This document shows positions 1 to 64,000 of a stretch of 64,000 bases of DNA, one piece after another. The stretch is taken from assembly GCA_021824145.1 (NCBI GenBank), contig JAKALM010000004.1, positions 62,001 to 126,000 on the forward strand, in the 5' to 3' direction. Numbering within the stretch: position 1 is the stretch's first letter; the number at the start of each line of letters is the position of its first letter. A model generated the notes under the pieces. The model saw only the letters and a list, made by a program, of their open reading frames with translations. It made no database searches and was not told the DNA's origin. The stretch is from Bacteroidota bacterium (GTDB lineage: Bacteria > Bacteroidota > Ignavibacteria > Ignavibacteriales > Ignavibacteriaceae). Both the position numbers and the translations under genes were made by a program.

Positions 1-306
1 TATAATATTAGATCTGCTCAGATGCAATATCCAGGTGAACCAGATAAAATAATGTTTTTAAATATACCAGGACACTGCACCATAAGAATTTATACTGAAA
101 ATGGTAACTTAATAAAAACAATATACCATGAAGATGGAAGCGGTGATGAAACTTGGAATTCAAATACTTCATCGGGACAAGTTGTAGTAAGCGGAATTTA
201 TATTGTACATTTTACAGTTACACAAGATTACACAGATCCAGTAACGGGCCAATTAAAATACAAGGCTGGTGATACAGCCTATCAAAAATGTATTATTATT
301 CGTTAA
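1..306 (+). CDS. C-terminal end of a secreted protein with a FlgD-like Ig domain (partial)
   Basis: The reading frame is open from the first base of the window to a TAA at 304-306, so this is the 3' end of a gene that begins upstream. The visible ~100 residues form a short beta-sandwich-like module: 'IRIYTENGNLIKTI', an acidic-glycine turn 'DGSGDETWN', then 'SGIYIVHFTV'. This resembles the FlgD-type Ig-like repeats found near the C-terminus of surface proteins in the Ignavibacteria/Bacteroidota group. No NYPNPFNP-type sorting motif is visible. It lies 50 bp before a lipoprotein gene on the same strand and may share its transcript. The function of the whole protein cannot be told from this fragment. 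Confidence 0.7.
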   Translation, partial: YNIRSAQMQYPGEPDKIMFLNIPGHCTIRIYTENGNLIKTIYHEDGSGDETWNSNTSSGQVVVSGIYIVHFTVTQDYTDPVTGQLKYKAGDTAYQKCIIIR

Positions 307-356
307 ACAGAAATAAACATATGTATTTTGATAATGGAATAAAATGTGGAGAAAGC

Positions 357-1601
357 ATGAAAAAATATTTTAATAAATTCATTGTAATAATTACTATACC
401 GGCAATTGTTTTTATTTCATTTTTAGCTGGATGTTCAAACGAAGTTACGCCAAGTTTTTATACAGATCCATCACCAAGTTCACTAGGTGCAACTCCATCA
501 ATTTCATCAATTGATCCTCCTAATTCAGCATTGGCAGGAGTAACTAATATTACAATTACAGGCAGTAACTTTTTATCTAATACATCTGCAATAAAAGTAT
601 ATTTTGGAAAACAAGCTGGAACGATCATTTCAGCAACATCAACACAGCTTACAGTAATTCCGCCAAACACACCTGGAACTATGAAAATAAAAATAAGCAC
701 TAATACTGCTGTTTTATTTAGTAATACTTATGATTATGTTTTAAATCCTTCCGCGGTTGATTGGTATCCAGATTTAAAAGATCATACAAACCAACCAATG
801 AATATTATTGTAGATAATTCCGGAAATTTATATTCATCTAATTATGCAATGGGGATAGTTCAAATTGCACCAGATAGTTCGTCAATTCTTTATTCTGCAA
901 AAGGTGGAGAAACTTACTGGACAAGAATGAGAATGGGCATCGGGGGAGTATTATACGCTGCGAGAGGTAACCAAGCAATATTTACAGTACCATCTGGAGG
1001 CGGTAAAAATTCTGCTTATGTTGTACTTTCGCCAACTACCTTAAAACTTTCGCAAATTGAATTTGATCCTTCCGGAAATTTATGGGCAGCAGGAAATAAT
1101 TCTGCAATATATAAAATAAAGCCTGATAAAAGTTATTCATCATACCCGTTCAACTATAATGTAACTGCAATGAGAATATTCGTTAGCGGAGGAACACCAT
1201 ATCTTTATGTTGCTGCTCAAAAAGATTCTTTAACAACTATTATGAGAATGCCGATAGATGCCAACGGCAATCTTGGTACTTCTGAAAATTATTTTGATTT
1301 TTCAGGTAATTATGGAAGTGGATACTTAGTTAATGATCTTACTTTTTCAAATGATGGCGAGATGTATCTGGCAACTAATCTGCCATTACCAATAGTTTAT
1401 ATTAATGTTGATAAATCATTTGGAATACTTTATTCAAGAGTTCTATTAAATTCACCGGCATTATCATTAGCATGGGGAACAGGAAACTTTCTTTATTATG
1501 TACGCAAGCAAATTAATGATGCATCTGGCAATTTCTTGCTTCCTCAAACAATTGTAAAATTGGATTTGCAGAAAACTAGTGCGCCATATTATGGTATGTA
1601 A
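357..1601 (+). CDS. Lipoprotein with IPT/TIG domain and propeller-like body
   Basis: The ATG at 357 is preferred over earlier in-frame codons. It has GGAG five bases upstream and gives a clean lipoprotein signal: a Lys-rich start, a hydrophobic stretch, and the lipobox LAGC with Cys near residue 26. A Pro/Ser-rich linker follows. Residues ~45-130 look like an IPT/TIG Ig-like domain ('SISSIDPPNSALAG', 'ITITGSNF', 'VYFGKQAG'). The remaining ~280 residues contain repeated phrases such as 'DNSGNLYSSN', 'DPSGNLWAAG' and 'SNDGEMYLAT', typical of NHL/SMP-30-like beta-propellers. It is probably an outer-membrane surface lipoprotein that binds something; no enzymatic motif was seen. A strong hairpin terminator follows the stop. 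Confidence 0.8.
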   Translation: MKKYFNKFIVIITIPAIVFISFLAGCSNEVTPSFYTDPSPSSLGATPSISSIDPPNSALAGVTNITITGSNFLSNTSAIKVYFGKQAGTIISATSTQLTVIPPNTPGTMKIKISTNTAVLFSNTYDYVLNPSAVDWYPDLKDHTNQPMNIIVDNSGNLYSSNYAMGIVQIAPDSSSILYSAKGGETYWTRMRMGIGGVLYAARGNQAIFTVPSGGGKNSAYVVLSPTTLKLSQIEFDPSGNLWAAGNNSAIYKIKPDKSYSSYPFNYNVTAMRIFVSGGTPYLYVAAQKDSLTTIMRMPIDANGNLGTSENYFDFSGNYGSGYLVNDLTFSNDGEMYLATNLPLPIVYINVDKSFGILYSRVLLNSPALSLAWGTGNFLYYVRKQINDASGNFLLPQTIVKLDLQKTSAPYYGM

Positions 1602-1624
1602 CCGAATAGTAGTTTTAAAAAAAT

Positions 1625-1660
1625 AATCCCATTTCGTTATTCAGAAATCGAAATGGGATT
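1625..1660. terminator. Bidirectional hairpin terminator between convergent genes
   Basis: There is a perfect 12-bp stem (1625-1636 with 1649-1660) and a 12-base loop. It sits between the stop of the lipoprotein gene (1601) and the convergent stop of the T9SS cargo gene (1719). Flanking sequence is A/T-rich on both sides, with A-runs to the left and mixed A/T to the right, so it can serve either strand. Confidence 0.75.
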
Positions 1661-1718
1661 ATATATTTCTTAGAAATTCGAAAATGAATTTTCTAACAAA
1701 ACAATTTAGTAGGCATAT

Positions 1719-2960
1719 TTATTTGAGTAATGCCATCTTTAAAGTCTTTATTTCAGATGCCGATTCCATTTTTACAAAATATATTCCACTTGCAAGCTTA
1801 CTACCATCAAATATAAGTTCATAACTTCCTGGTTCTTCTATCCCATCAAAAAGATTTTCTACTAATTGTCCAATCCAATTGTAAACATTAACAATTATTC
1901 TCTCGGAATTAACAACTTCATATTTAATGGTTGTTGTAGGATTAAATGGATTGGGATAATTTTGATGAAGTGAAATTGCTTCTTGGTTTGCAAAATTAAT
2001 TTCAATTTTTTTAGAATACTTATAATTTCCATTATTATCAATTTGTTTTAATCTATAAAGAAAATCACCTTGGGAGACGGTATTGTCAATAAATGAATAA
2101 AATTTTTGCAAGTTGCTGTTGCCAGCACCTTTAATAAATCCAATTTTTTTCCATTCAGAATATTTTTTATTATTTTTTTCAAAACGTTCAACATCAAATC
2201 CATAATTATTTACTTCGTTTGAAGTAGACCAATTTAACTTGATTTGATTATTAATTTTAAATGCTGAGAATTCATTTAACTCAACAGGTAGCGCCTGTAA
2301 ATACGAATCAGTAGAATTCACTGCTTGGGAAAGATTAATTTCGCCATATTGAACATAATTTGTCGATTGATTATTTACATAAGAATTATTTCTGGCAATT
2401 GATCTTGCCTGCTGAAGTGAAATATTGTAACGATTTGCTAAATACGCAATTTGTCCAGCTATATATCCATTAGAAAAACTTGAACTATTTGAATTTGTAA
2501 TAGGATCAATTGAAAAGAATTCAACTTTATAACCTGTAACTAAAGTATCTATACCTGCACCAGTAGAAACAGCAGCTGCATTTGGAATATCAAGAGTGCA
2601 GACATAATAAAAACTATTTGAACCAGCGGGCATAAAAAGCAAAACATTTGGGTAATTTTTTGCTGTATCATTAACTGCAGAATTGAGTCCAGTGTAAGAC
2701 CTAATTACAATTTGATAATTATTTTGATTTGCATATTGTATTGCCGAATAAGCTGAATTGTCTATATGAAGATCAATTTGCGATGGATATTTTGTGCCAT
2801 CATAACTAGAATATCCTAAAAGAAAAGAATTCAACACATCGGTATCATGAGAAGTATATCCAGTTAAACCTGATACCAGAACTTTTGTTACAGTTTGCGA
2901 AAAAATATTTACAGATAAAAACATCGTTACAACTAATTTTAGTAAATTATTTATTTTCAT
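1719..2960 (-). CDS. T9SS-sorted secreted protein with a degenerate subtilase-like domain
   Basis: The ATG at 2960 is chosen over an upstream GTG at 2978 because it directly starts a signal peptide (MKINNLLKLV... ending IFSQ, ~22 residues). Residues ~25-220 resemble the later part of a subtilisin (S8) fold: 'LFMPAGSN' recalls the AAGN oxyanion region, 'SSSFSNGYIAG' recalls the GTSxAxPxVAG serine motif, and 'YGEINLSQAV' recalls the usual end of the domain. The Asp (DSG) and His (HGTxVAG) motifs are not visible, so it is probably not an active protease. Residues ~224-325 form an FN3-like linker, and the last ~80 residues form the T9SS sorting domain with HQNYPNPFNP and 'SGIYFVKM'. It is expected to cross the outer membrane through T9SS and be anchored or released. 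The subtilase link is by eye only. Confidence 0.75.
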   Translation of the reverse strand: MKINNLLKLVVTMFLSVNIFSQTVTKVLVSGLTGYTSHDTDVLNSFLLGYSSYDGTKYPSQIDLHIDNSAYSAIQYANQNNYQIVIRSYTGLNSAVNDTAKNYPNVLLFMPAGSNSFYYVCTLDIPNAAAVSTGAGIDTLVTGYKVEFFSIDPITNSNSSSFSNGYIAGQIAYLANRYNISLQQARSIARNNSYVNNQSTNYVQYGEINLSQAVNSTDSYLQALPVELNEFSAFKINNQIKLNWSTSNEVNNYGFDVERFEKNNKKYSEWKKIGFIKGAGNSNLQKFYSFIDNTVSQGDFLYRLKQIDNNGNYKYSKKIEINFANQEAISLHQNYPNPFNPTTTIKYEVVNSERIIVNVYNWIGQLVENLFDGIEEPGSYELIFDGSKLASGIYFVKMESASEIKTLKMALLK

Positions 2961-3045
2961 ACTCACATTACCTTTCACAAATTCATTCTATATACTTTCG
3001 CTCGATTTTATTTCTAATGATTTCGGCCCTGTATCTTAGTAATTA

Positions 3046-3205
3046 GATTATCGAAGAATAATTTGAAGATTTTAATAGAATTGAGTTCGGTAGTTTGAAA
3101 AAATTAAATAATATTTTTAATGGAGAATAGATTCGATAATCATTTTGGGAAATACTCAGAGGTAATAAAAAATTATCGAATTAATATTATGTTATTAAAA
3201 TCTTC
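3046..3205. repeat. Nested and mutually exclusive inverted repeats
   Basis: GATTATCGAA at 3046-3055 is the exact reverse complement of 3132-3141. ATTCGATAAT at 3131-3140 is the exact reverse complement of 3172-3181. The two pairings share the middle arm, so they cannot both form. A 13-bp pair (3065-3077 with 3193-3205) encloses the second one. The block lies 90-250 bp upstream of the minus-strand gene starting at 2960. It could be a structured leader, a small RNA or a protein-binding cluster; chance is possible in such AT-rich DNA. Confidence 0.4.
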
Positions 3206-3488
3206 TAATAAAATTTAGTATTTAAGCTTGATATTTTAAGTGATGGGAAGTTCTTTGTTTTGATTTGAAGATATTAAAAATAGCTTTTGTGTTGTTATAC
3301 ACATTTAGCGCTGATTATATAATAAATAAATTTAATCATGTAAAATATTTTAGAGATAAATATTTAGTAGCATGAAAGTAATTTTGGAAGGTTAATAAAT
3401 TGATATTAATTGATTGTAGTTTTAAATATCAAAAATTAAAAGTGAATTATTATTTACAAAATAATTTCTTCAACTATAATTAAAAAAA

Positions 3489-3516
3489 CTTCAAGGTCTC
3501 ACATGAGACCTTGAAG
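3489..3516 (-). terminator. Rho-independent terminator of the large T9SS cargo gene
   Basis: There is a perfect 12-bp stem (3489-3500 with 3505-3516) and a 4-base loop. A run of seven A at 3482-3488 reads as a U-tract on the minus strand. It lies 66 bp past the stop of the minus-strand gene at 3582. Confidence 0.9.
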
Positions 3517-3581
3517 ATTTAGCGAAGTGATTTAGAATATTATTAAAATACTCAATCACAGAACGGAATTAAAAGAATTTA

Positions 3582-5750
3582 CTATTTCATCAAAATCATT
3601 TTAATGTTTTTTGCAAATGAATTTGATTTCAAGCTAACAAAATATATACCGCTAGCAAGATTTTTACCGTCGAATTTTACATCATAACTTCCAACTTCTC
3701 TAACACCTTCAAATAAGGTTGCTACTTCTTGTCCAATAAAATTGTAAACTTTTATTGTAAGTTTTTCTGAAGAAGGGACATCATATTTTATTGTAGTTGA
3801 AGGATTAAAAGGATTTGGATAATTCTGATGCAACTGGAATGTTAAAGGTTTATTAAAAGTAATTTCAATTTCTTTGGAATATTTATACGATCCATCATTA
3901 TCAATTTGTTTTAGTCTATATAAATATTTTCCTGAAGAAACTGAGTTATCAATAAATGAATATTCTTTTGGAGAATTACTGTTTCCAGAACCTTGAACGA
4001 AACCGATTTTCTTCCAAATATTTTCCGAAGCTCTTTCAATATCAAAGCCGTAATTTTTTACTTCAGTGGAAGTTGTCCATTTAAGATTTACAGCATTGTT
4101 AACAACATTTGCACTGAAAGATGATAATTCTACAGGCAATGGATTAGTAGAGCCACCAATAGTCCACTTTGAAAATTGGTTTGTAACAACAGAGACAGCA
4201 TATAAAGGCGGTGCAAGTGTGGTTGCATTTTGAACATCACCAACTTGAGTCCATATACCAGCATCATTACGATATACTAAAACACTTGTCGGATCGATAC
4301 CATTTTCATCGTCACCAGGCCAATATAAAGTTAATGTTCTTCCATGAACAGGCTGATTATCTGCAGTAATAGTCCAATTACGGGCAATACTTGAATTTGA
4401 ACCGACAGTAATTATACCAGAACTGCCAGATACTCGCGTAACTGCTACATTTCCTAAATCATCAGTTCCAGCATTTAAGGCAACACCAATTCCTCCAAAA
4501 GTTGATGCAGTTTTATGAACAGCTCGAGATGTTGTTAAATTACCTATTATATATTTACCAACAGTTTCTCCGGATAAAATACCAGCCGTACCTAAAGTAA
4601 TAGTATTTGAACCAGTATTAAGATTACCATTTAAAAGTGAAAGTGTTCCATTTATATTTATATTTCCAAGAATATCAACACCTTCAGCTTTATTTATTTC
4701 TAGATTTTGGAAAGCACCATTGCCAGCTATAGTATCAGCAAGTAACGAAATTTTTCCATTCCCTGAATGCATTCCACTGTTATAAATGTGACCATTTGCT
4801 GTTAGAGTATGTCCGCCATCTGCTAGAACTGCACCATTATTAATTGTAAGAGGAACATTTGTCCCAAGTACTTTGTTATTATTCAATGTTATGGTTTGAC
4901 TCGCAATTATAATGCCTCCAGTTGCAGAAAATGGAGTTTGCCATTCTACCCCAGCATTTCGTGAAGCTGATGTATTATATCTAAGAGCAGCGTTACTTCC
5001 ATAGGTTAGTGTTGTAGATTTGCCAAGGCTTAATGTAGCGGAACCTTCGAAAGAAAATATACCGTTTACTGTAATATTAGTTGTTGGTGTTTTAGCACCA
5101 GAACCAGAAAGAGTTAGATCATTTGGATATGTCCCAAATAGAACGTCCTGTATACCACCATTATAGTTAATATTTCCTGATAGAAATTGGGTTGAGCTAA
5201 CGGTTGGTGTTATTGTGATGAAAAGAGTTCCAGATGGTTTATTAACTGTAATAGCATGCCAAGGCTTTTTCCCTACATTGCTAATGGTTTGATTTCCAGT
5301 ACCTTCAAATGAAATATTGAGATAATCTTGCGGGATCAAATCACCTGAATAACTAAAATTACCACCAACGCTTAGATATACACTGCTACTATTAAAGGTT
5401 AATTTACCAGCTCCTCCAAATTCTCCAGTTACACTAAATTGAATTCCATTGTTCCAAATCAAATTGCCAGTTACCTTAATTCCAGCACAAATATAATTTG
5501 CATCCATTGTAACATCATGGTTAGTATTAATTATAACCGAATCTCCAGAACCCGGAACAACACCACCAACCCAAGTTGTGGTTGCACTCCAAAGACCATC
5601 TTTAGCACTTGTAATTGTTGCTGCATTTGTTTCTAAAAACACAGATAACACAAAAAAGGTAATAACCGCAAATAATAAAGAGACATAAGATTTTGCTTTA
5701 TTATCTTTTTGATTTTGAAATTCAAAAAAACTTCTGTAATAGCGATTCAT
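3582..5750 (-). CDS. Large T9SS-sorted surface protein with G8-like N-terminus
   Basis: This is a 722-residue secreted protein. The N-terminus has ~20 charged/aromatic residues, then a hydrophobic segment 'LLFAVITFFVLSVFL' and an Ala cleavage site (NAA). Residues ~45-80 ('DGLWSATTTWVGGVVPGSGD', 'DVTMD') match the G8-like start common in Bacteroidota surface proteins. The middle is rich in short repeated beta-strands (GNL/GTL/NITVNG phrases), suggesting a beta-helix. A conserved domain follows (~465-535, 'HGRTLTLYWPGDDENG'), then an FN3-like linker from ~540 (PLPVELSSF) and the T9SS sorting domain with HQNYPNPFNP and 'SGIYFVSL'. The start is supported by GAGG about seven bases upstream. The last ~190 residues closely match those of the neighbouring cargo gene. 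Likely an adhesin or surface structural protein; the ligand is unknown. Confidence 0.85.
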   Translation of the reverse strand: MNRYYRSFFEFQNQKDNKAKSYVSLLFAVITFFVLSVFLETNAATITSAKDGLWSATTTWVGGVVPGSGDSVIINTNHDVTMDANYICAGIKVTGNLIWNNGIQFSVTGEFGGAGKLTFNSSSVYLSVGGNFSYSGDLIPQDYLNISFEGTGNQTISNVGKKPWHAITVNKPSGTLFITITPTVSSTQFLSGNINYNGGIQDVLFGTYPNDLTLSGSGAKTPTTNITVNGIFSFEGSATLSLGKSTTLTYGSNAALRYNTSASRNAGVEWQTPFSATGGIIIASQTITLNNNKVLGTNVPLTINNGAVLADGGHTLTANGHIYNSGMHSGNGKISLLADTIAGNGAFQNLEINKAEGVDILGNININGTLSLLNGNLNTGSNTITLGTAGILSGETVGKYIIGNLTTSRAVHKTASTFGGIGVALNAGTDDLGNVAVTRVSGSSGIITVGSNSSIARNWTITADNQPVHGRTLTLYWPGDDENGIDPTSVLVYRNDAGIWTQVGDVQNATTLAPPLYAVSVVTNQFSKWTIGGSTNPLPVELSSFSANVVNNAVNLKWTTSTEVKNYGFDIERASENIWKKIGFVQGSGNSNSPKEYSFIDNSVSSGKYLYRLKQIDNDGSYKYSKEIEITFNKPLTFQLHQNYPNPFNPSTTIKYDVPSSEKLTIKVYNFIGQEVATLFEGVREVGSYDVKFDGKNLASGIYFVSLKSNSFAKNIKMILMK

Positions 5751-6421
5751 TTTGTACCTCGACTTTTTTTTATTAATTATTCAAAAGAAAAAACTGGATA
5801 ATTTTTTCTTATTATTTTTTTTGTGTACCGGTACAACTCTTTTACTTATTTCATTCAACCACTGAAAGTTTAGATAATAACAGTTAAAAATTTATTATTC
5901 CTATTACTTCCAGATTATTGAATTACTTTGAAAAAATTTTTTCTATTTACAAGCAAACTCAATTAGCATACCATGTTAACTCTAAACAATTTTGATTATA
6001 ACAAGCTTTTTTAATAAGGGGCATTTATTTTGAGGATAAAAAAATTGTACGGTAAGTAAAAGATTTATACTCTTCTATAAAATGGTCTGTTTTTCATACA
6101 CAATATTATTTTTATATAAAATTTAGGAAGGTAGTGCAATATTTAAAGATTGGGAAGCTTATTCTAGAGTAATTGATTTTTGTAATGATGTATTTTCTGA
6201 TTTGACTGCGGTTGATTGAAATTCTAATTAATTTAATGCTGTAAAAAATAATAATTGTATTGTTCGCAAATTATAAAATTTTTATTTAGTTTTGATTTAT
6301 AAAATTTTACATTATTATTAAATAAGAAAGTATTTGAGCAGATATAGAACCTGCCTTAAAATGCACCTAGATAGCTCCAAATTTAATTCGTTTGAAAAAT
6401 TGAAAATTATAAGGAAAACAT
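5751..6421. other. 670-bp intergenic region between divergent genes
   Basis: This is the shared upstream region of the minus-strand T9SS cargo gene and the plus-strand pyrK gene. No coding sequence is credible here. The one distinct signal is the palindrome at 5824-5835. The rest is AT-rich DNA in which I see no hairpin, repeat or known RNA. Confidence 0.6.
5824..5835. promoter_or_regulatory. Perfect 12-bp palindrome TGTACCGGTACA, candidate operator
   Basis: This is a perfect palindrome with a CCGG centre in otherwise GC-poor DNA, about 80 bp upstream of the minus-strand T9SS cargo start. Its symmetry and CG centre resemble operators of LacI-family repressors. No regulator gene of that family is in the window, so the binding protein is unknown. 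Confidence 0.45.
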
Positions 6422-7183
6422 TTGCTAGTTATTGAAGCTTTGGTAGATAAAGTAATAGAACTAGATAACCAAATATTTTTACTAAAAATTCATTGTCCGG
6501 AAATTGCAAATTCAATTAAACCAGGACAATTTTTGAATGTGCGCGTATCAGAAAATATTTATCCATTATTAAGACGCCCTTTTAGCATCTGCAATGTTGA
6601 AGGCGATTATTTTTATCTAATGTTCAATGTTTTCGGGGAAGGCACAAAAATATTGGCAAGTAAAAAATATGGTGACTCAATAGATATTCTAGGACCTTTA
6701 GGAAACGGATTTAATTATATTGGAGATTATGACACTGCCGTAATTGTTGCTGGCGGATTAGGAGCAGCCCCATTCCCATATCTAATCAAAAAAATTGAAA
6801 AAGGAAAAAACATCATTTCATTTATAGGCGGAAAAACTTATAGAGAAGTAATTACACATGAAATGAAAAATATTTCAATTGCAACCGATGACGGTTCTTT
6901 AGGATTTAAAGGAAATGTAGTTGAACTTTTAAATGAGCATTTGGAATTATTGAAAAAAAATAAAATTAAAATTTTTGCATGCGGTCCTAATTCAATGTTA
7001 AGAGCCTTAAAAGAATTTTGTTTAATAAATAATTTCGAGTGTGAAGTATCGACAGAAAGCGCAATGGCATGCGGATTTGGGATTTGCCAAGGTTGCCCAA
7101 TCGAATCGACAAAAAATCAAGATAAATATTTGTTGGTATGCAAAGATGGTCCAGTTTTTAATGTTCGGGATATAATTATATGA
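6422..7183 (+). CDS. pyrK: Dihydroorotate dehydrogenase electron-transfer subunit
   Basis: This is the FAD and [2Fe-2S] subunit that passes electrons from dihydroorotate dehydrogenase B to NAD+ in pyrimidine synthesis. Visible motifs are the flavin-binding RRPFSI (residues 51-56), the nucleotide-binding GGLGAAPF (111-118), and the C-terminal iron-sulfur ligands Cys217, Cys222, Cys225 and Cys240 (CGFGICQGC ... VCKDGPVF). The length of 253 residues is normal. The start is a TTG with AGGA six bases upstream; no better ATG precedes it. The last four bases overlap the start of pyrD (ATGA), so the subunits are translationally coupled. These proteins form a 2+2 heterotetramer in characterised relatives. 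Confidence 0.95.
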   Translation: MLVIEALVDKVIELDNQIFLLKIHCPEIANSIKPGQFLNVRVSENIYPLLRRPFSICNVEGDYFYLMFNVFGEGTKILASKKYGDSIDILGPLGNGFNYIGDYDTAVIVAGGLGAAPFPYLIKKIEKGKNIISFIGGKTYREVITHEMKNISIATDDGSLGFKGNVVELLNEHLELLKKNKIKIFACGPNSMLRALKEFCLINNFECEVSTESAMACGFGICQGCPIESTKNQDKYLLVCKDGPVFNVRDIII

Positions 7184-8097
7184 ACATTGTAGATCTTTCA
7201 GTTCAAGTAGGACCATTGAATTTTCGCAATCCAATTTTATTGGCTTCGGGTACTGTTGGTTATGGAAATGAAATGTCGGAATTTTTAGACTTAAATAAAA
7301 TTGGTGGAATAGTTACAAAATCATTAAGCTTAAAACCAAGGAAGGGAAATCCACCCCAACGAATTGTTGAAACGCCATCAGGGATGTTAAACGCAATTGG
7401 ATTAGCAAATGTTGGTGTAGAAGTATTTTTAAAAGAGAAAATACCTTTCCTAAAAAAATATGATGTACCTTTAATCTGCAATATAGCTGCAAGTACTATT
7501 GAGGAATATGTTGAGTGCACAAAAATTCTAACCGAAGAAGAAGCTATTTCGGCGTTTGAAATAAATGTTTCTTGTCCTAACGTAAAAGAAGGTGGTTTAC
7601 AATTTGGGAATGATATTTCTGCAGTTGGTAAGATTACAGAAAAGGTAAAATCGGTTACAAGAAAACCTGTGATTGTTAAACTTTCGCCAAATGTATCTTA
7701 TATTTCAGAATTTGCAAAAATTGTAAAACAGGAAGGTGGAGATGCTATTTCTGCTATCAATACTTTAGTAGGAACTGCTTTTGATATAAATACACGAAAG
7801 CCGAAAATTAAAAATGTAACAGGTGGTTTATCGGGCCCTGCTATAAAACCAGTTGCATTAGCAAAAGTTTTAGAGATAAAACAAAAAGTTGATATACCAA
7901 TAATTGGTATTGGTGGCATTATGAATTGGAAAGATATAATTGAATTCATGATTGCTGGTTCATCTGCAATCCAAATCGGTACATTGAATTTTATCAATCC
8001 AGCAGCACCAATTGAAATGCTGCAATCTTTGGAAAGTTATTGTATGAAAAATAAAATTGAAAAGATATCACAATTAACAGGGTCATATCAAATTTAA
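7180..8097 (+). CDS. pyrD: Dihydroorotate dehydrogenase, class 1B catalytic subunit
   Basis: It oxidises dihydroorotate to orotate using FMN, the fourth step of UMP synthesis. The class 1 fold is clear: N-terminal 'NPILLASGTVGYG', 'VTKSLSLKPRKGNP', the active-site segment 'EINVSCPNV' with the catalytic Cys at ~132, 'KLSPNV', and the C-terminal phosphate-binding 'GIGGI' and 'AIQIGT' segments. Cys as the base and the adjacent pyrK identify the NAD-linked class 1B enzyme rather than the quinone-linked class 2. Length 305 residues. The ATG overlaps the pyrK stop. folC follows after 4 bp. Confidence 0.96.
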   Translation: MNIVDLSVQVGPLNFRNPILLASGTVGYGNEMSEFLDLNKIGGIVTKSLSLKPRKGNPPQRIVETPSGMLNAIGLANVGVEVFLKEKIPFLKKYDVPLICNIAASTIEEYVECTKILTEEEAISAFEINVSCPNVKEGGLQFGNDISAVGKITEKVKSVTRKPVIVKLSPNVSYISEFAKIVKQEGGDAISAINTLVGTAFDINTRKPKIKNVTGGLSGPAIKPVALAKVLEIKQKVDIPIIGIGGIMNWKDIIEFMIAGSSAIQIGTLNFINPAAPIEMLQSLESYCMKNKIEKISQLTGSYQI

Positions 8098-8101
8098 GAT
8101 T

Positions 8102-9367
8102 ATGAACGTAGAATCTGCATTAAATAAATTATACTCGCTTCATAACTTTGGGATTAAATTAGGATTAGAAAATATTTCTAATTTTCTTGAACTGATTGGA
8201 AATCCTCAAAAACAATTAAAAACATTTCATATAGCTGGCTCAAACGGAAAGGGAAGCACTTCCTCTTTTATTGCAAGTATTTTGATGGAATTTGGCTTCA
8301 AAGTTGGCTTATATACATCACCTCATTTTGTAAAATTTAATGAAAGAATTGTAATTGATGGCAAACAGATACCAGATGAATATATAGCCAATTTTATTAA
8401 AGATTATTCCGATTATATTGATGAAAAAAAACTTACCTTTTTTGAAGTAACAACTGCAATAGCGTTTAAATATTTTTTCGAACAAAAAGTAGATTTCGCA
8501 GTGATAGAAACAGGGCTTGGAGGAAGACTTGATGCTACAAACGTATTATCTCCATTAGCTGTAGTAATTACTTCAATTAGTCTTGAACATACTAATATAC
8601 TTGGTAATACAATTACAGATATTGCCGGAGAGAAAGCTGCGATAATAAAAAAACATTCGAAAGTATTTACAGGCAAATTACCATCTGATGCAGAAAAAGT
8701 TGTTGAGAAAAAATGTAATGAAACAAACAGCAACTTGTATAAAATTGAAGATTATATAAATGTAAAGAATGAATTAGTTGAACTTTATACAGAAGAAGTT
8801 GAAATTGACAATTGGGATATTCCGCTGAAAGGTGAATATCAAAAATTTAATGCAGCTTTAGCAGGACTTGTAGTATCAAAAACTTTATTGAAGAATGATT
8901 TTAGACCGATATTAAAAGGTATTCATAATGTAATTAAAAACACAGGAATACAAGGAAGATTTGAATATTATTCGATGAGTCCTGATATAATTTTTGATTC
9001 TGCACATAATCCAGAGGGAATAGAGAACTTCCTTATTGAATTTCAAAAAGATCAAACCAAATATCAGAAAAAAATTTTGCTTTTTGGTGTAATGAAAGAT
9101 AAATCTATCAAAGAAATGCTGATTAAGCTTAGGGACCATTTTGATGAAATTCATATCACCGAAATTAATTATGAAAGATCGTGCAAAATTGCTGAACTTC
9201 AGAAAATTGCTGATGAAATAAAATTAAAAGTTTTTCCGGAACAAGACTCAATAAAATTATTTAACAGCTTTAAAAAAGAAAACCGTGAAAATTGTTTAGT
9301 AGTTTTAGGAAGCATGTATTTATTAGGCGAAATAAAATCATCAATTATAAAAAATAAAATTGCTTGA
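8102..9367 (+). CDS. folC: Dihydrofolate synthase / folylpolyglutamate synthase
   Basis: An ATP-dependent ligase that adds glutamate to dihydropteroate and/or folates. The family signature near the N-terminus is present: 'HNFGIKLGLENI', then the P-loop 'AGSNGKGST' (residues ~45-53), 'TSPHFVKFNERI', 'FFEVTTAIAF', 'ETGLGGRLDATN' and the C-terminal 'FDSAHNPEGI'. Length 421 residues is typical. It starts 4 bp after pyrD and is probably in the same operon. folP lies 40 kb away at 49.7 kb. The dual or single activity cannot be told from sequence. Confidence 0.94.
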   Translation: MNVESALNKLYSLHNFGIKLGLENISNFLELIGNPQKQLKTFHIAGSNGKGSTSSFIASILMEFGFKVGLYTSPHFVKFNERIVIDGKQIPDEYIANFIKDYSDYIDEKKLTFFEVTTAIAFKYFFEQKVDFAVIETGLGGRLDATNVLSPLAVVITSISLEHTNILGNTITDIAGEKAAIIKKHSKVFTGKLPSDAEKVVEKKCNETNSNLYKIEDYINVKNELVELYTEEVEIDNWDIPLKGEYQKFNAALAGLVVSKTLLKNDFRPILKGIHNVIKNTGIQGRFEYYSMSPDIIFDSAHNPEGIENFLIEFQKDQTKYQKKILLFGVMKDKSIKEMLIKLRDHFDEIHITEINYERSCKIAELQKIADEIKLKVFPEQDSIKLFNSFKKENRENCLVVLGSMYLLGEIKSSIIKNKIA

Positions 9368-9540
9368 CATTTTTTTTAAATAACACTATGTTTCAATTAA
9401 ACCTCTTGTTCCTTTCAATGGTAATTAAACAATAGTTAAATTTAATTTAATGGCCGCGTAATCAAATCCGGTAAATCTTTGAAAAGAATATTTTTATTTA
9501 TAATCAAATTCAATTAACTAAATAAATTGGGACGAATAAT

Positions 9541-10794
9541 ATGCCAATGGACATCTCTGAGCTTAAATCGAAAAAGATTGTAGAGCTCAATGCAATAGCT
9601 AAGGAATTAGGAATTTCCGGCTACAGTGATCTGCGAAAGCAAGAACTAATTTTCAAAATTCTCGAAGCTCAAACTGCAAAGGACGGTTTAACTTTTTCAA
9701 AAGGTGTTTTGGAAGTTTTGCCTGACGGTTATGGTTTTCTTCGATCATCAGATTATAACTATCTTCCTTCACCGGATGATATTTATGTTTCTCCTTCACA
9801 AATAAAAAAGTTTAGTCTTCGTACAGGCGATTTTGTAAGTGGACAAGTAAGACCGCCAAAAGAAGGCGAGAGATTTTTTGCCCTTTTAAGAGTTGAAGCA
9901 GTTAACGGTCTTGAACCTGAAGGGATAAGAGAAAGAACTTTATTTGATAACCTTGTTCCTGTTTACCCTACAAGAAGAATTAATCTTGAATCTGCACCAG
10001 GTGAATATTCAATGAGGATAGTGGACCTTCTTTCACCAATTGGAAAAGGTCAAAGAGGTTTAATTGTATCTCCACCTAAAAGCGGTAAAACAATTCTTCT
10101 CCAAAAGATTGCAAACTCAATTACAAGAAATCATCCCGAAATTAAATTGATTATTCTTTTAATTGATGAACGACCTGAAGAAGTAACTGATATGGAAAGA
10201 TCAGTTAAGGGTGAAGTTATCAGTTCAACTTTTGATGAACCCGCAGAGCGTCATGTTCAAGTTGCTGATATGGTAATTGAAAAAGCAAAAAGATTAGTTG
10301 AAGCAAAAGAAGATGTTGTTATTCTTCTTGATAGTATAACTAGGCTTGCACGGGCTCATAATATTGTTGTTCCACACAGTGGAAGAATTCTTTCTGGTGG
10401 TGTTGATGCTAATGCATTACACAAACCCAAAAGATTTTTCGGAGCAGCCAGAAATACTGAAGATGGCGGCAGTTTAACTATTATAGCTACTGCTTTAATT
10501 GATACTGGAAGTAGAATGGATGATGTTATCTTTGAAGAATTCAAAGGTACAGGTAATATGGAATTGGTTCTAAATCGTGACCTAAGTGATAGAAGAATCT
10601 TCCCAGCAATTGATGTTAACCGTTCTGGCACTAGGAGAGAAGATTTGCTTATGAAAGAGGACGAACTTGCGAAAGTTTGGATATTAAGAAAAATTCTTAG
10701 TGATTTTAATCCTGTAGAAGCAATGGATTTCTTGTTAGATAAAATTCGTGGTACTAAAAACAATAAAGAATTTTTGAATAGCATGAATAGTTAA
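9541..10794 (+). CDS. rho: Transcription termination factor Rho
   Basis: A hexameric RNA helicase that terminates transcription. Domains in order: N-terminal Rho_N helical domain (~1-45), cold-shock-like RNA-binding domain (~54-122, '[14 protein letters not shown]'), and the RecA-type ATPase with Walker A SPPKSGKT (177-184), Walker B 'VVILLDS' (~259-265), Q-loop region '[22 protein letters not shown]' in part (285 on) and the R-loop region. Length 417 residues has no large N-terminal insertion. It has its own 173-bp upstream gap; a TTGACA box at 9364-9369 with TATGTT 17 bases later is a weak promoter candidate. Clear hairpin terminators in the window are few, consistent with Rho sharing the work. 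Confidence 0.97.
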
Positions 10795-10995
10795 TCAGTA
10801 CTGCATGTGAATTTTTACACCAAGGTTAGTTGATCATTAAATGTTTTTATTTTGAATCTAATTTAAGGTACAAAGGGAAGATTACGCGCTAGTTAGTTTT
10901 AAGTTTCTAATTATTAATTTTCTATTTTTTAAGGAAATTATTGATTGAGCTAAATTTGACTGCAATTAAAAATATCATATATATTTATAGTCATA

Positions 10996-12294
10996 ATGCA
11001 TTTTTATATTTCTGATATGACAAAAAAAACTTATCTATACGTAATTTTGATTTTCACTTTTTTAGATCTAGGAAAAACATTCAGTCAAAATCATCAAGCC
11101 TTTGCTTATTATGAAACTCATTTTAACTGTGCTGATTCATCGATTGATTATTTCTATCTATATAGAATACCCTACAATCGATTTGTATTTACTAGGGATA
11201 GGAATAAATACTCAGCAAATTTCAGAATATCAATTGAAATAACCGATACTTTAGCAAATCATATAACTAGGCAAATTGAAGATAAAGAAATTTTATCAGA
11301 AAATTATGATGAAACAAATTCATCTAATAATTATTTTCAAGGCGAAGTAAAATTTAATCTAACTGCTGGTAAATATATTTTACATCCTATAATTACAGAT
11401 ATAAATTCTAATAGAGATATAAAATTACCTACTGTTAGAGCTGATTTAAGCAAAATTAATCAACAATCCTTTTATGATCCATACATTGTAAACCACGATT
11501 TGATTAAATGCGGAGATAAATCATTTTATCAAATCACTAATTTTAATAACAGCATTCCGTTTAGTGAAAATCAATTTAATTTGATCATCCCAACTAGAGA
11601 TACGTCTCTAAATCAAATATATGTGAAGCTATTAAATAATAAAGACACCGTTTTCAGCGGAGCAGTGAATGAATCATTTACAAGTGCTATTTCACCAAAG
11701 GAATGTGAAGATAAAATATTTTTAGGTTCATCAAATAAGATTCTATCAACTAAAAATTTTATATTAAAAAATTTCAGCCATAAACTAATTGAGGGAAATC
11801 TCAGAATTTATATTTCAAAAAATAAAAACTTGAATGAAATAGCGCCTTTTATAAAAGATGTAATATGGTTTAATAAACCTATTACGTTAAGAGAAAGCAA
11901 GGAGGCAATAAAATTATTAAAGTATATAGATAAAGAATCAGTAGTAGATTCTTTACTAAAATTTAAGACGAAAGATTATCCAAAAGTCTTATTAAATTAT
12001 TGGAAAAAATATGATCCTGATACTTCAAGTGAATTTAACCCATTAATGAATGAGTACTATCTACGGTGTGATTATGCATTAAAGAATTTTTCTACGTTAT
12101 CTGGAAAGAACGGCGCTGAAACAGATCGAGGGGAAATTTATATTAGATTTGGAATGCCAAAAAATATTGAAAGGGCATCAAACAAATACGGTAAGGTTGT
12201 TGAAAAATGGATTTATGATAATCCATATAGAGTTTTTGAATTTATTGATCAAAATGGTACCGGAGATTATAAACTGAGAAAACAAAATGAATAA
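10996..12294 (+). CDS. Exported GWxTD-domain protein (variant motif)
   Basis: Two starts are possible: ATG 10996, or ATG 11017, which begins a better signal peptide (MTKKTYLYVILIFTF... ending FSQ). Neither has a clear ribosome-binding site. The mature protein has ~270 residues of beta-rich sequence and then a C-terminal domain of ~150 residues ('YYLRCDYALKNF', 'TDRGEIYIRFGMP', 'KWIYDNPYRVFEF'). This matches the GWxTD domain known from Bacteroidota, Chlorobiota and Acidobacteriota. The name-giving tryptophan is replaced, giving GAETD. The function of the family is not established. The gene overlaps pdxA by 8 bp. Confidence 0.8.
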   Translation: MHFYISDMTKKTYLYVILIFTFLDLGKTFSQNHQAFAYYETHFNCADSSIDYFYLYRIPYNRFVFTRDRNKYSANFRISIEITDTLANHITRQIEDKEILSENYDETNSSNNYFQGEVKFNLTAGKYILHPIITDINSNRDIKLPTVRADLSKINQQSFYDPYIVNHDLIKCGDKSFYQITNFNNSIPFSENQFNLIIPTRDTSLNQIYVKLLNNKDTVFSGAVNESFTSAISPKECEDKIFLGSSNKILSTKNFILKNFSHKLIEGNLRIYISKNKNLNEIAPFIKDVIWFNKPITLRESKEAIKLLKYIDKESVVDSLLKFKTKDYPKVLLNYWKKYDPDTSSEFNPLMNEYYLRCDYALKNFSTLSGKNGAETDRGEIYIRFGMPKNIERASNKYGKVVEKWIYDNPYRVFEFIDQNGTGDYKLRKQNE

Positions 12295-13267
12295 ATTTGT
12301 TTTTACATGTGGAGATATTAATGGGATTGGGCCAGAAATTGTTATAAAAGCATTAAACAAAATAACTCAGAATCCTAAGGATAAGTTTATTTTTATTTGT
12401 CCAGCAAATGTATTTGATAAAAATTCAAAAATTATAAAACCAAAATTTGAATTTAACTATTCGGATTTTAAAGAGGAGAAATTTGATTCAAAAGTAACTG
12501 TATTAGATTATGGCTATTTTAAACAAAAGATTGGTTATCCTACTATAGATTCTGGAAGAGCTGCTTTTCTTTCAATTAAAAAATCTTTTGAATTAACAAG
12601 CAATAAAATTGCAGATGCTGTAATCACTGCTCCAATTTCTAAGTTGGCAATAAATATGTCCGGTGAAAAATTCGCTGGACACACCGAAATGTATGCAAAA
12701 TGGTGTGGTATAAATAATTTTGTTATGACTTTTCTTTCTGAAAAAATGAATGCAGCACTGGCAACCATTCATGAGCCAATTAAAAGAGTCCCAGTTCTTA
12801 TTACGAAGGAATTAATTATTAAAAAAATAGAAATAATTATTTCTGCACTAAAAAATGATTTAAAAATCGCTTTTCCTAAAGTTGCAGTGCTTGGATTAAA
12901 CCCACATGCAGGCGAGAATGGATTAATTGGAGTTGAAGAAAAAGAAATTTTAATACCAATAATAACAAATAAAATATATTCTAAAATTTTAGATGGACCT
13001 TTTTCACCAGATGCATTTTTTGCAAATCATCTTTATAAAAATTATGATCTTGTTTTAGGAATGTACCATGATCAAGTTTTAATACCTTTTAAGCAAATTA
13101 ATTTTGGAGGAGGAGTAAACTTTACTGCAGGCTTACCAATAGTAAGAACCTCGCCGGATCACGGCACGGCATTCGATATTGCCGGAGAAGGAAAAGCTAG
13201 CGAATCAAGTATAATTCAGGCATTTAATTATGCAAAAAAAATAGTATTAAATAGAAAACGCATATGA
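12287..13267 (+). CDS. pdxA: 4-hydroxythreonine-4-phosphate dehydrogenase
   Basis: Catalyses the NAD-dependent oxidation of 4-phosphohydroxy-threonine in DXP-independent-branch-free (PdxA/PdxJ) vitamin B6 synthesis. Family motifs: N-terminal 'CGDINGIGPEI', 'GHTEMYAKWCG' with a metal-binding His, 'GLNPHAGENGLIG' and the C-terminal 'HDQVLIPFKQINFGGGVNFT' region plus 'RTSPDHGTAFDIAG'. Length 326 residues matches the family. The start overlaps the preceding GWxTD gene by 8 bp, and the methyltransferase start overlaps its stop by 4 bp, so the three are translated from one mRNA. pdxJ is not in the window. Confidence 0.95.
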   Translation: MNKFVFTCGDINGIGPEIVIKALNKITQNPKDKFIFICPANVFDKNSKIIKPKFEFNYSDFKEEKFDSKVTVLDYGYFKQKIGYPTIDSGRAAFLSIKKSFELTSNKIADAVITAPISKLAINMSGEKFAGHTEMYAKWCGINNFVMTFLSEKMNAALATIHEPIKRVPVLITKELIIKKIEIIISALKNDLKIAFPKVAVLGLNPHAGENGLIGVEEKEILIPIITNKIYSKILDGPFSPDAFFANHLYKNYDLVLGMYHDQVLIPFKQINFGGGVNFTAGLPIVRTSPDHGTAFDIAGEGKASESSIIQAFNYAKKIVLNRKRI

Positions 13268-13998
13268 AATCAGTGGAGAAATCAAATATTTATGATAAAC
13301 TTCCCCTTATCTACGAATATTTGATGAAAAAAATAGAGTATGATGTATGGGCAAGATATTTAAATTCTATTGTTCAAAATAAAATTAAAAAAGATGTAAA
13401 AGTATTGGAGTTAGCGGCAGGAAACTGCACACTCGCAATGAACTTTACCAAATATTTTCCCAATATTATTGCGACTGATTTATCAAAGAATATGTTAAAA
13501 AGTGTTGTTCAAAATAAAACTCCTAAAGTTTGCTGCGAAATGACTCAATTACCTTTTAAGAATAAATTTGGATTAATTTATAGTACCTTTGACAGCTTAA
13601 ATTATTTAACAAGTAAAAAAAAACTTCTAAATTTGTTCAAAGAAGTCAATGGAGTACTTGACCGCAAAGGTGTTTTTACCTTTGACGTTAGTCTTGAAAA
13701 AAACAGTATAAATCATTCCAAAGTTGCGGAACGAATTGGAAAGTTTAAAAATATTAAATATAAACAGAGCAGCAAGTACAATCCTCAATCTAAAATTCAT
13801 ACTAATACTTTTTTAATCGAACTGCCAAATGGTGAGATATTTAAAGAAATTCATAAACAAAAAATTTTCCCATTTGAAACATACTTTGAAGTAATTTATA
13901 AATCCGGATTTACCATTTTGGAATGCTATAAAGCTTTTACATATTCCCAGGGGAATAAAGATTCAGAACGAGTTCAATTTATTTTAAGGAAAGATTGA
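13264..13998 (+). CDS. Class I SAM-dependent methyltransferase
   Basis: The N-terminus 'YDKLPLIYEYLMKKIEYDVWARYL' is typical of the small-molecule or tRNA-like methyltransferase group in which the fold starts with 'Y..la..yD'. Motif I 'VLELAAGNCTLA' (~46-57) is the S-adenosylmethionine site, 'IIATDLSKNML' is motif II, and 'LIYSTFDSLNYL' is motif IV with the acidic residue. The substrate is unknown. Length 244 residues. It overlaps pdxA by 4 bp and is followed 5 bp later by ftsE, so it belongs to the same operon. Confidence 0.85.
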   Translation: MKSVEKSNIYDKLPLIYEYLMKKIEYDVWARYLNSIVQNKIKKDVKVLELAAGNCTLAMNFTKYFPNIIATDLSKNMLKSVVQNKTPKVCCEMTQLPFKNKFGLIYSTFDSLNYLTSKKKLLNLFKEVNGVLDRKGVFTFDVSLEKNSINHSKVAERIGKFKNIKYKQSSKYNPQSKIHTNTFLIELPNGEIFKEIHKQKIFPFETYFEVIYKSGFTILECYKAFTYSQGNKDSERVQFILRKD

Positions 13999-14003
13999 TA
14001 TAA

Positions 14004-14672
14004 ATGTTAACGATAAATAATGTTGCTTTCAGCTATCCTACTCAGCCTGTATTTGCTGATTTAAATATCACTTTAGAAAATGGAGAATTTAGTTTCCTAA
14101 TAGGGAAGAGCGGTTCAGGGAAAAGCACTCTTCTTCAATTAATTTATATGAATTTGCTGCCTGATACTGGCGAAGTGAATGTTGCAGGTTACAGTTCTAA
14201 AAATATAAAACCAAAAGATCTTCCTTTTTTAAGAAGAAAACTTGGTGTAATCTTCCAAGATTTTAAATTATTTAGAGACCGAAATATATACGAGAATATT
14301 TCATTTGTTTTAGAAGCAACCGGAATTTCAAAAAAAGAAATAAAGAAAAAATTGAATGATGCACTTTCCGAAGTTGGGTTATTTCATAGGCGGTTCAGCA
14401 TGCCAGATGAATTGTCTGGAGGTGAAAAACAAAGAGTTGCAATTGCTAGAGCTATAGTTAATGAACCAATTTTGATTCTTGCTGATGAGCCAACTGGAAA
14501 TCTAGATCCTGAATCTGCAAACGAAATATTAGAAATAATAATGAAAATAAATAACCGTGGCACTGCAGTTCTTTTTGCAACGCACAATTATGAAATTGTT
14601 AAAAGATTTCCCATGAAAATTTATAAATTAGAAGATGGGAAAGCATTAAAAGGTGTAATTAAGCAGAAATAG
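14004..14672 (+). CDS. ftsE: Cell-division ABC-transporter-like ATPase FtsE
   Basis: ATPase partner of the membrane protein FtsX, regulating cell-wall hydrolysis at the septum. All ABC motifs are visible: Walker A 'GKSGSGKST' (~34-42), Q-loop 'VIFQDFKLF', signature 'LSGGEKQRVAIARA', Walker B 'ILILADEPTGNLD' and the H-loop 'FATHNYE'. 'FQDFKLFRDRNIYENI' is typical for FtsE rather than LolD or MacB. Length 222 residues. Unusually, ftsX is not next to it: the next gene is adk on the opposite strand, whose coding end overlaps the 3' end of ftsE by 14 bp. Confidence 0.88.
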   Translation: MLTINNVAFSYPTQPVFADLNITLENGEFSFLIGKSGSGKSTLLQLIYMNLLPDTGEVNVAGYSSKNIKPKDLPFLRRKLGVIFQDFKLFRDRNIYENISFVLEATGISKKEIKKKLNDALSEVGLFHRRFSMPDELSGGEKQRVAIARAIVNEPILILADEPTGNLDPESANEILEIIMKINNRGTAVLFATHNYEIVKRFPMKIYKLEDGKALKGVIKQK

Positions 14673-15333
14673 AATTTTTCTTCTCAACTCTTACTTCAAT
14701 TGCTGAAACTATATTTTTAGTTACTTCATCTACCGGCAAAGAACCATTAATATAAATTACCATATTTTTTTCTTCATAATGATCTAAAACTGGTCTTGTT
14801 GTATTTTTAAATATTTCCAATCTATGTCTAATTACTTTTTCAGAATCGTCTTCGCGCAAATAAAAACTATTTTTCGCACCGCATATTGGACATTCATCTT
14901 TGCCATTAATTTCGTTTAATGAAAAAATGTTTCCACATTTTTTACAAGCTCTTCGATTAGTTAGCCTTTGTACTAATTCTTCTTCATCTGCAGTAATAGT
15001 AAGTAATAAAACATCAGTAATATTTAATTCAAATAATATTTTGTCGAATGCTAAAGCTTGAGCAATAGATCTTGGAAAACCATCTAGAATAAATCCATTT
15101 TTACATTTTGGATTTTGTAATGTATCTTTAATAAGTTCAATCATTATATCATCAGAAACAAGTTCACCTTTATTCAAAATATTTTGTGCTTGAATTCCCA
15201 AAGGAGTTTGATCTTTTACTGCTTGTCTAAGGATATCACCAGTAGAAATATGGGGTATATTAAATTTAGTAGAAAGTATCTTTGCTTGTGTCCCTTTTCC
15301 AACTCCCGGAGAGCCAAATAAAATAATTCGCAT
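14659..15333 (-). CDS. adk: Adenylate kinase with zinc-type lid
   Basis: Interconverts ATP + AMP and 2 ADP. P-loop 'GSPGVGKGT' (residues 7-15), AMP-binding 'STGDILR', 'ILDGFPRS' and the lid region with four cysteines (130, 133, 148, 151; CKKCG ... CPICG) that would hold a zinc ion, as in many Gram-positive and thermophilic enzymes. A C-terminal 'IRHRLEIF' completes the family pattern. Length 224 residues. Its 3' end overlaps that of ftsE tail-to-tail by 14 bp, leaving no room for a terminator between them. Confidence 0.97.
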   Translation of the reverse strand: MRIILFGSPGVGKGTQAKILSTKFNIPHISTGDILRQAVKDQTPLGIQAQNILNKGELVSDDIMIELIKDTLQNPKCKNGFILDGFPRSIAQALAFDKILFELNITDVLLLTITADEEELVQRLTNRRACKKCGNIFSLNEINGKDECPICGAKNSFYLREDDSEKVIRHRLEIFKNTTRPVLDHYEEKNMVIYINGSLPVDEVTKNIVSAIEVRVEKKNSISA

Positions 15334-15426
15334 TTTATTTCCTATCTTTTTTGAGAAAATTATTATTATTAAAAGATTTAATCAAGCATATGAATTTGAT
15401 TAACACTTTTACCGTATCAGTAAATT

Positions 15427-15966
15427 TTATTTACGATGTGCGGTTCCTGAATAATAAACGGAAAAAGCATCCGGTTTAGATGCTGGAGCAATTTCAAATT
15501 TAACATTTAATTTTTGATTATTAATTTTTGAATAAGTAATTCTATATCTAGGACTATTTGAAGAATAATTACTTAAAAATATCAATTCATTATGATCATC
15601 AGAGAAATTTATAAAATAATTTATAACATGACCTTCATTATCAAAAGTAATTGCGTTTACTGCGCTAGTTTCCGGATTTTTATAAATAATGGTCAAGTCT
15701 TCAAAAACAAAATTATTTTTATCTTTAGTTGACTGAAAACTTGTAGAACTTTTTCTAATAATTATTTTCTTTTGCAAATCAAATTCAAATGAAAAACTTC
15801 CAATTCCTTGGCCAGGTTCTCCCGATCCTTCACCCATCCATTCACCTAAAAGGAAATGAAATGGTTTCCAATCATATTCTTTTTTAAAAGATTGAGCTGT
15901 ACTAATTGAATTGAATAATAAGATTAACACTAAAAAAATGAAAATCCGGCTTATAATATTTTCCAC
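15427..15966 (-). CDS. Small exported protein of unknown function
   Basis: The first ~25 residues form a signal peptide (IISRIFIFLVLILLFNSISTAQ). The 155-residue mature part begins 'DWKPFHFLLGEWMGEGSGEPGQG', which resembles the first strand and turn of small ligand-binding beta-barrels of the nitrobindin/DUF1579 kind. Alternating polar and hydrophobic strands continue to the C-terminus ('SVYYSGTAHRK'). I see no catalytic motif. It is probably a periplasmic beta-barrel binding a small hydrophobic molecule, but that is only a fold guess. It lies between adk and tadA on the same strand, with ~100 bp on each side. Confidence 0.65.
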   Translation of the reverse strand: MENIISRIFIFLVLILLFNSISTAQSFKKEYDWKPFHFLLGEWMGEGSGEPGQGIGSFSFEFDLQKKIIIRKSSTSFQSTKDKNNFVFEDLTIIYKNPETSAVNAITFDNEGHVINYFINFSDDHNELIFLSNYSSNSPRYRITYSKINNQKLNVKFEIAPASKPDAFSVYYSGTAHRK

Positions 15967-16079
15967 TTTAAATTTGACTATTAAATAACAATAAATATGA
16001 AATTTATGATTGATAAATTAGTCTAAAATATCGTATAATCACAAAATATTTTAAAGAATTTTACTCCTAGAAAATATTA

Positions 16080-16559
16080 CTAAACATTGTTACTCTTTAA
16101 TGTTCGTATTTTAGAAAAAAAAGTATTGAGTAATTGCATACTTTCAGATTCATATAATCCAGAATATACTTCTATTTTATGATTATACTTTCCCTCTTCA
16201 GCAAGGTTATAAATTGATCCGCAAGCTCCGAATTTCGGATCGAATGCAGCAAAATATATATTTCGAATTCTTGAAGCCAATAATGCACCAGTACACATAA
16301 TGCATGGTTCAAGAGTTACATATATATCGCATTCATTTAAACGCCAACTACCTAAATGATTAGAAGCTGCTGTTATAGCAATCATTTCAGCATGAGCGGT
16401 TGCATCTTTTAATTTTTCAATTTGATTAGAACCACGTCCTATAATTTTATTATTATGTACAACTACTGCACCAACAGGAACTTCATTTTCTGTTAAAGCA
16501 TGCTCAGCTTCTTGTAAAGCTGAATACATAAATTTATATGAATCCTCAGAGAATATCAT
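16080..16559 (-). CDS. tadA: tRNA-specific adenosine deaminase
   Basis: Deaminates A34 to inosine in tRNA-Arg(ACG), allowing it to read CGU, CGC and CGA. The zinc cytidine-deaminase-fold motifs are intact: 'HAEM' with zinc-ligand His56 and proton-shuttle Glu58, and 'PCIMCTGAL' with Cys86 and Cys89. 'EVPVGAVVV' and 'GRGSNQIE' are typical of TadA. Length 159 residues. Its expected substrate, tRNA-Arg(ACG), is encoded in this window at 35816-35889. The start is the ATG at 16559; no strong ribosome-binding site is seen. Confidence 0.94.
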   Translation of the reverse strand: MIFSEDSYKFMYSALQEAEHALTENEVPVGAVVVHNNKIIGRGSNQIEKLKDATAHAEMIAITAASNHLGSWRLNECDIYVTLEPCIMCTGALLASRIRNIYFAAFDPKFGACGSIYNLAEEGKYNHKIEVYSGLYESESMQLLNTFFSKIRTLKSNNV

Positions 16560-16679
16560 TTACGACTATAATTCTAACTTAATTTAAAAATTCACTTATT
16601 AAAATAATTAATTTCTTATTTGGAAGTAACGTAACGGAAAAGTAAAGTTGAGTGATTAAATCTTAAATCACTTACTTAG

Positions 16680-16753
16680 TACGCCCAGAAGGATTCGAAC
16701 CCTCAACCCTCAGATCCGAAGTCTGATGCTCTATCCAGTTGAGCTATGGGCGC
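16680..16753 (-). tRNA. tRNA-Arg (anticodon TCG)
   Basis: The minus strand folds into a full 74-nt cloverleaf. It has a 7-bp acceptor (GCGCCCA with TGGGCGT, one G-T pair), a D-arm GCTC/GAGC, an anticodon arm TCAGA/TCTGA with loop CTTCGGA (anticodon TCG), a 5-base variable loop, a T-arm GAGGG/CCTTC with TTCGAAT, and discriminator A. The 3' CCA is not encoded. Confidence 0.96.
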
Positions 16754-17068
16754 ATAAATACATTTGAATAAAACGTTAGTAAAAATAATAACGTCCATAA
16801 CTAGAATCAATTTAACGAATAAAAGCAATTTCTTAAGAAACTCATTTGCTGAAAACATATTTCATGGAAAATTATTATATTATCAATGAATATAAATAAT
16901 AAAAAAAGGTAATTGGGGATGAATTTTTTTAGGCTGCCACCAATTTAGACATTTGTAGAATATCTAAAACCAATAAAAATTAAAAAATATAAGAAATTTT
17001 ATTTAGTTATGTTGTATAATATCTTATGATTGTTAAATTATTCGCAGTTAAAATTGTATTAGTTTAAA
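16754..17068. other. 315-bp intergenic region before the kinase island
   Basis: AT-rich DNA between tRNA-Arg(TCG) and the first sensor kinase. It must hold the promoter of the kinase operon and of the minus-strand tRNA. I saw no hairpin, repeat or confident promoter box. Confidence 0.5.
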
Positions 17069-18898
17069 ATGAAGCAAGCAGAATATAAAATAGATAACCA
17101 ATTATTTGAAAAAATATTTAATGAAATTCCTGACCCAACTGCACTATGGACAAAGAAACCAGATGGAAAAATAATTTTAACTATGATAAATAAAGCTTCA
17201 TTACAATTAACAAATAATAGAATAAAAGATTTTATTGGATATTCTACTGAAGAATTTTTTAGCGAAAATGAAGTATTAAAAGAAACAATTGAATATGTAA
17301 TGGAAACCGGATTAAATAAAAAAATTGAATTAAAAATTAAATTAAGAACCACTGGAGAAAATAAATGGTTTTTATCGGATTATGTAAAAGTAGATGATAA
17401 TAATGTTTTAAATATTTCAAAAGATATAACTGATAGAAAAAAAGCTGAAAAAAATTTACTACATAGTGAAGAAAGACTTAGAAATCTAATTGAGAATACT
17501 GACGATATGATTTTTATTCAAGATTTTGATGGAAGATACCTTTATTACAATGGACCAAAAAAATACGGAATAACATTTGAAAATATTTATAGAAAATTTC
17601 CCAATGATTTTTTACCTCCAGAAGACTCAAAAAAAATTTTAGATAGAGTAAAATATGTTTATGAAAAGGGAGAAAGCATTATATCTGAAAATAATTTAGT
17701 ATGGAATGGCCAGAGACATTGGTTTTTAGATAATATTTATCCAATTAGGAATAAAAAAGGTGAAATTATCTCAATTGGAACAATTTCAAGATCAATAACC
17801 CAAATCAAACTTGCAGAATTTGCGTTATCTGAAAGTGAAGAAAGATATAGGATATTAGTTGAACAATCACCAGATGGAATTGGAATAATTCAAGATGGCA
17901 AAATAAAATTTATTAATAATGCAACTCTAAAATTGCTGAGAGCAGAAAATGAATCTGAAATTATTGGGCGTTCGTTTTCTGATTTTTTACCTAAAAATTT
18001 ATTAGAAGATATAAATAAATATTATAAAAGTGTAAATGTTGAATCAAAACCTCAAACAATTGAGATTAAATTTAAAACATTAACTGGCAAAATCTTTATT
18101 GTAGAAATTATTTCTAAAAAAATAATTTATAAGGGTAAAGAAGCAATTCAGTTTATTTTGAGAGATATAACAAAAAGGATTAATAATGAAATAATTCTAC
18201 GCAATTTAACTAAAAAGCTAAGATTGCTTACAACTCACATTCATGAAATTGTAGAAGAAGAAAAAAATAAAATCGCTAGAGAAATTCACGACGAACTTGG
18301 CCAAGGGCTTACAGGAATAAAGATTGATTTAACATTCATGCACGAAATGTTTGAAAGAGAAATTGATCGAGAAAAAATAAAAAACAAATTAAAATCTATG
18401 ATTGAAATAGTTGATTCAAATATAAAATCTGTAAGAAGAATATCTACGGAACTCAGACCAATAATTTTAGATAAACTTGGATTGATTGCTGCAATTGAAT
18501 GGTTGGTTGATGATATTCAAAAAAGATCGAAAATTAGATTTAACTTATTTCTGCCAAAAGAAGAAATCTTATTTGAAGAAAAACTTTCAATTGCATTATT
18601 TAGAATATTTCAAGAATCAATTACAAATATTATTCGGCATTCATTTGCAACAAAAGTTGTTATTTCAATGGTAAAAATTGATAATCATCTTTTTTTGAGA
18701 ATTAAAGACAACGGCATTGGAATAGAGCAAGAGGATATTAATAATAAAAACTCGCTTGGAATTTTTGGAATGAAAGAAAGAGTAAGGGAATTAAGAGGTT
18801 CAATAAAAATAATTGGTAAAAAGGGAATTGGTACATTAGTAACAATTGAAATTCCCATGAAAAAGAACCTAATAAAAAATGAGAAAACTAATGATTAG
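17069..18898 (+). CDS. Soluble triple-PAS sensor histidine kinase, NarX/HisKA_3 type
   Basis: Three PAS domains occupy ~10-125, ~130-250 and ~255-372, each ending in the usual 'DITxRK/ DITKR' type linker. A HisKA_3 dimerisation domain follows, with 'REIHDELGQGLTGIK' and phosphoacceptor His407. The C-terminal HATPase domain has N-box 'QESITNIIRHS' and G-box 'IKDNGIGI'. No membrane segment is seen, so it senses a cytoplasmic signal, perhaps through a PAS-bound ligand or redox state. Length 609 residues. It overlaps the following NarL-type regulator gene, its obvious cognate partner. Confidence 0.92.
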   Translation: MKQAEYKIDNQLFEKIFNEIPDPTALWTKKPDGKIILTMINKASLQLTNNRIKDFIGYSTEEFFSENEVLKETIEYVMETGLNKKIELKIKLRTTGENKWFLSDYVKVDDNNVLNISKDITDRKKAEKNLLHSEERLRNLIENTDDMIFIQDFDGRYLYYNGPKKYGITFENIYRKFPNDFLPPEDSKKILDRVKYVYEKGESIISENNLVWNGQRHWFLDNIYPIRNKKGEIISIGTISRSITQIKLAEFALSESEERYRILVEQSPDGIGIIQDGKIKFINNATLKLLRAENESEIIGRSFSDFLPKNLLEDINKYYKSVNVESKPQTIEIKFKTLTGKIFIVEIISKKIIYKGKEAIQFILRDITKRINNEIILRNLTKKLRLLTTHIHEIVEEEKNKIAREIHDELGQGLTGIKIDLTFMHEMFEREIDREKIKNKLKSMIEIVDSNIKSVRRISTELRPIILDKLGLIAAIEWLVDDIQKRSKIRFNLFLPKEEILFEEKLSIALFRIFQESITNIIRHSFATKVVISMVKIDNHLFLRIKDNGIGIEQEDINNKNSLGIFGMKERVRELRGSIKIIGKKGIGTLVTIEIPMKKNLIKNEKTND

Positions 18899-19520
18899 CA
18901 TATTAATAGCTGATGATCATCCAGTTGTTAGAGAAGGCATTAAACAGATAATTGCTAAATCTAATGAAATGAAAGTTATAGCTGAAGCTTCAAATGGCCA
19001 AGAAGTGATAGAGAAAATAAGTAAAAATAATTTTGATGTAATTATATTAGATATTGCTATGCCTGGCAGAGATGGATTTGAAGTAATTAAAGAAGTAAAA
19101 AAAATAAAACCTCAATCTGCAATATTAGTTTTAAGCATTTATCCAGAAGAACAAATTGGAATTCGAGTATTAGAAAACGGGGCATCTGGATATTTAAATA
19201 AAGAAAGCGCTCCCTCTGAATTAATTAATGCAATTAATAAAATTTATAACGGCAGAAAATATATAAGCCAAAACTTAGCTGAATCATTAGCTTCCAGAGT
19301 AATGATAAGTAAAAAACCTTATCTACATGAGAATCTTTCTAATAGAGAATATCAAATACTTTGCATGATTGCTTTGGGAAAAGAACCAAAAGAAATTGCT
19401 AACAGACTTTCAATAAGTGTAAAATCAGTAAGAACTTACAGAGAAAGAATTCATCATAAACTAATGGTAAAAAATGATGTGGAATTAACTCACTACGCAA
19501 TAAAAAACAAAATAATTTAA
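18879..19520 (+). CDS. NarL/FixJ-family response regulator
   Basis: Receiver domain (1-125) with the acidic pair in 'IADDHPVVREG', phosphoacceptor Asp58 in 'VIILDIAMPGRDG', conserved Ser ('VLSIY') and Lys ('YLNKESAP'). The C-terminal LuxR-type helix-turn-helix is at ~150-210 ('LSNREYQILCMIALGKEPKEIA', first 20 shown in part). It probably controls transcription after phosphorylation by the overlapping HisKA_3 kinase. It is the only regulator of the island with a DNA-binding output domain. ATG 18879 (overlap 20 bp) or ATG 18891 (overlap 8 bp, giving MISILIADD) could be the start; the second gives the more usual N-terminus. Confidence 0.93.
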   Translation: MRKLMISILIADDHPVVREGIKQIIAKSNEMKVIAEASNGQEVIEKISKNNFDVIILDIAMPGRDGFEVIKEVKKIKPQSAILVLSIYPEEQIGIRVLENGASGYLNKESAPSELINAINKIYNGRKYISQNLAESLASRVMISKKPYLHENLSNREYQILCMIALGKEPKEIANRLSISVKSVRTYRERIHHKLMVKNDVELTHYAIKNKII

Positions 19521-19604
19521 TCAGCTGGGGAAATCGTATTTCTTACTTTCGAACTAATTAACACCAAGAATCAATAATCAAATAAAGTCGAATTTTAATG
19601 ATTT

Positions 19605-19634
19605 ATGTTTTGTAGTCCATAGACTACAAAACAT
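19605..19634. repeat. Perfect 13-bp inverted repeat with 4-base loop
   Basis: Arms at 19605-19617 and 19622-19634 (ATGTTTTGTAGTC and its reverse complement) enclose CATA. There is no T-run after it, so it is not a standard terminator for the preceding regulator gene. It lies 60-90 bp upstream of the next receiver gene. It could be an operator for a dimeric regulator such as the adjacent NarL-type protein, or an mRNA-processing hairpin. Confidence 0.6.
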
Positions 19635-19693
19635 GTAGACTTATGCTAATTGATTATCAATAGATAATTAGATATTTAGTATTTGGAATAAAT

Positions 19694-20095
19694 ATGAGCC
19701 ATGATAAATCATTAAGCATATTAGTAATTGATGATTCTGAAATTATCCGCGAAAGGATTATAGAAATAATTTGTCGAATCAAAAAAAACATAACCATATT
19801 TCACGCAGATAATTTTAGAGAAGGTTTAAAGCAATTTATTTCCTCACCTCCAGAAATAATAATATTAGACATCCAATTGAAAGATGGAGATGGTATGGAT
19901 TTGTTAAATATTATTAAATCGCGAAGTCCCAATACGCATGTTATAATCTTAACTAACTATCCATTTCCAGTATTTAAAGATTACTGCATAAAATACGGTG
20001 CTGAATATTTTTTAGATAAATCTAACGATTTTGAAAAGCTTCAAGAAGTAATTTCAAAAATATTTATAAATCATACAACTAATAAAATAAATTAG
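19694..20095 (+). CDS. Single-domain response regulator (CheY-like)
   Basis: 133 residues, receiver domain only. Acidic pair in 'VIDDSEIIRER', phosphoacceptor Asp59 in 'IIILDIQLKDGDG', conserved Thr in 'ILTNYPF', and Lys in 'FLDKSNDFE'. No output domain, so it acts by protein contact or as a phosphorelay intermediate. It ends 1 bp before the large kinase gene, which suggests that kinase as its partner. Confidence 0.9.
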   Translation: MSHDKSLSILVIDDSEIIRERIIEIICRIKKNITIFHADNFREGLKQFISSPPEIIILDIQLKDGDGMDLLNIIKSRSPNTHVIILTNYPFPVFKDYCIKYGAEYFLDKSNDFEKLQEVISKIFINHTTNKIN

Positions 20096-20096
20096 G

Positions 20097-23000
20097 ATGA
20101 ATTCAACGCAAGAATATAATTCAGAATTTAAAAGTAACATGACAAAGACAATATTAGTTACTTTACTACTTGTCTTTTTCGGAATGAATGTTTTTCAATA
20201 TTTTAAATTTACAATATATCCAGGAATGGATATTCACCTATCAAATTTTATAACCAATATTTTCGATACAATTGCTGCTGTAGTTGCTGCATATCTGATA
20301 TTCAAAAAACAATATAAAATAAACAAGCAGCTAATTGAAGAGAATGAATTAAGAAGAAAAACAGAAATTGAACTTCATAATACAACAAAACTATATTCAA
20401 TTTTAAGTAGTATAAATCAAGCTATTGTTCACATAGATGATAAAGATAGATTACTAGAAGAAATTTGCAAAATAATAGTTGAACAGGGCAAATTTAAATT
20501 AGCTTGGATTGGCTTAATTGATGAAAAAACAAATTTTATAAGGCCAAATTATTATTATGGAGTTGTTGACGGATACCTTGATAATATAAAAATATCTTTA
20601 TCAGATGAGAAATTAAATAAAGGTCCCACAGCAAAAGCAATTTTAAGTGGTAAATATTTTATTTGTAACGATATTGAAAAAGATGAGCGAATGGCTCCAT
20701 GGAAAGATAAAGCTCTTAAACTTGGATTTAAATCTTCTGCGGCATTTGCCTTTAACTTAAAAGGGAAAATTATAGGCTCATTAAATGTTTACTCTGGTTC
20801 AGTTGGTTTTTTCAACCAAGAGGAAATAAAATTATTGAACGAAATTAGATTTGATATTTCTTATGCTCTAGATGCAATAGAATCTGAACATAATAGAAAA
20901 AAAGCTGAAGCAAAAATATTTGAAGAAAGAGAAAAATTAAAAAACATTTTAGAAACAGCACCTGCTTATGTTGCACTATTAACAACGGACTATCATTTTA
21001 ATTTTGTAAATAAATTTTTCAGAGAGCGTTTTGGTGAAGGAGATGGGAGATTTTGTTATGAATTTCTATTTAACAAAAACGAACCATGTGAAAATTGTGA
21101 AACTTATAAAGTTCTCAAAACAAATAAGATTCATGAATGGGAACGGATAGGTCCGGACGGAAGAAATTATTTTGTAAGTGATGTTCCCTTTAAGGATATA
21201 AACGGCGAAACTCTGATTTTTGAAATGGGTATTGATATTACTGAACGAAAAAGAGCAGAAACTTTATTAAAGAAAAGGGAAAGTGAACTAAAAGAAGCTC
21301 AAAGAATTGCCAAAATTGGAAGCTGGGAATGGAATGCTGAAACTGATGAAATAATTTGGTCTGAAGAATATTATAATTTATATGAATTAAATCCGAATCA
21401 AAAGCCACCAAAATATGAAGAGCATTTAAAAGTTTATACATCAGAAAGCGCTGCAAGGTTAGATGCTGCAGTAAAAAAAAGTATGAGTACTGGCGAATCT
21501 TATGAATTAGATTTGGAATTTGTACTTCCGAATAAATCTCGCAAATGGATTACAGCAAGAGGAGAAGTAAAAAGAGATTCAAATAATAAAATCATTGGAT
21601 TATCGGGAACAGTTCAAGATATAACCGATAGAAAAATTGCAGAAGAAAAAGCAATAGAATTAAATCAATTGTATCGAATAATTTTTGAAAATAATTTAGA
21701 TGGATTATTGCTTACTTCACCAGATGGCTCAATATATGATGCAAATCCAGCTGCTGAAAAAATACTAAACTATAGTAAAGAAGAAATTCTCAATATCGGA
21801 AGAAGCGGCTTACTTGAAATTAATGATCCTAAACTTGATGAATTTTTTGAAAAAAGATCTAAAAATGGTTTTGCAACTGGCGAATTAACTTTAATTCAAC
21901 GAAACGGGAAAAAAATACCTGTTGATGCATCATCAAAAATATTTTATGATAAAAATGGAGAGATAAGAACTATCTTTTCTTTCAGAGATATATCTAACCG
22001 TAAATTTCAAGAAGAAGCATTAAATAATCAACTTCATTTTTCAAGGGCTATAAATCAAATTGCCGAACTTATAATAACTCAAGAAAATTCTGAAGCAATT
22101 CTTCAAACGATAACTGAATTTATTGGAAAGACATTAGAAGTAGACCGCACATTAATTTATTCAATTTCCTTTGAAGATGAAACTTTTCAAGGATTGACAG
22201 AGTGGCTAAACCCAAATTCACTAAATGTCAAAGCAACAAAAGAAAATTATCCAATAAGTGTATTTATAAACGGTATTACTGAAATGCATAAATCACGAAG
22301 CTGGATAGAAAGTCATGCCAACGATATGAATCCAAGCTTGCTCAAAGATGGCTCAGCGCAAATTTTGCACGAACAACATCAGATAAAAAGCTTGTTGTGG
22401 TTTCCATTTCTTTTTAATCAAGACAATTTTTATTTAATAATTCTTAATCACACACAAAAACTGCATAAGTGGAAACACGAAGAATTAAATTTTCTTGTAA
22501 CCATAAGCAGACTTACAAGTATTGCTTTAATTAAAATTGAAATACTTAAAAAGAGAAATGAATATCAACAAAAATTGTTAGCAGTTTCAAATTATACAAG
22601 AAATTTAATTGAAGTAAGTTTAGACCCGCTGGTTACTATTAGTGCTGAGGGGAAAATTACGGACGTAAATAAAGCAACTGAAAAAGCTACCGGAAGATCA
22701 AGAGAACAATTGATTGGAAAAAACTTTGCCGAATTTTTTACCGAACCTGAAAAAGCTAATGAAGGATATCTAAAAGCACTAAAAGATGGATTTGTAGTAG
22801 ATTATCCACTTACTATTCAACACATATCCGGTAAATCGATTAATGTTTTATATAATGCTTCTATATACAAAAGTGAATCTGGTGAAATTCAAGGAGTGTT
22901 TGCTGCTGCAAGAGATATTACAAAGTTAAAAGAATCAGAAGAAGAAGTACAAAAAGCGTTAAATGAACTTCGGCGCTCAAACCAAGAGCTTGAGCAATTT

Positions 23001-23663
23001 GCATATATAGCATCACACGATTTGCAAGAACCATTAAGAATGATTTCTAGTTATACTCAATTGCTTGCTAACAGGTATAAAGGGAAATTAGATTCGGATG
23101 CAGATGACTTTATAAATTTTGCAGTTGATGGCGCTAATAGACTTCAAGCATTAATCCAGAGTTTGCTAGCATATTCAAGAGTAGATAGAAAAGTAAAACC
23201 GTTTGAAATAGTAAATTGTAATTCTGTTGTGCAGCAAGTGCTCGATAATTTGAAGACAACAATAGATGAAAAAAAAGCAGTAATAATTAAAGAAAATTTC
23301 CCTAAAATAATGGGAGATGAATTACAATTACTTCAGTTGTTTCAAAATTTAATTGGCAATGCCATTAAATTTTCCGGCGATAAAATCCCAATAATTAAAA
23401 TTTCTGTAACTGAGAAAGGAAATAATTGGGAATTTAGTATAAATGATAATGGGATTGGAATTGATCCACAATATTTTGAAAGAATATTTGTAATCTTTCA
23501 AAGGCTTCATTCCAGAGAAGATTATAAAGGAGTTGGCATGGGGCTAGCAATTGCAAAAAAAATAGTTGAAAAGCATGGCGGTAAAATCTGGGTAAATTCT
23601 GAGGTTGGAAAAGGGTCAACATTTTATTTTACAATTCCAAAAATAAAGGATCAAAATGAATAG
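20097..23663 (+). CDS. Large membrane-bound PAS/GAF sensor histidine kinase
   Basis: 1188 residues. Two membrane segments lie near the N-terminus (~16-37 and ~54-76). A GAF domain (~95-265) follows, then PAS domains (~280-385, ~390-515, ~520-640), a second GAF-like region (~645-805), another PAS (~820-940), HisKA ('FAYIASHDLQEPLRM', His974) and HATPase (~1070-1185, 'DNGIGIDPQYFERIF', 'GVGMGLAI'). The 'SHDLQEPLR' H-box is of the phytochrome-kinase type. The first PAS has a cysteine cluster ('FCYEFLFNKNEPCENC') that could bind metal or sense redox. The stop overlaps the next receiver gene by 8 bp. Rcp1-like receivers downstream fit this kinase class. Confidence 0.92.
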   Translation: MNSTQEYNSEFKSNMTKTILVTLLLVFFGMNVFQYFKFTIYPGMDIHLSNFITNIFDTIAAVVAAYLIFKKQYKINKQLIEENELRRKTEIELHNTTKLYSILSSINQAIVHIDDKDRLLEEICKIIVEQGKFKLAWIGLIDEKTNFIRPNYYYGVVDGYLDNIKISLSDEKLNKGPTAKAILSGKYFICNDIEKDERMAPWKDKALKLGFKSSAAFAFNLKGKIIGSLNVYSGSVGFFNQEEIKLLNEIRFDISYALDAIESEHNRKKAEAKIFEEREKLKNILETAPAYVALLTTDYHFNFVNKFFRERFGEGDGRFCYEFLFNKNEPCENCETYKVLKTNKIHEWERIGPDGRNYFVSDVPFKDINGETLIFEMGIDITERKRAETLLKKRESELKEAQRIAKIGSWEWNAETDEIIWSEEYYNLYELNPNQKPPKYEEHLKVYTSESAARLDAAVKKSMSTGESYELDLEFVLPNKSRKWITARGEVKRDSNNKIIGLSGTVQDITDRKIAEEKAIELNQLYRIIFENNLDGLLLTSPDGSIYDANPAAEKILNYSKEEILNIGRSGLLEINDPKLDEFFEKRSKNGFATGELTLIQRNGKKIPVDASSKIFYDKNGEIRTIFSFRDISNRKFQEEALNNQLHFSRAINQIAELIITQENSEAILQTITEFIGKTLEVDRTLIYSISFEDETFQGLTEWLNPNSLNVKATKENYPISVFINGITEMHKSRSWIESHANDMNPSLLKDGSAQILHEQHQIKSLLWFPFLFNQDNFYLIILNHTQKLHKWKHEELNFLVTISRLTSIALIKIEILKKRNEYQQKLLAVSNYTRNLIEVSLDPLVTISAEGKITDVNKATEKATGRSREQLIGKNFAEFFTEPEKANEGYLKALKDGFVVDYPLTIQHISGKSINVLYNASIYKSESGEIQGVFAAARDITKLKESEEEVQKALNELRRSNQELEQFAYIASHDLQEPLRMISSYTQLLANRYKGKLDSDADDFINFAVDGANRLQALIQSLLAYSRVDRKVKPFEIVNCNSVVQQVLDNLKTTIDEKKAVIIKENFPKIMGDELQLLQLFQNLIGNAIKFSGDKIPIIKISVTEKGNNWEFSINDNGIGIDPQYFERIFVIFQRLHSREDYKGVGMGLAIAKKIVEKHGGKIWVNSEVGKGSTFYFTIPKIKDQNE

Positions 23664-24099
23664 CATTACGGAAAGAGCAGTTAGAATACTTCTTGTTGAA
23701 GATAACCTAGGAGATATAAGATTAACAAAAGAAGTATTTAAAACAAGCAAGTTATTAAATCAAATTGATACTGTAACAGACGGTGAAGAGGCAATAAATT
23801 ATTTGAAGAAAAATGGGAAATATGAAAACAATAAAACTCCCGACTTAATTTTGCTTGATTTAAATCTTCCTAAAAAAGATGGAAGAGAAGTGCTAGCCGA
23901 GATTAAAACAGATATTAATTTAAGAAAGATTCCAACTGTAATATTAACAATATCAAAAGCAGAGGAAGATATAATAAAAGCATACAATCTATACGCAAAT
24001 TGCTATATAACTAAGCCAATTGATTTAGAACAGTTTAACAAAGTAATAAAGTCGATTGAAGAATTCTGGTTTACTATAGTTAAGCTTCCATCAGATTAA
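23656..24099 (+). CDS. Rcp1-like single-domain response regulator
   Basis: 147 residues. Acidic pair in 'LLVEDNLGDIRLT', the insertion 'LKKNGKYENNKTPDLILLDL' (20 residues) typical of phytochrome-partner Rcp1 receivers, phosphoacceptor Asp68, 'ILTISKAEED' and Lys in 'YITKPID'. The C-terminal 'IEEFWFTIVKLPS' resembles the Rcp1 dimer helix. It overlaps the preceding kinase by 8 bp; that kinase has the same H-box class as phytochrome kinases, so they are likely partners. Confidence 0.92.
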   Translation: MNSITERAVRILLVEDNLGDIRLTKEVFKTSKLLNQIDTVTDGEEAINYLKKNGKYENNKTPDLILLDLNLPKKDGREVLAEIKTDINLRKIPTVILTISKAEEDIIKAYNLYANCYITKPIDLEQFNKVIKSIEEFWFTIVKLPSD

Positions 24100-24113
24100 A
24101 AACGAAAGTAAAT

Positions 24114-25910
24114 ATGTTTGATCAATTAAAAATATTATTAGTTGAAGACAGTCCTGGCGATGCAAGATTAATTGAAGAAATGTTGAAGGAATCTAATCTT
24201 GCACAGTTTGTTATTCAAAAGGCAAGGCTTAAAAAGGAAGCATTTGAGCTTATAAAAAATAATTCATTTGATGCTATCCTTTTAGATTTGAATTTACCCG
24301 ATAGCTATGGAATAGAAACTTGTATGTCATTCGTAAAAGAATTTCCACAAATTCCAATTGTTGTATTAACAGGAAATGAAAGTGAACAGATTGGCGAAGA
24401 AGCTTTGATTTATGGTGCTCAAGATTATTTAATAAAAGGTCAAGTTGATAACAGGCCATTATCTAGAGCTTTAAGATTCAGCATTGAAAGATTTAAAATA
24501 CAGAAAAAACTAAAGGAAAGTGAAACAAGATTTAGAACAATTATCGAAAAGAATGACGACGGAATTATAATTATTGATAAACAAAACATAATTAAATTCG
24601 TCAATCCAGCTGCAGAAAAATTATTTAATAAATCTCAAGAAAAATTAATAAATGAAACATTCATATACCCAATTATTGAAGAAAAACCATATGAAATAGA
24701 AATAACAAGAAATCACCACGATACTAGATATGCCGAAATAAGCATTGTAATTATTGATTGGGAAAATACTCCAATGTATTTACTTACCCTTCATGATATA
24801 ACAGAAAGAAAAAACGCTGAAAACTTATTAAGAGAAAGTGAAGAGAGATTTAGATTAATATCAGAAAACTCGTTAGACTTTATAAGTATGATAAGTGAAA
24901 ATGGATCATTTGTTTATGCAAGCCCTTCTTTTGAAATTCTTCTTGGATACCCCATAAGAGAACTTTATAAAAAAAGTTTATTTGAATTGATTAACGAAGA
25001 AGACTATAAAAAAATTTCAAACTGGAAAAATAAAGTGCAGGAAAAATATAGAATTATTGATTCCAAAGGGAACTGGCACTGGATGGAAGGATCAAGTTAT
25101 ACAATTTTATGGAAGCATCAAACTTTTATAATTTCTGTATCTCGCGATATTACTGAAAGAATTTCTGCTGAAAATGAAATTAAAAAATTAAATTCAGAAC
25201 TTGAAGAAAGAGTAATTCAAAGAACTGCCGAACTGGAAGCTGCAAATAAGGAACTTGAATCTTTCAGTTTCTCGGTTTCACATGATTTGCGTGCACCTTT
25301 AAGATCAATTGATGGTTTTAGTAAAATATTGATGGAGGATTATAAAGAAAAATTAGACGCAACCGGACAAGATTACCTTAATCGTGTTAGGCAAGCAACA
25401 CTCAGAATGTCTGATCTTATCGATGATTTTTTAAAACTATCGAGAATTACAAGGGCAGAACTGGTAAGAACAAAAGTAAACTTGAGTGAGATAGCTAGAG
25501 AATATCTAAATGAATTAAAAAATTCTCATCCAGAAAGAAAAGTAACATTTAAAATTGAACCTAATCTATATGTAAATGCCGATAATCAGCTCATGAAAAT
25601 TATGATGGAAAATCTACTGGGTAATTCGTGGAAATTTACAAGAAATCATTCAGAAGCAGTAATTGAGATTGGTTCATATGAAAACAAAGAAGGGAAAATA
25701 TTTTTTGTTAAAGATGATGGCGCCGGATTTAATATGGCATATGCCAGTAAACTCTTTACACCATTCGAGCGGCTTCATCCAGCAGTTGAATATGAGGGAA
25801 CAGGAATAGGGCTAGCGACAGTTCATAGAATTGTTACTAGACACGGCGGGAAAATTTGGGCAGAGGGAGAAGTGGAAAAAGGGGCAACAATTAGTTTTAT
25901 TTTACCATGA
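24114..25910 (+). CDS. Hybrid sensor kinase: receiver-PAS-PAS-HisKA-HATPase
   Basis: 598 residues, no membrane segment. N-terminal receiver (~1-125, 'LLVEDSPGDARLI', Asp58), PAS (~138-240), PAS (~243-350), a coiled-coil ('LNSELEERVIQRTAELEAAN' region, ~350-375), HisKA with 'VSHDLRAPLRSI' (His390) and HATPase (~470-598, 'VKDDGAGF', 'GTGIGLATV'). The coiled-coil and H-box are typical of bacteriophytochrome-like kinases. The receiver at the N-terminus means that phosphorylation can gate the kinase, so it may be a downstream node of the preceding kinase. It starts 14 bp after the preceding receiver gene. Confidence 0.92.
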   Translation: MFDQLKILLVEDSPGDARLIEEMLKESNLAQFVIQKARLKKEAFELIKNNSFDAILLDLNLPDSYGIETCMSFVKEFPQIPIVVLTGNESEQIGEEALIYGAQDYLIKGQVDNRPLSRALRFSIERFKIQKKLKESETRFRTIIEKNDDGIIIIDKQNIIKFVNPAAEKLFNKSQEKLINETFIYPIIEEKPYEIEITRNHHDTRYAEISIVIIDWENTPMYLLTLHDITERKNAENLLRESEERFRLISENSLDFISMISENGSFVYASPSFEILLGYPIRELYKKSLFELINEEDYKKISNWKNKVQEKYRIIDSKGNWHWMEGSSYTILWKHQTFIISVSRDITERISAENEIKKLNSELEERVIQRTAELEAANKELESFSFSVSHDLRAPLRSIDGFSKILMEDYKEKLDATGQDYLNRVRQATLRMSDLIDDFLKLSRITRAELVRTKVNLSEIAREYLNELKNSHPERKVTFKIEPNLYVNADNQLMKIMMENLLGNSWKFTRNHSEAVIEIGSYENKEGKIFFVKDDGAGFNMAYASKLFTPFERLHPAVEYEGTGIGLATVHRIVTRHGGKIWAEGEVEKGATISFILP

Positions 25911-25911
25911 T

Positions 25912-25918
25912 AAGGAGG
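25912..25918 (+). promoter_or_regulatory. Strong ribosome-binding site (AAGGAGG)
   Basis: AAGGAGG five bases before the ATG at 25924, just after the stop of the hybrid kinase gene. It fixes the start of the following receiver gene, against longer in-frame readings that would begin at 25831 inside the kinase. Such a strong site is unusual in this window. Confidence 0.85.
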
Positions 25919-25923
25919 CAAGG

Positions 25924-26367
25924 ATGTTTACAAAATCGATTTTACTTGTAGAGGATAATCCCGATGATGAGGCTTTGGCATTGCGAGCATTTGGCAGCAG
26001 TAATTTTCCACATCCATTAAGAGTTGTGCATGATGGGAAAGAGGCTATTGATTATTTATTGTGTACCGGCGGTTTTTCAAATAGAAATCCTAACGAAATG
26101 CCGGCGTTAATTATGTTAGATTTAAAACTACCAAAAGTAGCTGGATTAAAAGTCTTGCAAGTTGTTCGAACACATGAAAGGACTAAAATGGTTCCAGTAG
26201 TAATATTGACTTCTTCAAAAGAAGAAAAGGATGTATTAAACGCATATTCACTTGGTGCAAATAGTTACATCAGGAAACCAATTAGATTTGAGGATTTTGT
26301 TGATACTATAAAAGAGATTGGCAAATATTGGCTGCGATTTAATGAACTTCCGCAAAACTTAGGATAA
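25924..26367 (+). CDS. Rcp1-like single-domain response regulator
   Basis: 147 residues from the ATG at 25924. Acidic pair in 'LLVEDNPDDEALA', phosphoacceptor Asp66 in 'IMLDLKLPKVAG', 'ILTSSKEEKDV' and Lys in 'YIRKPIRFEDF'. The ending 'IGKYWLRFNELP' is again the Rcp1 pattern. It lies 13 bp after one hybrid kinase and 2 bp before another, so it is well placed to shuttle phosphate between them. It is a paralogue of the receiver at 23656-24099. Confidence 0.92.
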   Translation: MFTKSILLVEDNPDDEALALRAFGSSNFPHPLRVVHDGKEAIDYLLCTGGFSNRNPNEMPALIMLDLKLPKVAGLKVLQVVRTHERTKMVPVVILTSSKEEKDVLNAYSLGANSYIRKPIRFEDFVDTIKEIGKYWLRFNELPQNLG

Positions 26368-26369
26368 AT

Positions 26370-28727
26370 ATGAACAACGAATTAAATGTATTAGTAGTAG
26401 AAGACAATGAAGATGATGCTATACTTATTTTAAAAGAAATAGAGAACGCATCATTTAAAATTAATAACCAAATAGTTTCATCTGCCACAGGTCTTTCGGA
26501 TGCTCTTAAAAATAAAAAATGGGATATTGTAATTTCTGATTATGTTATGCCAAACTTTTCTGGTTTAGAGGCTTTAAAAATAGTAAAAGAATTTGATGAA
26601 GATATTCCATTTATAATTACTTCTGGTACAATCGGAGAAGCAGTTGCAGTTGATGCAATGCGCGCAGGAGCTAATGATTATTTAATGAAAAATAATTTAG
26701 CAAGATTAATTCCAGCTATAAAACGTGAGCTTCGCGAATCGACTATAAGAAAAGAAAGAAAGCTTACAAAAGAAAAATTAAAAGAAAGCGAAGAATTATA
26801 TAAAACATTGGTTGAGACTTCTCCAGAAGCTATAGTTTTGATTGACCTGAAAGGGAATATTTTATTCAGTAATAGACAAGGTGCAAGATTAGCTGGTGAA
26901 AATAATGTTCGAAATTTAATTAACAGAAATGCGCTTGAATTTATTTTCCCGGATGATCTAAAAATTGCGAAGGAAAGTTTAATAAAAGGTATTGAAGGAG
27001 AAATAGTTAGTGATTTGGAGCTTAGATTATTATCAAAAAATAAAAATTTAATTTATACTCAAATAAGAACAGCACCAATTTATGATGCTTCTGGTAAACC
27101 AAAATATTTCATTTTGATAATAATAGATATAACCAGAAAAATTGAAGGTATAAAAAGTAGATTGAAATCTGAAGCAGAATTTAGGTCAGTATGGGAAAAC
27201 TCTTTTGATGCAATGAGACTTTGCAACGAAGAAGGAATAATTGTAAGAGTCAATCCAGCGTTCTGCAAAATGATGAATAAAACAAAAGAAGAACTTGAAG
27301 GACAAAGATTTGATTTCGTTTATATAGACAAAACCCTTGATACACTTGAAAAATATAAGCAAAGCTTTAAATACCGCACAATTCAATCAAAAGTAGAAAA
27401 TGAAATTAGTATTGAAGGAAAAGAGAAATTATGGGTAGAAATTTCTAATTCCTATATTGAAATAGAAGAACAACCAACATTGTTATTAAGCATTTTTAGA
27501 GATATTAGTGAAAGAAAAAAATATGAAGAACACTTAATTACTGCTAAAGAAAAAGCTGAAGAAATGAACAAACTAAAATCAAGTTTTCTTAATAATATGA
27601 GCCATGAAATCAGAACGCCAATGGTTGCGATTTTAGGATATGCCCAATTATTATTAAGTGAATTAGAAGCACCAGACCAACAAGAAATGATGAAAGGAAT
27701 TGTCAACTCAAGCAGAAGGTTAATGGGAACAATTAATTCAATCTTAGATTTATCAAGAATTGAATCTGGAAAAGTAGAATTAGAATTTAAAAAAATAAAT
27801 TTAGTTACAGAAACAAAAGAGATAATTGAAAGATTATCAATTTTAGCTGATCAAAAAGGACTGTATATAAAATTTTCTGCCAGAGATGATTCAATTACTT
27901 CGTTTCTCGATCCAAGTCTTTATGATCAAATAGTAGAAAATTTAATTGGCAATGCAATTAAGTATACAGAAAAAGGCGGAATTATAGTGGAAGTAACAAA
28001 ATTATTAATTGAAGGAGAATACTGGGCAGTATTGAATGTAATCGATACAGGAATCGGAATTCCCAAAGAAAGTCTTGATATTATTTTTGAAGAATTCAGA
28101 CAAGTAAGTGAGGGCATTGGAAGAAGGTTTGAAGGCAGCGGATTGGGTTTAACAATTACTAAAAAATATGTAGACCTAATGAATGGGAAAATATCCGTCG
28201 AAAGCAGATTTGGAAGAGGTTCAGTATTTTCTGTTAGGTTTAAGTCTACAGTAAAAGAGGAAATTGAATTAGAGACTAAAGACAATTCCGAAAAAACACC
28301 AGAAACTGAGAATAATATTGAAGTTAAAATAAAACCTACTCTGGCAAAAATTCTTTTAGTTGAAAACGATTTCGGATCAATAAACATTACAAGACGGTTT
28401 TTAAAAGGTTTATATGAATTAGACTGCGCTGAAAAAGGCGATGCAGCAATCGAAATGGTAAAAAGTAAAAAATATGATTTGATATTAATGGATATCAATC
28501 TTGGCTATGGAAAAAGTGGAGTTGATACGACCTTGGAAATTAAAAATATCAGCGGATATGAAAATACACCTATTGTTGCCTTGACGGCTTATGCAATGCA
28601 AAGCGATAAAGAATATTTTTTATCTTTAGGTCTAACTCATTATTTAGCAAAACCTTTTGATAAAAGCGATTTAATTAATTTGATTGAACAAATTTTGCAT
28701 TCTTCGAATAAAAATAAACTTCATTGA
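26370..28727 (+). CDS. Hybrid sensor kinase with receivers at both ends
   Basis: 785 residues, soluble. Domains: receiver 1 (~1-125, Asp57, 'VVEDNEDDAI'), PAS (~140-255), PAS (~265-385), HisKA ('FLNNMSHEIRTPMVAIL', His412), HATPase (~510-630, 'VIDTGIGIP', 'GSGLGLTI'), and receiver 2 (~660-785, Asp708 in 'LILMDINLG'). The His is of the common 'SHEIRTP' class, different from the 'SHDL' class upstream. A receiver at each end allows both input gating and output relay. No histidine phosphotransfer domain is seen in the window, so the final acceptor is unclear. It ends the plus-strand run of kinase genes that starts at 24114. Confidence 0.92.
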   Translation: MNNELNVLVVEDNEDDAILILKEIENASFKINNQIVSSATGLSDALKNKKWDIVISDYVMPNFSGLEALKIVKEFDEDIPFIITSGTIGEAVAVDAMRAGANDYLMKNNLARLIPAIKRELRESTIRKERKLTKEKLKESEELYKTLVETSPEAIVLIDLKGNILFSNRQGARLAGENNVRNLINRNALEFIFPDDLKIAKESLIKGIEGEIVSDLELRLLSKNKNLIYTQIRTAPIYDASGKPKYFILIIIDITRKIEGIKSRLKSEAEFRSVWENSFDAMRLCNEEGIIVRVNPAFCKMMNKTKEELEGQRFDFVYIDKTLDTLEKYKQSFKYRTIQSKVENEISIEGKEKLWVEISNSYIEIEEQPTLLLSIFRDISERKKYEEHLITAKEKAEEMNKLKSSFLNNMSHEIRTPMVAILGYAQLLLSELEAPDQQEMMKGIVNSSRRLMGTINSILDLSRIESGKVELEFKKINLVTETKEIIERLSILADQKGLYIKFSARDDSITSFLDPSLYDQIVENLIGNAIKYTEKGGIIVEVTKLLIEGEYWAVLNVIDTGIGIPKESLDIIFEEFRQVSEGIGRRFEGSGLGLTITKKYVDLMNGKISVESRFGRGSVFSVRFKSTVKEEIELETKDNSEKTPETENNIEVKIKPTLAKILLVENDFGSINITRRFLKGLYELDCAEKGDAAIEMVKSKKYDLILMDINLGYGKSGVDTTLEIKNISGYENTPIVALTAYAMQSDKEYFLSLGLTHYLAKPFDKSDLINLIEQILHSSNKNKLH

Positions 28728-28770
28728 AATTGAGATTGAAGCAATTATATATTAATAAAAGTAAAATACT

Positions 28771-29058
28771 TCAACCGCCGATAACTACTGACCATGGCCT
28801 GACATTCCATTCAGTGATCAAGCCATTTAAAACATATGGATCATGTTTTGCAAATTTTTCTACGATTGAAGATTTTTCTGTTTTAAATATAAAAACCGCG
28901 CTATCTGCCGGTTCTGCAAGCGCTCCTGCTAAAACCAATTCTCCTCGTTTATGAGCCTCCGAAGCATATGCTAAATGGTTTTCTCTATAAGGAACTCTCT
29001 TTTCTACATAATTATCAACGGTTTTATAAAATAAAATATAATACATACATTTACTCAT
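28771..29058 (-). CDS. YciI-like domain protein
   Basis: A ~95-residue protein with the YCII-related fold pattern: 'YYILFYKTVDNYVEKR' (first strand), 'YRENHLAYASEAHKRGELVLAGAL' in part with the conserved His, 'ADSAVFIFKTEK' and 'KHDPYVLNGL' before 'WNVRPW'. The family is a ferredoxin-like fold with a His/Asp pair; some members act in halogenated-compound metabolism, most have no known role. Starts at 29094, 29058 (ATG AGT) or 29046 are all in frame; the family alignment favours the later ones. It is alone on the minus strand inside the kinase island. Confidence 0.85.
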   Translation of the reverse strand: MSKCMYYILFYKTVDNYVEKRVPYRENHLAYASEAHKRGELVLAGALAEPADSAVFIFKTEKSSIVEKFAKHDPYVLNGLITEWNVRPWSVVIGG

Positions 29059-29241
29059 AGTTTGTTTTATAATTTCAAGACATCGCATAGCCAAAATTAC
29101 TATTTCAATACTTATAATAAATAAATTATTATATTAGATTGAAAGTTAAAAAATAAGAATACATTTAAGTTATAATTTTTACATGATAAATTATTTAATA
29201 AATTATTATAATAAATATCGATTTTTTTAATATGATTTTGT

Positions 29242-30384
29242 ATGGAAAATTTAAACGATAAAAAACCTATCGAATTAAATACTAGATCCTCAATTCAAGA
29301 AATTAATTTACAGAAAAATAGTTTTGCTGAAAATAATTTATTTAATGAGATATTAGATGCAACACCAGATTATTTAGTCGTATTAAATCAGAATAGACAA
29401 ATTGTATTTTCAAATAAAGCTTTTAAAATTTTTGCTCAAAAAATTAGTGGAAATATTATCTTTGGTAGAAGACCTGGCGAAGTGCTTAATTGCAAAAATG
29501 CTTTTATAAATTTAGAAGGATGCGGTACAACAGATTTTTGCACCACATGCGGCGCATTAAAAGTTATTCTTTCTTCATTAAAAGGAGAAGAAGATGTACA
29601 TGAATGCAGAATCATACAGAATGAAACAAATGAAGCTTTTGATTTTAGGGTTTGGGCAAAACCATTAAATGTTGATGGTCAAAATTATTCAATTTTTACT
29701 TTCGCAGATATTAGTCACGAAAAAAGAAGGCATGCATTAGAGAGAATATTTTTCCATGATGTTCTTAATACAGCAAATGGACTTGTAAGTTATATTAGTT
29801 TATTAAAGGATTCTTCTATAGAGGAAATAAAAGAAATGAGTCCTGTTGCAAATGATTTAGTGAAAAAATTAGTAGAAGAGATCAAAGCACAACGCGATCT
29901 TATGCTTGCTGAAAATCAAGAACTGGTTATAAACTTTAAATCATACAACTCTAAAAAAATTATTGAAAACATATTGAATCTCTATAAAAATCAGACCGTT
30001 TTAGAAGGAAAAGAAATTGAAATCGGAAATGATTTTGAGTCTATAAATTTTGTTACTGATGATATATTAATATCTAGAGTATTAGGAAATATGATTAAAA
30101 ATGCTTTAGAATCAATTTCTTCAGGCGAAAAAATAAAAGTTTGCTGTGTTAAAAATGGTGATAAAATTAAATTTTCAGTTCACAATCCTGGTTTCATTCC
30201 TTTAAATACGCAGCTTCAAATATTTCAACGTTCGTTTTCTACAAAAGGTGTGGGCCGTGGATTAGGAACATACAGCATGAAATTAATTACTGAACGATAT
30301 TTAAAGGGGAAAATTTATTTCCACTCAACTTTGGAAAGCGGAACAACTTTTTATGCTGAGTATCAAATTCATTTTGATGACTAA
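29242..30384 (+). CDS. Soluble PAS histidine kinase with cysteine-rich PAS
   Basis: 380 residues. One PAS domain (~30-160) carries a conserved-looking 'GRRPGEVLNC' followed by 'GCGTTDFCTTCGA', giving Cys84, Cys94, Cys100 and Cys103. This spacing could bind a metal or an iron-sulfur cluster, or form disulfides. The kinase part is short: an H-box 'FFHDVLNTANGL' with His172, and a HATPase (~230-378) with 'NMIKNALESI', 'VHNPGFIP' and 'GRGLGTYSMKLI'. The H-box is atypical, and the usual SHEIRTP or SHDL signature is absent. No partner regulator is adjacent. It is preceded by 147 bp of AT-rich DNA after the YciI gene. Confidence 0.88.
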   Translation: MENLNDKKPIELNTRSSIQEINLQKNSFAENNLFNEILDATPDYLVVLNQNRQIVFSNKAFKIFAQKISGNIIFGRRPGEVLNCKNAFINLEGCGTTDFCTTCGALKVILSSLKGEEDVHECRIIQNETNEAFDFRVWAKPLNVDGQNYSIFTFADISHEKRRHALERIFFHDVLNTANGLVSYISLLKDSSIEEIKEMSPVANDLVKKLVEEIKAQRDLMLAENQELVINFKSYNSKKIIENILNLYKNQTVLEGKEIEIGNDFESINFVTDDILISRVLGNMIKNALESISSGEKIKVCCVKNGDKIKFSVHNPGFIPLNTQLQIFQRSFSTKGVGRGLGTYSMKLITERYLKGKIYFHSTLESGTTFYAEYQIHFDD

Positions 30385-30674
30385 CCTTAAAAATCAACTT
30401 ATATTATTTTATTAAATGGAGAAATTTTTTCAGCTTTCGATTTAATTGGGAAGATTGAATATAACAGATGAATAATTTTAGCATTTCGTAAATTATTTCA
30501 CTTTAGTCAACTAATTTCCAAATTACTACAGCAAGGCTATGGACTTTTTAATTTAAATATATTACGTTTATATCAAAAGGTCATGGGTGATTCTTTTCTT
30601 CAGATAAAAAATGGTAGCATGAGTATTATTGAATGAAAAATACGAAAAAAATTTAATAATTTTTTGAGCGGTTT

Positions 30675-32651
30675 ATGTTCAAAAAAATTAGAGTTAAGTA
30701 TTTTTTAATAAGTGTAATTTTCTTTTGTCTAATTGCTGTCGGTTATTATATTTACCATACAAGGGAATATACAAAGCAAAAGGAAATTTCTACTAATGAT
30801 TTAATTGATGTAATTGCTGAACAAATAATCGCAAATAATCATAATAGACTTAATAATCTTTCTAAATCTAATCTAAAAACAAATCCACAAATTCCTTCAT
30901 TGGTTTATTATTATGTAATTATTGAAGACAACAAAGGTATTATTGATTATTTTAATATTAATGCTGCTGTGGAGAATAATTATCTATATAGTGATATAAA
31001 CCAATTCAAAACAACAAAAAATAATGTAATACAAAAAAGTTACCAATTTAAGCTAAATGAAAAAAATTATGCAAAGTTGTATGTAGGAATTAAATTACCA
31101 AAGTTAAATCAAGAAATAGTTCAAAATATAAACGATTCTGCGATGATTACATTGATAATATTGTTATGTGGCCTTTTATTTTCCATACTTATAAGTAATT
31201 TAATATACTTACCGGTTAAAAAAATTCTTAATGTAGCTAATTCTTTAAACGATAATGATTTTTCATATAAAATTTTAGAAAACCGTTGGGATGAGTTTGG
31301 TATCTTATCATACGAATTTAATGCTTTAGTTGACAAAATAACTACATCAAAAAATAAAATTGAAGTTTTAAATCGTCAAATGAAAAATTTATTTAAAGAT
31401 AAAATTAAGGAATTAGATTATGAAATAAATCAACGGAAACACTTTGAAGAAGCTTTAAACCAAAGCAGAGAACAGTTCCGTCTTTTGGTAGAACTTGCGC
31501 CTGTTGGAATGGTGCTTACTTCGCTTGATAATATTATAACACAAGTAAATATATCTTTCTGTGAAACTACAGGTTATTCCTCTGAAGAACTGATACATCT
31601 TCCAATCTCAAATATTACTTATAGTGATGATTGGATAAAAGAGCAATATTTAAATAAACGATTATTGGACAATGATGTTAATGACCTTACAGATTGGCCA
31701 GAATCCGCGAAAGAAGATTGGGAACATAAACTGATGCTAAATAAAAAAATGTTAAGTGAAGATCTTTCCGATATATATTTTGAAAAACGATTTGTTCATA
31801 AAAGTGGAAAAATTATTTATGCAATAGTAAAATCAATTTTATTACGCGATAGGCAAGGAAGACCATTAAATTTCGTTAATCAGATTATCGATATTAGTGA
31901 AAGAAAAAAAGTGGAGAAAGAATTAATTAGAGCTAAAGATAAAGCTGAAGAATCAGACAGACTTAAAAGTGCATTTCTAGCTCAAATGTCTCATGAAATT
32001 AGAACTCCACTGAACGTGATTTTAAATGTAACACCTATAATTTCAGATGAACTGGCCGCATTAAAAGATGAAGAACTTAATACTTTGATGGAATCTATGG
32101 ACAGCGCTGGAAAAAGATTACAAAGAACTATAGATTTAATTTTGAATTTATCTTCTATTCAAAGCGGGAATTATGAAGCTGATTTTGAGGTAATTAATGC
32201 CGAGAAACATATGGAAAAACTTATCAAAGAATTAAAACCTCTTGCATTAGAAAAAGGACTTAAGATAAATTTTGAGTGTACTAGCGATTCTGCTTTTATT
32301 TCTGCTGATGCTTATACATTCAATCAGATATTCCAAAATCTTATAGGTAATGCAATTAAATATACTAAAAGAGGACACATTGACGTAAAAATCTTTGATA
32401 ATCCAAACGGAAAGGTATTTTTATCTGTTAAAGATACTGGTGTTGGTATTTCTGAAAACTATCTTGATAATATCTACAAACCTTTTTCTCAAGAAGATGT
32501 TGGACAAAAAAGAGAATTTGAGGGAAATGGATTAGGATTGGCATTAGTTAAAAAATATGTTGAACTTAACAAAGCAGATATAAAAGTTGATAGTATTAAG
32601 AATGTTGGATCAACTTTTACAGTAATTTTCGATAAATATAATTCAAAATAG
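30675..32651 (+). CDS. Membrane sensor histidine kinase: HAMP-PAS-HisKA-HATPase
   Basis: 658 residues. First membrane segment ~9-27, a periplasmic loop of ~125 residues, second segment ~153-178, HAMP (~178-232, 'PVKKILNVANSL'), a coiled-coil, PAS (~258-405, with an insertion 'NDVNDLTDWPESAKEDWEHK'), HisKA ('FLAQMSHEIRTPLNVIL', His440) and HATPase (~540-655, 'VKDTGVGIS', 'GNGLGLAL'). The periplasmic loop is the likely sensor. No receiver follows. It is 290 bp from the preceding kinase and ends the plus-strand island; convergent pilin-like genes follow. Confidence 0.92.
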   Translation: MFKKIRVKYFLISVIFFCLIAVGYYIYHTREYTKQKEISTNDLIDVIAEQIIANNHNRLNNLSKSNLKTNPQIPSLVYYYVIIEDNKGIIDYFNINAAVENNYLYSDINQFKTTKNNVIQKSYQFKLNEKNYAKLYVGIKLPKLNQEIVQNINDSAMITLIILLCGLLFSILISNLIYLPVKKILNVANSLNDNDFSYKILENRWDEFGILSYEFNALVDKITTSKNKIEVLNRQMKNLFKDKIKELDYEINQRKHFEEALNQSREQFRLLVELAPVGMVLTSLDNIITQVNISFCETTGYSSEELIHLPISNITYSDDWIKEQYLNKRLLDNDVNDLTDWPESAKEDWEHKLMLNKKMLSEDLSDIYFEKRFVHKSGKIIYAIVKSILLRDRQGRPLNFVNQIIDISERKKVEKELIRAKDKAEESDRLKSAFLAQMSHEIRTPLNVILNVTPIISDELAALKDEELNTLMESMDSAGKRLQRTIDLILNLSSIQSGNYEADFEVINAEKHMEKLIKELKPLALEKGLKINFECTSDSAFISADAYTFNQIFQNLIGNAIKYTKRGHIDVKIFDNPNGKVFLSVKDTGVGISENYLDNIYKPFSQEDVGQKREFEGNGLGLALVKKYVELNKADIKVDSIKNVGSTFTVIFDKYNSK

Positions 32652-32728
32652 GAACCACCGATAATTTTAATCAAATACAATATTTTTACTTTTTTTTGAT
32701 ATTTAATTGAACATTTTTATAATATTAT

Positions 32729-33862
32729 TTATTCATACCAAAATCTTACTTTCATTCTTTGAGTCAAAAAACCGTAATATCCATTTCCAAAAATACTTTT
32801 TCCTACTATGGATGTTGCATTTTTGATTGACTCGGAAGAATAAAGTATTTTATGATCTTTATTGCCAGAGCAATTTTTTGATGTTTCTAAATTAGGAGAA
32901 AGTAATATAATTGAACCCAGTATATCGCAGTGTAAATGAAACATATAATCGCCAATAATCAATCCTTCAAACCACTGTGCAGTAGGTGTCTTTGTCTCTA
33001 TAACTCTGCTATTTGTACTTATATTGTGAATGACTAAAATCCCTTTGCTTATTCCTCCAGTAGGTATGTCAATTTTTTCATCAATACCAGTTGCTAATTC
33101 TAAATATGTAACACCCTTAAGAGGAAAAAGAAGTTTCGATGCTCGAGTTGCATACTGGCTACCATTTAATCCTGATTTAGCTATTGCTTTTAATGTTCCT
33201 TCAGCAAGACCCAAAGCACCATCTGGGGAATTTGGAAATTTGCCAACCCAATTATAATTCTGCTGAATAGAATTTGGATTTTCTGGATAGGATGGGGCAT
33301 AGTCAATTTTATTGTTTGTTCCACCAATATAAGCTTTTTGAGTATTAATAAAAACCGTACTTGAAGACACACCAAAAGTTCCTGCACCAGGAATTACACT
33401 GCCATTAAGGGCATGATCTCTACCATCAATATACATATCACTAATAGTATTATTTAAAGGTCCATTTGCAGTCCAACATCCATGAACTACTGGTGGTATA
33501 AAACCAGGATAAGCTTTATCTGCGAAAACAACTACGTTTGCTGGAAAACCGTTAAAGTTTGCATCAACTAAAATTTTCACTAACGTGTCTGAAGGAGGAA
33601 TAACAGTATCGATTATTTTATAATTTGCTGTACCTCCAAATAAATCAGTTTGAGTATACGAATTGACTCGCCACGTAGTACTATCTCTAACTTTTGATAA
33701 TAGCATTTCTGCTAGGCTATTTGCAATATTTCTTGCTCTGTCTTTACTAAAAACTTCAACTGAAGTTTTTGTACTTTGGGCAATAAAATTATTTTGTGAA
33801 ATGGAAAGTATTCCATTGGAGATGATTCCTCCCATAATAAGAATCATTAAAAATCTAGCCAT
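32729..33862 (-). CDS. Pilin-like exported protein, last gene of a three-gene set
   Basis: 377 residues. The N-terminus 'MARFLMILIMGGIISNGIL' is a hydrophobic helix starting right after Met, followed by 'DRARNIANSLAEMLLSKVRD', the amphipathic helix pattern of PilX/GspK-like minor pilins. The rest is beta-rich with Gly/Asn turns and a Cys pair late in the protein (near 'HCDIL' and 'KNCSG'). No prepilin G|xxxxE processing site is seen. AAGGAGG at 33868-33874 overlaps the stop of the preceding gene and gives tight coupling. It is probably part of a type IV pilus- or secretion-like filament, but no assembly gene is in the window. Confidence 0.7.
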   Translation of the reverse strand: MARFLMILIMGGIISNGILSISQNNFIAQSTKTSVEVFSKDRARNIANSLAEMLLSKVRDSTTWRVNSYTQTDLFGGTANYKIIDTVIPPSDTLVKILVDANFNGFPANVVVFADKAYPGFIPPVVHGCWTANGPLNNTISDMYIDGRDHALNGSVIPGAGTFGVSSSTVFINTQKAYIGGTNNKIDYAPSYPENPNSIQQNYNWVGKFPNSPDGALGLAEGTLKAIAKSGLNGSQYATRASKLLFPLKGVTYLELATGIDEKIDIPTGGISKGILVIHNISTNSRVIETKTPTAQWFEGLIIGDYMFHLHCDILGSIILLSPNLETSKNCSGNKDHKILYSSESIKNATSIVGKSIFGNGYYGFLTQRMKVRFWYE

Positions 33863-33867
33863 AATAT

Positions 33868-33874
33868 CCTCCTT
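33868..33874 (-). promoter_or_regulatory. Strong ribosome-binding site overlapping upstream stop
   Basis: AAGGAGG on the minus strand, five bases before the ATG at 33862. It abuts the stop codon of the 188-residue pilin-like gene (stop at 33874-33876), so translation of the two genes is probably coupled. Confidence 0.8.
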
Positions 33875-34440
33875 TATAAATTTTTAGGAGTTACTTTTCC
33901 CAACCATTCTGCACCTTGATAAACATTATCATTGGGTTCTGATGATTCAACTTTTAAATATACTTGGACACTGCGGATAAAGTCGCGCTGAGTTTGTGAA
34001 CTCAAACTAACATAATCAAGTTGTCTTCCCAATGAATCATAATAAGCAAGTTTGAATTTTGTTGCAGCAATTAAAGTTAATAAATTATTATTTACTTTTC
34101 TGTAAAGCGGTTTATCATTTGGATTTTTAGTGGAAGTTAATTGAGAAGTTGTTCCGGGATAATAATAAACAGTATCAATAATGCCATTATTATCTAAATC
34201 AGAATAAAATTTTATTTTGTCTGAATCTGCTTGTGCAATGGATTGACTGTTGAGCCAATATCCAATTTTATAAAAATCGCTGTTAATAACATCTTTAACT
34301 GCTTTTAGATTCCCCTGAGCAATATTTTCATTGGTAACATTAATTGATGAAGAAACTACATGTGTATTTAACATTGCTATCATTAATACTACCATCCCTC
34401 CGATAATATATGAACCGGCTAAATCCAACCAATAAGACAT
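33874..34440 (-). CDS. Pilin-like protein, middle gene of three
   Basis: 188 residues. One hydrophobic helix near the N-terminus ('SYIIGGMVVLMIAMLN', ~10-26), then 'VSSSINVTNENIAQGNLKAVKDVINSDFYKIGYW' in part, the long helix expected of pilin-like proteins, and a beta-rich C-terminal part ('KFYSDLDNNGIIDTVYYYPG'). The mature part resembles GspJ/PilW-type minor pilins, which often carry 'DxDxNG' phrases. No canonical prepilin peptidase site is present. AAGGAG lies four bases upstream of the ATG. It is 11 bp downstream of the first gene. Confidence 0.7.
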   Translation of the reverse strand: MSYWLDLAGSYIIGGMVVLMIAMLNTHVVSSSINVTNENIAQGNLKAVKDVINSDFYKIGYWLNSQSIAQADSDKIKFYSDLDNNGIIDTVYYYPGTTSQLTSTKNPNDKPLYRKVNNNLLTLIAATKFKLAYYDSLGRQLDYVSLSSQTQRDFIRSVQVYLKVESSEPNDNVYQGAEWLGKVTPKNL

Positions 34441-34451
34441 AAAAACTCCTT

Positions 34452-34940
34452 TTAATATGACATTACCTGGCTGTATTTTAATGTATCATTAGGTAATGAG
34501 AAATTTAAGACTTCTATATTAACTTGTTTAGAGAATGTTGGTACATTACTAATAACATTAGGCAAAAGATTGGTGATATATTGAACTTTTACTTTAATTG
34601 TGAAAATACCTAAACGGCTTAGAGTATCTATAGATGTGTAATTGTTGAAATCGTCAATATCATTAAATTGAATTCGAGAAACTTCTCCGGTATCAGGACC
34701 AAGCAATTGTGGAATTGTTAACGAATCTGGTACAGAAACAGATTTATTAACAGTATTTTGGTCAAATGCTTTGCTTCTAATTTCGTTGATCATGGACTGG
34801 GCAAGACCCGTAGCAGTTATTGCTGCTTCATTGTATCTTAGCGTACCTTCTCTTGAGCTATTAGTTTTGTATACATTGAGAGTTAGCAAACTAAGAATTA
34901 CCATAGCAAATAGTACTAATAACATTTGTATTGAACTCAT
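34452..34940 (-). CDS. Pilin-like protein, first gene of three
   Basis: The ATG at 34940 is preferred over an upstream GTG at 34949: GGGGTG precedes it, and it starts the hydrophobic helix at once (MSSIQMLLVLFAMVILSLL). The following 'AAITATGLAQSMINEIRSKAF' is the pilin-type helix seen in GspI/PilV-like proteins. The remainder is beta-rich. Length 162 residues. With the two following genes it makes a set resembling PilV-PilW-PilX in order and size. The function is inferred from this resemblance only. Confidence 0.7.
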   Translation of the reverse strand: MSSIQMLLVLFAMVILSLLTLNVYKTNSSREGTLRYNEAAITATGLAQSMINEIRSKAFDQNTVNKSVSVPDSLTIPQLLGPDTGEVSRIQFNDIDDFNNYTSIDTLSRLGIFTIKVKVQYITNLLPNVISNVPTFSKQVNIEVLNFSLPNDTLKYSQVMSY

Positions 34941-35815
34941 AATACACACCCCGTTTCTTAGTAATTAAAAAGACATTATTAATTTTCCAATATTTGTGCC
35001 ACATAAAAGAATTGAGATTACTTGTTATTTAGTTAAACATTGTTTTAGATTGAAATATATGCCTCAAAAAGATAGAATAAATGTTTTTGTTCAATTAATT
35101 ATTAATAAATAACTAATAATTAGTAGATTTGATTTAAAATGAAAATCCGATTTTGAAGGGTGGCGTCTTAATTATTTAAATGAACTTCAATAAGAGCAAA
35201 ACATAATTAATCAAAATCGAAATAAGCAGCATCAAATCGTATAATTAATGAATTAAATTGACTATCAAATTCTTGCAATAATTTGAAAGGTTTTAGAGAA
35301 CCCCAGTTATTCCATACATTAAATAAATTATAAAAAGTATTTTTAGAATTGTATAGTTTAGAAAAATTAAGTACAGCATAATATTTCATTTGAAGAAATT
35401 TGATTTTAAAAATGTAATCGAATGGCATAATAAACAAGAATAGCTTTGCATTTATTATATACGCAGTATTATAAAAGGAGGTATTTAACTTGAAGATAAT
35501 TGATTCTAAACTTTTCTGTTCCATAAATTCTAATCTCAAATTAATTAACAAATAATTTTGAGATAGTAATGCCAAAGAAATTACAAAAAGTATTTCCTGC
35601 ACAATTTAATTTTTACAGAACTATAAGTAAACTTTAAGGGTAGTTTCCCTGACCACGCATTATAACTTAGTATAAAATATTGATAAACGCAAGACATCTA
35701 AAAAAAATCTAATCTCTTTGCTGGAGAGATTTATTGCTTGAAAAACATATAATATCCATAACTTAGAAATTGAGTATTGGTGGGGTTTGCAGATTCTATA
35801 ATCAATTTTATTTTG
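34941..35815. other. Region with no certain gene between the pilin-like set and tRNA-Arg
   Basis: The 34941-35206 part holds only AT-rich DNA and should contain the minus-strand promoter for the pilin-like genes. A questionable minus-strand reading frame occupies 35207-35602. Nothing was seen at 35603-35815. Confidence 0.5.
35207..35602 (-). CDS. Questionable 131-residue hypothetical protein
   Basis: An open frame starting at GTG 35602 without a ribosome-binding site. The product is rich in Phe, Leu, Asn, Lys and Tyr, as random AT-rich DNA would give. A hydrophobic start could be a signal peptide, and the C-terminal 'LLQEFDSQFNSLIIRFDAAYFDFD' has a more protein-like composition. I recognise no family. 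It could be a remnant of a gene or chance. Confidence 0.25.
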   Translation of the reverse strand: MQEILFVISLALLSQNYLLINLRLEFMEQKSLESIIFKLNTSFYNTAYIINAKLFLFIMPFDYIFKIKFLQMKYYAVLNFSKLYNSKNTFYNLFNVWNNWGSLKPFKLLQEFDSQFNSLIIRFDAAYFDFD

Positions 35816-35889
35816 TGCGCCTGCAGGGATTCGAACCCCGAACCTTCTGATCCGTAGTCAGATGCTCTATCCAATTAAGCTACAGGCGC
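35816..35889 (-). tRNA. tRNA-Arg (anticodon ACG)
   Basis: A full 74-nt cloverleaf on the minus strand: acceptor GCGCCTG/CAGGCGC, D-arm GCTT/GAGC, anticodon arm TCTGA/TCAGA with loop CTACGGA (anticodon ACG), T-arm CGGGG/CCCTG with TTCGAAT, discriminator A, no encoded CCA. Its A34 is the expected substrate of the TadA enzyme encoded at 16080-16559. Confidence 0.96.
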
Positions 35890-36143
35890 AAAAATTTTCA
35901 AAAATTGCAAGCATAAATTACTATTTAATTTGTAACTGTTCAAATACTTCTAATCAAACTTTAAATAATTTTTTATTCTTTCAATTTTTTTTAATTGATA
36001 TGATGCAAATAAAATTGATTTGTTTTGAATTTTATTACATTAGACTTAGAAATTAAGAAAATAATCATATTGTAAAATCTTTTTCTTATTTTTTTTAATG
36101 ATTTATAGTTTTACAAATAAAATAATTTTGGAAGGTTATTCAA

Positions 36144-37019
36144 ATGTTTAAAGGAGTTGGAACAGCAATTATAACTCCATTCGATGATAGTTATAATGTG
36201 GATTACAAAGCATTAAAAAATATATGCCGACATCAAATTGACGGAGGTGTGGATGCATTAGTTGTTCTTGGAACTACCGGTGAATCTCCAGTTATTAATT
36301 TTGAAGAAAGAAAGAAAATAATTTCAACAGTTATTGAAGAGGTTAGCGGCAAAGCTAAAATAATTATTGGTACAGGCACAAATGATACTAATAATGTTAT
36401 TCAACTAAATAAAAACGCTGAAGAATTGGGTGCCGACGGATTATTGATAGTTAATCCATATTATAACAAGGGAACACAAGCAAGTTTAATTTCGCATTTT
36501 AAATTCATTGCTGATAAAACAACTCTTCCAATTTTATTATACAATGTTCCATCTCGAACCGGAATGAATTTGATGCCTGAAACGATAGTTAAAATTAGTG
36601 AAGAATGTCCAAATGTTGTTGGAGTAAAAGAAGCATGCGGCAATATTTCCCAAATTGCTCATTTAATGTCAATTAAACCTTCTAATTTTTTAGTTTTTTC
36701 AGGTAATGATGACCAAACATTGCCTATTATGGCTTTAGGCGGAGTTGGAATTATTTCAGTATTTTCAAATGCATATCCTAATGAATTAAAACAAATTACT
36801 AATGCAATATTTAATAAAGATTATTTGCTTGCTCAAAAATTAAATAATAAATATTTGAGTATGATGAATGCGCTTTTTGTTGAAACTAGTCCCATGCCTT
36901 TAAAATATGTTATGAGTAAACTAGGATTATGTGAGAATATCTTACGACTTCCTTTAGAACCGGTAACAGAAAAAACTGAAAAATTTTTAGATGAAGAAAT
37001 GAAAAAGATTTTATCTTAA
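36144..37019 (+). CDS. dapA: 4-hydroxy-tetrahydrodipicolinate synthase
   Basis: Condenses pyruvate with aspartate semialdehyde, the first committed step to diaminopimelate and lysine. TIM-barrel motifs: 'GTAIITPFDD', 'VLGTTGESP' (Thr44-Thr45), Tyr133 in 'LLYNVPSRTG' with Arg138, and the Schiff-base Lys162 in 'VVGVKEACGN'. Length 291 residues. AAGG lies ~10 bp upstream of the ATG; TAATTTTG at 36123-36130 resembles a Bacteroidota -7 box but is very close to the start. First gene of the dap operon, followed by dapB after 20 bp. Confidence 0.97.
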   Translation: MFKGVGTAIITPFDDSYNVDYKALKNICRHQIDGGVDALVVLGTTGESPVINFEERKKIISTVIEEVSGKAKIIIGTGTNDTNNVIQLNKNAEELGADGLLIVNPYYNKGTQASLISHFKFIADKTTLPILLYNVPSRTGMNLMPETIVKISEECPNVVGVKEACGNISQIAHLMSIKPSNFLVFSGNDDQTLPIMALGGVGIISVFSNAYPNELKQITNAIFNKDYLLAQKLNNKYLSMMNALFVETSPMPLKYVMSKLGLCENILRLPLEPVTEKTEKFLDEEMKKILS

Positions 37020-37039
37020 TATTCTCAAAAAAAAATAAA

Positions 37040-37702
37040 ATGGAATCAAAAATAAAATATGGCTTAATTGGTTCTTCCGGTAGACTTGGGAACGAAGTGA
37101 AAACTGTTCTAAACGAAAATGGTTATAACCAAGTTTTTCAATTTGATATTGAAGGTGAAAAATATATTGATCGACCAGATATAATTATTGATTGTTCATT
37201 ACCGGAAGTATTTTCTAAAAGCATCTCTTATGTTGAAAAATATCGAACACCTTTTGTTATTGCAACTACAGGATTAAGCAATGATCAAATCTTAAAACTC
37301 AAAGATGTATCAAAGATAGTTCCTGTTGTTCAAAGTTATAATTTTTCAATTGGGATTCAAATCCTTTTAAAATTAACAGAAATTGCAAAAGAAAAACTTT
37401 CTGATTGGGATGTTGAAATTTCTGAAACTCATCACCGATTTAAGAAAGATAAACCTTCAGGTACAGCTAAAATGATAAATGAGATTTTCAAAGATAAAAA
37501 GGTTAATATTTCATCTTTAAGATTAGGAAATGTACCTGGCGATCATACAGTTTATTTTGGTGGTCTAGGTGAAATTCTATCAATTTCTCATCATGCAACT
37601 TCAAGAAGAACATTTGCTGAAGGAATTATGCGTTCAGTTGAATTTGCTTTAAAAAAGGAAAACGGTTTTTATACTTTTAATGAAGTAGTATTCGAGAAAT
37701 AA
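37040..37702 (+). CDS. dapB: 4-hydroxy-tetrahydrodipicolinate reductase
   Basis: NAD(P)H-dependent reduction in the diaminopimelate pathway. N-terminal Rossmann '[14 protein letters not shown]', 'IIIDCSLPE', 'ATTGLSNDQ', then '[10 protein letters not shown]' and the substrate-binding '[19 protein letters not shown]' (19 residues) with the catalytic His-His and Lys. The 220-residue length is shorter than the usual 240-275, mostly in the N-terminal domain, but all key motifs are present. It sits between dapA and dapH. Confidence 0.95.
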
Positions 37703-37737
37703 TCAAAAAAAAACACAATATTAATTGGAAGTGTAAT

Positions 37738-38436
37738 ATGGATTCTTATGAAATTATAAATTATATAGCTAATTCAGAGAAAAAAACACCAGCCAGGATT
37801 TTTCTTCAAGGAAGTTTATATAAAATAGATTTTACTAACTTTGATTTCTTTGGTAATAATGAGTTTGGCGTTTTGTTTTGCGAGCATAATGAATTCATTT
37901 CACTTTATGAAAACAATAAACAATTTATCTCTAAATATAAAATTGAGATTGATCGTAGAAACTCAGCAATTCCACTATCTGATCTTACTAAATTTAAAGC
38001 GCGCATTGAACCTGGAGCTATTATCAGAGATTTAGTTGAGATTGGCGATAATTGCGTAATCATGATGGGAGCAGTTATTAACATAGGTGCAGTAATTGGC
38101 GAAAAAACTATGATTGATATGAATGTAGTTGTGGGCGGACGAGTTATTGTTGGAAAGAATTGTCACATTGGTGCAGGTGCCGTATTAGCCGGAGTGGTAG
38201 AGCCACCAAGCGCAACTCCAGTAATAATTGAAGATGATGTACTAATTGGCGCAAATGCAGTTGTGCTTGAAGGAGTTAAAGTTGGAAAAGGTTCAGTAAT
38301 TGCTGCCGGATCAGTTGTTGTTAATGATGTAGAATCATATTCTGTTATGGCAGGAGTTCCTGCTAAAATGATAAAGAAAGTAGATGAAAAAACAAAAAGT
38401 AAAACACAATTAATAAATGAATTAAGAAAATTATAA
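37738..38436 (+). CDS. dapH: Tetrahydrodipicolinate N-acetyltransferase
   Basis: Acetyl-CoA-dependent acylation of tetrahydrodipicolinate. The N-terminal ~85 residues ('[20 protein letters not shown]') match DapH of Bacillus-type enzymes, followed by a left-handed beta-helix of hexapeptide repeats (~90-215: '[20 protein letters not shown]', '[20 protein letters not shown]', '[20 protein letters not shown]'). '[14 protein letters not shown]' is characteristic. At 232 residues it is the acetyl rather than succinyl (DapD) branch, consistent with the M20 deacetylase two genes downstream. It starts 35 bp after dapB. Confidence 0.93.
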
Positions 38437-38458
38437 TTTGAAATAATTGATAAAAAAT

Positions 38459-39646
38459 ATGAAAATTATTGTCCAAAAATATGGCGGAAGCTCTGTTGCA
38501 GATACTAATAAAATAAAAAATGTAGCACAAAGAATTTCAAAAAAAATAGAAGAAGGGAATAAACTGGTTGTTGTAGTTTCTGCGATGGGTAAAACAACTG
38601 ATAATTTGATTAAGTTGGCAAAAGAAATAACTAACAATTTAGTTCCAAGAGAATTAGATATGCTTTTAACTACTGGTGAACAAGTTGCTGCATCTCTGCT
38701 TGCTTTAGCTTTGAACGATATTGGTATTAAATGCAAATCGTTAAATGCATTCCAAGCTGGAATAGTAACAACTAGCGATTTTACTCAAGCTAGGATTAAA
38801 AATTTGAAATCCAAAAAAATTAAATATCTTTTTAAAGAAAATAATGCAATTATTATTACTGGGTTCCAAGGAATTACTGAAGAAGGAGAAATTACAACTT
38901 TAGGCCGCGGTGGATCCGATACTTCTGCGGTAGCTGTTGCTGCTGCACTTAACGCCAAGTGTGAAATATACAGTGATGTTGCAGGCATTTATTCGACTGA
39001 TCCAAGAATTCATCCTACAGCTAAGAAACTAAAATTTATTACTTATGATGAAATGCTTGAGATGTCCAGCCTTGGCGCAAAAGTTTTGCACAGCAGATCT
39101 GTAGAAATTGCTAAGAAATTTGGGATTACTATTTATTGTGGTTCAACATTTTCCGACGAGGAGGGAAGTTACGTAATGAAAAAAAATATAGAACAACCTG
39201 TAGTTTCAGGTTTGAGTGTAATGGATAATCAGACACAAGTAACCTTATCAAATTTGCCGCTTGACTATAATTTAGTCCAGCAGATTTTTGAAAAAGTAGC
39301 TAAAGAAGGTTTGAACGTAGATATGATTTCTGTCATTAGTAATACTGGATTGAATATCTCATTTACAATTATTGAAGAAAAAAAATCTCATATTGCAAAA
39401 ACACTTTCTAATATACTTAAAGATATGAAAGGGTTTAACATTGATTATCATTCTGGTTACTCAAAGATTTCGATTGTTGGAATTGGGATGAAATCTAGCA
39501 GCGGTGTTGCATCAAAATATTTTAAAGCATTAGAAAAAATTCCTATAAAATTAGTAACTACTTCTGAAATAAAAATTTCTTGTTTAGTAGAAGAGAAATT
39601 TAAGGATAAAGCTGTTAAAGCTCTTATTGAAACATTTGAATTATAA
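38459..39646 (+). CDS. lysC: Aspartate kinase
   Basis: Phosphorylates aspartate to start the lysine/threonine/methionine pathway. The ATG at 38459 starts 'MKIIVQKYGGSSV', the family signature; an in-frame TTG 12 bp upstream is less likely. Also visible are 'VVVSAMGKTTDNL', 'TTGEQVAASLLA', 'TTLGRGGSDTSAVA' and 'YSDVAGIYSTDPR'. The last ~140 residues hold two ACT-type repeats ('VTLSNLPLD', 'ISIVGIGMKSSSGV') expected to bind lysine or threonine. Single-function length (395 residues), not fused to homoserine dehydrogenase. Confidence 0.96.
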   Translation: MKIIVQKYGGSSVADTNKIKNVAQRISKKIEEGNKLVVVVSAMGKTTDNLIKLAKEITNNLVPRELDMLLTTGEQVAASLLALALNDIGIKCKSLNAFQAGIVTTSDFTQARIKNLKSKKIKYLFKENNAIIITGFQGITEEGEITTLGRGGSDTSAVAVAAALNAKCEIYSDVAGIYSTDPRIHPTAKKLKFITYDEMLEMSSLGAKVLHSRSVEIAKKFGITIYCGSTFSDEEGSYVMKKNIEQPVVSGLSVMDNQTQVTLSNLPLDYNLVQQIFEKVAKEGLNVDMISVISNTGLNISFTIIEEKKSHIAKTLSNILKDMKGFNIDYHSGYSKISIVGIGMKSSSGVASKYFKALEKIPIKLVTTSEIKISCLVEEKFKDKAVKALIETFEL

Positions 39647-39665
39647 ATTTTTAAAGTAATATTTT

Positions 39666-40775
39666 ATGAAAATTTCACCGATTGCTTTACGACATAAACT
39701 TCATCAAAATCCTGAAATTTCTTTCCACGAATTTAAAACTACAGAGCTTATTATTGAAAGTGTTAAAAATTTACCAAATTCAAATAATATTAAAATTCAT
39801 ACTCCGTATAAAACCGGTTTAATTGTTGAATATAAAGCAGGAAATGGCAATTTCCATCTCTTTCGAGCAGATATAGATGCGCTTCCAATTAAAGAAGAAA
39901 ATGAAGTTAGTTTCAAATCTAGAAATAGCTATATGCATGCTTGCGGGCATGATGTTCATACTTCAATTCTTTACAGTTTTCTTCAATATGTTTTAAAAAA
40001 TAAAATAAAAAAAAATATTTTGTTTTTATTTCAGCCTGCTGAGGAAAGCGGCGGTGGGGCAATGGAATTTTACAATACAGGAATTTTCAAAAATTATAAA
40101 ATTCAAGATGCTTTTGCTCTTCATGTTACGGATGAATATCCTTTTGGAACAATTGCAAGTACAAATGGGGTTTTATTTGCATCTTCATTAGAAGTAGATA
40201 TAGATTTCCACGGAATAAATTCTCATGTCGCTTTCCCACAAAAAGGCAAAAATGCATTTAATGCATTAAGATTATTTCTTGATGCTGTTGATAAGCTTCC
40301 TAAAGATATTTCCAAACCTTTAGTTTTTGGAGCCGGAAAAATATCGGCAGGAGAAATAAGAAATATACTTCCTGGGTACGCAAGATTAGAAGGAACTATG
40401 CGTGGATTAAGTAGCAAAGAATTATTGATATTTTTTTCACAAATAGAAATAATACTTAATGGAATTGAAAAAATAACTGGAGTGAAAATTAGAATAGAAA
40501 AAGGTGCGCATTATCCAGAAGTTATTATAAATTCAAATCTATTTGGTAAACTGTCAAAATCGCTATCTAAAGTATATAATTTTATTGACTGCGGTTACAA
40601 AATGACTGGAGAAGATTTTGGATTTTTCTCTCAAAAATTTCCTTCGTTTATGTTTTGGCTTGGTACTTCTAATGGGGCAAAATATGGGCTGCATAATCCT
40701 AAATTTCTTCCAAATGATAAAATAATTGAAGTTGGCAGATCAATTTATTCAGAAATTCTAAATTCATTATCTTAG
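39666..40775 (+). CDS. M20 amidohydrolase, probable N-acetyldiaminopimelate deacetylase
   Basis: Metallopeptidase M20D family. 'RHKLHQNPEISFHEFKT' at the N-terminus, metal/active-site motif 'HACGHDVH' (91-98, Cys93 and His95), 'QPAEESGGGA' (Glu126-Glu127), and 'ALHVTDEYPFG' (His153). A C-terminal 'GEDFGFFSQKFPSFMFWLG' completes the catalytic domain. The family includes IAA-amino-acid hydrolases, hippurate hydrolases and N-acetyl-LL-DAP deacetylase. Its place after dapA-dapB-dapH-lysC makes the last the most likely role. The aminotransferase step of this pathway is not encoded nearby. Confidence 0.88.
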   Translation: MKISPIALRHKLHQNPEISFHEFKTTELIIESVKNLPNSNNIKIHTPYKTGLIVEYKAGNGNFHLFRADIDALPIKEENEVSFKSRNSYMHACGHDVHTSILYSFLQYVLKNKIKKNILFLFQPAEESGGGAMEFYNTGIFKNYKIQDAFALHVTDEYPFGTIASTNGVLFASSLEVDIDFHGINSHVAFPQKGKNAFNALRLFLDAVDKLPKDISKPLVFGAGKISAGEIRNILPGYARLEGTMRGLSSKELLIFFSQIEIILNGIEKITGVKIRIEKGAHYPEVIINSNLFGKLSKSLSKVYNFIDCGYKMTGEDFGFFSQKFPSFMFWLGTSNGAKYGLHNPKFLPNDKIIEVGRSIYSEILNSLS

Positions 40776-40942
40776 TATAAAATATTACATTCAATTTACT
40801 CTTGTATTAAAATAATCCGATATCTCAAAAATAGAAACTAAGACTCCTTTCTTATTAAAATTTTGAATTGTTTTTCTTTTTGTATTTACGGCATATTACT
40901 TGTACAATAAAATTATTGTTGACCGATTTATTTAACATAATC

Positions 40943-41011
40943 AGAGCCATTATTTTAGGAAACAACAAAAGTTGTCCTTGGAGGGATTCCTAAGTAATGG
41001 CTCTTTTTTTT
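40943..41011 (+). terminator. Three-tier hairpin terminator after the dap/lysC operon
   Basis: The outer stem is 10 bp (40943-40952 with 40995-41004), a second stem is 7 bp (40955-40961 with 40987-40993), and an apical hairpin is 5 bp (40962-40966 with 40971-40975). The outer stem runs straight into a T-run at 41004-41011. It lies ~170 bp beyond the last stop of the operon and 2 bp before the convergent nagB end. The size and layered form are more than a plain terminator needs; a small RNA ending here is possible. Confidence 0.8.
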
Positions 41012-41012
41012 A

Positions 41013-41825
41013 TTACTTCATCAAACTTTTAGGATCAAGATTTTCTGATTCTATGTCTTTAAAATATTTAACCGTACCAACTTTCAATTCGTATGTAGAA
41101 GAATCATCACAAACAATTATGCCTTTAGGATGTAATTGAAGTGCGCTTACAGTCCACATATGATTTACTCCTTCTTCAACCACTTTTGATAATGCTCGTG
41201 CTTTATTATGGCCGCTAATTAAAATCATTACTTCTTCTGCATCAAGAACAGTTTTTACTCCAACTGTTAATGCCGTTTTAGGAACTTTGTTTATATCATT
41301 ATCAAAAAACCTTGAATTAGCAATAATTGTATCCATTGTTAATGTTTTTACTCTTGTTAAAGAACCGAGAGAAGAGCCTGGTTCATTAAAAGCAATATGA
41401 CCATCAGGGCCAATACCACCAACAAATAAATTTATTCCTCCAGAATTTTTAATTCTTTTTTCGTAATCTAGACATTCTTTATCCAAATCTTTTGCGTTTC
41501 CATTCAAAATATTTACATACTTTTTATCAATATCTATATGGCTAAAAAAATTATTCCACATAAAAGAGTGATAGCTTTCTGGGTGATCTTCCGCTAAAGC
41601 AACATATTCATCCATATTAAAAGTTGTTACATATTTAAATGAGACTATGCCACGTTTATTTAGTTTAACTAATTCTTTATACATTCCTATTGGTGATGAA
41701 CCTGTGGGTAATCCAAGTACAAATCTTTTTTTTGAATTAGGATTAAATTCCAAAATTCTACTGGCTACATAATTTGCAGCCCACTTAGAAATCATATCAT
41801 AATTTGGTTGAATAATTAAACGCAT
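41013..41825 (-). CDS. nagB: Glucosamine-6-phosphate deaminase
   Basis: Converts glucosamine-6-phosphate to fructose-6-phosphate and ammonia. '[15 protein letters not shown]' is the phosphate-binding loop. The catalytic set is intact: Asp72 in 'NMDEY', Asp141, His143 and Glu148 in '[17 protein letters not shown]', at the same numbers as in the E. coli enzyme. Length 270 residues. It lies downstream of the GlmU-like gene on the same strand (77 bp apart); nagA is at 48.3 kb on the other strand. No activator or repressor gene is adjacent. Confidence 0.96.
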
Positions 41826-41902
41826 ATTTACTCCTTTAATAAATTATTTAAAATAATAATTTCGTCATATCCAAAATTATATTTAAATATGACAGTATAA
41901 AA

Positions 41903-43168
41903 TTAATTTGGCATTCCTCTCTTTCTTCGTTCTTCTTTAGTAAGGTCAAATATTTTTCTAAAAAGTTTTTCATCAATATCAGTTAGTTCAATATTTCTCC
42001 TTCCCATTACTCTTTTTGCAACTTCAATACTTCTCCCAAGGTCATAGCTTGTAAGAGCTTCAGAACCTCCCCAAGAAAATGAAGGGATATATTTACTTGG
42101 GAAACTACCACCATAAATATTGCTAGAAACTCCAACAACAGTTCCAGTGTTGAACATAGTATTTATAGCACTTTTAGAATGATCTCCAATAGTCAAACCT
42201 ACAAACATGGAACCGCTATCAATTTGTTCTCCGTTGATAATAACTTTTACACTTCCATAATTATTTTTTAAGTCGCTGTTGTTTGTATCGGCTCCTAAAT
42301 TAACCCACATTCCCAAATATGAATGCCCTAAAAATCCATCGTGCTGCTTATTTGAATAAGAATGAATTATTGAGGCTTCAACTTCACCACCAACTTTGCA
42401 AACAGGTCCAATGCTTGTGTCTTCATAAATCTTTGCGCCTATTTTAATTTTAGATTCATCACCAATATACGCCGGGCCTTCTATTGTTGCATTTGGATAA
42501 ATTGTAGCATTCTTTCCAATGTAAATAGGTCCTTCTTCTGCATCAAGAACAACTCCAGGTTTTACTTTTGTGCCTTCATCTATAAAAATATTTTTTTCAT
42601 TAAGAAGGAATGCGCCATCATAAATTTTACCTTTGATTTTCTTACCATTTATATTTTTTGTCAGGTTATTAAAATCAGAGATTAATTGTTTCCCATTATT
42701 TCCAATTAAATCCCACGGATAATTTATTATATCGGCATCAATTTCCTGTTTCACTAAATCATTAAAGTCTGAAAGCGAAAATAAATCATTCAACTGATGC
42801 TTAATTGCGTCTAATTTAGAGCCACTTACTTTAGCAGCAATAATTGTATCGCCCTTAACATATAAAGTATCATTTCCGTCTAATGAAATTTTATTTCTAA
42901 AATTTTCATCAACAATAACTCTTCCGTTTATTAGTAAACAGCTTTTTCCATGGATTTGATTTACTTTTATGCTAGGATTATTTTGTGCAAGTGAGTCCGT
43001 TAGATATCCGCGACAGTGAAGTGAAATTGGAAAATCTGGAAATTGTAGTAATGCTTTTTCTCTTAAAGTTAAAATACCGCATCTTAGATCGTAAACTGGC
43101 CTAAAGTATACTAGCGGTAGGAGTCTTGTATAATAAAGACCTTCAAAAAGACAGATACTATCAACCAT
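41903..43168 (-). CDS. GlmU-like nucleotidyltransferase/acyltransferase (alternative bacterial GlmU)
   Basis: 421 residues. The N-terminal part (~1-170, 'LLPLVYFRPVYDLRCGILTLREKAL' in part) is a shortened sugar-nucleotidyltransferase-like domain typical of the Bacteroidota GlmU-like family. The C-terminal part (~195-390) is a left-handed beta-helix with hexapeptide repeats ('GPIYIGKNATIYPNATIEGP', 'GDESKIKIGAKI') and 'FLGHSYLGMWVNLGADTNNSD', similar to the acyltransferase domain. It probably makes UDP-GlcNAc or a related sugar nucleotide for the cell wall or glycans; the classical GlmU pyrophosphorylase signature was not seen. Next to nagB, it links to amino-sugar phosphate use. Confidence 0.85.
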   Translation of the reverse strand: MVDSICLFEGLYYTRLLPLVYFRPVYDLRCGILTLREKALLQFPDFPISLHCRGYLTDSLAQNNPSIKVNQIHGKSCLLINGRVIVDENFRNKISLDGNDTLYVKGDTIIAAKVSGSKLDAIKHQLNDLFSLSDFNDLVKQEIDADIINYPWDLIGNNGKQLISDFNNLTKNINGKKIKGKIYDGAFLLNEKNIFIDEGTKVKPGVVLDAEEGPIYIGKNATIYPNATIEGPAYIGDESKIKIGAKIYEDTSIGPVCKVGGEVEASIIHSYSNKQHDGFLGHSYLGMWVNLGADTNNSDLKNNYGSVKVIINGEQIDSGSMFVGLTIGDHSKSAINTMFNTGTVVGVSSNIYGGSFPSKYIPSFSWGGSEALTSYDLGRSIEVAKRVMGRRNIELTDIDEKLFRKIFDLTKEERRKRGMPN

Positions 43169-43404
43169 AAATATTTCTCCCTTAATGTGGCTGTAAATAA
43201 GTGAATTAAGTTTTGGCTTATGCCAATTTAATTTTAGAAAAATTTGAATTCACTTTCAGTATCGGTATAAATAACAATTTTATTCAAACTAAAATATTTT
43301 GAAATAATTTAAAACATATCAAAATATTTGAAGACAATATAAATTAAATGTCAATAATAGTTAAGAAATATTTTAAAAAATATTTTGACTTTTTAAGAAC
43401 GACG

Positions 43405-45039
43405 CTATTCAACTGTTAAATAGACAGTGTCTGAAGGGATTTCTGGTTTGACAATTAGAACATCCTCTTTTAATAATGCAACTTTACCAGGTTCCATTCC
43501 TTTCTTTTTTACAACATATTTTTTTTGAGTAAATGATACAGGTGCTAATCCACTAGTCTTTGCTTTACTGTGATAAGCAGCTAAAGAAGCTGCTTTCTTT
43601 AAAATATTTTTGGGTATAACTTCTTTTGTGTTTTCTACTCTTAATACTACGTGAGAGCCAGCAACGCTTCTTGCATGAAACCAATAATCATTTTGTTTTG
43701 CAAACTGGATGGTTAATAAATCATTATTCTTGCTGTCTTTGCCAACATAAACATGATATTTCCCTTCAATTAAATAATGCTTAAACTTACTTTGAATGTC
43801 ATCTTTCTTAGGATTTTTTTCTTGCTGATTTAATTTTAATTCATTCATAATTAATTCATAATTTTCATTTGAAATTTCTGATAAAAATTTTTCCTCAATT
43901 GCTTTTAACTTTTTGTACTGCTTTGTTAAATTGCTATACAGTTCTTTAGATTTGTCAAATTTTATTTTATCACTTTTGGCTTTATCAAAATATTTATTAA
44001 TGTTCATTTGAGGAGAAATATTTCTATCCAATTTAATATTTATTAAAGTATTTCCATCATAAATATCTTTTACTTCTATATTTTCCATTCCAGTTCTTAT
44101 TAAATTAATATTTACCAACAAAAGATTTCCTAATTTTTGGTATTCATCTGTTCTGCATCCTCTTTCAATTGAAGTTTTAACGTTGTTAATTTTGTTTGAT
44201 AATTTTTCTAAAGAATTTTCTAAATAATTACGGATTATTTTTCTTTTTGATTCAACAATTTCAAAATAATATTTTTTACTTATAAAATAATTTAAAGCAG
44301 AAATTAAATTTCCAAATAATTTAGTCTCATCAAATTTAAATATATTAAATGATTCAATAATTAGATTAATATCATGTGTTTGATTATCCATGCTAACAAC
44401 TGGATTTCCAACTTCAATCTCTTTTATAATCTTTTTGAGTTCTTTTATTATTTCGTGTTCGTTTTGATAGGAGGTTCTATTCTCTAATTCAAATATTATT
44501 TCTTTGCTGATTATTGGATATTTTTTCTTTATATCAATTTTGTATTCATGAAAGTTTTCAATCTTAAACTCAGGTATATTGAAATATGATATGAATTTTG
44601 TCGAATTGATTTCGTTAATAAATGATTCATCAGAATATCCATCCGGCATTTTTTTGAAATTAGTAATTTTATTTTTCGAATCGACTAAGCATACATTTGT
44701 AAATTTACCGCGAATTGAAAAATAGAAATTACATTTATCTGTTTTTATCTTGATTATTCTATCGTTCTCCGCAATCTCTAAAAGAATTAATTTTAATGGT
44801 AAATAATTTTCAAAAAAATCTAGAGTATTTTTTTTAGCTCTATTAAATTTTTCTTTTACCGTAAAGTAAGGAAATCCAGGATTTACAGAAATTTCAATTA
44901 ATTTTTCTTCTCCATTTTTATTTAGAATAAATATAAGTTTATCCTTATCTTGCGAAAAAATTGAAGTTATCATAAAATCTTGTATTATTTTATTTGCTTC
45001 AATGACAATTCTATTTAGGAAAAAATAATTTTTATACAT
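43405..45039 (-). CDS. rqcH: NFACT-family ribosome quality-control protein RqcH
   Basis: 544 residues. Domains: NFACT-N (~1-170), helical coiled-coil region (~240-410), NFACT-R (~425-540). The 'DR' pair needed for alanine tailing is present at 93-94 ('ENDRIIKI'). The NFACT-R motif 'YWFHARSVAGSHVVLR' and 'KAASLAAYHSKAK' are clear. In bacteria RqcH binds stalled 50S subunits and adds C-terminal alanine tails to nascent chains. The NFACT-N sequence is otherwise divergent ('SIRGKFTNVCLVD' in place of the usual MGRHSNIIL-type phrase). It is not close to other quality-control genes here. Confidence 0.9.
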   Translation of the reverse strand: MYKNYFFLNRIVIEANKIIQDFMITSIFSQDKDKLIFILNKNGEEKLIEISVNPGFPYFTVKEKFNRAKKNTLDFFENYLPLKLILLEIAENDRIIKIKTDKCNFYFSIRGKFTNVCLVDSKNKITNFKKMPDGYSDESFINEINSTKFISYFNIPEFKIENFHEYKIDIKKKYPIISKEIIFELENRTSYQNEHEIIKELKKIIKEIEVGNPVVSMDNQTHDINLIIESFNIFKFDETKLFGNLISALNYFISKKYYFEIVESKRKIIRNYLENSLEKLSNKINNVKTSIERGCRTDEYQKLGNLLLVNINLIRTGMENIEVKDIYDGNTLINIKLDRNISPQMNINKYFDKAKSDKIKFDKSKELYSNLTKQYKKLKAIEEKFLSEISNENYELIMNELKLNQQEKNPKKDDIQSKFKHYLIEGKYHVYVGKDSKNNDLLTIQFAKQNDYWFHARSVAGSHVVLRVENTKEVIPKNILKKAASLAAYHSKAKTSGLAPVSFTQKKYVVKKKGMEPGKVALLKEDVLIVKPEIPSDTVYLTVE

Positions 45040-45081
45040 GCCAATCGAACAATAAATTGATATTCTGAGATAAAAGATAAT

Positions 45082-45119
45082 AAAAAAAATCCCCGTGTTT
45101 CTAAATAAACAACGGGGAT
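45082..45119 (-). terminator. Rho-independent terminator of the peptide transporter
   Basis: The stem ATCCCCGT (45089-45096) pairs with 45112-45119, extended by GTTT/AAAC (45097-45100 with 45107-45110) around one bulged base. The A-run at 45082-45089 is a U-tract on the minus strand. It lies just past the stop at 45141 of the transporter gene. Confidence 0.9.
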
Positions 45120-45140
45120 AAATAATTCATACTTCTAAAA

Positions 45141-46640
45141 TTATTCAGAAACTACTTTTAATTTTTTTAAGAAAAGCAAAACAAGTCCAGCAGAAATTAA
45201 AGAACAAACTAATAACAATAAAAAGAATTGCCAAAGCTGCCAGTTCTCATAAAATCTGCCAACAAAACCTGATAAATAACTTCCAGCTGCAGTGGCAACA
45301 AACCAGCCGCCCATCATTAAGCCTTTCATTTTGGGCGGCGCTACTTTGGAAACAAAAGAAAGCCCCATCGGACTTAAAAATAATTCAGCAATGGTCATTA
45401 CAAAATAAGATGAAATTAACCAATATGGTGTAACTTTCGAAAATGAACCGGAAATTGATGAGCCAACTTTTGGTAAACTGAATGCGGCAACTATCATAAT
45501 TAAATTTGCTAAAGCAGTTACCACCATTGCTAAACCAATTTTTCCAGGAGTAGACGGCTCTTTAGATTTTTTATTTAACCATGCAAAAAATCCTACAATA
45601 AGTGGAGTTAAGAAAACAATAAACATCGGATTAAAAACTTGAAAGCTTTCTGGAGAAATATGATTTGAGTTTGAAAGTGTATTTACTTTGAAAATTATTA
45701 TTACAATTGCAATCAAAATTACAGCAAGGCTTGTAACTCTAATTTTAATATTGGATTTCTTATTCAATAATCCAACTAATCCTAAAATTATGGCAATCAA
45801 TGAAAATAATGATACCGGATCAAATAAAAGAAAAGTTATGTTATCAACATAATCTTGAGTATAGTTTTGTGCAAACAATGTTAAAGTAAAACCATTTTGA
45901 TAATAAACCATCCAAAAGAAAATTACTATTGCAAAAGTAATAAGTAGTGCAATAATTCTATCTTTTTCCTGTTTTTTAGTTAGAATAACATCTCTGTGTT
46001 CATTTCCTTTATCTTTTGATTTATAATCAGCACTTTTGTAATGCTTTCTGAATGTAGTAAAAATTATTACCGAAATTATCATTCCTATTGCGGCTAAACC
46101 AAAGCCGGCATTATATCCTTCAGAAAGTGTTGTATGAAAAGTACTAATCATATAATCCTTAATTTCAACTGCTGCAATCGGCGCAAAGAATGCGCCAATA
46201 TTTATTCCCATATAAAAAATATTATATGCAGCATCTTTTAGCGAACCATTTGCGTGTGAATAAAGATTTCCGACTAAAACTGAAATGTTGGCTTTAAATA
46301 ATCCGTTTCCAATTACAGCAACAATTAATGCAAAATATAAGAAAGAAGGATCTTTAGTCGGAATAGCCATTAAAGCATAACCTAACGATAAAGTTAATGC
46401 GCCAATAATAATTGTTTTACTATAACCTAAAACATTATCTGCAAGCCATCCTCCAATCAAAGGTGTAAAATATACTCCGCCTAAAAATAATCCATATACA
46501 TTTCCAGTTACCGTATCTGACCAATGAAAATTTTCACTTAAGTAAAGAACAAAAATTGCCATTACAGTGTAAAAGCCAAATCGTTCCCACATTTCTGTAA
46601 AAAACAAAACAAACAAACCTTTAGGATGATCTTTAAACAT
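45141..46640 (-). CDS. POT/PTR2-family proton-coupled oligopeptide transporter
   Basis: 499 residues with ~12-14 hydrophobic segments. The family signature near the N-terminus is 'FFTEMWERFGFYTVMAIFVL' (ExxERFxYY type), followed by 'GGWLADNVLGYSKTII' and, in the later half, 'FFMVYYQNGFTLTLFAQNY' in part and 'ELFLSPMGLSFVSKVAP', matching the second PTR2 signature. It imports di- and tripeptides driven by protons. It is monocistronic, with its own terminator downstream and 235 bp of upstream AT-rich DNA. Confidence 0.94.
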   Translation of the reverse strand: MFKDHPKGLFVLFFTEMWERFGFYTVMAIFVLYLSENFHWSDTVTGNVYGLFLGGVYFTPLIGGWLADNVLGYSKTIIIGALTLSLGYALMAIPTKDPSFLYFALIVAVIGNGLFKANISVLVGNLYSHANGSLKDAAYNIFYMGINIGAFFAPIAAVEIKDYMISTFHTTLSEGYNAGFGLAAIGMIISVIIFTTFRKHYKSADYKSKDKGNEHRDVILTKKQEKDRIIALLITFAIVIFFWMVYYQNGFTLTLFAQNYTQDYVDNITFLLFDPVSLFSLIAIILGLVGLLNKKSNIKIRVTSLAVILIAIVIIIFKVNTLSNSNHISPESFQVFNPMFIVFLTPLIVGFFAWLNKKSKEPSTPGKIGLAMVVTALANLIMIVAAFSLPKVGSSISGSFSKVTPYWLISSYFVMTIAELFLSPMGLSFVSKVAPPKMKGLMMGGWFVATAAGSYLSGFVGRFYENWQLWQFFLLLLVCSLISAGLVLLFLKKLKVVSE

Positions 46641-46875
46641 TAGTTAACCTCGTATAAATAAAGTTGAAGGAAATTATTTTTAGGCATGAAGTAAAAGATG
46701 TATGAACATTTAAATAAGTTTTATTAGTTATCAGTTACATAAATTGAGTCAAATATAAATCAATTTTATTTTTTTTCATAATAAAAAAAATTAGTTATTT
46801 TGATTTGTATAACAATGTCTTTCTCATTTTAAGTCCGTTTTGTTGTTTAAGAAATGAGCATTTGATATATTTGAA

Positions 46876-47643
46876 ATGATGAAAAATCTAATACATAAGC
46901 CATTTATTAAGAAATTATTGATAGCTATTGCTAGTCTAGTCATTTTTGTTTGGTTAATGAATGTTGTAATAATGCCATGGTATGTAAGTTCGCCAGAACT
47001 AAAAGTTCCTAATGTGGTTGGAATGAAAGAAACTGATGCTATCACTAGTTTAAAAGCAAACAATTTAGATCCTCTTGTAAGTGACACAACTTTTGATGAA
47101 AAATTTCCTAGAGGCACAATAATTTATCAGCGACCTAACGCAGATGAGATTGTAAAAACTGGTAGAAGAATTTATTTGTTCGTTAGTGGAGGTGAACCTA
47201 CAGTTTCAGTTCCATCATTAAAAGGGAAGTCATTAATTGATGCAAGATTTGCGCTTGAAAGATTGGGCTTAAATTTAGGAAGAATTGATTCGGTTGCATC
47301 AGATAATCCTGTAAATATGATTTTTGATCAACAATACGCCATTGGAACGCCTTTAAAAAAAGGAGACTCAGTAGGTGTGTCATTATCGATAGGGCATTCT
47401 GTTGGTTCTATAACAGTACCAAATTTAATTGGAAAATCTCTTTCCGAAGCTGAAATAGTATTAGCCGATAGTTCACTAAAAGTTGGAAAAATTAATTATC
47501 AAACGTCCATTTCGTTGTTACCTAATACTGTGCTAGATCAATATCCAAGTAAAGGCAATAAAGCAAATCCTGGCGATGCAATAGATCTTTTTGTAACCAA
47601 AGCTCCCGAACCAAATAATCAAAATCCAAATTTGGAAAACTGA
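46876..47643 (+). CDS. Membrane-anchored protein with three PASTA domains
   Basis: 255 residues. One membrane segment near the N-terminus (~13-33, 'LLIAIASLVIFVWLMNVVIM'), then three PASTA repeats starting 'KVPNVVGMKETDA' (~42), 'SVPSLKGKSLIDARFAL' (~113) and 'TVPNLIGKSLSEAE' (~185). No kinase domain is attached, unlike Stk-type PASTA kinases. The extracytoplasmic part probably binds peptidoglycan or its fragments. The stop overlaps the first base of rpe, a coupling also common in Bacteroidota. Confidence 0.92.
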   Translation: MMKNLIHKPFIKKLLIAIASLVIFVWLMNVVIMPWYVSSPELKVPNVVGMKETDAITSLKANNLDPLVSDTTFDEKFPRGTIIYQRPNADEIVKTGRRIYLFVSGGEPTVSVPSLKGKSLIDARFALERLGLNLGRIDSVASDNPVNMIFDQQYAIGTPLKKGDSVGVSLSIGHSVGSITVPNLIGKSLSEAEIVLADSSLKVGKINYQTSISLLPNTVLDQYPSKGNKANPGDAIDLFVTKAPEPNNQNPNLEN

Positions 47644-48314
47644 TGGCATTATTAGCTCCTTCAATTTTGTCTGCTGACTTATCAAATCTTTCACAACAAA
47701 TACGTTTAGTTGAATTAGCTGGTGCCGATTGGATTCATTGCGATATTATGGATGGGCACTTTGTTCCAAACTTAACATTTGGCCCAATTATAGTTAAGGC
47801 AGCAAGAAAAGTTACTCAACTACCACTTGATGTACATTTGATGATAGAAAAGCCCGACAAATATTTGGAAGACTTTGTTAAATCTGGTGCCAATTCCATA
47901 ACAGTTCATCAAGAAGCGGTAATTCATTTAGATAGAACAATAAATCGAATAAAAGAATTAGGTGTAAAAGCTGGAGTTGCAATAAATCCATCTACCCCAG
48001 TAGATTTTATAAAAGAAATTATTGAAAAATTAGATTTAGTACTTATTATGTCCGTAAATCCTGGATTTGGAGGACAGCTATTTATTCCTAATACAATTAA
48101 CAAAATTAAAGAGTTGTTTGAATTAAGAAAGAAAAAAAAATCAAATTTAGTTATTGAAGTTGACGGTGGAATTGATAATAAAATTATTCAAAATGTTTTA
48201 GACGCTGGATGTGATGTATTTGTAGCTGGTTCATCAATTTTTAAATCAGACAACATTTCTGCCTCAACGGTTGAGTTGAAAAATTTAATAAAAGGAAAAG
48301 ATGACAAAAGATAA
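47643..48314 (+). CDS. rpe: Ribulose-phosphate 3-epimerase
   Basis: Interconverts ribulose-5-phosphate and xylulose-5-phosphate. TIM-barrel signatures: 'LAPSILSADLSNL', metal ligands His32 and Asp34 in 'WIHCDIMDGHFVPNLTFGP', His65 in 'LDVHLMIEKP', 'VNPGFGGQLF' and 'EVDGGID' with the second catalytic Asp. Length 223 residues. It starts at the last base of the PASTA gene and overlaps nagA by 14 bp, so all three are probably co-expressed. Confidence 0.97.
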   Translation: MALLAPSILSADLSNLSQQIRLVELAGADWIHCDIMDGHFVPNLTFGPIIVKAARKVTQLPLDVHLMIEKPDKYLEDFVKSGANSITVHQEAVIHLDRTINRIKELGVKAGVAINPSTPVDFIKEIIEKLDLVLIMSVNPGFGGQLFIPNTINKIKELFELRKKKKSNLVIEVDGGIDNKIIQNVLDAGCDVFVAGSSIFKSDNISASTVELKNLIKGKDDKR

Positions 48315-49485
48315 AATTAAGAGATTAGCTTTAGTTGGCGGTACAATTATAACACCATTTAGAGTTGTAAAAAATGGCATAATTGTAATCGAAGGGAATA
48401 AAATTTCTGAGTTGGGAAAATCTGGTGATATTCATATTCCAGATGATTCTGAAATTATAGATGTTAGTGGAAGAATGATCTGTCCTGGATTTGTAGATTT
48501 ATTAGTCCATGGCGGCGGAGGTTTTGGATTTGCCGATGAAAATATTGAAAGTATAGAAAAAGTTTCAAAATATTCTCTAAAACATGGCTCAACTTCTGTC
48601 TTGGCTTCACTTTTTGCAAAACCTGAAAAACAGCTTTTAAAAGATTTAAGCAAATTAGCAGATTATATTGAAAGCCATCCAAACTCCAACATTCGCGGCA
48701 TTCACATGGAAGGTCCATATTTGAATAAAGAGTTCAAGGGTGCTATGAATGCAAACTATTTGTGGACTCCTACTGTTCAATCTTGGAATAAATTATGGGA
48801 AGCTTCAAAAGGTTATATTAAAATTATGACTATTGCACCTGAACTTCCAGGCGCTCAACAGGTAATGCGTGCAGCAGCTCAGCAAGGTGTTGTACTTTCA
48901 ATTGGACATTCTATGGCAACATACGATGAAATTGAAGTAGCAATTGACAATGGTGCAGCTCATGTTACACATATTTTCAATGCAATGAGTCCGTTCCATC
49001 ATAGGCATCCAGGAATTATTTTAGGTGCTTTGTTAAGGAATGAATTAAAAATTGAATTGATAGCAGATACTTTGCATGTTCATCCAGCTGTAATGGAATT
49101 TATTTTGAAGATTAAAGGATCAAACGGAATTATTCTTGTCTCAGATTCAATTAGAGCAGGTGGAATGCACGAAGGAGAATATGAATTTGCTGATCAAAAA
49201 GTTTATATGAAAGCCAAAAAAGCTTATTTAGCTGATGGAACGCTTGCGGGCAGTACTTTAACACTAAATATGGCAGTTAAAAATATGGTTGAAACAGCTA
49301 ATGCTAAAATTACAGAAGCTATACGAATGGCTTCTCTTAACGGTGCAAAGGTTGTAAATTTTGAACATAAAAAGGGAATACTTGCTGTTGGAAAGGATGC
49401 AGATATTGTAATTTTAAATAACGATTATGAAGTTGAAACTACTATTTTGGGTGGAGAAATTGCATACCAAAAAGTTGAAGCATGA
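48301..49485 (+). CDS. nagA: N-acetylglucosamine-6-phosphate deacetylase
   Basis: Removes acetate from GlcNAc-6-phosphate, making the substrate of NagB. Amidohydrolase barrel: 'CPGFVDLLVHGGGGFGFAD' with the first His, 'GIHMEGPYLN' with the metal-binding Glu, 'IGHSMATYDE', 'VTHIFNAMSPFHHRHPG' and the catalytic Asp in 'LVSDSIRAGG'. Length 394 residues. A 14-bp overlap with rpe and a strong terminator right after it mark the end of the operon. The pathway partner nagB is ~7 kb away on the other strand. Confidence 0.95.
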   Translation: MTKDKIKRLALVGGTIITPFRVVKNGIIVIEGNKISELGKSGDIHIPDDSEIIDVSGRMICPGFVDLLVHGGGGFGFADENIESIEKVSKYSLKHGSTSVLASLFAKPEKQLLKDLSKLADYIESHPNSNIRGIHMEGPYLNKEFKGAMNANYLWTPTVQSWNKLWEASKGYIKIMTIAPELPGAQQVMRAAAQQGVVLSIGHSMATYDEIEVAIDNGAAHVTHIFNAMSPFHHRHPGIILGALLRNELKIELIADTLHVHPAVMEFILKIKGSNGIILVSDSIRAGGMHEGEYEFADQKVYMKAKKAYLADGTLAGSTLTLNMAVKNMVETANAKITEAIRMASLNGAKVVNFEHKKGILAVGKDADIVILNNDYEVETTILGGEIAYQKVEA

Positions 49486-49503
49486 TTTGATTAAACTTTA
49501 ATG

Positions 49504-49530
49504 AAGGTGACATTAAGTCACCTTTTTTTT
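49504..49530 (+). terminator. Rho-independent terminator after nagA
   Basis: The 8-bp stem AAGGTGAC (49504-49511) pairs with 49517-49524, with a 5-base loop, followed by a T-run to 49530. It is 18 bp past the nagA stop. Confidence 0.92.
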
Positions 49531-49655
49531 TAATTTAAAATAATGAAAATATATTTTTGAGATAATTCGATACAAATTAAATTAATTAAAAAATTGTTTA
49601 TATTTCAATTAGTGCTAAAAATATCAATCTGTTTTTATTTTTATCAGGAGAGTAA

Positions 49656-50810
49656 TTGATAATTCAAATTATAAATCTTTCTAATCGTGAAGTTTTTAAA
49701 AAGTATAGTTCTTTTTATAATTTCCATGATGATCATCAATTTGGATTAGTTGGTTTAGAAATAAGAGAGATTTCTTTTGAACTGTCTAAAGTCATTCAAG
49801 ATATAATATTTGAAGAAAAAGGATTTTGTTATACTTCTAAAAACTCACAAAATAAAATAACTCATTTTATTGTTTTAGATTTAATAAAAAACATTAAAAA
49901 CATCGCAAGAAAAATATTAAATTCGGGAAATGAGGAACTTGGTTTTAAGATTATAAACGTTATTAAAAATTATGAAGAATATAACTCTAAAATTTATAAA
50001 ATTGGTAATAGATATTTTAGTTTTGATCGATCTTACATAATGGGTATTTTAAATGTAACACCCGATTCATTTTCTGACGGAGGAAAATATTTTAAAGTTG
50101 AAGATGCAGTTAATCATGCATTAGATATGTTGAATGAAGGCGCCGATATTATTGATATTGGAGGTGAATCTACTAGGCCAGGAGCTGAAAAAGTTTCTAT
50201 TGATGAAGAACTAAGAAGAATTATTCCGGTGTTAGATGGAATTTTGGACAAAAAACCAGAAACAATTATTTCTATTGATACCACAAAAAAGATTATTGCT
50301 GAACATGCCCTTAACCATGGTGCTAAAATCATTAATGATATTAGTTCATTAACATTTGAACCTGAACTTATTGAGGTAATTAAAAAGTATGAAGCTTCTT
50401 TAATTCTAATGCATATGAAAGGTACCCCAAAGGATATGCAGAATAATCCTTATTATGAAAATGTTGTTAATGAAATTTATGATTTTCTTTTTAACAAAAT
50501 CCAAATTGTTGAAAATTTTGGGATTAAAAATATTTTTGTCGATCCTGGGATAGGATTTGGTAAAAGAGTTGAAGATAATTTTGAGCTAATAAAAAGATTA
50601 GAAGATTTTAAGAGTTTAGGCTATCCAATTTTGGTTGGCGTTTCGCGAAAATCATTTATTGGCAAAACTTTCAATCTTGAAATTTCTGAACGTGATACAG
50701 CTTCCGCTATAATTGAATCATTAGCTATAAAAAATGGAGCAAGAATTATTAGAACGCATAATATAAAAAATGGAGTTCAAGTAACTAAATTATTAAATCA
50801 ATTAGTTTAG
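49656..50810 (+). CDS. folP: Dihydropteroate synthase with N-terminal extension
   Basis: Joins p-aminobenzoate and hydroxymethyl-dihydropterin diphosphate. The catalytic barrel starts at ~residue 119 with 'YIMGILNVTPDSFSDGG', then 'DIGGESTRPGA', 'ISIDTTKK', 'INDISSL', 'LMHMKGTP', 'DPGIGFGK' and 'GVSRKSFI'. The 384-residue length exceeds the usual ~270-290: a ~118-residue N-terminal domain has no motif that I recognise and appears coding throughout. The start is a TTG with AGGAG just upstream. cdaA follows after 8 bp, a common partner of folP in bacteria. Confidence 0.94.
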   Translation: MIIQIINLSNREVFKKYSSFYNFHDDHQFGLVGLEIREISFELSKVIQDIIFEEKGFCYTSKNSQNKITHFIVLDLIKNIKNIARKILNSGNEELGFKIINVIKNYEEYNSKIYKIGNRYFSFDRSYIMGILNVTPDSFSDGGKYFKVEDAVNHALDMLNEGADIIDIGGESTRPGAEKVSIDEELRRIIPVLDGILDKKPETIISIDTTKKIIAEHALNHGAKIINDISSLTFEPELIEVIKKYEASLILMHMKGTPKDMQNNPYYENVVNEIYDFLFNKIQIVENFGIKNIFVDPGIGFGKRVEDNFELIKRLEDFKSLGYPILVGVSRKSFIGKTFNLEISERDTASAIIESLAIKNGARIIRTHNIKNGVQVTKLLNQLV

Positions 50811-50818
50811 TATAACCT

Positions 50819-51637
50819 ATGTTTGAGCTTTTTAAAATAGGATTTATCTCAGTAACGTTTACAGATTTATTAGATATTCTTATTGTAACATTTATTCTGT
50901 ATAAACTATATACCTTACTTAAAGGAACTATTGCTGCGCAAATATTTATTGGATTAATGATAATTCTACTTTTATCGTTTGCTGCACAAGCCGCAAATTT
51001 TAAAGAACTTAGCTGGCTATTAAAATTATTAACGGATATTTGGGTAATTGCCTTTGTCATTCTTTTCCAACCAGAGATTAGAAGATTATTAGTAATTGTA
51101 GCAAGAAACCCTTTCTTTAAGCTATTTGAAAAATCAGAAAGCCAGCAAGAAGCTCAAATCATTGCTGATGCCGCGTTTGAACTTTCACAAAAACAGCATG
51201 GTGCATTAATTATTGTTATTAAATCAACCGGAATAAGAGGATATGCAGAAACCGGAATTTTATTAAATGCTAAATTAAGTTCAGCTTTATTAGGAGCGAT
51301 ATTTTTCCCTCGTTCTCCGCTTCATGATGGAGCTGTACTAGTTAAAAATAATATAATTGAAGCCGCTAGATGTACACTTCCGCTTTCTTCAGTTACTTCT
51401 GTTAATGGTGAAAATTTAGGAATGAGACATCGTGCCGGATTGGGAATTTCTGAACAAGCTGATGTAATTAGCGTAATAGTATCTGAAGAAACAGGAAGCA
51501 TTTCTATATCCGAAGATGGAAAAATGATTAGAGGTTTGTCAAAAGAATCTCTTAAACAAAAATTATATAGATCAAATAAAACTCCATCCAAGAAAGGCTG
51601 GAAGAATTTGCTTGAACAACTTTTCAAAGAAAAATAA
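50819..51637 (+). CDS. cdaA: Membrane diadenylate cyclase CdaA
   Basis: Makes the second messenger c-di-AMP from two ATP. Three membrane helices in the first ~85 residues, then the DisA_N domain with the catalytic DGA (170-172, 'SPLHDGAVLV') and RHR (203-205, 'GMRHRAGLG') motifs. 'ILFQPEIRRLL' is the usual linker. Length 272 residues. It is placed right after folP. c-di-AMP typically controls potassium and cell-wall homeostasis. The GT2 gene overlaps its end by 26 bp. Confidence 0.95.
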   Translation: MFELFKIGFISVTFTDLLDILIVTFILYKLYTLLKGTIAAQIFIGLMIILLLSFAAQAANFKELSWLLKLLTDIWVIAFVILFQPEIRRLLVIVARNPFFKLFEKSESQQEAQIIADAAFELSQKQHGALIIVIKSTGIRGYAETGILLNAKLSSALLGAIFFPRSPLHDGAVLVKNNIIEAARCTLPLSSVTSVNGENLGMRHRAGLGISEQADVISVIVSEETGSISISEDGKMIRGLSKESLKQKLYRSNKTPSKKGWKNLLEQLFKEK

Positions 51638-52280
51638 AATCTGCGCTGTAATTCCTTTTTATAATGAAAGCAAATTCATTAATGAAATTATTAAAGAAAC
51701 TTTAAACTATGTCGATTTTATAATTGCAATAAATGATGGATCTACCGATGATTCTATTTCGAAAATTCCTAAGGAAGATAATGTTTTCTTAATTTCAAAT
51801 TCAGATAATCATGGTAAAGGATTTGCACTTAATCAAGGATTTAAAGAAAGTATATTATATAAATCTGATATTACAGTAACTATCGATGCTGATTTTCAAC
51901 ACGATCCTAAGTTAATTCCAGAATTAGTTTCTGCTATAGATACTTATGATATTGTAATTGGAAATAGATTAAAAAATATTCAACTGATGCCAGTGCAACG
52001 AATAGTTAGTAATAAATTAACATCTTTCTTTCTGAGCATAAAAACCGGACAAAAACTCTTAGATACTCAATGTGGATTTAGGGCCTATAGAACAAAATTT
52101 TTAATGTCAATTCTTCCATCAAAAAATGGTTTTGAAGCGGAAAGCCAAATTTTGGTTAATGCTGCTCGTAAAAATTATAAAATAGGATTTGTTGAAATTC
52201 CAACAATCTATGGAGCTGAAAACAGTAAAATGAAATCATTACAAGCAATCTCTGGTTTTATAAAAGTAATGCTAAGTTAA
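51612..52280 (+). CDS. Glycosyltransferase family 2 (dolichol-phosphate-mannose-synthase-like)
   Basis: 222 residues. GT-A fold motifs: 'CAVIPFYNES', 'AINDGSTDDS', 'GKGFALNQGF', the metal-binding DxD-like 'TIDADFQHDP', and 'TQCGFRAYRT' with 'FEAESQILV' typical of polyprenyl-phosphate sugar transferases. No C-terminal membrane helix is visible, so it may act at the inner membrane surface. The start is a TTG inside the end of cdaA (26-bp overlap); no ATG gives the same N-terminal motif. The sugar and acceptor are unknown. Confidence 0.88.
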   Translation: MNNFSKKNKICAVIPFYNESKFINEIIKETLNYVDFIIAINDGSTDDSISKIPKEDNVFLISNSDNHGKGFALNQGFKESILYKSDITVTIDADFQHDPKLIPELVSAIDTYDIVIGNRLKNIQLMPVQRIVSNKLTSFFLSIKTGQKLLDTQCGFRAYRTKFLMSILPSKNGFEAESQILVNAARKNYKIGFVEIPTIYGAENSKMKSLQAISGFIKVMLS

Positions 52281-52284
52281 TTTT

Positions 52285-52749
52285 ATGGCAAAGAAGAAAA
52301 AATGGGAAATTGATGACTTGGATGAGGATAAAAGCCTCACTGAAACTGCAAAAATTGTTCTTACACAAAAAATTAAGATATTAGAAATATCTTTAAAAAA
52401 ATATTTTAAAAATGATTCTGTAAATAACCTTCATGAGGTCAGAATTGCAATTAGAAGACTGCGGTATAACATGGAAATTTTCTTATCTTGTTTCAACAGA
52501 AAGAAATATTTAAAATTTTATAAAACCATTGTTCATTTGCAGGATTTAACTGGAAGCAAAAGAGATTATGATGTTCTTTTACAAAATATTGAAAAACTAT
52601 CTTCAGCAGAACAAATTGAACGTGACGAAAACTTAAATAATATAATAAAAGATAAAATTTCACATTTAAAAGAAACATTGAAAATAGAATTTGTAAAATT
52701 TTTAGAAAGCAAAGAATATAAAGATTTTCAAAAATTATTTTTAAAATAA
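52285..52749 (+). CDS. CHAD-domain protein
   Basis: 154 residues with the CHAD signature 'LHEVRIAIRRLRYNMEIF' (~48-66), containing the conserved histidine and arginines, then 'HLQDLTGSKRDYDVLL' with further basic residues. Shorter than the usual ~250-300, covering about half of the full helical bundle. CHAD domains bind polyphosphate. A lysine-rich start ('MAKKKKWEIDDLDEDKSL') precedes it. It lies 4 bp after the GT2 gene and 11 bp before the UPF0173 gene, so probably in one operon. No fused CYTH domain. Confidence 0.85.
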   Translation: MAKKKKWEIDDLDEDKSLTETAKIVLTQKIKILEISLKKYFKNDSVNNLHEVRIAIRRLRYNMEIFLSCFNRKKYLKFYKTIVHLQDLTGSKRDYDVLLQNIEKLSSAEQIERDENLNNIIKDKISHLKETLKIEFVKFLESKEYKDFQKLFLK

Positions 52750-52760
52750 AGGAGTTAATT

Positions 52761-53438
52761 ATGAAGCTAAAATATTTTTCACACTCAGCATTTCAATTAA
52801 CTACAGATAATGGCAAAGTAATTTTAATAGATCCATTTTTAGATGATAATCCTACTTCACCGATTAAATCAAATGATGTTCATGCTGATTATATTATTCT
52901 TTCACATGCACATGGCGATCATGTTGGAGATGCATTTAAAATTGCCAAACGATGCAATCCTTTATTTATTTGTGTTTACGAACTTGCTAATTATTGTATA
53001 TCAAAAGGATTTAATGCTCATCCTTTGCATATTGGAGGAGGTAATAATTTTGATTTTGGAAGAGTTAAATTTACAATTGCACACCATGGCTCGCAAACAC
53101 CAGAAGGAAATTATGCTGGTTCACCAGCGGGAATTATAATTTCAACTGGCGGTAAAAATATTTATCACACTGGTGATACGGGTTTATTTTATGATATGAA
53201 ACTTATTGGAGAAATGAATTCAATTGATTACATGTTGTTACCAATAGGTGATAATTTTACAATGGGAATTGATGACGCAGTTAAAGCAGTTGAGTTTGTT
53301 AATCCTAAAATCGCAATACCAATGCATTACAACACTTTTCCACCAATTGCAACCGATCCTAATGTATTTAAAACTAAAGTTGAAGCTTTAGGAAAAAAAT
53401 GTATTGTATTAAAGTTTGGAGAAGAAATTCAAATTTAG
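52761..53438 (+). CDS. UPF0173-family metallo-beta-lactamase-fold hydrolase
   Basis: 225 residues. Metal-binding motif 'SHAHGDHVGD' (48-57), 'IDPFLDDNP', 'FTIAHHGSQT', 'HTGDTGLFYDM' and the C-terminal 'AIPMHYNTFPPI', matching the UPF0173 family of metal-dependent hydrolases. The substrate is unknown. GGAG lies upstream of the ATG. It is the last gene of the folP-cdaA-GT2-CHAD run; a 120-bp gap separates it from parA. Confidence 0.93.
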   Translation: MKLKYFSHSAFQLTTDNGKVILIDPFLDDNPTSPIKSNDVHADYIILSHAHGDHVGDAFKIAKRCNPLFICVYELANYCISKGFNAHPLHIGGGNNFDFGRVKFTIAHHGSQTPEGNYAGSPAGIIISTGGKNIYHTGDTGLFYDMKLIGEMNSIDYMLLPIGDNFTMGIDDAVKAVEFVNPKIAIPMHYNTFPPIATDPNVFKTKVEALGKKCIVLKFGEEIQI

Positions 53439-53558
53439 TATAAAAAATCTATATTATAATTTTATGAAAATACAATAAGAATAAGTATTTTAGAATTATA
53501 CTTTATATCTTAGCGGTAATTTATTTTTCGTTTTATTAGAATAATCTGATACTTATTA

Positions 53559-54335
53559 ATGACTAAAGTTATTTCAATAGCAAATCAAAAAGGTGGTGTT
53601 GGTAAAACAACAACCGCCATAAATTTATCATCTTCATTAGCTGCTGCTGAAAAAAAGACTCTTTTAATTGATATTGATCCTCAAGCTAATTCTTCTTCAG
53701 GATTAAGCATAAACAATCAGTCTCCTTCAGTTTATGAAGTTTTAATTGGAGTTGAAGAAATAAATAATGTAATTCTGAATAGCTACATGCCATTTTTAGA
53801 TATTCTTCCTTCTAACATAAATCTTGTTGGTGCTGAAATTGAGATGGTAGATATGCCTAACAGAGAAAGCTTATTGGGACAGGCAATTTCCAAAATTCAA
53901 AATAATTATGATTATGTTATTATTGACTGCCCACCTTCTTTAGGATTATTAACTTTGAATTCGCTTTCTGCCTCTAATTCAGTTTTAATACCAGTACAGT
54001 GTGAATATTTTGCTTTGGAAGGGCTTGGTCAATTATTAAATACAATTAATATTGTTAAACAACATTTCAATAAAGATTTAGCAATTGAAGGTGTATTATT
54101 AACAATGTTCGATGTTCGACTTAGGTTATCTCAGCAAGTTGCAGAAGAAGTAAGAAAATATTTTGGAGATAAAGTATTTAGAACTATCATTCATAGAAAT
54201 GTTAGAATTTCAGAAGCGCCAAGTTATGGTAAACCAGTTATTCTTTATGATGCAGTCTCAACTGGTTCACAAAACTATATAGCTTTAGCTTCCGAAATTT
54301 TAGAAAGAAACTCAAACGGAAATTTAAAAAGTTAA
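53559..54335 (+). CDS. parA: Chromosome-partitioning ATPase ParA (Soj)
   Basis: Walker-type ATPase moving ParB-bound origins. Deviant Walker A '[10 protein letters not shown]' (11-20) with the signature Lys, '[12 protein letters not shown]', '[20 protein letters not shown]' and 'GVLLTMFD'. 258 residues without an N-terminal DNA-binding domain fits chromosomal ParA. It is 2 bp upstream of parB. No parS consensus was noticed in the window. Confidence 0.97.
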
Positions 54336-54337
54336 TT

Positions 54338-55282
54338 ATGACTAAGTATAAAACTGCTCTTGGTAGGGGATTAGATGCATTAATAAACCAGCAAAGTATG
54401 CAGGAAAATAATAAGCCAATCAACTTTGCAGAAATTAAAAAAGATGATGGAAGACAATTAGATATACTTGCAAAAATTCCTGTCGATTTAATTTCTCCAA
54501 ATCCTTTTCAACCAAGAAAAAATTTTGAACCTGAAGCACTTGAAGAATTAAAAAAATCTATTTTAGCAAATGGTTTAATCCAACCAATTACTGTAAGAAG
54601 ATTTGGGCAAACTAGTTATCAATTAATTTCTGGCGAGCGAAGATTAAAAGCATGCCGAGAAATAGGCTATAAAGAAATTCCAGCTTATATTATTAAAGTT
54701 GATTCTGATGAAACAATGCTTGCAATGGCATTGATAGAAAATATTCAAAGAGAAAAGCTAAATCCTATTGAAGTTGGACTTGCTTATAAAAGATTAATGG
54801 ATGAATGTTTTCTTACACAAGAACAAATTGCTGACACTGTTGGTAAAGATAGAACAACTATTGCAAATTCTATTAGGCTTTTAAAATTGCCAAAACAAAT
54901 CCAAGAGTGTTTAATTAAAGAAGAAATTTCATCTGGCCATGCAAGAGCATTGATAAATTTGCCCAGCGAAGCTTTGCAACTTGAAGCATTGCAAAAAATT
55001 ATTGATGGAAATCTTTCAGTTCGAAAGGTTGAGAATTTAGTAAAGAAATTTATTAAGCCGGAAGGTTTCAATAAAAAAGCTGGTTCACAAAATTCTAATG
55101 CAACCATTATATCTTCAAGTGTAAGTGATGTTGAAGATAAGCTTAGAAAACTTTTCGGGACAAAAGTACAATGCAAACAAAAACCAAACGGTTCTGGCGA
55201 AATTGTAATTGAATTTTATTCCAACGATGAATTAGAACGTTTATTTGAACTCTTTGAAATCATTGATAAATCATATAGCTAA
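54338..55282 (+). CDS. parB: Chromosome-partitioning protein ParB
   Basis: CTPase clamp that loads at parS. N-terminal 'LGRGLDALI', CTP-binding 'QLISGERRLKACREIGY' and 'ENIQREKLNPIE', a helix-turn-helix ('LTQEQIADTVGKDRTTIANSIRLLKLP' in part), 'ISSGHARALINL', and a C-terminal dimerisation region (~250-314). 314 residues, normal. The next gene starts inside its 3' end. Confidence 0.96.
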   Translation: MTKYKTALGRGLDALINQQSMQENNKPINFAEIKKDDGRQLDILAKIPVDLISPNPFQPRKNFEPEALEELKKSILANGLIQPITVRRFGQTSYQLISGERRLKACREIGYKEIPAYIIKVDSDETMLAMALIENIQREKLNPIEVGLAYKRLMDECFLTQEQIADTVGKDRTTIANSIRLLKLPKQIQECLIKEEISSGHARALINLPSEALQLEALQKIIDGNLSVRKVENLVKKFIKPEGFNKKAGSQNSNATIISSSVSDVEDKLRKLFGTKVQCKQKPNGSGEIVIEFYSNDELERLFELFEIIDKSYS

Positions 55283-55760
55283 AATTTCATTATTTATAAT
55301 TATCTTTTTGTATCCTGTATTTCCTCAGCAGGATTCAAGCCGCTCTAATTTTAACCAATCAAATGATTCCATTTTCGTTATGCAGCGATCGCCATGGAAA
55401 GCAGTTGCACTTAGCGCTGTTGTTCCTGGTTTAGGACAAATCTATACTCAGTCTTATTGGAAAGTGCCAATAATTTGGGGAATCGCTGGCTGGTTAATTT
55501 ACGAATGGGTTCAGAATAATAAATTATACAATGATTATCAGAATCTTTATAACTCATCAAATGAACCCAATGCTCAATATTTTTATTTAGGTCAAAAGAA
55601 AATCTATCAAGATCAAAGAGATTTAATTTCAATTTATTTAGGTCTTACATATCTACTTAATATTGTTGATGCTTATGTTGATGCTCAATTATTTGATTTT
55701 AGTGTAAGCAAAAATAGTGTTACAAATTCGACTAATTTAAATTTAAGGATTAAATTCTGA
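55245..55760 (+). CDS. DUF5683-family membrane protein
   Basis: 171 residues. Signal-like hydrophobic start (~10-27, 'ISLFIIIFLYPVF'), then 'SPWKAVALSAVVPGLGQIYTQSYWKVPIIWG', here cited in part, which is the DUF5683 signature with its two short membrane segments, and 'LLNIVDAYVDAQLFDF'. In Bacteroidota this family follows parB, as here. TTG at 55245 or TTG at 55254 could be the start, both within parB. Function unknown; the position suggests a link with envelope or chromosome segregation. Confidence 0.85.
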   Translation: MNSLKSLINHIAKISLFIIIFLYPVFPQQDSSRSNFNQSNDSIFVMQRSPWKAVALSAVVPGLGQIYTQSYWKVPIIWGIAGWLIYEWVQNNKLYNDYQNLYNSSNEPNAQYFYLGQKKIYQDQRDLISIYLGLTYLLNIVDAYVDAQLFDFSVSKNSVTNSTNLNLRIKF

Positions 55761-56467
55761 TGAAAAATGTCCTGGTTTGTAAAAATTGCAATTCAGAAAA
55801 TCCTTATTATGAAGTAATATGTAAAAACTGCAATTCATATTTGCGCGAACGAATTTTTAATATTGATTTATGGAAAGTATTAGGCTTACTAATTGAGCAA
55901 CCATCAAAAGCATTCAGTATTATAATTCAATCTGAGCATAAAAATTTTATTATCTTTATAATATTTTTTATCTCGATAAAATTTTTAATCGATTCTATGT
56001 TCCTATCTTTAGTAACACTTAATCCTGAGCCAATATTTGAACATTTACTTCGTAATTATTTTATTGTGTTTGGAGAGGTAATAATTATTTTATTATTAAC
56101 TTCAGTATTGCTTTCAAGAATTAATAAAATATTTGGATCAATAACTAGAATAAGAGACAACTTTTCTATTCTTGTTTATTCATTTGTTCCACATACTTTT
56201 GCTTTATTTCTATTATTTATTGTTGAACTAACGGTTTTTGGCGGAAGTATATTTTCAAAGAATCCATCTCCGTTTACAGTAAAAGAAACATTGGCGTATG
56301 TTCTGCTTTCATTCGAAATATTTATAATAATTTGGGGAATCCTGCTAACAATAATAGCATTATATACACAAACCAAAAATAAAAAGTTTACTGCAATTGT
56401 AGTTCCAATCTACACCATAATCTTTTATTATTGTATTTATTTAAATTCTATTTACTTATTCAAATAA
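55760..56467 (+). CDS. Zinc-ribbon Yip1-like integral membrane protein
   Basis: 235 residues. N-terminal zinc ribbon with 'CKNCNSENPYYEVICKNCNS' (two CxxC pairs), then five or so hydrophobic segments from ~65 to the end, with a Yip1-type pattern ('GSITRIRDNFSILVYSFVPH'). It starts on the last base of the preceding gene. The function of bacterial Yip1-like proteins is not established. A 170-bp gap follows, before nadB. Confidence 0.75.
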   Translation: MKNVLVCKNCNSENPYYEVICKNCNSYLRERIFNIDLWKVLGLLIEQPSKAFSIIIQSEHKNFIIFIIFFISIKFLIDSMFLSLVTLNPEPIFEHLLRNYFIVFGEVIIILLLTSVLLSRINKIFGSITRIRDNFSILVYSFVPHTFALFLLFIVELTVFGGSIFSKNPSPFTVKETLAYVLLSFEIFIIIWGILLTIIALYTQTKNKKFTAIVVPIYTIIFYYCIYLNSIYLFK

Positions 56468-56547
56468 ATTTTATAATAAAAATTCAATATTTCATTTATG
56501 CTAAATCTCAATTAATTTTTTCATTTTAATATTTATAGAAATGATTA

Positions 56548-56578
56548 TTGTGTTAATACTTTTCAATAAATAACTTTG
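56548..56578 (+). promoter_or_regulatory. Candidate Bacteroidota-type promoter of nadB
   Basis: TAACTTTG at 56571-56578 fits the TAnnTTTG -7 box; TTG at 56548-56550 lies 20 bases upstream as a -33 element. The start of nadB is 60 bp downstream. Consensus match only. Confidence 0.45.
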
Positions 56579-56637
56579 AATCGAAAAAATCTTTTGATGA
56601 TAATATAATTTTTCAGCTAAAAGTCTTAAGGATTAAA

Positions 56638-58257
56638 ATGGAAATTAAAACAGATGTTTTGGTAATTGGCAGCGGTATTGCTGGATTATTTGCAGCGATT
56701 AAAATTTCAGAATTTGCTGATGTAGTACTAATTACAAAAAAAGAAAAAAATGAATCTAACACTAACTATGCTCAAGGTGGAATTGCATCTGTTATTGATC
56801 CCGCAGATACATTCGAAAAACATATTAAAGATACTTTAATTGCCGGTGCTGGTTTATGCAATGAAAAGATGGTTGAAATATTAGTTAAAGAAGGGCCTGA
56901 AAGAATAAAAGATTTAATGGAGTTGGGAGCCCAATTTACAAAGAAGAATGGAAAACTTGATCTTGCTAAAGAAGGCGGGCATTCAATGTCTAGAATTGTT
57001 CACGCAAAAGATTTGACCGGAAGAGAAGTTGAGAGAGCATTGATCAATCAAGTAAATGAAAATAAGAATATTAAAATATTTGAAGATACCATTGCAATTG
57101 ATTTAATAACAGAACATAACGTTCAGCGTTTAAAAAATTTACCTTTAAATAATAGAAATTGTTGGGGAGCGTATGCATTAAATTGTCATTCAAATGAAAT
57201 TCTCAAAATTTCATCAAAGGCAACTGTACTTGCTACAGGCGGTTTGGGGCAAGTATATACACATACCACAAATCCTAAAATTGCTACTGGAGACGGATAT
57301 GCAATGGCCTACCGTGCCGGTGCAAAAATTGGAAATATGGAGTTTATTCAATTTCATCCAACAGCTTTTTATAGTTCCAATCAAAACAATAATTCACAAG
57401 CTTTTTTAATTTCCGAAGCAGTTAGAGGATTCGGTGGAATATTAAGAACTATTGATGGCAATGAGTTTATGAGCAAATATGATTCAAGAAAAGAATTAGC
57501 GCCAAGAGATATTGTTGCGCGTGCAATTGATAATGAATTAAAAAAACGTGGAGAAGATTTTGTTTATCTAGATATTACACATAAAAATAAAAATTCTATA
57601 ATCGATCATTTCCCAAATATATATCAACATTGTTTAGATCAGGGTATAGATATATCTAAAGAATATATTCCGGTTGTTCCTGCTGCTCATTATTCTTGTG
57701 GCGGAGTTGTTGTTGATGAATTTGCAAGAACATCTTTAAAAGGGCTTTATGCGTGTGGAGAGGTAAGCATGACAGGGGTCCATGGTGCAAATAGGCTTGC
57801 AAGCAATTCGTTATTAGAAGCTGTAGTATTCTCTCAAAGAGCAGCAATTGATATTAAAAATTATTTAAATAATTACCGAACTAGCATACCAGAAATTCCA
57901 AACTGGGATGATTCGGGAACTTTAACTTATGATGAACGAATTTTAATTACACATAGTTCAAGAGAAGTTAAACAAATAATGTGGGATTATGTTGGAATTG
58001 TTCGCTCTAATTTACGCTTGGAAAGAGCTGCAAATAGAATTCATAATATTTATTCTGAAACTGAAGAATTATATAAACGCACAAAAATATTTGAAGAGAT
58101 TTTAGAATTAAGAAATATTACAGCTTGTGCACATATGATCATTAAGTCGGCACAAATGAGAAAAGAAAGTAGAGGATTAAATTATACTTTGGATTATCCA
58201 AATCCATCTCCTACGAATGAATTTGGAGATTCAATATTACAGAATGTAAATCCCTAA
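56638..58257 (+). CDS. nadB: L-aspartate oxidase
   Basis: FAD enzyme that oxidises aspartate to iminoaspartate for NAD synthesis. FAD-binding 'VLVIGSGIAGLFAAIKI', 'TNYAQGGIASVIDPADT', 'HSMSRIVHAKDLTGREVERAL', cited in part, 'ATGGLGQVYTHTTNP', 'EFIQFHPTAFY', 'YSCGGVVVDEFARTSLKGLY' in part and the active-site 'GVHGANRLASNSLLE'. Aspartate oxidase rather than fumarate reductase/succinate dehydrogenase is favoured by the 539-residue length and the NadB-type 'HPTAFY' and 'ARDIVARAID' phrases. nadA and nadC are not in the window. Confidence 0.95.
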   Translation: MEIKTDVLVIGSGIAGLFAAIKISEFADVVLITKKEKNESNTNYAQGGIASVIDPADTFEKHIKDTLIAGAGLCNEKMVEILVKEGPERIKDLMELGAQFTKKNGKLDLAKEGGHSMSRIVHAKDLTGREVERALINQVNENKNIKIFEDTIAIDLITEHNVQRLKNLPLNNRNCWGAYALNCHSNEILKISSKATVLATGGLGQVYTHTTNPKIATGDGYAMAYRAGAKIGNMEFIQFHPTAFYSSNQNNNSQAFLISEAVRGFGGILRTIDGNEFMSKYDSRKELAPRDIVARAIDNELKKRGEDFVYLDITHKNKNSIIDHFPNIYQHCLDQGIDISKEYIPVVPAAHYSCGGVVVDEFARTSLKGLYACGEVSMTGVHGANRLASNSLLEAVVFSQRAAIDIKNYLNNYRTSIPEIPNWDDSGTLTYDERILITHSSREVKQIMWDYVGIVRSNLRLERAANRIHNIYSETEELYKRTKIFEEILELRNITACAHMIIKSAQMRKESRGLNYTLDYPNPSPTNEFGDSILQNVNP

Positions 58258-59171
58258 TAATATTTTTGCAAAAAATCTATAATAGCTCCATATCTAATTC
58301 CCTTTGAACTTACTATAGTTTCAGTAAGGTTAAAATGATTTAATATTAAATTTAGTATAATAGTTCCAGCCAACAAAATATCTTCACGTCCTTCAACAAT
58401 CTTTCCATAATATTCTAAAATACTTTTGGGATTTAACCGTATAAGTGTTTCGGCAAATTCTTTAATTTCGGTGGTAGTTAATATCGCACCATCAATTTGA
58501 CTTTCATCGAATGACATTAAACCTTTTTTCATACAAGCAAGAGTAGTTGGAGTACCGGCAATCGAAATCGCAATTTTAGGAGATAATTTAGGAATATTAG
58601 ATAAGTAATTATTAATACTTTTTATAAATTGATTTATCTCCTCGATTAGTGGAGGAGAATTCTTAAAATATTTTTCTGTTAAACTGACAACTCCAATTGG
58701 ATAACTTTCATTATAAATTAATTTATTGTTTTGCCCAACAATAATTTCAGTACTTCCGCCGCCTATGTCAATTACAAGTGTTTTATGTTTATAATTTTTG
58801 TTAGAAACAGCCCCTAAAAAAGAAAGTCTTGATTCATCCTTTCCAGAAATAATATTAACATCAAAATTGTAAGTGCTTTTTATATCTTCAATTATAATTT
58901 TTGAATTTGAAGCTATTCTTAAAGCATTAGTTGCGGTAAGTATTGTATATTTACAATTGTATTTTTGAATAATATTTTCAAATTCAGATAAAATATTTTT
59001 AAGAAGAGTAATTTTTTCTGATTTAATTGGTTGGTTTGGAACTAAACCTTGGCCAATCCGAGGAATTCGATATTCATTATGAATGGTTTTAATATTTTTT
59101 GTGGCAGTATTTATGTTGGCAATTAAGAGCAAAACTGTATTTGAACCAATATCTATCGAAGCAATATTCAT
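58254..59171 (-). CDS. Ppx/GppA-family phosphatase
   Basis: 305 residues, sugar-kinase/Hsp70-like fold. 'IASIDIGSNTVLLLIA' (phosphate 1), 'EYRIPRIGQGL', 'LVIDIGGGSTEIIVGQ' (phosphate 2), 'GVVSLTEKYF' and 'AGTPTTLACM'. This family cleaves polyphosphate or pppGpp. It has only the ~300-residue core and no C-terminal HD-like domain, as in many exopolyphosphatases. It overlaps the end of nadB by 4 bp, tail to tail, and is divergent from the membrane-protein operon at 59211. Confidence 0.92.
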   Translation of the reverse strand: MNIASIDIGSNTVLLLIANINTATKNIKTIHNEYRIPRIGQGLVPNQPIKSEKITLLKNILSEFENIIQKYNCKYTILTATNALRIASNSKIIIEDIKSTYNFDVNIISGKDESRLSFLGAVSNKNYKHKTLVIDIGGGSTEIIVGQNNKLIYNESYPIGVVSLTEKYFKNSPPLIEEINQFIKSINNYLSNIPKLSPKIAISIAGTPTTLACMKKGLMSFDESQIDGAILTTTEIKEFAETLIRLNPKSILEYYGKIVEGREDILLAGTIILNLILNHFNLTETIVSSKGIRYGAIIDFLQKYY

Positions 59172-59210
59172 AATTTTTTTTTATTTTAATTTAACTAAAA
59201 GAGTTGAATA

Positions 59211-59738
59211 ATGATTGATCTAAAAGAATTAAAACTTACATCAAAAATATTTTTATATATTTGCTTTTTATCTGGCACATTATGGATAGGCAGTTATGTA
59301 GCGCGACTTACATTAACTTACCAACTTTTCCAAGGTAATTATTTTTCATTAAAACCAATTTTTAACAATCAAAATTTACCGGCAATATTTATCACACTTA
59401 ACTCTGCTGCAATTTTAACTTCAATTTTGTTTAGTATTTTTATAATAACATTTATTGTGTTTTTATTTTTATCTCATATTAATTTAAAAGAAAACGGCTG
59501 GTTATTAATTTCTACAATTATAATTGTTTTAACACTTCCATTTGAAATGATTTTAATGAATAATGATTATAAAATTTATTCTTTAATCCAAACCGGAAGT
59601 TTCGATCCAAACCAAATTTTAATATATACAATAAATAGATTTAAAGTATTAGGAAGTTTTCCAATTATTGAAGTACTTTGTTATTTTTCAATAATTTATC
59701 TTGTTTTATTTCAACCTTTAAAACTAGTGAAAAAGTAA
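59211..59738 (+). CDS. Four-helix membrane protein of unknown function
   Basis: 175 residues with four hydrophobic segments (~12-32, ~60-88, ~96-116, ~150-170). No motif or family was recognised. Low-polarity loops and a Lys-rich C-terminus suggest an inner-membrane location. It shares an operon with the next two genes (3 bp to the 90-residue gene, then aroQ). Its start is 39 bp from that of the divergent Ppx/GppA gene. Confidence 0.7.
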   Translation: MIDLKELKLTSKIFLYICFLSGTLWIGSYVARLTLTYQLFQGNYFSLKPIFNNQNLPAIFITLNSAAILTSILFSIFIITFIVFLFLSHINLKENGWLLISTIIIVLTLPFEMILMNNDYKIYSLIQTGSFDPNQILIYTINRFKVLGSFPIIEVLCYFSIIYLVLFQPLKLVKK

Positions 59739-59741
59739 TGT

Positions 59742-60014
59742 ATGAAAATTAAAGAAAAAGAGTTTGAAGAAACTATTCAAGATTTAAAGGCTTTAGCTTC
59801 ACAATTAGGCGCAGAAGTCAGATTTGAAAAGGGAGACTTCAAAGGAGGTTATTGCATTTTAAAGGAAAGTAAGGTGATTGTAATTAACAAAACAGCAAAT
59901 TTACAAAGAAAAGTGATGATCCTCTCAATAGCACTTAAAGAATTAGGAATTGAACAATTGTATTTAACTCCAAAGTTAAGAGAAATTATTGACGAAATGA
60001 CGGAAATGAAATGA
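59742..60014 (+). CDS. Conserved small protein upstream of aroQ
   Basis: 90 residues, soluble, mixed helix and strand. It begins 'MKIKEKEFEETIQDLKALAS', then 'RFEKGDFKGGYCILKESKVIVINKT' in part, and ends in 'YLTPKLREIIDEM'. The composition is normal for a cytoplasmic protein and the phrase 'GGYCILKES' looks structured, so it is a real gene. I do not recognise a named family. The stop overlaps the start of aroQ by 4 bp. Confidence 0.8.
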   Translation: MKIKEKEFEETIQDLKALASQLGAEVRFEKGDFKGGYCILKESKVIVINKTANLQRKVMILSIALKELGIEQLYLTPKLREIIDEMTEMK

Positions 60015-60439
60015 AAATATTAGTATTAAATGGCCCTAATTTAAATTTGCTTGGTATGCGAGATAGCAAACTTTATGGCGAATTTACATTAAGTAAAATT
60101 GAAGAAATCATTATACAAGAATTTCCAGAAATACAATTTGAATTTTTCCAATCAAATTCTGAAGGCGAACTAATAAACAAAATTCAAGATAGTAGAAATA
60201 AATTTAATGGAATAATAATAAATCCTGGAGGTTATGCACATACATCAGTTGCGATAAGAGATTCTCTTGCTGAATGCAAATTACCTAAAATTGAAGTTCA
60301 TCTTTCTCATTTAGTCAACAGAGAAAGTTTTAGACAGAATCTTATTACAGCTTCTGGATGTGATGGTTATATTTCTGGATTTAAAGAAAAAGGATATTTA
60401 GCAGCAGTATATTTGATAAAAAAAATACTAGAAAAGTAG
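60011..60439 (+). CDS. aroQ: 3-dehydroquinate dehydratase, type II
   Basis: Catalyses the third step of the shikimate pathway. 'ILVLNGPNLNLLGMRDSKLYG' (in part) with the catalytic Tyr22 in 'LYG', 'SNSEGELINKIQ', 'INPGGYAHTSVAIRDSL' and the active-site His in 'EVHLSHLVNRESFR'. Length 142 residues, dodecamer in the family. It overlaps the preceding small gene by 4 bp. Confidence 0.96.
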   Translation: MKILVLNGPNLNLLGMRDSKLYGEFTLSKIEEIIIQEFPEIQFEFFQSNSEGELINKIQDSRNKFNGIIINPGGYAHTSVAIRDSLAECKLPKIEVHLSHLVNRESFRQNLITASGCDGYISGFKEKGYLAAVYLIKKILEK

Positions 60440-60607
60440 AATTCGTTTTTATGATATATTAAATTTGTTTTCATTTTCCCTAAATCATATTTTTATTTAT
60501 ATATACCATTTATAATTTTTACTTAAACTAGTTACTGATCAAAAATTAATAATATTGCTATTCAGAATACTATTAGTTATTTTTCTTACAAATTATTTTG
60601 AGGCAAA

Positions 60608-61003
60608 ATGAAAAATCTTTCAATTAAAAAGCTTTATTATTCGATAAGTGAAGTCAGTAAAATAACTGAAGTCGAACAATATGTGCTTAGATATTGGGAA
60701 ACTGAATTTGAAGAATTAAAACCTCAAAAAAATAGAGCAGGCAACAGAATTTACACAAACAAAGATATCCAGTTGATTCTTCAGATAAAAAATTTGTTAA
60801 GAGAGAAAAAATATACCATTGAGGGAGCAAAAAAGATATTAGAAAATTATTCAAATGAAGAAGCTATAATAACTGATATTGCAGAAAATTCACCAGTTAA
60901 CAATGGTATAATAAATATTGAAGTCAAAAAAGATAAATCATCTATAAAAAAAGATCTTGAAGAAGTAAAAAGTTTATTAGAATTTTTAATAACAAAATTA
61001 TGA
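60608..61003 (+). CDS. MerR-family transcriptional regulator
   Basis: 131 residues. N-terminal winged helix ('YYSISEVSKITEVEQYVLRY', 'WETEFEELKPQKNRAGNRIY') followed by 'LLREKKYTIEGAKKIL', typical of the HTH_17/MerR_1 family that is widespread and usually single-copy in Bacteroidota. The C-terminal half is a Lys/Glu coiled-coil without ligand-binding cysteines. The target is unknown. tRNA-Pro starts 4 bp downstream, so the two may share a transcript. Confidence 0.9.
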   Translation: MKNLSIKKLYYSISEVSKITEVEQYVLRYWETEFEELKPQKNRAGNRIYTNKDIQLILQIKNLLREKKYTIEGAKKILENYSNEEAIITDIAENSPVNNGIINIEVKKDKSSIKKDLEEVKSLLEFLITKL

Positions 61004-61007
61004 AATT

Positions 61008-61081
61008 CGGAACGTGGCGCAGCCCGGTAGCGTACCTGAATGGGGTTCAGGTGGTCGTGGGTTCAAATCCCACCGTTCCGA
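61008..61081 (+). tRNA. tRNA-Pro (anticodon GGG)
   Basis: A full 74-nt cloverleaf: acceptor CGGAACG/CGTTCCG, D-arm GCGC/GCGT, anticodon arm CCTGA/TCAGG with loop ATGGGGT (anticodon GGG), T-arm GTGGG/CCCAC with TTCAAAT, discriminator A. No encoded CCA. It begins 4 bp after the MerR stop and is followed by a terminator. Confidence 0.96.
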
Positions 61082-61087
61082 CAACCT

Positions 61088-61114
61088 AAGGTACTAAATA
61101 AGTACCTTTTTTTA
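61088..61114 (+). terminator. Rho-independent terminator after tRNA-Pro
   Basis: The stem AAGGTACT (61088-61095) pairs with 61101-61108, with a 5-base loop and then a T-run. It lies 6 bp after the tRNA and before the next ATG at 61137. Confidence 0.9.
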
Positions 61115-61136
61115 TTTCCAATATTTTGAGGGAATT

Positions 61137-61478
61137 ATGTTCGAACATAAAAAAGAGCCTTTATTGACAAAGGGAAAATACATTGTTAGAATTTTAAAAC
61201 ATTTAATTATAGCTTTTAGTGTTGTAGTAGTTTCTCTAGGTATTGGAGTAATTGGATATCATTTAACAGAAGGATTAAATTGGATTGATTCCTTTTTAAA
61301 TGCATCTATGATTCTTGGCGGTATGGGGCCTGTGAATGAACTGCATACAACAATGGGAAAATTATTCGCATCATTTTATTCATTATTTTCTGGTATAATT
61401 TTCCTTGTTATAGTAGGAATTGTTTTTGCCCCAATTTATCATCGTTTTCTACATAAATTCCATTTAGAAATAAAATGA
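61137..61478 (+). CDS. Two-helix membrane protein resembling a K+ channel pore with altered filter
   Basis: 113 residues. Membrane segments at ~17-40 and ~75-100. Between them 'WIDSFLNASMILGGMGPV' then 'HTTMGKLFASFYSLFSGIIF' aligns by eye with the pore helix, filter and inner helix of ion_trans_2 channels (pattern 'D..... TvGYGD ... T.GrlFa'). The filter position reads ILGGMGP instead of TVGYGD, so potassium selectivity is unlikely. It may be a degenerate channel, another ion pore or an unrelated protein. GAGG lies upstream of the ATG. It follows the tRNA-Pro terminator and precedes a lipoprotein. Confidence 0.75.
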   Translation: MFEHKKEPLLTKGKYIVRILKHLIIAFSVVVVSLGIGVIGYHLTEGLNWIDSFLNASMILGGMGPVNELHTTMGKLFASFYSLFSGIIFLVIVGIVFAPIYHRFLHKFHLEIK

Positions 61479-61592
61479 ATTTAAATTATTTTAAATTAAA
61501 TTTTACACAAATTATTTATTAAATTTAATTGATTCTTTTAGTTAACTTGAAAGTTAAACGGGAAAAGAAAAACAGATAAAAAAGGTGGTTGT

Positions 61593-62042
61593 ATGAAAAA
61601 GTATTACATTTTTTTCTTATTTATTTTCATTTTAGGTTGTAATGACCCTATCAAAATTGATTTGCAAAGTTATTCAAACCAAATAAAACAAATTAGTTCT
61701 CTTGAAGAAGACGCATTAAAAAGATGGAATTCAGTTTCAGGTTCTAATTTTGTAAATGATGGCTATATGTACCAAGCACTCGATACTTACATTATTGATA
61801 ATTATAGCCGCTTCCTTGATAAGCTAAGTAATATAAAACCTCAAACAAAAGAAATTCAGGAACTAAATAATATTTATATCGATGCGGCACAAAAACAATT
61901 AAACGGCTTCAAAATGATGAAAGATGGTTTGGAAAAACATAGTAAAGACATTATGAATAATGCTTATCAATTATTAACAGATGGAAGAGCTGAAGAAAGA
62001 AATTGGGTGAATAAATATGAAGAGCTCTCCAAAGCTCATTAA
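61593..62042 (+). CDS. Small lipoprotein of unknown function
   Basis: 149 residues. Lipoprotein signal 'MKKYYIFFLFIFILGCND' with Cys at ~16. The mature part is predicted mostly helical ('YSNQIKQISSLEEDALKRWN', 'LSNIKPQTKEIQELNN', 'NGFKMMKDGLEKHSKDIMNN'), a helical bundle or coiled-coil. No family was recognised. Asp after the lipid Cys (Asn-Asp) does not clearly decide inner or outer membrane sorting. AAGGTGG lies just upstream of the ATG. A 130-bp gap follows, before purF. Confidence 0.75.
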   Translation: MKKYYIFFLFIFILGCNDPIKIDLQSYSNQIKQISSLEEDALKRWNSVSGSNFVNDGYMYQALDTYIIDNYSRFLDKLSNIKPQTKEIQELNNIYIDAAQKQLNGFKMMKDGLEKHSKDIMNNAYQLLTDGRAEERNWVNKYEELSKAH

Positions 62043-62119
62043 TAAATTTCTAGAATTTCTCTAACTATTTTATTAATGTGAGATAAATATTCTCGTTTAT
62101 TGTTTATTTTTTCTTACGT

Positions 62120-62149
62120 TTTGTAATAAAGTATTTATTTTTATTTTTG
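62120..62149 (+). promoter_or_regulatory. Candidate Bacteroidota-type promoter of purF
   Basis: TTTG at 62120-62123 and TATTTTTG (TAnnTTTG) at 62142-62149, spaced by 18 bases. The start codon of purF is 28 bp downstream. Consensus match only. Confidence 0.45.
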
Positions 62150-62177
62150 CACTAAAATTTATTTAGAATGTGAGTTG

Positions 62178-63662
62178 ATGGAAATAATTTCAGACAAACC
62201 TAAATGTCATTGCGGAGTTTTTGGCATCTTTAATAATGAGACTGCTGGAGTAAATACTTATTATGGCTTACATGCTTTACAACATCGTGGTCAAGAAGCT
62301 AGCGGCATTGTAACTAAAAGTATAAACGATAAAGGGAACTCGATTTTTAATTTGCATAAAGGCGATGGACTTGTCTCTGAAGTTTATGCAGATTCTAAAA
62401 TATTTAAAGATAAATTAATTGGTTTTTCTGCAATTGGTCATAATAGATATTCAACCACTGGTTCGTCAGATTCACAAAATAATATTCAGCCATTTGTAGT
62501 TCATTATAGATTAGGGAATTTAGCCGTTGCGCATAATGGAAATTTAACTAACGCCAAACAATTACGCGAAGAATTAGTAAACGAAGGAGCAATCTTTCAA
62601 ACAACTAGTGATACAGAGGTTATTCTTCACTTAATTGCCAGAAGTAAATTGGATGATCAAGTTGAGCAAATAAAAGAAGCTTTAGAAAGAATTGAAGGTG
62701 CGTTTTCTTTAGTTATATTAACTGATGATAAACTAATTGCGGCAAGAGATCAATATGGATTTCGTCCTCTTTCAATAGGAAAAGTAAACGGTTCTTTTGT
62801 CGTTGCTTCTGAAACTTGCGCCTTTGATATTATTGCTGCAAAATTTATTCGCGAAGTTCAGCCTGGCGAAATAGTTGTAATTGATGAATCCACAAAAAGT
62901 GAAAATGAGATTAAATCATTAAGGATAAAGGAAAATCAAATTTTTCCAAAGAAACATTGCATATTTGAATACATTTATTTCTCTCGACCTGATAGTTTTA
63001 TTTTTGGTCATAATGTTGATAAGATGAGAAGACGTTTAGGAAAAACTCTAGCAAGAAAATATCCAGTCGAAGATAAAGATAATGAAAAAGTAATTGTTAT
63101 AAGCGTGCCAGATAGTTCCAATACAACTGCGCTCGGTTATCAAACTGAACTTGAGAAAGAAGGAATTAATTCAAAATTAGAAATTGGATTGATAAGAAGT
63201 CATTATATTGGCCGTACTTTTATTCAGCCAGGACAAGAAAAAAGAAAGATTGGCGTAAGAATAAAATTTAATATTGTTAAAGGAGTTCTGGAAGGAAGGA
63301 CTGTAGTAATTGTAGATGATTCTATTGTTCGCGGTACAACATCCAAGCAATTAGTAAATTTAATAAAAGAAGCAAAACCCAAATCTATTCATTTAAGAAT
63401 TTCCTCAGCACCAATAATGCACCCATGTTTTTATGGAATGGATTTCCCAAGTAAAGATGAACTAATTGCATGTCAGATGAACGGTGATGTAAAAAGTATT
63501 GAAAAATATTTAGGTGTTGATAGCCTAGAATATTTGACTATTGATGAGATGTTGGAAGCAGTATCTGAAGCTGGTATTAATAATTTTTGCACGGCATGTT
63601 TTTCTGGAAATTATCCAACTGAAGTTGATGTTGCTTTTAAGAAAGAAATGTATGAATTGTAA
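62178..63662 (+). CDS. purF: Amidophosphoribosyltransferase
   Basis: First committed step of purine synthesis: glutamine + PRPP to phosphoribosylamine. The ATG at 62178 is preferred to the TTG at 62175. A short propeptide (11 residues) precedes the catalytic Cys12 in 'CGVFGIF'. Glutaminase motifs 'GLHALQHRGQEASGI', 'GHNRYSTTG' and 'AHNGNLTN' are followed by the phosphoribosyltransferase domain with 'VVIVDDSIVRGTTSKQLV', the PRPP site. Late cysteines ('TACFSGNYPT') resemble the iron-sulfur type of Bacillus-like enzymes, with further Cys in the 'IMHPCFYG' segment. Length 494 residues. The next gene starts inside its last codons. Confidence 0.96.
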   Translation: MEIISDKPKCHCGVFGIFNNETAGVNTYYGLHALQHRGQEASGIVTKSINDKGNSIFNLHKGDGLVSEVYADSKIFKDKLIGFSAIGHNRYSTTGSSDSQNNIQPFVVHYRLGNLAVAHNGNLTNAKQLREELVNEGAIFQTTSDTEVILHLIARSKLDDQVEQIKEALERIEGAFSLVILTDDKLIAARDQYGFRPLSIGKVNGSFVVASETCAFDIIAAKFIREVQPGEIVVIDESTKSENEIKSLRIKENQIFPKKHCIFEYIYFSRPDSFIFGHNVDKMRRRLGKTLARKYPVEDKDNEKVIVISVPDSSNTTALGYQTELEKEGINSKLEIGLIRSHYIGRTFIQPGQEKRKIGVRIKFNIVKGVLEGRTVVIVDDSIVRGTTSKQLVNLIKEAKPKSIHLRISSAPIMHPCFYGMDFPSKDELIACQMNGDVKSIEKYLGVDSLEYLTIDEMLEAVSEAGINNFCTACFSGNYPTEVDVAFKKEMYEL

Positions 63663-64000
63663 AGCAATAATTGCTTTCGTTTTAATTTTTTTTATTCCTT
63701 TCATTACATATTCTCAAACAACCTGTTTTATTAAATATAAAAATTCAATTAACCCTTTCGTTATTGAAAATAAATTACAAACAAAAAATTTCTTTTCTTC
63801 TAAATCGTTACAATCCATTAGTAATAAAATAATCACGGCAAATTATTTTGCAAGAAATTTAGGTAAAGATGATTTTAATTTATCAAGAATAATAAAGGTA
63901 ACTTTTCCCGATCATAATTCTGAGCAAGAATTTTTAGATCAGATTAAAAATGATCCATCAGTTGAATATGCACAATCTTCAAATTTGTATAAGATTGATT
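63652..64000 (+). CDS. N-terminal part of a secreted subtilase-like protein (runs off the window)
   Basis: An ATG at 63652, overlapping the end of purF by 11 bp, opens a frame to the window end (116 codons, no stop). The product starts with a signal peptide (MNCKAIIAFVLIFFIPF ... YSQ). The following ~95 residues look like an inhibitor I9-type propeptide of a subtilisin-like protease, ending 'FLDQIKNDPSVEYAQSSNLY', a phrase common just before the catalytic domain. The catalytic part lies outside the window. The start has no clear ribosome-binding site but would be coupled to purF. Confidence 0.6.
   Translation, partial: MNCKAIIAFVLIFFIPFITYSQTTCFIKYKNSINPFVIENKLQTKNFFSSKSLQSISNKIITANYFARNLGKDDFNLSRIIKVTFPDHNSEQEFLDQIKNDPSVEYAQSSNLYKID

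Follow-up and report, generated by a model that had tools for sequence, protein, structure and literature searches.

To our knowledge, the selectivity filters of 2TM channels nearly always read TxGYG or a small edit of that pattern. In the window, i.e. the whole stretch of 64,000 nucleotides of DNA that was analysed, a preliminary description had picked out a short open reading frame (ORF) with the layout of such a pore, in which ILGGMGP stood at the place of TVGYGD, and had suggested either an undescribed channel class or a channel-derived protein with another job. This raises the question of whether the ORF is a gene, whether its product is related to channels, and what a pore with this filter might pass.

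The gene and its family

The ORF (61137..61478, + strand, ATG start) encodes a protein of 113 amino acids. Its placement is given by the ORF list and by homologues, and both ILGGMGP and TTMGKLFASFYSLFSGI are present in the protein as described. The Shine-Dalgarno-like sequence GAGGG (61128..61132, +), read in the sequence, ends 4 bases 5' of the ATG. A gene for tRNA-Pro (ggg; 61008..61082, +), which lies outside the system, precedes the ORF, with a terminator-like hairpin (61088..61108, +) in the gap between the two and a MerR-type regulator gene (60608-61003) upstream of the tRNA. The next ORF downstream (61593-62042) has a lipoprotein-like start with what we take to be a lipobox, and its match to DUF7018 is below the cut-off; further downstream, from 62175, lies a glutamine-amidotransferase/phosphoribosyltransferase-like gene, presumably encoding PurF. 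The location between a tRNA terminator and a lipoprotein gene was described correctly. Elsewhere in the window, two ORFs of 175 and 90 amino acids (59211-60014) precede a dehydroquinase II gene, and Pfam at E 0.01 gave no match for them.

The gene is real and belongs to a conserved family, named GMGP here after its filter, which occurs across many bacterial phyla. The dN/dS ratio was 0.045 to 0.12 in five of seven sequence pairs, those for which dS was defined; in the remaining two, dS was saturated. Together with the motif GMGP, which was found in 100 of the 110 distinct relatives covering the filter (frames of up to 230 amino acids), this indicates that the ORF is more than a product of chance.

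A contig scan yielded 53 loci, whose titles include Bacteroidetes, Ignavibacteria, Zixiibacteriota, Nitrospirae, Phycisphaerales, Hydrogenedentes, Chloroflexi, Omnitrophota, Elusimicrobia, Armatimonadetes, Margulisiibacteriota, Verrucomicrobia and Deltaproteobacteria; the named relatives come almost entirely from metagenome bins, and any single phylum label may be wrong. Profile searches recovered the family in 38 of 296 genomes of the window's phylum (39 listed; G063 was excluded as its match lies in a frame of 355 amino acids), in 9/148 genomes of the phylum of a Nitrospiraceae genome (12 listed; three excluded, frames of 354-368 amino acids), in 4/199 of the phylum of a Phycisphaerales bin (seven listed; three excluded, frames of 335-353 amino acids) and in 5/398 of the phylum of a Sulfuricella bin, the centre genome counted. 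Among 59 nearby genomes, 15 have true relatives (full-length, at least 54% identity, own genome included); 42 formally match, and the weak matches were discounted, as was a match of 26 residues in G015. The distribution is patchy yet wide. Support in a quick tree of the family was too weak to separate transfer from loss.

Sixteen weak-match loci were checked as candidate homologues and rejected: 15 encode CcmB-like proteins and one (L021) a K+ channel. The CcmB-like proteins (L002:1444-2109 and L017-L031 except L021) match the query weakly and consistently (E about 1e-3, mostly residues 13-110), which probably reflects shared membrane-helix composition rather than kinship. A viral or phage origin was likewise rejected, since neither IMG/VR, searched with single-sequence peptide patterns, nor phage records, searched with tblastn, yielded a relative. 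In open-licence papers, no description of the family was found, a search which mentions by locus number only would escape.

Some relatives are unusual. Two records of Proteus mirabilis, filed as plasmids yet about 4.1 Mb long, carry an unannotated divergent relative (L087:5974-6336) with the filter SGQPVEP, in which HRQLHKWHLE is retained. The relative at L125:2293-2493 is interrupted by several stop codons; its genome (G150) has TrkH. Contig C8 of genome G190 has two divergent copies (L119 and L120), about 61 kb apart and without the histidine motif.

Predicted fold and kinship with P-loop channels

The structure predicted with AlphaFold2 from a 51-member alignment (mean pLDDT 90.7, pTM 0.78) has helices at residues 12-44, 49-60 and 72-112. 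Conserved positions were read from a 60-sequence alignment, from which three fragmentary or frameshifted rows had been removed first. According to model and alignment columns, the outer helix TM1 (residues 12-44; 61170..61268, +) contains the invariant residues G37, G40 and Y41, the pore helix (residues 49-60; 61281..61316, +) D51, N55, M58 and L60, and the inner helix TM2 (residues 72-112; 61350..61472, +) K75, F77, Y81, G86 and P99. Between the latter two lies the filter loop GGMGPVN (residues 61-67; 61317..61337, +), in which G62, M63, G64 and P65 are invariant in 60/60 aligned sequences. The end of the inner helix carries a histidine cluster, H102-R103-x-x-H106-x-x-H109 (61440..61463, +); H102, R103 and H106 are invariant as well, and H109 is present in 59/60. 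The preliminary description had noted that the protein has no regulatory domain, and there is indeed no fused domain in the window protein; the conserved histidine-rich end of the inner helix had been overlooked.

Free variation of the filter is contradicted by the 100 of 110 distinct relatives that keep GMGP. The ten exceptions, none of which reads TxG[YF]G, are GNGP (two), GMGL, GEGP, GLGI, VMGA, VMGP, GVGP, SGQPVEP in Proteus mirabilis and GTQNLHI in L130. A tally of 47/49 from the contig scan is partly built in, as the seed peptides included MGPVNELH; the 51/58 among loci from genome searches alone is fairer, but most of these were fetched by a profile that itself derives from the seeded scan. 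The pattern HR..H..H occurs in 96/112 distinct aligned stretches, some of which stop short of the motif; L119, L120, L122 and L086 are divergent relatives without it. In 99 sequences, the mean number of K+R was 4.2 and that of D+E 1.7 in columns 1-20 (N-terminus), 0.5 and 2.9 in columns 45-72 (loop), and 2.1 and 1.5 in columns 100-113 (C-terminus). A cation channel whose filter faces outward would be expected to show this pattern of a basic N-terminus, a slightly basic C-terminus and an acidic loop.

Taken together, there is good support for kinship with tetrameric P-loop channels. Of 764 Foldseek matches at E ≤ 10, the best 50 are all pores of NaK or NaK chimeras (best E 0.014 with probability 1.00; none at E ≤ 0.001). 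VIA gave a Z of 11.4 to the CNG-mimic NaK 4zbm_B over 95 residues, with matching ranges and therefore no gap, and of 10.3 to 8hk6_A, with an rmsd of 1.9 over 89 residues; the large rmsd to NaK (5.5) counts against the channel reading. So does the fact that both Z values are below about 13, a range that can be of little significance for helical proteins; the sequence evidence therefore matters. The family profile, searched against the PDB, matched NaK from E 4.6e-4, and P-loop channels account for 30/34 rows at E ≤ 10, including the best 28. At E ≤ 0.01 it matched 3/25 K+-channel ORFs from PF07885 loci, which had been chosen by a filter-like motif, whereas each of 15 column-shuffled profiles matched 0/25. 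Among 4257 ORFs of the fetched loci, the matches outside the family at E ≤ 0.01 comprised one TrkH fragment and 12 channel-like ORFs (one protein twice), nine of the latter from loci fetched by the query or the profile itself; K+-channel-like proteins, mostly in profile-fetched loci, were matched at E 3.6e-8 to 9.3e-6. A comparison of the family with K+ channels by hhalign (29 rows, one of which, L170, is apparently a wrong ORF) gave E 2.6e-5 and a probability of 75%; one of 12 shuffled alignments reached 1.4e-4.

No Pfam or NCBIfam model matched the window protein above its cut-off; Ion_trans_2 (PF07885) gave 12.7 bits, short of the gathering cut-off of 22.5. Singly, 31/51 members touch Ion_trans_2 at E ≤ 1 (best 0.005), but SieB (14 members, best 0.0039) and Cation_efflux (five members, best 7.8e-4) match some members as well or better, so that Pfam alone leaves the assignment undecided. 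When the model was compared with the viral structures of BFVD, the best match was a potassium channel domain protein of Pithovirus LCPAC304 (E 1.3e-5, 35% identity). The list of viral folds is headed by giant-virus proteins of 98-134 amino acids, several of which are named potassium channels.

The two-helix pore layout, the likeness to K+ channels and the non-canonical filter of the preliminary description are thus borne out by the predicted 2TM P-loop fold (AlphaFold2, Foldseek, VIA), by profile kinship with NaK and K+ channels and by the strict conservation of GMGP. Neither of the two outcomes that were to speak against it was seen: the filter residues do not vary freely, and the predicted subunit has the pore-loop fold. 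Its reading as a whole is partly supported. The GMGP family may be a variant within the tetrameric P-loop channels, with a channel-like body plan and a non-standard filter.

The filter and its counterparts in known channels

Two readings of the filter register were obtained. In the gapped register, alignments of the family profile to K+ channels and hhalign place GMGP on GYGD/GFGE, with two gapped residues before it. In the gapless register, alignments to CNG-mimic NaK place GGMGPVN on letters of the type TTVGETP, which correspond to TTVGYGD by numbering: G64 is at the first filter glycine, P65 at Tyr78 and N67 at Asp80, and the loop is one residue shorter. The positions of Tyr78, Gly79 and Asp80 are those we assume from KcsA numbering. 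Position 67 is Asn or Asp in 58/60 sequences, and P65 and V66 at the sites of Tyr78 and Gly79 would preclude a normal K+ filter. The gapless register is preferred, as it leaves the pore helix uninterrupted, although the register is uncertain. The equation of ILGGMGP with TVGYGD in the preliminary description follows the gapped profile alignments, while the gapless alignment to NaK gives another. In either register the filter is not of the TxGYG kind.

NaK and its CNG-mimic mutants share the 2TM P-loop fold and a similar length with the GMGP family and are its best matches in sequence and structure. The shorter loop of CNG-mimic NaK fits the family without a gap; while loop length thus agrees in the gapless register, the letters differ (TVGDG, TVGET or TIGET in NaK and CNG filters, GMGPV in the family), and the family's HRxxHxxH tail falls beyond the stretch aligned with NaK by sequence. 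The 2TM K+ channels with a long C-terminus (L117, L118, L021 and others), which we take to be RCK-type, share an outer helix with GxxGY...EGxxxIDA, the pore helix and an inner helix starting with GK-F. They have a filter of the TxGF/TxGY type, or an edit of it, and 328-362 amino acids; the GMGP family has neither.

According to the report on NirBacs (PMC4607889), these prokaryotic 2TM channels have unique filters, conduct non-selectively and bear Kir domains, and are given there as three genes. The GMGP family differs in being pore-only and present in many phyla, and the query, which ends 14 residues past P99 of the inner helix, has no Kir-type cytoplasmic domain. NirBacs are thus a reported precedent, among prokaryotic 2TM channels, for non-selective conduction through a unique filter. 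The viral miniature K+ channels Kcv and Kmpv also have pore-only subunits, the smallest of 78 amino acids, and are said in PMC12332018 to bear the hallmarks of K+ channels.

Proposed working and alternatives

We consider it somewhat probable that four products of the gene assemble into a minimal cation channel of the tetrameric P-loop kind, in which tetramer, conduction, selectivity and gating are inferred from the features given above. Arranged around a central pore, each of the four copies would contribute an outer helix, a pore helix, the short, outward-facing filter loop GGMGPVN, and an inner helix ending in the conserved histidines on the cytoplasmic side. With a loop apparently one residue below the length of a K+ filter and no TxGYG, no ion sites other than the inner ones would be expected, and above them a wide acidic vestibule may open, similar to NaK and CNG channels, the non-selective types with only the two inner ion sites. 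Weakly selective passage of small cations would therefore be the most likely activity. The three histidines, with a spacing of four and three, would lie on one helix face and form a ring at the cytoplasmic mouth of the tetramer; this ring would be the most likely gate or sensor, perhaps for pH or a metal ion.

Alternatively, the protein could descend from a channel but no longer conduct, and instead serve another complex in a structural, regulatory or sensor role, its frozen loop being a binding surface. We judge this unlikely. In its favour, the invariant residues N55, M58, M63 and P65 are atypical of K+ channels, and the relatives L087 and L130 have lost the filter yet keep the HR..H..H end. 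Against it, the invariant block of L60 and G62-P65 sits at the filter place, and no conserved partner gene was detected. The largest cluster of neighbours covers 10 of 106 loci (same-genome duplicates counted), which belong to four genomes of one family. Neighbours on the same strand, of at least 90 amino acids and within 200 bases, numbered 48 upstream and 44 downstream of 99 loci; near-relative repeats were left out and 45 and 40 were scanned, and, among the best 25 of 80 and of 64 Pfam families, the most frequent one reached 3/45 upstream and 2/40 downstream. As no cluster or Pfam family recurs more widely than this, an operon partner was rejected, in line with the first description of a gene that stands alone. 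Isolated neighbours include genes for an MscS-like protein (Thioclava), a bestrophin-like protein (L122) and a universal stress protein (Usp; L120), the last two loci being divergent members in the window's phylum. The Proteus homologue L087 has Usp genes on both sides in the one record inspected.

It is also unlikely that the protein forms a K+-selective channel for uptake or leak that serves K+ homeostasis in Trk-less lineages, its filter offering from each subunit a single glycine before a proline, the arrangement of TrkH repeat D (NVGPG / NLGPG). Background on the filter glycines of Trk/HKT proteins is given in PMC7918770. In a related genome, repeat D of a protein confirmed as TrkH reads ATSLGNVGPAIG...DFGKWFLSF beside ASMILGGMGPVN...TMGKLFASF of the family; repeat four of TrkH/KtrB/HKT offers LGNVGPA/G beside LGGMGPV, a visually striking likeness, and GKWFLSF beside GKLFASF. 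These proteins have four repeats in one long chain, unlike the single-repeat GMGP family, and the statistical link is weak: hhalign of the family against TrkH repeat D gave E 0.0012 and a probability of 19%, with 12/12 shuffles worse, whereas K+ channels are closer by the same method. Full-length TrkH/KtrB (16 searched) remained at chance level (best E 23); with repeat D excised alone, the best E was 0.0035 and the next 0.53, but the best alignment pairs the filter with a second stretch, GSVGPV, instead of GNVGPA.

The genomic context of K+ transport was compared for the 296 genomes of the window's phylum. In the window's genome, neither TrkH nor a match to Ion_trans_2 at E ≤ 0.001 was found, but Kup is present. 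TrkH occurs in 4/38 gene holders vs 117/258 others (p 2.8e-5), and the gene in 9/38 genomes with neither TrkH nor Kup vs 29/258 genomes with either (p 0.04), in keeping with a K+-selective function. However, the exclusion of TrkH weakens to P 0.09 once shuffling is confined to families, in a test limited to the 258 genomes that have TrkH or Kup, and Kup itself is present in 26/38 holders vs 121/258 others (p 0.015). Among the 38 holders, the copy of G150 is interrupted by stops, and those of G129 and G264 are divergent; these three genomes and G075 are the four holders with TrkH. The rarity of TrkH in holders mostly follows lineage and is a lead, not a result. Replacement of K+ uptake was rejected as an explanation, the exclusion being strong only when taken crudely.

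A pore for a non-alkali substrate, such as protons, ammonium or a histidine-bound transition metal, is improbable. The three histidines conserved where each subunit's inner helix ends would suit it, as would the metal-linked neighbours of the two divergent members in G190, one of which follows an HlyD/CusB-like gene while the other lies between genes for a multicopper oxidase and a Usp; these neighbours are isolated cases, and their members, L119 and L120, have no histidine motif.

Very unlikely is the notion that GMGP proteins are a surviving single-repeat, homotetrameric intermediate linking 2TM K+ channels to the Trk/Ktr/HKT (SKT) proteins with their four repeats, with one filter glycine and a following proline in each subunit like Trk repeat D, a histidine-ring gate at the inner mouth and a role in cation balance in Trk-less lineages; for membership in SKT itself, the query is one repeat of 113 amino acids and PF02386 is absent from its Pfam matches at E ≤ 10.

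The preferred reading thus remains the minimal cation channel with weak selectivity. As a family of pore-only proteins, about 115 residues long, with a near-frozen, odd filter and members in many phyla, it would amount to a natural experiment on the potential of the P-loop, and would offer a very small protein for testing what P-loops can become. If it conducts, many environmental bacteria would have a further route for ions that is so far unannotated.
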